A stretch of 24,836 nucleotides of DNA. It comes from a virus. Positions 1 to 24,836 of this stretch are shown here, piece by piece. The stretch lies in the IMG/VR virus record IMGVR_UViG_3300048010_000006, positions 1 through 24,836 of that record; one strand, 5' to 3'. Each line of letters begins with the position of its first letter. Positions within the stretch are counted from its first letter, which is position 1. The notes beneath the pieces are model-generated. The model saw only the letters and a list, made by a program, of their open reading frames with translations. It made no database searches and was not told the origin of the DNA. The position numbers and the translations under genes were made by a program.

Positions 1-93
1 GGTGGTATGGCTAAGAAGGGTTTTAAGCACGGTGGTTTAGCGTGTGGTGCATCTAATCCAGCAAAGAACCCTATTAGGCGTGGTAAATCATAA
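1..93 (+). CDS. C-terminal end of an unidentified phage protein (cut by window edge)
   Basis: The frame is open from the first base and ends in TAA at 91-93. Thirty residues are visible, rich in Gly, Lys and Ala, with Gly-Gly pairs (GGMAKKGFKHGGLACG) and a basic end (PIRRGKS). An internal ATG at 7 could start a 28-residue peptide, but no Shine-Dalgarno site can be seen because the window begins there, so I read this as the tail of a longer gene. The GG-plus-hydrophobic pattern followed by a lysine-rich end resembles the C-terminus of the 950-residue protein in this window. The stop codon overlaps the next start (TAATG), which implies translational coupling. No function can be assigned. Confidence 0.5.
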   Translation, partial: GGMAKKGFKHGGLACGASNPAKNPIRRGKS

Positions 94-326
94 TGGCTAA
101 GTACTACGATAAGTATAAGAAGCAGCTTAATGCTGCAGGTTACATTATTGATGGTGATGGCATGGTGTGGGATGCTAATGGCAATCAAGCTGCAGGTGAG
201 GATCGTTTTGGTAACGTGCAAAGTAAAGACCCTAACGTTACTCAGATCTGTATGGATGCAGAGTCATCAGGTGTATTTAACAAAGTAAAGAAGGCTATTA
301 AGCCAAAAACTAAGAAAGAAGCTTAA
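93..326 (+). CDS. Hypothetical small phage protein (77 aa)
   Basis: This is a 77-residue ORF whose ATG overlaps the previous stop (TAATG) and whose stop overlaps the next start in the same way, so it sits inside a coupled operon. The N-terminus is Tyr/Lys-rich (MAKYYDKYKKQL). The centre has an Asp/Gly/Asn-rich stretch (DGDGMVWDANGN, about residues 20-31), and the C-terminus is very basic (KVKKAIKPKTKKEA). There is no signal peptide or membrane segment. The DxDG-type loop could bind a metal, but one loop of this kind is weak evidence. I do not recognise the family. Its place between virion-type genes makes a minor structural or accessory role possible. Confidence 0.55.
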   Translation: MAKYYDKYKKQLNAAGYIIDGDGMVWDANGNQAAGEDRFGNVQSKDPNVTQICMDAESSGVFNKVKKAIKPKTKKEA

Positions 327-685
327 TGTCTTTTGTGAATCAAGGTAAGCCAGCACGTATTAAGTCTGTTTATGGGCATAATACAGGTACGACTACAGAG
401 AATGTCTATACATGTCCTGCAAACTGTACTGCTGAGATTACTTTTATTCATGTAGTTAATGGTGGTGGTTCTACTAATACAGTAGAAGTAGGTTGGTATG
501 TAGCAGCAGCTAACTATGTTTCTAAATTTTTAAGTGCTAAATCTCTAGGTGGGGGTGATTACATAAGCTTCAATCAGATAGATTTAGTACTACAACCTAA
601 TGATCAAATAAGAGTTACCCCTACAGGTTCTGGGCATATAGATACGATATTAACAGTTACAGAAACCTTTGTGCCTGTAGGGTAA
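326..685 (+). CDS. Small beta-rich virion-like protein (119 aa)
   Basis: This 119-residue protein overlaps the preceding stop by one base (TAATG). The sequence alternates short hydrophobic strands with Gly/Thr/Asn turns, has no membrane segment, and predicts as mostly beta. Its pattern is an N-terminal 'KPARIKSVYGHN', then 'VYTCPANCTAEITFIHV', 'VEVGWYVAA', 'LVLQPNDQIRVT', and a final 'TVTETFVPVG'. Small virion-surface or decoration proteins of marine phages show a similar order: vanish-type strands, a wy-containing strand, then 'L.pgDqirv.as'. That resemblance is recalled, not searched. A decoration or minor head/tail protein is the likeliest reading. The gene is the last of the left operon. 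Confidence 0.5.
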   Translation: MSFVNQGKPARIKSVYGHNTGTTTENVYTCPANCTAEITFIHVVNGGGSTNTVEVGWYVAAANYVSKFLSAKSLGGGDYISFNQIDLVLQPNDQIRVTPTGSGHIDTILTVTETFVPVG

Positions 686-695
686 CGGGTATGCA

Positions 696-715
696 CATTA
701 TGTATCTACTATAGC
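696..715 (+). promoter_or_regulatory. Candidate phage promoter, ACTATAGC motif (P1)
   Basis: ACTATAGC at 708-715 lies in the 81-bp gap before the DUF1127 gene, preceded by an AT-rich stretch. The same ACTATA core followed by purine occurs in all four leaders of the left half (708, 1061, 8527, 9562) and resembles the CACTATAG core of T7/SP6-type single-subunit RNA polymerase promoters. If that is right, transcription would start near G714. This is pattern-based only. Confidence 0.35.
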
Positions 716-732
716 GCTAAGATATAAGTATA

Positions 733-763
733 ACTATCTCCGCACGTAACATAAGGAGATAGT
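733..763 (+). promoter_or_regulatory. Inverted repeat that would sequester the Shine-Dalgarno site of the DUF1127 gene
   Basis: ACTATCTCC (733-741) is perfectly complementary to GGAGATAGT (755-763), with a 13-nt loop. The right arm contains the GGAG ribosome-binding sequence (755-758), eight bases before the ATG at 767. In the transcript the hairpin would pair the Shine-Dalgarno site, so translation of the DUF1127 gene could depend on melting, a protein, or a small RNA. The 9-bp perfect pairing is seen directly. The regulatory role is inferred. Confidence 0.5.
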
Positions 764-766
764 GCA

Positions 767-916
767 ATGTTTAAGAATTTACTGACACGTATTCAAAATC
801 ACCAGCAGCGTAGAGCAGACTACTGGGTTTTAAAGAATATGTCTAATAAAGAGCTACACGATATAGGTATTTCTCGTGGTGAGATATACAACCGTGTATA
901 CGGTGAGTATAAGTGA
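767..916 (+). CDS. DUF1127 family small protein (49 aa)
   Basis: This short ORF (49 residues) starts with ATG 767 after AAGGAG at 753-758. It matches the DUF1127 pattern closely: an N-terminal MFKNLLTRIQ helix, an Arg pair (QRRADYW), Leu-rich 'LKNMSNKEL', and the diagnostic 'HDIGISRGEIYNRV' in residues 31-44. DUF1127 proteins are small, very basic, and common in Alphaproteobacteria and enterobacteria (YjiS type). Members such as CcaF1 of Rhodobacter are reported RNA-binding or stress-related proteins. The gene stands alone between a candidate promoter with a Shine-Dalgarno-masking hairpin and a terminator, so it looks like an independently expressed accessory gene, perhaps one that alters host RNA metabolism (inference). 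Family assignment is from motif only but is fairly secure. Confidence 0.75.
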   Translation: MFKNLLTRIQNHQQRRADYWVLKNMSNKELHDIGISRGEIYNRVYGEYK

Positions 917-960
917 GGTTAAGAAACAGCATTCCTGTTATTCTTAGCCTTACAGTTTTT
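917..960 (+). terminator. Probable intrinsic terminator after the DUF1127 gene
   Basis: GGTTAAGAA (917-925) pairs with TTCTTAGCC (941-949) with one G-U, and ACAG (926-929) pairs with CTGT (935-938) around a CATTC loop, with a 2-nt bulge at 939-940. The tail TTACAGTTTTT (950-960) follows. The hairpin starts directly after the stop codon. The U-run is interrupted by ACAG, so efficiency is uncertain. Confidence 0.6.
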
Positions 961-1051
961 ACTCACGTATCATCTGGTGATACAGATAGGCAGACAGGTT
1001 CTGGTCTTAACAGAGGCTTAAATAAAAATAAAGCTTGCTTTTGTAGTAAAA
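961..1051 (+). other. Non-coding leader before the packaging operon
   Basis: I find no ORF or tRNA-like fold here. A small perfect hairpin, GTATCA (967-972) with TGATAC (978-983) around TCTGG, is visible. AT-rich sequence follows from 1020. It probably contains upstream promoter sequence for the small-terminase operon. Confidence 0.35.
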
Positions 1052-1070
1052 CTTCATAAAACTATAAGGC
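1052..1070 (+). promoter_or_regulatory. Candidate phage promoter before small terminase, ACTATAAG motif (P2)
   Basis: ATAAAACTATAAGGC ends at 1070, with the core ACTATAAG at 1061-1068. AACTATAAGGC (1060-1070) recurs exactly at 8526-8536, before the scaffold gene. A weak bacterial-type alternative overlaps it: TTGTAG at 1041-1046, a 16-bp spacer, then TATAAG at 1063-1068. Either reading would start a transcript about 25-30 bases before the small-terminase ATG. Confidence 0.4.
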
Positions 1071-1097
1071 AAGCCTATCTATAAAGGACAACTTCAT

Positions 1098-1466
1098 ATG
1101 GCAAGAAACCTCACAGAAAACCAACAAAAGTTTCTAGAAGTACTCTTCGATGATGCTGGTGGTGATGTTGTGCTTGCCAAGAAGTTGGCAGGTTATAGTA
1201 ACGGCACACCGACTCGCATTATAGTGGAGGCACTTAAAGATGAAATTGGAGAAGCTACAAGATCTTATTTCGCCCGTACAGCGCCTAAAGCTGCAATGGC
1301 TATGGTACAGGCTTTGTCTGACCCTACAGAGCTTGGGATAAAAGATAAGATGAGTGCCGCTAAAGACTTGCTTGATCGGGCTGGACTTGGTAAAGTAGAT
1401 AAAGTTGATGTTACCTCAACAGGTGGCGTCTTTTATCTACCACCAAAAGAAGGTAATAACGAATAG
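1098..1466 (+). CDS. Terminase small subunit (TerS)
   Basis: This 122-residue protein would recognise phage DNA and hand it to the large terminase at the portal. The ATG at 1098 is preceded by AAAGGA (1083-1088). The N-terminal part reads LTENQQKFLEVLFDD..GDVVLAKKLAGYS (residues 5-33), the 'LT..Q..F...l...gd...Aa..AGYs' helix-turn-helix pattern of Terminase_2-type small subunits. It is followed by helical oligomerisation-type sequence (residues 40-100) and a short acidic/polar tail. The size fits the family. The following large terminase gene supports the call. It ends TAG TAA, and the next coding frame opens directly at that stop. Confidence 0.75.
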   Translation: MARNLTENQQKFLEVLFDDAGGDVVLAKKLAGYSNGTPTRIIVEALKDEIGEATRSYFARTAPKAAMAMVQALSDPTELGIKDKMSAAKDLLDRAGLGKVDKVDVTSTGGVFYLPPKEGNNE

Positions 1467-1879
1467 TAAGACCGAAGCACATAAGCAGAGACTTAGAGTA
1501 TTGGGAGCTACCTAAACCAAAACGCGGTAAAGAGAGAGAGTGGCACGTTATAGCCAAGCTAACTAAGAAGCCGCCTTTTGGTTATTCAATACACCCTGAC
1601 AATGAAAATTTGTTACAGCCTATACCGCTTGAGTTAGAAGCCTTAGAGCTTGCAAAGCGGCATCTTCAACAGTATAGTTACAGAGATGTAGCTAATTGGC
1701 TCACAAAACAAACTGGACGTAGCATATCACATGCAGGTCTTAGACAGAGAATAGATATTGAGCGAAGACGTAAAAAAGCTGCTACAATTAAACGGAACCT
1801 TGCCAAGCGGCTCGAAACGGCGTTATCCGAAATCGAGAGGCTCGAAAAAGGCTGTATCGGAGCGTACTCAGAAGAGTGA
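1463..1879 (+). CDS. Helix-turn-helix DNA-binding protein of the packaging operon, non-ATG start
   Basis: This frame is open from 1460 to the TGA at 1877-1879 and reads like real protein throughout (VRPKHISRDLEYWELPKPKR near the start). It has no ATG or GTG, and its first TTG is at 1610, inside the protein-like stretch. I place the start at ATA 1463, which overlaps the TerS stop as ATAG and has GAAGG about ten bases upstream. The start is therefore uncertain, and TTG 1610 would give 89 residues. With the long start, residues 71-97 form an HTH (YSYRDVANWLTKQTGRSISH plus AGLRQRI), followed by a basic helix or coiled coil (about 98-129). It probably binds DNA in packaging or packaging-gene control. 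It overlaps the large-terminase frame by up to 122 bases. Confidence 0.6.
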   Translation: MVRPKHISRDLEYWELPKPKRGKEREWHVIAKLTKKPPFGYSIHPDNENLLQPIPLELEALELAKRHLQQYSYRDVANWLTKQTGRSISHAGLRQRIDIERRRKKAATIKRNLAKRLETALSEIERLEKGCIGAYSEE

Positions 1880-3350
1880 TAATATAGTTATCGCCCCGAA
1901 AGAGACTGTACCTGCACAAGTAGCACCTGCAGAGTTTGACGTTGAGGCGGCACAGGACGTAGTGTTCAAGCCTAATCCCGGCCCTCAGACAGACTTTCTA
2001 AGCGCATCTGAACGTGAGGTACTATACGGCGGTGCAGCAGGTGGTGGTAAGAGTTACGCAATGCTTGCTGACCCTTTACATGGTTTAAATGATCCAAACT
2101 TTAGTGGGTTACTTGTACGACATACTACGGAGGAATTACGTGAGCTTATTCAAAAAAGCCAAGAGCTTTATCCTAAAGCTGTTCCGGGCATTAAGTGGTC
2201 TGAGCGTAAAAGTCAGTGGACTACTCCGAAAGGCGGTAGGCTCTGGATGTCGTATCTTGATAAAGATATGGACGTTACTCGTTACCAAGGTCAAGCGTTT
2301 AACTGGATCGGATTCGACGAGCTAACTCAGTGGCCTACCCCTTATGCGTTTGATTATATGCGAAGTCGCTTGAGGTCTGCCCATAGTACAGACTTAGGCT
2401 TGTACATTCGTGCTACTACAAACCCAGGTGGCAGCGGGCACTCTTGGGTTAAAAAGATGTTTATTGACCCTGCACCATCTAATAAACCTTTCTGGGCAAC
2501 TAACATAGAAACAGGGGATACTATTACATTCCCTAAAGGTCACAGCAAAGAGGGTCAACCTCTGTTTAAGCGTAGGTTTATACCTGCTAGTCTGTTTGAC
2601 AACCCATACCTAGCCGATACTGGTGACTACGAAGCTATGCTTTTGTCTTTACCAGAGCATCAAAGAAAACAACTGTTAGAGGGTAATTGGGATGTCAATG
2701 AAGGAGCAGCTTTCCCCGAGTTTAATAGATCCATTCATGTCATTGACCCTTTTGAAATCCCAGACAACTGGGTTAAGTTTAGAGCTTGCGACTACGGCTA
2801 CGGTAGTTATACAGGAGTTTTATGGTTTACTGTCGCTCCCGACGAACAGCTTATCGTCTACAGGGAGCTTTATTGTTCTAAAGTTACAGCTTCTGATTTA
2901 GCTGATATGATACTGGAAGCGGAAGCTAATGATGGTGGTATGCGATATGGTGTTCTGGATTCTAGTTTATGGCATAACCGTGGTGATACTGGGCCATCAC
3001 TGGCTGAACAGATGAACATGAAGGGTTGCCGTTGGCGTCCTTCTGATAGATCCAGAGGCTCTCGTGTAGCTGGTAAGAACGAAATACATAGGCGTCTGCA
3101 GGTAGATGAGTTTACTGAGAAACCAAGACTTGCTTTTATGAGTAACTGTATTAACACCTTATCCCAAATACCTATTATTCCTCTAGATAAAAAGAACCCA
3201 GAGGATGTAGACACTAAAGCAGAAGACCACCTATATGATGCCCTACGCTATGGCGTTATGACAAGACCCCGTAGTAGAAGTATATGGGATTTCACGCCTG
3301 ACAAACCAAATCAGGGCTTTCAAGCACAAGACACAACATTTGGATACTAA
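1758..3350 (+). CDS. Terminase large subunit (TerL), packaging ATPase/nuclease
   Basis: This is the motor that pumps DNA into the prohead and cuts it. With the TTG start at 1758 it has 530 residues. The ATPase motifs are Walker A GGAAGGGKS (91-99), Walker B WIGFDE (183-188) and the coupling motif ATTNPGG (219-225). The RNase H-like nuclease has Asp345 in ACDYGYGS, Asp401 in YGVLDSSLW, and the late acidic cluster AEDHLYDALRYG (488-499). Family similarity begins near residue 72 (NPGPQTDFL). The first 60 residues overlap the HTH gene in another frame and no good ribosome-binding site precedes TTG 1758, so the true N-terminus is uncertain. Removing one A from the A5 run at 1845-1849 would fuse it to the HTH gene (see findings). 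Confidence 0.92.
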   Translation: MSEDVKKLLQLNGTLPSGSKRRYPKSRGSKKAVSERTQKSDNIVIAPKETVPAQVAPAEFDVEAAQDVVFKPNPGPQTDFLSASEREVLYGGAAGGGKSYAMLADPLHGLNDPNFSGLLVRHTTEELRELIQKSQELYPKAVPGIKWSERKSQWTTPKGGRLWMSYLDKDMDVTRYQGQAFNWIGFDELTQWPTPYAFDYMRSRLRSAHSTDLGLYIRATTNPGGSGHSWVKKMFIDPAPSNKPFWATNIETGDTITFPKGHSKEGQPLFKRRFIPASLFDNPYLADTGDYEAMLLSLPEHQRKQLLEGNWDVNEGAAFPEFNRSIHVIDPFEIPDNWVKFRACDYGYGSYTGVLWFTVAPDEQLIVYRELYCSKVTASDLADMILEAEANDGGMRYGVLDSSLWHNRGDTGPSLAEQMNMKGCRWRPSDRSRGSRVAGKNEIHRRLQVDEFTEKPRLAFMSNCINTLSQIPIIPLDKKNPEDVDTKAEDHLYDALRYGVMTRPRSRSIWDFTPDKPNQGFQAQDTTFGY

Positions 3351-3353
3351 AAC

Positions 3354-5483
3354 ATGGCAGATATTGACGAAGTAACCTTTGATACAGATGAAGTTGTAGC
3401 TGCAGAGGACGCAGAGGATAGCATCTTTGAAGCTAAATCTAGTATTGTATCCTTTGTTGATGAACGTTTTAGCAGGGCAGAAGATGCTCGCAGAAGTGAC
3501 GAAGATAGATGGTTACGTGCTTACCGCAACTATCGTGGTTTGTATGGGCCTGACGTAAAGTTTACAGACACAGAAAAGTCTCGTGTATTTGTTAAAGTCA
3601 CGAAGACTAAGACCTTAGCTGCATATGGGCAGATTGTTGACGTTTTGTTTGGTAACAATAAGTTTCCTATGTCAGTAGACCCATCTATTTTACCAGATGG
3701 CGTTGCTGAATCAGTGCACATCAACATTGACCCTAATGCCGCAGCAGCAGGTGAAGCACTCAAAAGTGTAACACAAGACAAGCCTTCACGGCCCTACTTA
3801 CTTGACGGTACTGAGAAGTTAAAACCCGGAGAGACGTTAGCAGATCTAAAACAACGTTTAGGGCCACTTAGCGACAAGTTAGCATCCGTATCAGAAAAGG
3901 TTGTCGAAGGTGATGGCACAACGCCTACCACCGTTACATTTCACCCTGCTATGGTTGCAGCTAAACGAATGGAAAAGAAGATACATGACCAGCTAAATGA
4001 GTCTGGCGCTTCTTTGCATTTACGCTCTATGGCATTTGAGATGGCTCTACTTGGTATGGGTGTTATGAAAGGCCCATTTGCTGTAGATAAAGAGTACCCT
4101 AACTGGAATGATCAAGGTGAGTATGATCCTCTTATAAAGACTGTACCTGAGTGCAACCACGTAAGTGTCTGGAATTTCTACCCTGACCCAGAAGCTACAT
4201 CTATGGATGATGCTGAGTACACTATTGAGCGTCACAAGATGTCACGTACACAGCTACGCTCCCTCAAGACACGCCCATACTTTATGGATGATGCTATTGA
4301 TATGGCAGTAGCTAAAGGCCCAGACTATGTGCAGAAGCACTGGGAAATGACTATGGAAGACAATCAGGTTCATGCTGAGTCTGAGCGTTGGGAAGTGTTA
4401 GAGTTTTGGGGCTTTGTAGACACTGCTATTTTAGAAGAGCACGGTATTAAGATACCTACTTCTATGAAAGACTTAGATGAAGTAAGTGCTAACGTATGGA
4501 TCTGTAATGGTGAAGTACTGCGTATGGTACTAAACCCGTTCAAGCCATCACGTATACCTTACTATGCTACCCCATATGAGCATAACCCCTACAGCTTTTT
4601 TGGTGTAGGTATTGCAGAGAATATGGATGATACTCAAACGCTTATGAATGGCTTTATGCGTATGGCTATTGATAACGCTGCATTGAGTGGAAACTTGATC
4701 ATTGAAGTTGACGAAACAAACATGGTTCCGGGCCAAGATTTATCTGTGTACCCTGGAAAAGTGTTTAGGCGTCAGGGGGGTGCAATGGGGCAGAGCATCT
4801 TTGGCACCAAGTTTCCTAATGTAGCACAAGAAAACATGCAACTATTTGATAAGGCTAGAGTTTTAGCAGATGAAAGCACTGGTTTCCCTTCTTTTGCTCA
4901 CGGTCAGACAGGCGTATCTGGAGTGGGTCGTACTGCTTCTGGTATTAGTATGCTTATGTCTGCTGCCAACGGCTCTATCCGTACTGTAGTAAAGAACGTG
5001 GATGACTACTTGATTCGCCCTCTAGGTAAGGCATTCTTTGCATTCAACATGCAGTTTGACTTTGATGAGACAATAAAGGGTGATCTAGAGGTACGTGCGT
5101 CTGGTACAGAAAGCTTGATGGCTAACGAAGTACGGTCACAGCGTTTGATGCAATTCTTACAGGTTGCACAGAATCCAGTACTGGCACCTTTTGCTAAGAT
5201 GGACTACATAATTCGTGAGATTGCTAAGTCTATGGATCTTGACCCAGACAAGGTTACTAACTCCATGCAGGATGCGGCTATTCAAGCTGAGATCTTGAAG
5301 GGCTTTCAGCAGCCAGCACAGCCCCCTGCAGGGCCAGAAGGTGTTGCAGCACCAGAGGGTGCTCCACCTCAAGGACAAGGCCCACAGGGCGTAGCTGATA
5401 CGTCTGGTGGCGGTGGTTCACAGATGGGTATAGGAACAGCCCCTACACCAGATGAACAAGGGTTTACTGGTAATGTCGCTTAA
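3354..5483 (+). CDS. Portal protein (head-tail connector)
   Basis: This 709-residue protein starts three bases after the TerL stop. Its position directly after TerL, its length, and its sequence match the large portal proteins of podovirus-like phages, which form the dodecameric ring at the tail vertex. Visible features are an acidic N-terminus, a basic helix RRSDEDRWLRAYRNYRGLYG (about 46-65), a mixed alpha/beta core with many aromatic and Pro turns, a late helical region (DDYLIRPLGKAFFAFNMQFD, near 550) typical of the portal stem/wing, and a low-complexity Pro/Gly/Gln tail (about 650-709). No enzymatic motif is seen. The specific portal family cannot be named without a profile search. Confidence 0.82.
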   Translation: MADIDEVTFDTDEVVAAEDAEDSIFEAKSSIVSFVDERFSRAEDARRSDEDRWLRAYRNYRGLYGPDVKFTDTEKSRVFVKVTKTKTLAAYGQIVDVLFGNNKFPMSVDPSILPDGVAESVHINIDPNAAAAGEALKSVTQDKPSRPYLLDGTEKLKPGETLADLKQRLGPLSDKLASVSEKVVEGDGTTPTTVTFHPAMVAAKRMEKKIHDQLNESGASLHLRSMAFEMALLGMGVMKGPFAVDKEYPNWNDQGEYDPLIKTVPECNHVSVWNFYPDPEATSMDDAEYTIERHKMSRTQLRSLKTRPYFMDDAIDMAVAKGPDYVQKHWEMTMEDNQVHAESERWEVLEFWGFVDTAILEEHGIKIPTSMKDLDEVSANVWICNGEVLRMVLNPFKPSRIPYYATPYEHNPYSFFGVGIAENMDDTQTLMNGFMRMAIDNAALSGNLIIEVDETNMVPGQDLSVYPGKVFRRQGGAMGQSIFGTKFPNVAQENMQLFDKARVLADESTGFPSFAHGQTGVSGVGRTASGISMLMSAANGSIRTVVKNVDDYLIRPLGKAFFAFNMQFDFDETIKGDLEVRASGTESLMANEVRSQRLMQFLQVAQNPVLAPFAKMDYIIREIAKSMDLDPDKVTNSMQDAAIQAEILKGFQQPAQPPAGPEGVAAPEGAPPQGQGPQGVADTSGGGGSQMGIGTAPTPDEQGFTGNVA

Positions 5484-5670
5484 ACAGTTTGTAAATAACA
5501 AGCAAGCTATCGAAGAATTTTATGCACACATAGATGATCTAGTCACTATACAGCATAGAATCATCGAAAATGCGGATACACCTGTAGAGGTACACAGAGC
5601 ACAGGGTGCCATTAGTGTGCTTAGACGATTAAAGCTACTCAGGGAGACAGTCAATGGATTTAGTAAGTAA
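5473..5670 (+). CDS. Small helical protein between portal and 950-aa protein (65 aa)
   Basis: I choose ATG 5473, which overlaps the portal stop by 11 bases and has AAGGG about 12 bases upstream. An earlier in-frame ATG at 5452 would give 72 residues but lacks a clear ribosome-binding site. The 65-residue product is helical, with HIDDLVTIQHRIIENADTPV in the middle and a basic Leu/Arg helix at the end (SVLRRLKLLRETVNGF). There is no membrane segment. It overlaps the next gene by 17 bases. I do not recognise it. A small head-completion or assembly factor is possible from position alone. Confidence 0.6.
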   Translation: MSLKQFVNNKQAIEEFYAHIDDLVTIQHRIIENADTPVEVHRAQGAISVLRRLKLLRETVNGFSK

Positions 5671-8506
5671 GCAGACTGATGAGGCATTAGGCTGGGCAGC
5701 AGAGGCTGCTAAAGCTGTTGAAGATGCCCCACAAGTCAATACTGACTTATCCTTTAGAGACGCTGCTACTTTTATTGCATCAGCTACACCTGTAATTGGT
5801 GATGCTATGGCAGCTAAAGAAGTATATGATGAATTAAACAAAGAAGATCCTAATTACTTTCTCGCGGGTGCACTAGGCGGGGCTGCTCTTGTAGGGCTTG
5901 TTCCGGGATTGGGTGATGCTGCAGCTAATGCGATAAGGGCTGGTGCTAAAAAGGCTGCAGAGACTGTAAAGCGTGTTGAGGTTGATCCTAATGCACTTGG
6001 CAGTATGGGTGGTAATATTAGGTTAAAGGGTGAGGTCGGAACAGGCATACCAAAAGTAAACATGATTGCAGATACCCCTGCAGGATTAGATAATAAAACA
6101 GTAACGCAGTCTGCTGTTGATCTTATGAACGAACCTGCTTTTGGAGAAGGTTTTGCTGAAAAGTTACAGAAAGTTGCTGCTGAGAATAGTATTGCTGCAG
6201 GAGATAAAACTTTTTCGCCAATGCAAGTTTATACTGAATTAAAAGACAGAGTAGGTAGTGACGATTTTACAGTAGTACCCTCAAAGCCTAGACCCCTTAC
6301 TTTAGACGCTACATCTGACGCTGTAGATGATTTAGGTTTTTCCGAAAAAGACCTAGCTGATTGGAAGGTAGAAAACTACGCAAAAGATAAGTTTAGAATA
6401 CCGCCAGACGATGAAATGGCTGCTGCAGCTACCAATCTTCGTGAGGGTAAAATAACATCAGAAGAGTTTAGAAAGCTATCAGATGAGAGGCAACCTATCA
6501 AGCCTATTACGGAGATGCCAAAGTTTCCAACAAAAGAAGAGGTTGTAAAGTCTTTACACGCTACAGACCCAAGGAAAACAAAGAAGGGTGTTTTAGGAGT
6601 AAATAAGAGTATTAAAGATGGTACACCTATTTCTTCTAGGTTAGATATACCTGCTTATAATAATTCAGACACTTGGGTTGTATCTTTACATGATGGCTCT
6701 GTAAAAGATGGTAAAACCGTAGGTTATGGACAGTCTGCTGTGCTTAATAATGTAAGCTTCACCTCTAACCCCTTAGCAGCTTCAAAGATTGCTACAGGTT
6801 CAGCAAAAACTACTATTGCTAGAATGCAGGGTGAGTGGCAGAATATGGACCCAGAAGAGGTTTATAAAACAGTAGAAAATCTGTTTGATGATCCTGAGTG
6901 GGTACAGGTAGGTATGAATCCTTATAGAGCTTCATACTTCTATGATAAAGCTGATGGTATGCCTGTTGTTTCTGCTGAGCAAGTAATGCAAGTAGGCCCA
7001 TTAGTATTTGCTAAAAAGGCAAAAAAGACAACACCTGACGATCCTCAATTTGAGTTTGAGAATAAAGTCACAGGTGTTAAAGCGAATTTTAACGAAGGTG
7101 GAATGGCTATGGAAGAACAGACTCAAATGGCCTTTGCGCTTGGTGGATCAGTAGAAGATGTAGATCCTGTATCAGGTAATGAAGTACCTACAGGTTCACT
7201 ACCCGAAGAGGTACGTGATGATATTCCTGCACAGCTAAGTGAAGGCGAGTATGTTGTACCTGCTGACGTTGTACGCTTTTATGGTGTTAAATTCTTTGAG
7301 GATCTCCGTACACAAGCCAAAGAAGGCTTTGCTGATATGGAAGCCAATGGTCGTATCGGTGGTGAGCCAATACCACCAGAGGGCATGGAAATGGTTGAGC
7401 CAGAGGATGAAGACTTCCCGTTTGACATCTCTGAGCTACAGACAGTCGCAGAAGATCAGCCTATGGTAAATATGAAGGATGGAGGGTACTTAAAAGGCTA
7501 CAATGAGGGTGGAGACGTAACTACACCTGCTATACCTGACGTTTCTTCTATATTTGAAACAAACTTTATGGCTGACAATATCGAGTATAGAGAATATCGT
7601 GACCCAAAAACAGGGGCGGCATTTTCCTTGCGCTTTGTTGATGGAAAACCAGATGCAGCAGCCCAAGCTATGATTGACGCAGGGTATACTACATCTGACA
7701 GTTACAACCCTTCCCCAGAGATAACTGTGCAAAACCCTGAAACAGGTGAGTCCACTAACATCAGAGCAAATGAAGAGCAAAATAAAGCCAGTCGAGAGTT
7801 AGAGAACGTTAATAAAGCAGCAAAACAATTTGAAGACTATGAAGATGTAGAGCTTTTTGAGTTAGCTACTAATTTAGGTAGCCCAAAGATAAACAAAGCT
7901 TTTGCTGGTCTTAGTACTTTTGCTGGTCCTGTAGGACTTATAGCACAAATAGGTAAACGTGCCACAGGTTTTGCAGTAGCTAGAGAGCTAGAAAAACGCT
8001 ACAGAGCAACAGATGATGATGCACAAAAAGCTAAGATACAAAAGCTATTTGATGGTGTAACTAGACGCGGAAAAGATGAAGGTCAGGGTATTCTAGGCGG
8101 TGGCGGTGTATTAGGCGGCGGCGGTATTCTTAATGACATGAATAATGATGGCGTAGTTAATTTCTTAGATACATGGGCAGGAGATCAGATTGATGATAGC
8201 TATGAAGGGCCATCATTAAGTGATAGCTTTCATGGTGCAAGACGTACAGGTGGCACAGGAACGAAGGCAAAGAAAAGTTTAGTTGATCATAAACCTGCTA
8301 AAGCAACGACTGCAAGTGGTAGCAAACAAGATGATAGATCTTCTTTTGCAGAAAGGCTTGCTAAAGAGGGTAAAGCAACTAGAAAAGGTAGTACTGCACC
8401 TAAGACATCTATTAGGCCTTCTAGGCGTCCATCAGGCGGCACTGCACAAGACAATAATCCTAACAAAAGAGCCGAAGGCGGCTTAATGAAGAAGAAAAAG
8501 AAGTAA
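5654..8506 (+). CDS. Large multidomain virion-associated protein (950 aa) with EF-hand loop
   Basis: ATG 5654 follows GGGAG (5641-5645). Visible in order are a helical N-terminus with a hydrophobic segment (AGALGGAALVGLVPGLGDAA, 71-90), resembling the membrane-active part of pore- or ejection-type proteins, and a mixed region (about 300-480) with DTWVVSLHDGS, GYGQSAVLNN and MNPYRASYFYDK blocks. Next come NEGGMAM (near 480) and a DDIPAQLSEGEYVVPADVVR block (522-541) that I recognise from marine phage structural proteins. A Gly-rich stretch then leads into an EF-hand-type loop DMNNDGVVNFLD (828-839, Ca ligands Asp828, Asn830, Asp832, Asn836, Asp839), and the end is basic (AEGGLMKKKKK). Its place between portal and scaffold suggests a virion or ejected protein. 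No enzyme activity can be claimed. Confidence 0.55.
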   Translation: MDLVSKQTDEALGWAAEAAKAVEDAPQVNTDLSFRDAATFIASATPVIGDAMAAKEVYDELNKEDPNYFLAGALGGAALVGLVPGLGDAAANAIRAGAKKAAETVKRVEVDPNALGSMGGNIRLKGEVGTGIPKVNMIADTPAGLDNKTVTQSAVDLMNEPAFGEGFAEKLQKVAAENSIAAGDKTFSPMQVYTELKDRVGSDDFTVVPSKPRPLTLDATSDAVDDLGFSEKDLADWKVENYAKDKFRIPPDDEMAAAATNLREGKITSEEFRKLSDERQPIKPITEMPKFPTKEEVVKSLHATDPRKTKKGVLGVNKSIKDGTPISSRLDIPAYNNSDTWVVSLHDGSVKDGKTVGYGQSAVLNNVSFTSNPLAASKIATGSAKTTIARMQGEWQNMDPEEVYKTVENLFDDPEWVQVGMNPYRASYFYDKADGMPVVSAEQVMQVGPLVFAKKAKKTTPDDPQFEFENKVTGVKANFNEGGMAMEEQTQMAFALGGSVEDVDPVSGNEVPTGSLPEEVRDDIPAQLSEGEYVVPADVVRFYGVKFFEDLRTQAKEGFADMEANGRIGGEPIPPEGMEMVEPEDEDFPFDISELQTVAEDQPMVNMKDGGYLKGYNEGGDVTTPAIPDVSSIFETNFMADNIEYREYRDPKTGAAFSLRFVDGKPDAAAQAMIDAGYTTSDSYNPSPEITVQNPETGESTNIRANEEQNKASRELENVNKAAKQFEDYEDVELFELATNLGSPKINKAFAGLSTFAGPVGLIAQIGKRATGFAVARELEKRYRATDDDAQKAKIQKLFDGVTRRGKDEGQGILGGGGVLGGGGILNDMNNDGVVNFLDTWAGDQIDDSYEGPSLSDSFHGARRTGGTGTKAKKSLVDHKPAKATTASGSKQDDRSSFAERLAKEGKATRKGSTAPKTSIRPSRRPSGGTAQDNNPNKRAEGGLMKKKKK

Positions 8507-8518
8507 TAAATAAACGAC

Positions 8519-8536
8519 AATAAATAACTATAAGGC
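8519..8536 (+). promoter_or_regulatory. Candidate phage promoter before scaffold, ACTATAAG motif (P3)
   Basis: AACTATAAGGC at 8526-8536 is identical to the sequence at 1060-1070 before small terminase and sits in the only gap (69 bp) between the 950-aa gene and the scaffold gene. The upstream ATAAATA is AT-rich, as in the other copies. A start near A8533/G8534 would give a leader of about 42 bases beginning with the hairpin below. Confidence 0.4.
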
Positions 8537-8539
8537 TAC

Positions 8540-8553
8540 CCAGCTTAGGCTGG
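8540..8553 (+). promoter_or_regulatory. Leader hairpin upstream of scaffold gene
   Basis: CCAGC (8540-8544) pairs with GCTGG (8549-8553) around a TTAG loop. No T-run follows, so it is not a normal terminator. It lies six bases after the candidate start of the P3 transcript and leaves the AAGGAG ribosome-binding site (8564-8569) free. A 5'-end stabilising role is plausible. Confidence 0.35.
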
Positions 8554-8575
8554 CCCCAACATAAAGGAGTAAGAA

Positions 8576-9535
8576 ATGTCGGAAGCCCAAACTATTGCAG
8601 TTGAATCTGCATCACACATGCGTAATATGTCTCGTGTACAGAGAGATGAACAGGAGTTAGCTCAGCTTTTAAAAGATGCTGGCATAAAACAGGACGATGA
8701 AGAGCAAGAAGCCTCAACAGAAGAAGCTACTCAAGAGGAACCCAGTAGCTCAGAGTCTGTCGAACCCGAAGTACAGACAAAAAGTGATACCAAACAAGAA
8801 GAAGCCTCAGAGGAAGCAGAAGCACCCGCAAAGGATGATGCTGATCTGAGTGCAGAAGAGAAGAGCTTTAAGAAGCGATACTCTGATATCCGTAAGTACA
8901 TGCAAGAGAAAGATGCAGAGTATAAAGCGGAGTTAGACAAGTTAAAAGGTCAACTAGACTTAGCTGCTAAGAATGAGCTTGTACTACCTAAGTCAGAAGA
9001 AGAGATTGATGCTTGGACTAAGAAGTACCCTGACGTAGCTGGTATCATTGAAGCTATTGCGGATAAGAAGGCTAATGAACGTGCTTCTGATCTAGATAGT
9101 CGCTTACAAGAAATAGAAAGTATGCGTACTCAAGCCAAGAAAGAAAAGGCAGAGGTAGAGCTACTTAACATACACCCTGACTTCGCACAGATCCGCGAAG
9201 ATGATGCATTCCATACATGGGCAGAAGAACAGCCTAAATGGGTACAGGATGCTTTGTATGAGAACACCGATGATGCTAAATCAGTAGCTCGTGTATTAGA
9301 TCTATACAAGGTAGATAAAGGCATCAAGACAATGAAGCAGTCTAGCAGTGATAAGAATGCTGCTTCTTCTGTAAAAGCTAAGAAGGTATCTACACCTAAC
9401 CCAGACGATTCATCTAACTATATTAGTGAGTCTATGGTAGCTAAAATGTCTATCAAAGAATACGAGAAGCGCATGGAAGAGATCTTAGATGCTCAGCGCT
9501 CTGGTAAATTTATTTATGATATGTCAAAGAAGTAG
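8576..9535 (+). CDS. Capsid scaffolding protein
   Basis: This 319-residue protein begins six bases after a strong AAGGAG and lies directly upstream of the major capsid gene, the usual place for scaffold. Composition fits: residues 40-110 are extremely Glu/Ser/Asp/Ala-rich and probably disordered, residues 105-180 and 150-200 are long charged helices or coiled coils (KYMQEKDAEYKAELDKLKGQ, RLQEIESMRTQAKKEKAEVE), and the C-terminus is a basic helix (SIKEYEKRMEEILDAQR) of the sort that binds capsid protein. No protease motif is seen. Scaffold would guide procapsid assembly and be released before or during packaging. The assignment rests on position and composition. Confidence 0.78.
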   Translation: MSEAQTIAVESASHMRNMSRVQRDEQELAQLLKDAGIKQDDEEQEASTEEATQEEPSSSESVEPEVQTKSDTKQEEASEEAEAPAKDDADLSAEEKSFKKRYSDIRKYMQEKDAEYKAELDKLKGQLDLAAKNELVLPKSEEEIDAWTKKYPDVAGIIEAIADKKANERASDLDSRLQEIESMRTQAKKEKAEVELLNIHPDFAQIREDDAFHTWAEEQPKWVQDALYENTDDAKSVARVLDLYKVDKGIKTMKQSSSDKNAASSVKAKKVSTPNPDDSSNYISESMVAKMSIKEYEKRMEEILDAQRSGKFIYDMSKK

Positions 9536-9569
9536 TTGACATTAACATTATCATAGATAAAACTATAGC
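9536..9569 (+). promoter_or_regulatory. Candidate promoter(s) before the major capsid gene (P4)
   Basis: Two signals overlap here. ACTATAGC at 9562-9569, preceded by GATAAA, matches the other three leader motifs and the T7/SP6-type core, with a predicted start near G9568. Separately, TTGACA at 9536-9541 is a perfect bacterial -35 hexamer beginning right after the scaffold stop, with only a modest -10 (TAAAAC, 9558-9563, 16-bp spacer). The capsid gene is usually the most highly expressed, so a dedicated promoter is expected. Confidence 0.45.
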
Positions 9570-9600
9570 ATATACACATATATTAAAGTGTGTGTATGCT
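9567..9600 (+). promoter_or_regulatory. Strong 12-bp hairpin at the start of the capsid leader
   Basis: AGCATATACACA (9567-9578) pairs with TGTGTGTATGCT (9589-9600) with one G-U around a 10-nt loop. Only TT and then ATAAAAAG follow, so a terminator is possible but weak. Since the stem begins at the predicted P4 start, it could instead cap the 5' end of the capsid mRNA. A competing stem, GCTTT (9598-9602) with AAAGC (9607-9611), overlaps its 3' arm. Confidence 0.5.
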
Positions 9601-9765
9601 TTATAAAAAGCACAATCGCCACAAATATAAGACTCACCCTGACGTATAGGCCCAGCGCTTACAGAGAGGCATCTCTAAAGCAAAGCTGACTACCCTATTA
9701 CAGAAGGCCTCTTTCAAGTGGGTATAGTGTTACTATCAACGCCATATCATTGAAAGGAAACCATT
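9601..9765 (+). other. Structured non-coding leader of the capsid gene
   Basis: This leader has no convincing ORF. A second hairpin spans 9657-9681: GCTT/AAGC outer pairs and AGAGA (9663-9667) with TCTCT (9672-9676) around GGCA. A third is ATAGT (9724-9728) with ACTAT (9732-9736). The ribosome-binding site GAAAGGAAA (9752-9760) is left unpaired. The gap from scaffold to capsid is 230 bases, the longest gene-free stretch in the window. Confidence 0.4.
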
Positions 9766-10833
9766 ATGGCTATTACATCCGCATCAGGTGGATTTAACGG
9801 AAACTTCTCTCCGATTATCTACTCAAAACAGGCACAGATTGCTCTACGGCGCTCTGCTGTCACTAACGCAATTACCAACAACTCATATTTTGGTGAGATT
9901 GCAAACCAAGGCGACACTGTTCGCATCCAAAAAGAGCCAGACGTAACCGTCAACGCTCTGCAACGTCATACAAACATCTCTGTTGAGAAGCTTGATGACT
10001 CTGACTTTTCATTGACCATCGACAAAGCAAACTACTTTGCCTTCAAGATGGATGACATTGAAGAGCAATTCGCCAATGTAGACTTTGTTCGTTTAGCATC
10101 TGATCGTGCAGCTTATAAAATGGCTGACTCAATGGATACAGACGTACTGTCATACATGTCAGGTTTCACCTCTGCAGGTGCGTTGATTACATCTACTTCT
10201 GGTGATGCACAGCACCCAACAGCCAACCAGCTTGACGGTGAATTTTTGAAAGTGAATCACTTGGACGCTACTGACTTTGGCTCATTAGGTTCTGCTGACT
10301 CAGCTTCAACAGCCTATGCAACTGGTGACTCAATTCCATTGGCCCCACGTTTGCCCGGTGCAACTGCCTTGTCAACCGCAACTGTCTCACCTTTGACAGT
10401 GATTGCGCGTATGGCTCGTCAGATGGACACAGCTAACGTTGAGTCACGAGGAAGATGGCTGGTTGTTGACCCGGTGTTCGTAGAGATGCTCAAAGACGAA
10501 GACAGTCGCATGTTGAACGCCGATTACGGTGGTGCTGGCTTGCAAAACGGTCTTGTGTTGAACAACTTGCACGGCTTCCGTGTATATGTTTCAAACGCAT
10601 TACCTGCTAAGGGTACTGGCGCTGGCACTTCTGGTGCTTTGGCTCAAGACGCCAACTTTGGTGTTATCTTGGGTGGTCAGGATGATGCTGTTGCTTCTGC
10701 TGAGCAGATCAACAACGTGGAAAACTATCGTGATCCAGATTCATTCGCTGACATCGTGCGCGGTATGCACCTTTACGGTCGCAAAATTCTTCGCCCACAA
10801 GCGTTGGTCACAGCAGCATACAACGCTGCTTAA
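9766..10833 (+). CDS. Major capsid protein
   Basis: This 355-residue protein forms the head shell. It follows scaffold, has its own structured leader, and is closed by a terminator. It opens with MAITSASGGFNGNFSPIIYS and shows the layout of HK97-fold capsid proteins: an N-terminal arm, an extended-loop-type region (VRIQKEPDVTVNALQRH, about 52-68), a spine-type helix region (SDRAAYKMADSMDTDVLSYM, about 112-131), then a peripheral-domain part with 'RGRWLVVDPVFVEML' and 'GFRVYVSNALP'. No protease or decoration domain is present. Codon use differs from its neighbours: Asn is nearly always AAC and Leu often TTG, as expected for the most highly translated gene. The fold is inferred from pattern. 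Confidence 0.85.
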   Translation: MAITSASGGFNGNFSPIIYSKQAQIALRRSAVTNAITNNSYFGEIANQGDTVRIQKEPDVTVNALQRHTNISVEKLDDSDFSLTIDKANYFAFKMDDIEEQFANVDFVRLASDRAAYKMADSMDTDVLSYMSGFTSAGALITSTSGDAQHPTANQLDGEFLKVNHLDATDFGSLGSADSASTAYATGDSIPLAPRLPGATALSTATVSPLTVIARMARQMDTANVESRGRWLVVDPVFVEMLKDEDSRMLNADYGGAGLQNGLVLNNLHGFRVYVSNALPAKGTGAGTSGALAQDANFGVILGGQDDAVASAEQINNVENYRDPDSFADIVRGMHLYGRKILRPQALVTAAYNAA

Positions 10834-10847
10834 TTGATGTTATACTT

Positions 10848-10880
10848 AGGGGCTGGCTACATGCTGGCCCCTTTGTGCTT
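10848..10880 (+). terminator. Intrinsic terminator after the major capsid gene
   Basis: AGGGGC (10848-10853) pairs with GCCCCT (10867-10872), a TG/TG internal loop separates a further GC/GC pair, and TACAT (10858-10862) forms the loop. TTTGTGCTT follows. It sits 15 bases after the capsid stop and would separate the abundant capsid mRNA from the tail genes. The T-run is short, so partial readthrough into the tail genes is likely. Confidence 0.65.
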
Positions 10881-10899
10881 ATTATAAGGGATACCCTCA

Positions 10900-11337
10900 A
10901 TGGCTATTACTACAGCAATGTGCAACACGTTTAAGCAAGAGCTACTTGGCGGTGTTCACGATCTTGATACTCACACACTAAAATTGGCTCTAATTAAAGC
11001 TTCACCATCAGGTACGTATGGTGCAGCTACTACTAACTACTCAAATGTTACTGGTAACTCAGATGAAGCATCAGGAACAAACTACTCTGCAGGTGGTCAA
11101 TCACTGAATGGAGCATCCATTACTTTAGCAGGTACTACTGCTATTGTTGACTTTACTGACGAAGTGTTTTCAAATGTTACTGTTTCTGTAGATGGTTGTA
11201 TAATCTACAATTCTTCACAGTCTAACAAAGCAATAGCAGTTATTGACTTTGGTGGTACAGTAAGTGCAACAGCAGGTGACTTGACTATTCAGTTTCCTGC
11301 AGCAGGTGCGTCTACAGCAGTAATTCGTATTGCATAA
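10900..11337 (+). CDS. Small structural protein downstream of capsid (145 aa)
   Basis: This 145-residue beta-rich protein is preceded by AGGGATA. Its order of segments, 'MAITTAMCNTFKQELLGGVH', 'LKLALIKAS', 'GTNYSAGGQSLNGASIT', 'CIIYNSSQSNKAIAVIDFG' and 'AGDLTIQFPAAG...IRIA', is one I recognise from many phage virion proteins that lie next to the capsid gene and are commonly listed only as structural proteins. There are no membrane segments or catalytic motifs. It may be a head decoration, head-completion or tail-base protein. The name cannot be made more exact from sequence alone. Confidence 0.6.
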   Translation: MAITTAMCNTFKQELLGGVHDLDTHTLKLALIKASPSGTYGAATTNYSNVTGNSDEASGTNYSAGGQSLNGASITLAGTTAIVDFTDEVFSNVTVSVDGCIIYNSSQSNKAIAVIDFGGTVSATAGDLTIQFPAAGASTAVIRIA

Positions 11338-11359
11338 AATACTTTAAGGATACCTATCC

Positions 11360-13732
11360 ATGACAATTAAGTTTGCAAATCGTGTAAAAGTAAATACGTC
11401 TACTACAGGAACGGGTACTATTACCCTTGGTTCTGCAGTAGGAGGGTTTCAAACTTTTGCTCAAGGTGGTATCCTTAATGGTAACTCAGTACGCTACACA
11501 ATTATTAATGGTAACAACTGGGAAGTAGGCACAGGAGTCTACACTCATAGCGGAACCACTATGTCAAGATCCTATGAGGAAAGCTCTACAGGGTCTTTAC
11601 TTAATTTAGCAGGTGAATCAGAAGTATTTATTACTACGTCTGCTACTGATATTGAAAACTTAGGTAATCGCTCTATTGATTACTTTTACTTTACTGCTAC
11701 ATCTGGTCAAACAGCATTTACAGGTAATGATGACAATAGCAATCAACTAGCATTTTTTGAAGATAACGTATTAGTATTTCTTAACGGTATTGTCTTAGAA
11801 GGTGGTGGTACAGACTATAGTGTTTCAGGTGGAAATACTGTTACTCTAAGTACAGGTGCTACTGTTTCAGATGAGTTAAATATTGTAGCGTTTAAGTCCT
11901 TTACTGTAGCTGATGCTGTACCTAAATCTACTGGTGGGCAGTTTGATGCTAATGTAGACTTTGCTGCAGGTATTGACGTTACAGGTAACATTACTGTTAC
12001 TGGTACTGTAGATGGAAGAGATGTAGCTGCAGACGGTACTAAGCTAGATGGTATAGAAGCATCTGCTACGGCAGATCAGACAGGCGCAGAAATAAAAACT
12101 TTGTATGAAGCAGAAGCTAATGCTTACACAGATGCTAAAGATACTAAACTGTCAGGTATTGAAACAGGTGCCACAGCAGACCAGACTGCGGCTGAGATAC
12201 GCACTCTTGTAGAGTCTGCTACAGACAGTAACGTCTTCACTGACGCTGATCATACTAAGCTTAACGCTATTGAAGCAGGAGCAACTGGCGATCAAACTAA
12301 CGCTGAAATCAGGGCGGCGGTAGAAGCCGCTACTGACAGTAATGTGTTTACAGATGCAGACCATACAAAGCTGAATGGTATTGAAGCTAGTGCAGATGTA
12401 ACAGATACTACTAATGTAACTGCTGCTGGTGCCTTAATGGATAGCGAGGTTACTAACCTAGCACAAGTTAAAGCATTTAATAGCTCCGACTACGCTACAG
12501 CCGCACAGGGTACTACTGCTGATGCCGCACTGCCTAAAGCTGGCGGCACTATGACGGGTAATATTAATTTAGGAGACAACGACAAAGCCATCTTTGGTGC
12601 TGGGTCTGACCTACAGATTTGGCACGATGGGTCTACTAGCTATATTAGAGACAGTGGCACTGGTGATTTACAAATAAGAGCCTCAAACTTACTTTTAACA
12701 GATGTTGACGGAACAATTATGTTTGATGGACGAGACAATGGTGCAGTGTCTTTATATCACAACGGCTCTGAAAAACTCGCCACCACCAGCACAGGCATAC
12801 AGGTCACAGGTAATATTGCAGCAAGCGGAACCGTCGATGGTCGTGACGTTGCAGCGGATGGCACGAAGCTGGATGGTATTGAGGCTTCTGCTAATGTTAC
12901 GGATAGTGCAAACGTAGGCACTTCTCTTACTGGTTTCCCTACCAATACGGACGCAACAGGTTCAGATCTTATTCCTGTATATGATGTGTCTGCTAGTAGA
13001 TGGGAAAAGCAAACAATTACCAATGCGGCATTGCAAGGTCCAACTGGCCCTACAGGTCCAACGGGTCCAGCAGGATCTAATGGTTCTAATGGCTCTACGG
13101 GGCCAACTGGCCCTACGGGTCCAGCGGGTGCTGACGGTGATGATGGTGCTACTGGCCCTACGGGCCCAACTGGTCCTACAGGTCCAACTGGGCCAACAGG
13201 ACCACAAGGCAACTCTGTCACCGGCCCAACGGGAAGCACAGGCCCAACGGGGCCGCAGGGAAGCACGGGAAGCACGGGGCCAACGGGGCCAACTGGCGCA
13301 TCTGGTGAAACTACCTTATTAGGAACCTTAACTGTTACTTCCGGTTCTAGTATTACACTTAGTAGCTTAAACCTGAGTAGTTACAAATTTCTTAAAATAT
13401 ATGCTATAGGATTAGGCTTACAAAATAACAATGCATATGTTTATTTGCAGCAAAATAGTACCCGTGGACAATTTATGATAAGCCAATATGGGTCTCAATT
13501 TCTCAATAACACAAGTACAGAAATTGATTTATCTACTGGCTACGGATTTACTGGAATAGCATCAACTCTTCAAACCAATTTGACGCGTTACTCATATAAC
13601 GTGACACAGGGTGGCCCTGCAGACTACGGGATTACCACATCTACAACATCGATAACTTTTTATGCTAGTTACTTTGGTTCAACGGGTACTTTTTTGGCTA
13701 AAGGCAGTATTAAATTTTATGGGGTTAAGTAA
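11360..13732 (+). CDS. Tail fibre 1 with collagen-like stalk
   Basis: This 790-residue fibre would attach to the tail and bind a host surface receptor. Residues 1-175 are a Thr/Gly-rich beta attachment region ([40 protein letters not shown]). Residues 227-345 hold four imperfect 35-37-residue repeats ([25 protein letters not shown]). A '[15 protein letters not shown]' plus '[18 protein letters not shown]' segment common in marine phage fibres follows. Residues 560-649 are a collagen-like Gly-X-Y domain dominated by GPT, with one interruption at GNSVTGP. Residues 650-790 are a unique Ser/Thr/Asn/Tyr-rich head, probably receptor-binding. AGGATA at 11347 precedes the ATG. It is immediately followed by a chaperone-like gene and a hydroxylase. 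Confidence 0.85.
12038..12400 (+). repeat. Tandem 105-111 bp coding repeats in fibre 1
   Basis: Units begin at 12038, 12143, 12254 and 12365, giving one 35-residue and two 37-residue periods plus a partial unit. The shared core is TK(L)(D/S/N)GIE.GATADQT followed by [18 protein letters not shown] related partial copy, [14 protein letters not shown], occurs just before the collagen-like domain near 12868. The units are probably trimeric shaft segments. Confidence 0.8.
13037..13306 (+). repeat. Collagen-like Gly-X-Y repeat of fibre 1
   Basis: About 90 residues (560-649) have Gly at every third place, mostly GPT with some GPA, GPQ, GSN, GST and GDD. The run is broken once at GNSVTGP, where the spacing is five residues. 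All prolines are in the X position and Thr is the main Y residue. Such domains form stiff trimeric rods. The opposite strand reads as a long (GPV)n frame, which is a shadow. Confidence 0.88.
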
Positions 13733-14023
13733 ATGACAGAATATGTTGAAGCAATAACAAATGCTGTTACTGGCGAAGTAACTGTGCGAGCTTACACAGA
13801 AGAGGAAATAGCAGCGTTGGAGGCTAACCTCCCCAGTGCAATAAGATCTGATCGTGACTTGAGGCTACAAATGGATGTTGATCCTATTGTTAGTAATGTC
13901 TTGAGATGGAATGATTTTACAGATGTACAACGTGCAGCGTGGACGCAGTACAGAACAGATTTATTAAATGTTCCCCAGCAAGCTGGGTTTCCAAATGATG
14001 TAACTTGGCCGACTAAACCATGA
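13733..14023 (+). CDS. Tail fibre assembly chaperone-like protein, fibre 1 (96 aa)
   Basis: This 96-residue protein begins on the base after the fibre 1 stop and overlaps the next start as ATGA. The C-terminal half carries 'AWTQYRTDLLNVPQQAGFP' and ends 'DVTWPTKP'. This 'YR..L..ip.q.gfP..v.WP.kP' ending is typical of small proteins directly downstream of tail fibre genes that act as fibre assembly chaperones. The gene after fibre 2 ends in almost the same way (SDWPTKPE), which supports a fibre-linked role. The acidic N-terminal half (MTEYVEAITNAVTGEVTVRA) is unremarkable. It probably helps fold or trimerise its fibre. Confidence 0.6.
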   Translation: MTEYVEAITNAVTGEVTVRAYTEEEIAALEANLPSAIRSDRDLRLQMDVDPIVSNVLRWNDFTDVQRAAWTQYRTDLLNVPQQAGFPNDVTWPTKP

Positions 14024-14562
14024 CGCGTCAAAACTGGCAGATGTTTTCTGGAGCAATCCCTGAACATACGGTTGACCAAATAGTTAAGTTGGCTGGAGAT
14101 ACAACGGAAGCATCAACCTTTAATGAAGGTGGGTCGGATGTTCGTAAAAGCCGAGTTGCATGGCTTACGAACAACAAGTCTGTTTTGGATCTTTTGTATG
14201 ACTTTGTAGACATAGCAAATAGAAATGCTTTTAACGCTCATATTCATAAAAAAGCTGACATCCAGTTTACAGAATACTTAGGCTCAGAGGGCGGTCATTA
14301 CTCTTGGCACCACGATATTGATTGGAACCGCAATGATGGTTTAGATCGTAAGCTATCTGTAACTGTACAACTCTCTCATGTAGATGAATATGAAGGCGGT
14401 GACTTTTCTTTTAGCGAGTGCACATCACCTGACCCAGTAATAAGTAAGCAAAAAGGCACAGTATTAGTGTTTCCTTCGTACTTACAACATGCAGTACAAC
14501 CCGTAACGAGTGGGACACGAAGAAGTTTAGTAGCTTGGTTTGAAGGCCCAAAATGGGTTTAA
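14020..14562 (+). CDS. 2-oxoglutarate/Fe(II)-dependent hydroxylase, prolyl 4-hydroxylase-like
   Basis: This 180-residue enzyme would couple decarboxylation of 2-oxoglutarate to hydroxylation of a substrate side chain. The double-stranded beta-helix signature is complete: HYSWHHDID places the HxD iron ligands at His97 and Asp99, LQHAVQPV gives the distal His157, and GTRRSLVAWF supplies the 2-oxoglutarate-binding Arg167, ten residues after it. The 'YSWHxDi ... H.V.PVt.G.RrSLvaW' pattern is that of prolyl 4-hydroxylase/PKHD-type proteins. Its ATG overlaps the fibre 1 chaperone stop as ATGA, and fibre 2 follows, so it is embedded in the fibre module between two collagen-like fibres. The substrate is not shown by the sequence: the collagen stalks, another virion protein or a host protein such as EF-Tu are all possible. 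Confidence 0.85.
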   Translation: MTRQNWQMFSGAIPEHTVDQIVKLAGDTTEASTFNEGGSDVRKSRVAWLTNNKSVLDLLYDFVDIANRNAFNAHIHKKADIQFTEYLGSEGGHYSWHHDIDWNRNDGLDRKLSVTVQLSHVDEYEGGDFSFSECTSPDPVISKQKGTVLVFPSYLQHAVQPVTSGTRRSLVAWFEGPKWV

Positions 14563-14579
14563 CTAAATAGGATACGTAG

Positions 14580-16820
14580 ATGACCAGTAAAGCAAGAGAG
14601 TTAGCAGATCTTTTAGATTCTAGCGGTAACATTAAAACAAAATCAGGTAGGACTACACAAGGTCGTAACTTGAGTAATGATGGTACTAAGTTAGACGGTA
14701 TTGAAGCTAATGCTACTGCAGATCAAACGCACTCAGAGATTCGTGCGTTAATTGTTGCTGGTAGTGATACTAACGTATTTACTGACGCTGATCATACTAA
14801 GCTAGATGGTATTGAAAGTGGGGCAACTGCTGACCAAACAGATGCTGAGATAAGGGCAGCAGTAGAAGCAGCTACAGATAGTAATGTCTTTACTGATGCT
14901 GACCATACAAAGCTTAACGCTATTGAGGCGGGTGCTACTGCTGACCAAACAAATGCTGAGATTAGAGCGGCTGTAGAGGCTGCTACAGATTCTAACGTAT
15001 TTACTGACGCAGATCACTCTAAGCTAAATGCTATAGAAGCAGGTGCTACTGCTGACCAGACTAAAGCTGACATTGATGCACTAAACATTGATGCAGATAC
15101 TTTAGATGGTAAGCAACTAGCTACTATTGAATCTGAGTATCAGTCATATGCAAATACGGCTGCAGCTAACGTAGTTGACTCAGCACCTGCTGCACTTAAC
15201 ACACTTAACGAATTAGCTGCAGCATTAGGTGACGATGCTAACTTTGCTACAACTACAGCAACTAGCTTAGGAGAAAAACTACCTAAGTCTGGTGGTCAAA
15301 TGACTGGTAACATTACTATGTCAGGATCACAAACTGTAGACGGTAGAGACTTATCTGTAGATGGTGCAAAGCTGGATGGCATAGAAAGCGGTGCTACTGC
15401 TGACCAAAGCGCTGCAGAAATAAGAGCATTAGTGGAAAGTGCATCTGATAGTAATGTATTTACTAATGCAGATCATAGTAAACTAAATGGAATTGAAGCG
15501 TCTGCTAATGTTACAGATAGTGCTAATGTAGGTTCATCTCTTACAGGTTTTCCTACTAATACAGATGCAGTATCTAGTGATTTAATTCCAGTGTATGACG
15601 TTAGTGCAAGCAGATGGGAAAAGCAGACTATAGCTAATGCAGCTTTGGTTGGACCTACAGGCCCGACTGGTCCTACGGGTGCTACTGGACCTACAGGCCC
15701 ACAAGGTTCTACGGGTCCAACAGGCCCAACAGGTTCAGATGGTGATGATGGAGCTACTGGACCTACGGGTCCAACGGGTCCAACGGGGCCAGCGGGTAAT
15801 AACGGTGGTACTGGACCAACTGGCCCGACAGGACCACAAGGAAACTCTGTCACTGGACCTACGGGGCCACAAGGTCCAACAGGTAATACTGGCTCAACAG
15901 GCCCAACTGGACCGACTGGACCAACTGGACCTTCTGGTAATCCCTTTGGTGGCGGTACGTTTACAGGTAACGTAAGTCTTGGAAATAACTACATCACAGA
16001 TGTCCAAGGAATTACGGTTGATGATTATGTGCGTTCAACTGGCGATACTGATACCTACATGCAGTTTCACTCAGGCAATCAATGGCGGGTAGTAGCTGGG
16101 GGTAATGAGAGCCTAGAGGTTCGCAGCGGTGTTGTTAATGTTGACAGCCTTGAAATTCAGGGAACCGATGTCATTAGCTCTAGTCGGCAATTGCAGAATA
16201 TTGCCAGTGTAGACGCTACTACAAAAAGTGTAATTATTACTGCTAATGCCCCAGAGGTTACGGTGTATTCTGGCACAACCACCAGCGCGTCTAACACAAT
16301 TAACCCTAATTCCACTATAAATGGTACAGTTTTATATGAAACAGGCACAATAGCGGCGGGTACATACACTCTTGATAATCTCGGTGATAATTCCCCGTAT
16401 TGGAGTAAAGGTAGCAACACTTATGCTACTTTTGCTGGTCAGACGAGTTTCTATGCCGGTGGAAATTATATGGGTCAGGGTGTTGGTTATTATGTCTATT
16501 ATGGTGGCAACTATTATACGATTTGGGGTACACATACTTTAAATGGGTCTGGCGCTGATTTGATGAACAGTCTTATTACATACGGATTAAATTCTGATGC
16601 AAACGGGCCAAACCAAGAATTCACAGTATCATCAAGTTTTACCATTCGTATTATGCTGGGCGCTTATGGAATGCCCTCAACTTTTAATATGTCATCAGCA
16701 GTAACAAATTTTGGCGGTGCTGGCACATACAGACTAAATTCGGGCGTGAGTTTTGGGTTTAGATTAACAAAAAAAGCAGCCTCAACTGAAACTACGGGCA
16801 GCGGAACCCAGTACCCATAA
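14580..16820 (+). CDS. Tail fibre 2 with collagen-like stalk
   Basis: This 746-residue fibre is paralogous to fibre 1 in its middle. It lacks fibre 1's long attachment domain and starts with a short helix ([20 protein letters not shown]) after AGGATA at 14569. Residues 36-160 carry four 37-residue repeats at an exact 111-bp period. A '[16 protein letters not shown]' element follows, then two further repeat copies from residue 263. A segment almost identical to fibre 1 ([37 protein letters not shown]) leads into a collagen-like domain at 358-453. The last 290 residues are unique, Gly/Tyr/Asn-rich ([20 protein letters not shown]), and probably form the receptor-binding head. Confidence 0.83.
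14685..15062 (+). repeat. Exact 111-bp-period tandem repeats in fibre 2
   Basis: Units start at 14685, 14796, 14907 and 15018 with no length change. Each encodes (T/S)KL(D/N).IE.GATADQT plus [19 protein letters not shown]. Two more units start at 15366 and 15477. Synonymous differences between units are common although the proteins are nearly the same, so amino-acid sequence appears to be what is conserved. Confidence 0.85.
15651..15938 (+). repeat. Collagen-like Gly-X-Y repeat of fibre 2
   Basis: Residues 358-453 are GPT-dominated Gly-X-Y triplets with a shared GNSVTGP interruption at the same relative place as in fibre 1. As there, proline occupies X and Thr, Ala, Gln or Ser occupies Y. 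Codons for the repeated GPT triplet vary freely (GGT/GGA/GGC, CCA/CCT/CCG, ACA/ACT/ACG). Confidence 0.88.
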
Positions 16821-16836
16821 AACGGAAAGGTAAGAT

Positions 16837-17037
16837 ATGACAGGTATAGATACGTCTCCCGCCGCTTTCTTTAGGGCGCAGCGAAATGAAAAATTAAAAG
16901 AGACAGATGTTTGGGGTCTTGCCGATTATCCTGCAACGGCTGAACAGTTAGCCTATAGACAGGCGCTGCGTGACCTTCCAAGTCATTCCGATTGGCCCGC
17001 TGTTGCCGATAGCGACTGGCCGACTAAGCCAGAGTAA
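16837..17037 (+). CDS. Tail fibre assembly chaperone-like protein, fibre 2 (66 aa)
   Basis: This 66-residue protein lies 16 bases after the fibre 2 stop, preceded by GGAAAGG. The segments 'AQRNEKLKETDVWGLADYP', 'AYRQALRDLPSH' and a final 'SDWPTKPE' fit the small fibre-assembly proteins whose typical form is 'R..kL..tDw..l.DyP.t.eq..YRqaLRdlp....WP.kP'. It shares the YR..LRd and WPTKP elements with the protein after fibre 1 but little else, as expected if each chaperone matches its own fibre head. Confidence 0.6.
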   Translation: MTGIDTSPAAFFRAQRNEKLKETDVWGLADYPATAEQLAYRQALRDLPSHSDWPAVADSDWPTKPE

Positions 17038-17057
17038 ATTTAAGGTAATTATAAAAC

Positions 17058-17921
17058 ATGTTTGGTTTTACACCACTAGCAACTACTACTCTAGCATCAT
17101 CTGTATCAGGTGTTTCTGCAGAAGTACCTGTTACAGGTATAGTTGCAACGGGTGCAGTCTCTACTGTTGTAGAACATGTTACTGAGCGCCTTGCTAGTGT
17201 ATCTGCTACAGGTGCGGTAGGCACACCTTCTATAAACCCTGACGAAGTTACAAACTCTGTAAGTGCTACAACAGCCGTAGGCACAGTAACTGTAAATATT
17301 TCTGAATTACTTGCTAGTGTAGCAGCCACAGGTACAGTAGTAACTGTAGGGTTTGATGCTAAAGGTAATCATACACTAGCATCAGTAAGTGCTACAGGGT
17401 CTATTGAACCTGTTTCTGTCGGTGGTTTTGAAGTTGACGTATCTGAAAACTTACTATCTGTTTCAGCTACAGGTGCAGTAGGTAGCTTAACACTTAATGT
17501 ATCTGAGTTATTAAATAGCGTAACTGCTACAGGTACAATAACAAACGTAATACCATCTAGCGATGCTAATCAAACACTTGTAGGTGTATCAGCATCTGGC
17601 GCAGTTGAAGCTGTTAGTTTTGATGGCTTTGAGATTGATGTATCTGAAAAAGTATTATCTGTTTCGGCTACAGGTGCAGTAGCAAATGTAAAAGCAAATA
17701 TAACAGAGATACTTAATAGTGTAGCTGCTAATACAAATGTAGGAAGCGTAGTTGCTACAGGCGTTACCTCCCAGTTTGATATAAACGCATTTGATAAAGA
17801 TAGAGTTATTTATGCGGTAGCAGTACCAAGAGAAAACGTAGTACATATTAGACCAGATAATAGAACCATTGTGATTAATGAAATAAGTAGGATTAATCAA
17901 ACAATTAGAGTTGCAGCCTAA
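17058..17921 (+). CDS. Tandem-repeat structural protein (287 aa)
   Basis: This 287-residue protein is built from about ten units of 20-25 residues with the core 'LxSVSATGAVG', each followed by a short variable beta segment often ending in 'DVSE' or 'NVSE'. Units 5-7 and 8-10 repeat as a larger block of about 67 residues (GGFEVDVSENLLSVSATGAV versus DGFEIDVSEKVLSVSATGAV). The C-terminus (VAVPRENVVHIRPDNRTIVI) has the 'v.v..enR.v.v' ending seen in a number of phage structural proteins. No enzyme motif is present. An elongated beta-structured virion or tail protein is likely. Confidence 0.6.
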   Translation: MFGFTPLATTTLASSVSGVSAEVPVTGIVATGAVSTVVEHVTERLASVSATGAVGTPSINPDEVTNSVSATTAVGTVTVNISELLASVAATGTVVTVGFDAKGNHTLASVSATGSIEPVSVGGFEVDVSENLLSVSATGAVGSLTLNVSELLNSVTATGTITNVIPSSDANQTLVGVSASGAVEAVSFDGFEIDVSEKVLSVSATGAVANVKANITEILNSVAANTNVGSVVATGVTSQFDINAFDKDRVIYAVAVPRENVVHIRPDNRTIVINEISRINQTIRVAA

Positions 17922-17931
17922 AGGATAACAA

Positions 17932-18249
17932 ATGTCATATAAGTGGCCTGATAAAGATAAAGATGAATTGCTTGACTACAGCATTGATTGGTCACGCTTT
18001 TTAGGTACAGATACTATTTCTGCTGTTACTTGGTTTATAGATGCTGCAGATGGTACTAAAACACAAGTTAGTGATACTGATATTGTTGATGGATTACAGT
18101 TTGTACAGGGTACATATACTAATACTGTTGCTACAATTAGATTAAGTTTAGGCACTAATAATAAACGTTATAAGATTACGTGTAAAATAACTACAGTAGG
18201 CGCACTACAGTATGAGCGTTCTGTGTTGTTGCGCGTGAGGGAGAAGTAA
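17932..18249 (+). CDS. Phage fibre-tail adaptor-like protein (105 aa)
   Basis: This 105-residue protein is preceded by AGGATA (17922). It starts with 'YKWPDKDKDELLDYSIDWSR', then 'DTISAVTWFIDAADGT', and ends in an Ig-like strand pattern 'RYKITCKITT...ERSVLLRVREK'. The 'WPdKDpdE.lDYtiDW...l..dtI..s.w' opening is that of the small proteins often called phage fibre-tail adaptor. It probably sits at the junction between fibre and tail tube. The assignment is from remembered pattern and is moderate. The neighbouring tail tube gene supports it. Confidence 0.55.
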   Translation: MSYKWPDKDKDELLDYSIDWSRFLGTDTISAVTWFIDAADGTKTQVSDTDIVDGLQFVQGTYTNTVATIRLSLGTNNKRYKITCKITTVGALQYERSVLLRVREK

Positions 18250-18250
18250 T

Positions 18251-18940
18251 ATGGCATACGATTATCTTGGGTTAGTTAATGATGTAAATCGTAGGCTTAA
18301 TGAAGTAGAATTAACCTCTGCTAACTTTGCTACTACTACAGGTTTTTATAGTTTTGCTAAAGATGCAGTAAACTCTTCTATTCGGCACATCCAGCAAGAA
18401 GAGTATGAGTGGCCTTGGAATCACGTAGAGCAGGAAGAGGTGCTACTTGCTGGTGAGGTTCGCTACAGTTTTCCTTATGATGCTAAGACTATCAATATGA
18501 ATAGCTTTCGTATCAAAAGAAATGCAGATTTAAGCGTAGATACCGTTAAACTTAAAGTACTTAGCTATGAAGAATACCTTGACAAGTATGCTGATTATGA
18601 GTATAACTCTAACACTAGCGTAAGATCTGTACCCTCTTTTATTATAAGAGCGCCTAGCAGGGAGTTACTGGTAGTACCAGCCCCAGACAAGGCATACGAA
18701 TTAGTTTATGAATATTATACAACTGGTTTTGATTTAGAGCTACACTCAGATGTTCCTAATCTCCCCGAAATGTACAAATATGTAATAGTTGATGGTGCTA
18801 TGTACTATGTCTATCAGTTTAGAGGTGACATGCAAGCAGCACAATTAGCCATGCAGAAGTTTGAGCAGGGAATTAAACAATTACGTAGCATACACATAAA
18901 TCGTACTGAATATGTACGTGATCGAAGAGTATCCTTCTAA
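18251..18940 (+). CDS. Tail tubular protein A / gp11-like adaptor (229 aa)
   Basis: This 229-residue protein lies directly before the nozzle-type gene and overlaps it as TAATG. It is predicted helical at both ends (YLGLVNDVNRRLNEVEL near the start, MQAAQLAMQKFEQGIKQLRS near 193-212) with a beta centre (PSFIIRAPSRELLVVPAPDK, 135-154), the layout of podovirus tail adaptor or tubular A proteins (T7 gp11, P22 gp4-type role). Such proteins form the ring under the portal and connect it to the nozzle. No lysozyme or metal motif is seen. Function follows mainly from position, size and fold pattern. Confidence 0.62.
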   Translation: MAYDYLGLVNDVNRRLNEVELTSANFATTTGFYSFAKDAVNSSIRHIQQEEYEWPWNHVEQEEVLLAGEVRYSFPYDAKTINMNSFRIKRNADLSVDTVKLKVLSYEEYLDKYADYEYNSNTSVRSVPSFIIRAPSRELLVVPAPDKAYELVYEYYTTGFDLELHSDVPNLPEMYKYVIVDGAMYYVYQFRGDMQAAQLAMQKFEQGIKQLRSIHINRTEYVRDRRVSF

Positions 18941-20487
18941 TGGCAACACAATGGCAGACATTCCCTATAGAGTTTAGAGGTGGTCTTATCTCTAATCTCA
19001 GCCCGTTGCAGCATGGTACAAATGCTGTCGGGTCTGCCACTATATTACAAAACTTTGAAGCCAATAAAGAGGGCGGCTACTCTAAGATAAGAGGTTATGC
19101 CAAATATAGTACAACAACTGTACCTGGATCTGGCCCTGTATTAGCACTTAAAGTTATTAGCTCTGGTAGGGTTATAGCTGCACGTAAGAATGGTAGCAAT
19201 CAAACACAGTATTACTACAGTACAGGGTCTTCTTGGACCAGTATGGCTACTAGCGTTGGTACTAATGGCGGTAAAGCTAGGCACATTTTATATAACTTAG
19301 AGGGTGATGATAAAGTTATATTTGTTGATGGTACTAACTACCCTGCTATATATAACACATCTGGAAATGCTACTACCTTTATGACATCCTCTAATAGCAC
19401 AGATGTGTTGGGTGCAGAACACGTAGCTGTATTTAAAAATACCGCTTTCTATGCTAAAGGTAATAATATATACTTTACTGCGCCTTTTACTGTGGATGAT
19501 TTTAGTGTTGCTAATGGTGCAGGTTCTATAAATGTAGCGAATGATGTTACAGGTCTAGCAGTATTTCGTGATCAACTGATTATATTTACTACTGACTCTA
19601 TTAAACGTTTGACAGGTAGCAGCTCTGCTGACTTTACTGTGTCACCTATTACTGACCGTATTGGTTGCATTAATGGGGATACTATTCAAGAGGTTGGTGG
19701 TGACATTATGTACCTCGCCCCTGATGGTATCAGACTATTAAGTGCTACTGATCGTATTGGTGACTTTGCTTTGGATGTAGCTTCTAATCAAATAGCCAAA
19801 GATGCTAATATCTTTCTCAGTCAAACATCTAGCTTTTGTTCTGTGTTATTTAAAGAAAAAGCTCAATATAGAATATTTGCATATGTACAATCTGAGCAAG
19901 ATAATGCAGCTAAAGGTCTTATAGCTACAAAGTTTATATCTCAAGGTGCTGCAGGTATGGCTTGGTCAACCACCAAGGGTATTAAAGCATTTGTAGCAGA
20001 TAGCAGATACACAGGAACGTCAGAGACAGTAGCTTTTGCTAATGAGGATGGTTACGTTTATACTATGGATACAGGTTCAGACTTCGATGGCGCTGCTATA
20101 GAAGCTATCTACGAATCTCCTTTCATGCCTATAAGTGACCCACAGGTACGTAAGACTTTCTACAAGATGACTCTGTATGCTGAACCTACAGGTAGTATGA
20201 GTCTAGACTTAAACCTAAAGTACGACTTTGCTTCTGCTTCTAATACCAAAGTAGTGCAGCCAGCTACACAGCAGATTTCTGGTACAGGTGCATCTGTGTT
20301 TTTATTTGGTGCATCTAATGCTGTATTTGATACAGCTACATTTGGTGGTGAGCTTGATAAAATATATGACACTAATGTTATTGGTTCAGGTAAAACAATT
20401 GCATTAAGATTAGAAGATCTTTCAACTAATCCCACCTTTACACTCGACACGGCTTTGCTAGAATATAGCCAAGAAGATAGACAATAA
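18940..20487 (+). CDS. Tail nozzle / tubular protein B-like (515 aa)
   Basis: This 515-residue protein is predicted nearly all beta, with blade-like repeated strands typical of a beta-propeller nozzle (T7 gp12 or P22 gp10 role). The N-terminus 'FPIEFRGGLISNLSPLQHGT' with 'LQNFEANKEGGYSKIRGYAK' is characteristic of podovirus nozzle or stabilisation proteins, which begin 'f.gGl....~~..~~.g......N~~~..~G....R.G'. Later blades include 'VLALKVISSGRVIAARKNGS', 'LYNLEGDDKVIFVDGTNYP' and 'GLAVFRDQLIIFTTDSIKRL'. It would close the tail tip and bind fibres. Confidence 0.72.
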   Translation: MATQWQTFPIEFRGGLISNLSPLQHGTNAVGSATILQNFEANKEGGYSKIRGYAKYSTTTVPGSGPVLALKVISSGRVIAARKNGSNQTQYYYSTGSSWTSMATSVGTNGGKARHILYNLEGDDKVIFVDGTNYPAIYNTSGNATTFMTSSNSTDVLGAEHVAVFKNTAFYAKGNNIYFTAPFTVDDFSVANGAGSINVANDVTGLAVFRDQLIIFTTDSIKRLTGSSSADFTVSPITDRIGCINGDTIQEVGGDIMYLAPDGIRLLSATDRIGDFALDVASNQIAKDANIFLSQTSSFCSVLFKEKAQYRIFAYVQSEQDNAAKGLIATKFISQGAAGMAWSTTKGIKAFVADSRYTGTSETVAFANEDGYVYTMDTGSDFDGAAIEAIYESPFMPISDPQVRKTFYKMTLYAEPTGSMSLDLNLKYDFASASNTKVVQPATQQISGTGASVFLFGASNAVFDTATFGGELDKIYDTNVIGSGKTIALRLEDLSTNPTFTLDTALLEYSQEDRQ

Positions 20488-20496
20488 GGAAACGAC

Positions 20497-22170
20497 ATGG
20501 CAGGTTATACAAGACAGGATACTGCAAACAACATTGCCAATGGTAACGTTATTGATGCAGATGACTTTGACGCAGAGTACAATGCAGTAGAAAATGCTTT
20601 TAATGCCACTACAGGCCATAAGCATGATGGTACTGCTGGTGAAGGCGCACCTATAACTAAGGTTGGCCCAAGCCAAGACCTTATTGTGTCGGGTACTAAT
20701 GTCTTACCTAAAACAACAAACACCTTAGATTTAGGTTCAACGGGTGCAAAGTTTAAAAACAGCTTCTTCGATGGCACTGTAACAACAGATGATCTTGCAG
20801 TAACAGGTGGTTCTGTTCTTACTGGTAACGCTACCGTAGGGGGAACACTAGGTGTAACAGGGGCAGCAACGCTGTCTAGTACAGCAGCCATTACAGGAAA
20901 CACTACAGTAGGTGGTACATTAGGGGTTACGGGAGCATCTACGTTAGCTAGTGCTGCAGTTACAAATAATGCTACAGTAGGCGGTACTCTTGGTGTTACT
21001 GGTAATAGTACCATTGGTGGTACTCTTGGCGTAACGGGCCAGATTACAGGTAATGTAACTGGTAATGTAACTGGTAACACAGCAGGGACACATACAGGTG
21101 CTGTAACAGGTAATGCATCTACTGCAACTGCATTACAAACTGCAAGAAGCATTACTATTGATGGCGATGTAGATGCTAGTGCTACAAATTTTGATGGTAC
21201 AGGCAACATTACCCTTACAACAACTTTGGATACAGTAAACTCTAATGTAGGCTCGTTTGGTAGCTCTACAGCTATTCCTGTTGTTACTGTAAATGGTAAG
21301 GGTTTAGTTACGGGTGTAAGCACTGCTAATATCACTACCGCATTAACTGTGGGCGCTGATAGTGGTTCTAACGATAGTGTAGCTCTAGCTACAGACACTT
21401 TAAACTTTGCTGGTACTGCTAATGAAATTGAGACTGCAGTAAGCAACAACCAGATTCAAATTGGTTTACCTAGCGCAGTTACAGTAGGTAGCCTTAATAC
21501 ATCAGGTAATGTTATTGTTGGAGGAAACTTAACTGTATCAGGCACCACTACTACAGTAAACACTGAGACTATTAACTTAGCTGATAACCAGATCTTATTA
21601 AATTCTAATGAAACGGGTACTCCTTCACAGAATGGCGGTATTGAGATTGAACGTGGTACATCTGCTAACAAAACCCTTGTATGGAATGAAACAAGTGATA
21701 AGTGGACTGTAGGAAGTGAGACGTTTGTAGCGGGTACGTTTGAAGGCAACCTTACAGGCAATGTAACAGGTAATACAGCAGGTACACATACAGGTGCTGT
21801 AACAGGTAACGCTTCTACTGCTACAGCTTTAGCTACATCACGTACTATTAGTCTTACAGGTGATGTATCAGGTAGCGCTTCTTTTAACGGTACAGCTAAT
21901 GCTACTATTACTGCAACTGTATCGGATGACAGCCATAACCATGTTATATCAAATGTCGATGGCTTACAGACTGCATTGGATGGTAAAGCAGCCCTTGCAG
22001 GTAGCTCTTCACAATCATTCCAAGCATCCACTATTGATTTAGGTGATTGGACAATTACTCAATCTGGCTCTGATTTAAAGTTTGCTTATCAAGGCACAGA
22101 TAGGCTTAAACTAACGAGTGCAGGTGCGCTTACAGTAGAAAACGATGTAACAGCATTTGGTAGCGCATAA
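20497..22170 (+). CDS. Tail fibre 3 (557 aa)
   Basis: This 557-residue fibre has the attachment-type start 'NAVENAFNATTGHKHDGT' (about residues 28-45), common at the N-termini of marine podovirus and myovirus fibres. Residues 105-190 contain five 'TVGGTLGVTG' repeats. Two shaft modules 'NTAGTHTGAVTGNASTATAL' occur near residues 190 and 425. The C-terminus ends 'LKLTSAGALTVENDVTAFGS' with no peptidase S74-type chaperone domain. The glycine-rich adhesin gene follows 15 bases later, so I read this as a long fibre whose tip is a separate protein, similar in layout to T-even gp37/gp38. Confidence 0.78.
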   Translation: MAGYTRQDTANNIANGNVIDADDFDAEYNAVENAFNATTGHKHDGTAGEGAPITKVGPSQDLIVSGTNVLPKTTNTLDLGSTGAKFKNSFFDGTVTTDDLAVTGGSVLTGNATVGGTLGVTGAATLSSTAAITGNTTVGGTLGVTGASTLASAAVTNNATVGGTLGVTGNSTIGGTLGVTGQITGNVTGNVTGNTAGTHTGAVTGNASTATALQTARSITIDGDVDASATNFDGTGNITLTTTLDTVNSNVGSFGSSTAIPVVTVNGKGLVTGVSTANITTALTVGADSGSNDSVALATDTLNFAGTANEIETAVSNNQIQIGLPSAVTVGSLNTSGNVIVGGNLTVSGTTTTVNTETINLADNQILLNSNETGTPSQNGGIEIERGTSANKTLVWNETSDKWTVGSETFVAGTFEGNLTGNVTGNTAGTHTGAVTGNASTATALATSRTISLTGDVSGSASFNGTANATITATVSDDSHNHVISNVDGLQTALDGKAALAGSSSQSFQASTIDLGDWTITQSGSDLKFAYQGTDRLKLTSAGALTVENDVTAFGSA

Positions 22171-22185
22171 AGAGGATATTAAATC

Positions 22186-22965
22186 ATGTCAGTACCAAGT
22201 GGAACAGCAAGTCTAAGCGATATACAGACTGAGTTTGGTGGCTCAAACCCTATATCTATGTCAGAGTACTATGACCTACAATCAAACCCTTCTGGTATAC
22301 CTTCAAGTGGTGCCCTATCTATCGATAATTTTCGTGGTAAAGAAAATGTTTTTGTTCTTACCGCAGATTATTTTACTAGCTCAATAACTCTTACTGCTAA
22401 TGATATAAATGGAAGCGGTGCTGCTTGGGTTGGAGTATCTGGAGGTGGCGGCGGCGGTGCTGGTGTACTATTTGGCAACACAGGGTCGGGATCTGGTGCT
22501 TCTGGCGGTTCTGGTGGTGTTCATGGCTTATTTGTCAGTGATGTAACAGATTTAATAGGTGCTTCCTTTGTCGCGGGGTATGGCGGCGGTGGTTCAAATA
22601 CGGGAGGTACTCCGGGATCAAGCGGCATATCACGTAGGGGTAGTACTGGTGGAACCAGCACTTTCAGTTATGGTAACGTAACCGCCGCTGCGGGCAGTGG
22701 TGGCCTTGGCGGTCCTAGTGGTTCTGGTGTTAAAGATCCGGGCAATACAGGAGCAGATACGGGTATAAATATTACGTCTTCTATTGCTAGTTACTACTCT
22801 GGGGAATATACCTCCGGCCCTACAGGGGCTTTACGGGGTACTGCTGGAGCGGCTGGACCAGCAGTTTATACGGGGGGCGGAAACACTCCGGGCAATTCTT
22901 ATGGCGGTGCTGGCGGTAGCGGTAATCTGACTATAATATACGAAGCCGTGCCACAAGTAACATGA
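22186..22965 (+). CDS. Glycine-rich distal tail adhesin (259 aa)
   Basis: This 259-residue protein begins with a fibre-docking-type segment 'VPSGTASLSDIQTEFGG' and 'PISMSEYYDLQSN' (residues 3-35), which I recognise from marine phage tip adhesins. From residue 88 it is dominated by Gly runs (SGGGGGGAGVLFGN, YGGGGSNTGG, GGAGGSG) separated by variable Ser/Thr/Tyr-rich loops. Such patterns form polyglycine-II sandwiches with hypervariable receptor loops in gp38-type adhesins (S16-like). It follows fibre 3 closely, preceded by AGGATA, and overlaps the next gene as ATGA. It probably determines host specificity of fibre 3. Confidence 0.72.
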   Translation: MSVPSGTASLSDIQTEFGGSNPISMSEYYDLQSNPSGIPSSGALSIDNFRGKENVFVLTADYFTSSITLTANDINGSGAAWVGVSGGGGGGAGVLFGNTGSGSGASGGSGGVHGLFVSDVTDLIGASFVAGYGGGGSNTGGTPGSSGISRRGSTGGTSTFSYGNVTAAAGSGGLGGPSGSGVKDPGNTGADTGINITSSIASYYSGEYTSGPTGALRGTAGAAGPAVYTGGGNTPGNSYGGAGGSGNLTIIYEAVPQVT

Positions 22966-23210
22966 CCCAGCTTACACCAGAACAACTAGAAGCTATGATG
23001 GATAGGGCCGCTAAGAAGGGTGCTAGGCAAGCCTTGTGTGACTTAGGATTAGCTGACTTAGATGCAGCTACTGATATTAAAGAATTACGTAGTCTATTAG
23101 ACTCATGGCGTGATACAAAGAAAAGTATATGGAAAACACTCGTACAATTAGGTACAGTTGCAGTACTGACATTCATAGCTACTGCTGTGTGGATGCAAGT
23201 AGGCAAGTAA
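22962..23210 (+). CDS. Small membrane protein, DUF6127-like (82 aa)
   Basis: This 82-residue protein overlaps the adhesin stop as ATGA. It has a charged helical N-terminus (LTPEQLEAMMDRAAKKGARQ), a central 'DIKELRSLLDSWRDTKKSIW' element, and one hydrophobic C-terminal segment (TVAVLTFIATAVWMQV, about 65-80). This order matches what I recall of DUF6127 proteins of alphaproteobacterial phages and prophages. A small one-TM protein at this point could be a holin, spanin partner or inner-membrane anchor, but there is no endolysin gene nearby, so lysis is only a guess. Confidence 0.55.
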   Translation: MTQLTPEQLEAMMDRAAKKGARQALCDLGLADLDAATDIKELRSLLDSWRDTKKSIWKTLVQLGTVAVLTFIATAVWMQVGK

Positions 23211-23221
23211 GGATAAGATAG

Positions 23222-24836
23222 ATGGCTAAACGTTTTGCAGGATTTACACCAGAGCAGCTAGGTAAAATTGATCCTAGCCTTAAAGGTATGCAGTCTGATG
23301 AGCAAGAAAAGATTATTGCAGCTAACCCTGCCTTAGCAGCCCGTGTAGGTAAAATGACACAGATGGCACAAAAGCGTATAGGCATGGCAGAGGGTGGATT
23401 TGTTGATCTGGAATCGCGTTTAAGTGCCCAACGTAGGGGTTTCTCAGGTGCTGGGCAGGTGCCACCACAGCAATACTTGGTACAAGACCCTTTTCAAAGA
23501 CCAGACGGTATAACCCCTAGACCGGGATCTGGATATCTAGCAGACGCGCTTCGTCCTGCAATAGGTATAGGTCAATTACCTACACAACTACCTACAGACG
23601 CACCTATTTCAGCAGGTGTACCACCTCACTCACACGGTGGCGGCGGTGCGGTTCTACCAAGCGGCGATTTATCTGGTGGTAATAACCCTGCACCTAATCA
23701 GCAACCACAGGATTTAAAGTCTGTTTTTGAAAAGCAAAAAGAGCTAGACATGGGTTTTGCTCAGATTGATATGGAAGCACAGACTAAGAAGGATGCGCTT
23801 CAAGAAGCCCTTACAATGAGATATGGTTTTGCAGAAGGTGGCGATACATCTGGTGCAGATGACGATAAAGAGAATAAGCCTGACCCAATGTCTGAGGCAG
23901 GTAAGGCTGCTGCTGGGCTAACTAAAACTGCACTAGAAAGCCCTGAGACTTTAGTAAAAGATACAGAAGTTAAAGAGACTACAGAAGAACAAAAGAAAGC
24001 TGGTGAAATTGCAGAAGGCACAGGTGAGGCTGCTACTGTAGATGAAGCTGCTGCTACTGTTGCTACACCTGCTGCTGCAGTTACAGCACCTGTAAAAACA
24101 CCTGCTGCTACTGTTCTTCCTGAGACTGTTTCTGCAGAAGTAAGTGATACACTCAAGAAGCTAGAGGCTGCTACAGGTAAGCCAAGCTCTGATGCATTAG
24201 CAGAAGCTGCTACAATGTCACCAGAGAAGCTAAAAAGTTTAGGTCTTACTGTTGAACAGATCGAACAAGCTCGTCGTGTAGAAGGTGCACCTACTCGTAA
24301 GGTAGAAGCGGGTGAGATGATTGAAGGCTCCACAGTAGATATGGAGCGTGTAAAGAAAGAAGTAAACTTTGAGGCAGCTACAGGTGCACCATCAACTGAT
24401 GCTACTGTACAAGGGCAGCTAACTGGTTTGATGGAAGACTTTGAGGGTGCTGCTCCCCCTGCATGGGCTGCAGGTGCTATGAGGGCAGCGGCTGCACGTA
24501 TGGCAAGTCGTGGACTGTCATCTTCATCTATGGCTGGTCAGGCTATCGTACAGGCTGCAATGGAGAGTGCTATTCCTATCGCCTCTCAAGATGCTAAGAC
24601 TGTTGCAAGCTTTGAGATGCAGAACCTGTCAAACAGGCAGCAGACTGCTATGTTCGCTGCACAGCAACGCGCTCAGTTTCTAGGCTTAGAGTTTAACCAA
24701 GAGTTTCAAGCTCGTGTAACTAACGCAGCTAAGATCTCTGACATTGCCAATATGAATTTTAGTGCAGAGCAACAGATTGCGCTAGAGAATGCTCGTATGG
24801 CACAGACTGTTGATATAACAAACCTCAACGCTAAGA
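23222..24836 (+). CDS. Large internal/ejection-type virion protein, 3' end outside the window
   Basis: The frame opens with ATG 23222 after AGGATA (23210) and stays open to the last base, giving 538 residues. Near the start are 'AEGGFVDLES' (about 56-65) and 'FAEGGDTSGA' (about 203-212), the same EGG element as in the 950-residue protein. The middle (about 225-380) is Ala/Thr/Glu-rich and low in complexity. From about 400 comes a helical block, 'PPAWAAGAMRAAAARMASRG', 'SSMAGQAIVQAAMESAIPIA', 'QNLSNRQQTAMFAAQQRAQF', that I recognise from large marine phage structural proteins with an internal-core-type arrangement. It probably belongs to the ejected protein set. The exact role is unknown. Confidence 0.6.
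   Translation, partial: MAKRFAGFTPEQLGKIDPSLKGMQSDEQEKIIAANPALAARVGKMTQMAQKRIGMAEGGFVDLESRLSAQRRGFSGAGQVPPQQYLVQDPFQRPDGITPRPGSGYLADALRPAIGIGQLPTQLPTDAPISAGVPPHSHGGGGAVLPSGDLSGGNNPAPNQQPQDLKSVFEKQKELDMGFAQIDMEAQTKKDALQEALTMRYGFAEGGDTSGADDDKENKPDPMSEAGKAAAGLTKTALESPETLVKDTEVKETTEEQKKAGEIAEGTGEAATVDEAAATVATPAAAVTAPVKTPAATVLPETVSAEVSDTLKKLEAATGKPSSDALAEAATMSPEKLKSLGLTVEQIEQARRVEGAPTRKVEAGEMIEGSTVDMERVKKEVNFEAATGAPSTDATVQGQLTGLMEDFEGAAPPAWAAGAMRAAAARMASRGLSSSSMAGQAIVQAAMESAIPIASQDAKTVASFEMQNLSNRQQTAMFAAQQRAQFLGLEFNQEFQARVTNAAKISDIANMNFSAEQQIALENARMAQTVDITNLNAK

Follow-up and report, generated by a model that had tools for sequence, protein, structure and literature searches.

A putative collagen prolyl hydroxylase encoded between two collagen-like tail fibre genes in a marine phage

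In a marine phage fragment (IMG/VR record IMGVR_UViG_3300048010_000006, positions 1 to 24,836), the gene of a 2OG/Fe(II) oxygenase lies between two collagen-like tail fibre genes, which raises the question as to which protein this enzyme modifies. An initial annotation of the window, i.e., the whole 24,836-nucleotide stretch analyzed here, had suggested that the enzyme might hydroxylate the fibre stalks. The features involved are the following:

11360..13732, + strand: tail fibre 1, 790 aa (PF01391, 8.4e-12; tail fibre PHROGs)
13037..13312, + strand: Gly-X-Y array of fibre 1, aa 560-651, proposed substrate (30 triplets, 14 GPT, no Lys)
13733..14023, + strand: tail fibre assembly chaperone 1, 96 aa (PF16778, 1.1e-10; phrog_4628, 1.8e-15)
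14020..14562, + strand: 2OG/Fe(II) oxygenase, 180 aa, proposed collagen-fibre prolyl hydroxylase (PF13640, 7.5e-16; phrog_61, 2.2e-33)
14580..16820, + strand: tail fibre 2, 746 aa (PF01391, 6.1e-11; tail fibre PHROGs)
15651..15944, + strand: Gly-X-Y array of fibre 2, aa 358-455, proposed substrate (32 triplets, 16 GPT, no Lys)
16837..17037, + strand: tail fibre assembly chaperone 2, 66 aa (PF16778, 1e-13)

The locus and the fold of its oxygenase

The two collagen-like fibres described initially as flanking the oxygenase are indeed present, since the arrays comprise 30 and 32 triplets and Pfam Collagen matches were obtained in both proteins, and the ATGA overlap coupling the oxygenase ORF to the fibre 1 chaperone can be seen in the bases at that site. 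Both chaperones are members of PF16778 (41.6 bits in the case of chaperone 1 and 51.3 bits in that of chaperone 2, the cut-off being 26.6). GPT is the commonest triplet in both arrays, and Thr is the most frequent Y residue. The prolines, all of which had been assigned to the X position, do occur there in 39 cases out of 40, the remaining one belonging to the GNP triplet which closes the fibre 2 array.

The members of this oxygenase family carry a His-X-Asp ... His metal triad followed ten residues further on by a 2OG-binding Arg or Lys. The signature read in the initial annotation (His97, Asp99, His157, and Arg167) was found to be complete and invariant in the 39 sequences aligned, including that of the window, and the protein belongs to PF13640, the 2OG-Fe(II) oxygenase superfamily (59.3 bits, as compared with a curated cut-off of 27). 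When the AF2 model (pLDDT 94.4) was compared with known structures, the ten top VIA rows (Z 17.1-18.6) were all P4H or PHD entries, and the prolyl hydroxylases were followed by lysyl hydroxylases and related proteins. The Z values obtained were 18.6 with the Pseudomonas putida prolyl hydroxylase (4iw3, solved with EF-Tu), 17.9 with the algal P4H-1 (3gze), 17.8 with the PBCV-1 collagen prolyl hydroxylase vCPH (5c5t), 17.7 with the animal PHD2, and 16.1 with LH3. Since lysyl hydroxylases share this fold at Z values of 15-16, the fold alone cannot fix the target of the oxygenase.

Although vCPH and the algal P4H-1 resemble the window oxygenase in their fold, and vCPH is also virus-encoded, their sequences show only about 20% identity with it, they originate from an algal virus and an alga rather than a phage, and their 2OG-binding residue is a Lys, whereas that of the window oxygenase is Arg167. 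The Pseudomonas putida enzyme and PHD2, which are among the best fold matches, have an Arg as their 2OG ligand, as here, but their known partners, according to the titles of the structure entries, are EF-Tu and HIF peptides, and we know of no link with collagen in either case. In animal collagen prolyl 4-hydroxylases (C-P4H), 2OG is bound by a Lys, and the subunit is longer, with a domain of its own for peptide binding; since the window oxygenase has Arg167 at the position of this Lys and is only 180 aa long, it was not classed as a C-P4H. It was not assigned to the PKHD-type hydroxylases YbiX/PiuC either, the best score with the NCBIfam PRK05467 models being 53.8 bits versus a cut-off of 143.

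Linkage of the oxygenase to collagen-like fibres

Since fibre modules gather cargo genes, adjacency alone was not taken as proof, and controls were added. Loci were taken to be informative when at least 2.5 kb of upstream sequence was present, and ORFs of less than 50 aa and arrays containing half or more Gly were left out throughout. Among the best 80 of the 271 close-relative matches, a Gly-X-Y ORF was present within 5 kb upstream of the oxygenase in all 55 informative viral loci, and in 25/25 after dereplication at 90%. The other 25 loci have less than 2.5 kb upstream: 16 of them show an array, and the remaining nine have at most 931 bases upstream. S-8S56 (L203) and Erythrobacter L469 have an array upstream, yet are excluded by the 2.5 kb rule.

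Related phages carrying the gene without a collagen-like fibre, which according to the initial annotation would refute its proposal, were therefore absent from the 55 informative close relatives, but a few cases occur in the sister group, where a Gly-X-Y protein lies upstream in 33/40 loci, or 34/40 when either side is counted. Two of these six misses come from records which hold an array (one of them 8 kb away), and no collagen match was found in the sequence available for the records of the other four. None of the 13 informative loci of outgroup oxygenases (uvsW type) adjoins an array.

On the backbone of the window phage, the loci were anchored on a tail protein and counted if 6.5 kb upstream was present. 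The enzyme and collagen occur together in six of these 41 loci, the enzyme alone in none, collagen alone in six, and neither in 29 (Fisher 2e-4); the corresponding numbers after dereplication are 4, 0, 3, and 23 in 30 loci (p 0.001). The second backbone scan was not neutral, because its query came from L340, a locus already seen to carry collagen without the enzyme, and the first scan was also counted separately, its 20 dereplicated loci giving 4, 0, 2, and 14 in the same order (p 0.003). GPT accounts for 0.42-0.50 of the triplets in four enzyme loci versus 0.02-0.08 in four collagen loci lacking the enzyme, in which GPT is replaced by GAT (0.25-0.38 of the triplets).

These data bear on the idea that the substrate of the oxygenase may be a protein of the host, for example EF-Tu or one of the ribosomal proteins, which it would modify during takeover, the fibre region being simply a cargo hotspot. 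We regard this as improbable: the nearest fold in terms of Z is that of the Pseudomonas enzyme solved with EF-Tu, and a chromosomal branch of the family exists without any collagen nearby, but a hotspot leaves unexplained why the oxygenase follows Pro at X (see below), and no oxygenase was ever found in the backbone loci devoid of a collagen fibre (0/29). The chromosomal bacterial branch is nested inside the oxygenase family and is mostly alphaproteobacterial, with two Myxococcota rows. No array was detected within 5 kb upstream in 13 of the 14 informative bacterial rows (counting the outgroup rows), nor was any collagen match found anywhere in nine of the 11 assemblies of this branch; collagen matches occur somewhere in six of the 16 bacterial genomes searched, including those of both Myxococcota. 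The oxygenase does not always require collagen, therefore, and its target in this branch must be a different one.

A further possibility, that the oxygenase acts on the chaperone or on another part of the fibre and merely accompanies collagen fibres, seems to be very unlikely. It would fit the ATGA coupling to the chaperone in the window and the presence in many relatives of a chaperone between the fibre and the oxygenase; no ORF separates the array from the oxygenase in L056, L074, and L079, however, and it is the residue composition of the array itself which predicts the presence of the oxygenase. In L032, L034, L036, L037, and L049, an extra gene encoding about 219 aa lies between the chaperone and the oxygenase, with a motif resembling that of a second oxygenase; its product gave no Pfam match above the cut-off in L034, L036, and L037, and its single-sequence model reached a pLDDT of only 31.7.

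Residue composition of the arrays

Among the matches listed, up to 120 of them, generic Gly-X-Y arrays of any composition are accompanied by the oxygenase in 4/116 cases at E < 1e-15, and the other 112 show a median GPT content of 0.00 and a median Pro-at-X content of 0.20, as compared with 0.50 and 0.68, respectively, in the 28 dereplicated close loci. Among the real GPT-array viral loci listed, drawn again from up to 120 matches, the oxygenase is present in 13/111 at E < 1e-15 and 16/111 at E < 1e-3, and this set differs from the generic one in terms of the presence of the oxygenase (Fisher p = 0.02). Since no member of this family, the only one sought, was found at E < 1e-15 in 98 of these 111 loci, many of which are partial stretches, GPT stalks can do without the oxygenase.

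Some relatives also encode a putative PLOD-type lysyl hydroxylase/glycosyltransferase, the two glycosyltransferase domains of which are procollagen-galactosyltransferase-like and LH3-glycosyltransferase-like, the third domain being lysyl-hydroxylase-like. One such protein (L051:4844-6586) matches LH3 at 2e-31, and shows weak matches with procollagen galactosyltransferase 1 (1.9e-4) and the viral lysyl hydroxylase domain structure 6ax6 (2.5e-4). No PLOD-type gene was found in the window. The presence of PLOD follows that of Lys at Y in 105/106 loci (53/54 after dereplication), using a 5% Lys cut of our own choosing and excluding loci with less than 1.5 kb downstream where no PLOD was seen. The five independent pairs on starred branches gave on average 4.9 in agreement and 0 in opposition (sign test 0.06).

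Of the best 80 of 503 PLOD matches, 53 loci were kept after removing 17 without any array and 10 more with less than 2 kb upstream. The oxygenase follows Pro at X in 52 of them: the Pro-at-X content is 0.26-0.51 in 19 of the 20 loci with the oxygenase and at most 0.07 in all 33 loci without it. The sole exception is L634, where the "array" is a Gly-rich stretch rather than true collagen; this locus was kept as an exception in the count and dropped from the comparison of Thr and Pro compositions, and once it is excluded the two Pro-at-X ranges do not overlap. Thr at Y amounts to 0.66 in PLOD-phage arrays with the oxygenase versus a median of 0.43 in those without. Many of the loci compared are near-copies and the independent switches are few: on the PLOD tree, there are four independent pairs for the oxygenase, three of which agree and one of which shows no difference (0.25). 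L029 falls slightly below the 0.15 Pro cut used on this tree, despite its 26 GPT triplets. Roseobacter phage CRP-6, which was examined afterwards, carries PLOD and 30 GAT versus 6 GPT triplets, and no oxygenase was found within the 15.8-kb stretch read. The Synechococcus phages S-PRM1 and S-CAM9 have an array containing GPT and Lys, along with a sister-group oxygenase and a PLOD-type gene.

The caution about Pro at X expressed in the initial annotation, where Thr was also considered, is answered by this comparison, since the enzyme of PLOD phages comes with Pro at X and is missing where Pro at X is missing, which leaves Thr as the weaker candidate. Hydroxylation of Thr at Y, or of both Thr and Pro, perhaps to provide a sugar anchor, might be suggested by the abundance of Thr at Y in the window arrays, the fact that GPT is the matched triplet, and the higher Thr content observed with the oxygenase. 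We think this unlikely, however, as the PLOD-phage arrays lacking the enzyme keep Thr at Y but show almost no Pro at X, and prolyl hydroxylases head the list of structural matches.

Proposed target and its significance

Since the enzyme tracks Pro at X whereas Thr at Y persists without it, Pro at X, mostly preceding Thr, is the best candidate, and in view of the linkage and the residue-level match in relatives, the Pro in the GPT triplets of the phage's own fibres is the most likely target. Hydroxylation of the fibre stalks, as first proposed, is thus supported by comparative genomics and by the predicted prolyl-hydroxylase fold. The gene quite probably encodes a phage collagen prolyl hydroxylase acting on Pro at X of Gly-Pro-Thr in both flanking fibres.

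The oxygenase would be made from the fibre operon in the infected cell and would act on the newly made fibre chains before or during the formation of the trimers. With Fe(II), O2, and 2-oxoglutarate, it would hydroxylate Pro at X of GPT in the stalk arrays of both fibres, which would probably stabilise or stiffen the triple-helical stalk; in relatives with Lys at Y, the lysines would be treated by the PLOD-type enzyme. The animal prolyl 3-hydroxylase (leprecan) targets ring carbon 3 of Pro at X, and the prolines of the enzyme-linked arrays are mostly at X; we consider it more likely here that ring carbon 4 would be hydroxylated rather than ring carbon 3. Because some model triple helices can become less stable when hydroxyproline occupies X, a gain in stability is not certain. 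Hydroxyproline at X probably stabilises Gly-Hyp-Thr peptides; the literature searched yielded no text dealing with the stability of such helices.

Mimivirus L230 is described as making hydroxylysine, which it then glucosylates (PMC4691112): like human LH3 (PLOD3), it provides a case where a virus or an animal modifies its own collagen, as proposed here, although the residue involved is lysine and not proline. The Bacillus anthracis prolyl 4-hydroxylase, for which a review reports hydroxylation of peptide prolines at X as well as at Y (PMC8968730), differs in that it is a bacterial gene with no matched phage fibre. Collagen stalks do occur in phage tail proteins: E. coli O157 prophages encode collagen-like side tail proteins, the stalks of which are presented as trimeric collagen in PMC3368898. 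According to the same paper, prolyl hydroxylases acting on Y-site proline are missing from bacteria and viruses, and hydroxyproline is placed beyond the capacity of most bacteria in the above review (PMC8968730). No report on the hydroxylation of phage collagen was found in the literature searched by titles and the beginnings of abstracts, which covered few subscription journals.

It seems fairly likely that phages run a modular, animal-like collagen maturation process in which the prolyl hydroxylase is kept with Pro at X and the three-domain enzyme with Lys at Y, so that the enzymes fit the phage's own stalk. This question can be tested in cultured phages such as Synechococcus S-PRM1 and S-CAM9 and Roseobacter CRP-6. 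The collagens of bacteria and phages are usually presented as lacking hydroxylation. If a phage enzyme that fits its own fibre at the level of single residues is confirmed, one branch among the numerous 2OG oxygenases found in marine phages would be assigned a target, small single-gene collagen hydroxylases would become available, and collagen maturation would be found to occur far outside animals.

Gene content of the window and class of the oxygenase

The window record (24,836 bases) appears to belong to the structural region of a tailed-phage genome, in which the following features were identified:

Terminase, portal/head-tail adaptor and major head protein
11360-13732: collagen-like fibre 1, with its chaperone
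14020-14562 (+): 2OG/Fe(II) oxygenase of 180 aa, between the fibres
14580-16820: collagen-like fibre 2, with its chaperone
17058-17921: 287-aa protein containing numerous SVSATGAV-like repeats, immediately following fibre module 2 (PHROG match weak only)

The ORFs and their Pfam and PHROG matches confirm the location of the oxygenase between two collagen-like fibres proposed in the initial annotation. The fibre arrays consist of 30 and 32 Gly-X-Y triplets, the commonest being GPT, and contain no lysine; the prolines, all previously assigned to X, occupy this position in 39 cases out of 40, the assignment failing for one.

The oxygenase matches PF13640 (7.5e-16) and phrog_61 (2.2e-33). The 2OG/Fe(II) signature recognized previously (H97, D99, H157, and R167) is invariant in the alignment with 38 relatives (44-91% identity to the oxygenase). 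With the structure predicted from this alignment (mean pLDDT 94.4), the top Foldseek match was vCPH of PBCV-1 (3.3e-10), a prolyl hydroxylase of known structure which the window oxygenase resembles in its fold. The closest folds to the model are those of prolyl hydroxylases (VIA-align Z: Pseudomonas P4H 18.6, algal P4H-1 17.9, vCPH 17.8, PHD2 17.7), followed by LH3 (16.1) and mimivirus L230 (15.1); since Z differences of less than 1 are ties, the fold indicates the class of the oxygenase and not its target.

Association of the oxygenase with collagen-like ORFs

Relatives of the oxygenase are encoded in 271 stretches of viral contigs, the best 80 of which were fetched. At least 2.5 kb of upstream sequence is available for 55 of these close relatives; in every one of them, a same-strand Gly-X-Y ORF lies no more than 5 kb upstream (25/25 after dereplication at 90%). 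Their gene layouts vary widely. No relative lacking a collagen-like fibre was seen among these 55, and four records without one were encountered in the sister group, which was obtained with the cyanophage S-8S56 oxygenase as query. In the latter group, an array is present upstream in 33/40 loci and on either side in 34/40. Searching the complete records of the six misses with Pfam revealed collagen near the oxygenase gene in L210, when a stop was read through, and about 8 kb away in L261, and gave no collagen match in L245, L247, L251, and L262. None of the 13 outgroup uvsW-type oxygenases is linked to an array. In four of five annotated phages, no array lies nearby and the entire record gave no collagen match; the fifth, S-8S56, carries an array just upstream of the oxygenase and was left out of the linkage count because of its short sequence.

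In a rough tree of 93 oxygenases, the bootstrap of which had not settled, 54 of the 57 collagen-linked rows fall inside one supported group of 77. Thirteen bacterial rows form a branch within this group, 9 of them unlinked and 4 undetermined, and no collagen match was found anywhere in 9 of 11 assemblies from this branch, which may be incomplete. An array was present upstream in only one of the 14 informative bacterial rows: bacterial members of the family show no consistent link to collagen. The nested branch is chromosomal, from marine Alphaproteobacteria and Myxococcota (L470, L472, L473, L483, and relatives), with varied neighbours and no collagen nearby.

As a control, loci were anchored on the tail protein at 18251-18940, which lies 4 kb downstream and does not depend on the fibres. 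A first scan yielded 80 loci and a second one 60 more, with a query from a relative known to have collagen without the enzyme. The 41 loci with 6.5 kb upstream comprise 6 with enzyme and collagen, 0 with enzyme alone, 6 with collagen alone, and 29 with neither (Fisher p = 2e-4); the corresponding counts are 4, 0, 3, and 23 after dereplication by shared DNA (p = 0.001), and 4, 0, 2, and 14 in the first scan alone, dereplicated (p = 0.003). GPT accounts for 0.42-0.50 of the triplets in four enzyme-bearing loci vs 0.02-0.08 in four collagen-only loci, where GAT amounts to 0.25-0.38. Since the collagen-only loci retain proline at X (0.25-0.42), it is GPT, not proline alone, that accompanies the enzyme in this backbone. 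GPT arrays are nonetheless common in viruses without this enzyme, which was present in 13 of the 111 real GPT arrays among the matches listed, in a search limited to this oxygenase family and including some incomplete stretches.

Other genes accompany the oxygenase in several loci. Radical SAM/SPASM proteins, which could modify peptides further, are encoded at L072:7218-8198 and L076:8880-9992 by genes overlapping the oxygenase start in the same fibre cassette. In L029, an array of 181 triplets is followed by a sulfotransferase-family gene (L029:5281-5868), which lies just upstream of the oxygenase. Proteins of about 219 aa encoded between chaperone and oxygenase (L036:1915-2574; relatives in L032, L034, L037, and L049) form a family with an H-X-D and later His/Arg pattern, possibly a second oxygenase; the three members tested had no Pfam match above the cut-off. 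PF13759 oxygenases occupy their position in L033 and L050. In the cyanophages L203, S-PRM1, and S-CAM9, a second 2OG oxygenase gene (1787-2401 in L203) directly precedes the family member.

Residues accompanying the oxygenase and the PLOD-type enzyme

Some relatives carry a further downstream gene, mostly encoding 580-636 aa, of the lysyl hydroxylase/glycosyltransferase (PLOD) type. The protein at L051:4844-6586 has a PLOD glycosyltransferase domain (4e-43), a glycosyltransferase family 25 domain, and a C-terminal 2OG domain; among solved structures, it matches human LH3 (2e-31), with weak similarity also to procollagen galactosyltransferase 1 and to the viral lysyl hydroxylase domain 6ax6. 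Those of L024, L029, and L073 share this layout with the 2OG match below its cut-off, and only the two transferase domains were matched in L203. An H-X-D and a later His are invariant in the C-terminal part of eight aligned PLOD-type proteins. In annotated isolates, these proteins are labelled hypothetical or 2OG oxygenase.

Both an array and the sequence downstream are visible in 106 loci, which comprise 30 with both lysine (at least 5% at Y) and the PLOD-type gene, 0 with lysine alone, 1 with the gene alone (L451), and 75 with neither (dereplicated: 17, 0, 1, and 36). The oxygenase tree shows ten changes in each character. Well-supported branches supply five independent pairs, of which an average of 4.9 are concordant and none is discordant (sign test 0.06, the minimum attainable with five pairs). 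On one strand of a Terriglobia chromosome (L485, 2-8549), four collagen-like ORFs occur in a run with a gene of the PLOD type and a distant member of the oxygenase family.

Conversely, 503 viral relatives of the PLOD-type protein were found. Among the best 80, 63 have an array, with at least 5% lysine at Y in 62. In the 53 with an array and 2 kb upstream, proline at X amounts to 0.26-0.51 in 19 of the 20 loci with the oxygenase, and to 0.00-0.07 in all 33 without it. The sole exception, L634, is a Gly-rich stretch, not collagen; the other 52 comprise 38 distinct array strings (12 with enzyme, 26 without). Since loci lacking the enzyme still have threonine at Y (median 0.43 vs 0.66 with it), proline is the better match, which eases the initial annotation's concern about X-site proline and threonine. 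In a quickly built PLOD tree, three of four independent pairs agree, one shows no difference, and none opposes (sign test 0.25). These sequence comparisons thus indicate that among these phages the oxygenase follows proline at X and the PLOD-type enzyme lysine at Y. In S-PRM1 and S-CAM9, the two genes occur together with the two residues. In Roseobacter phage CRP-6, considered last, a 15.8-kb stretch in which the oxygenase was not found contains a PLOD-type gene, 26 lysines at Y, 30 GAT, and 6 GPT.

Predicted role of the oxygenase

The enzyme is probably translated together with the fibre chaperone and would encounter unfolded fibre chains, where it is predicted to hydroxylate the X-site proline within GPT, making the three-chain stalk more stable or more rigid. 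The Gly-Hyp-Thr helix is more stable than the Gly-Pro-Thr helix, although in other model helices hydroxyproline can be destabilizing when placed at X. According to a passage in PMC12862961, collagen helices with 4-hydroxyproline at X and Y are more stable than those with it at Y alone. The Bacillus anthracis enzyme is described in PMC8968730 as hydroxylating peptide prolines at both X and Y, with Y favoured. The viral collagen self-modification described in PMC4691112 for mimivirus concerns lysine, unlike the proline proposed here. According to PMC3368898, which deals with phage tail proteins of the collagen-like type, the enzymes for Y-site proline are absent from bacteria and viruses. No report of collagen self-modification or of a prolyl hydroxylase of this kind in a bacteriophage was found in the literature searched, which was mostly open-access. 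The chemistry and the folds were therefore already known; what is new is the bacteriophage setting and the unusual match between the enzymes and the substrate residues.
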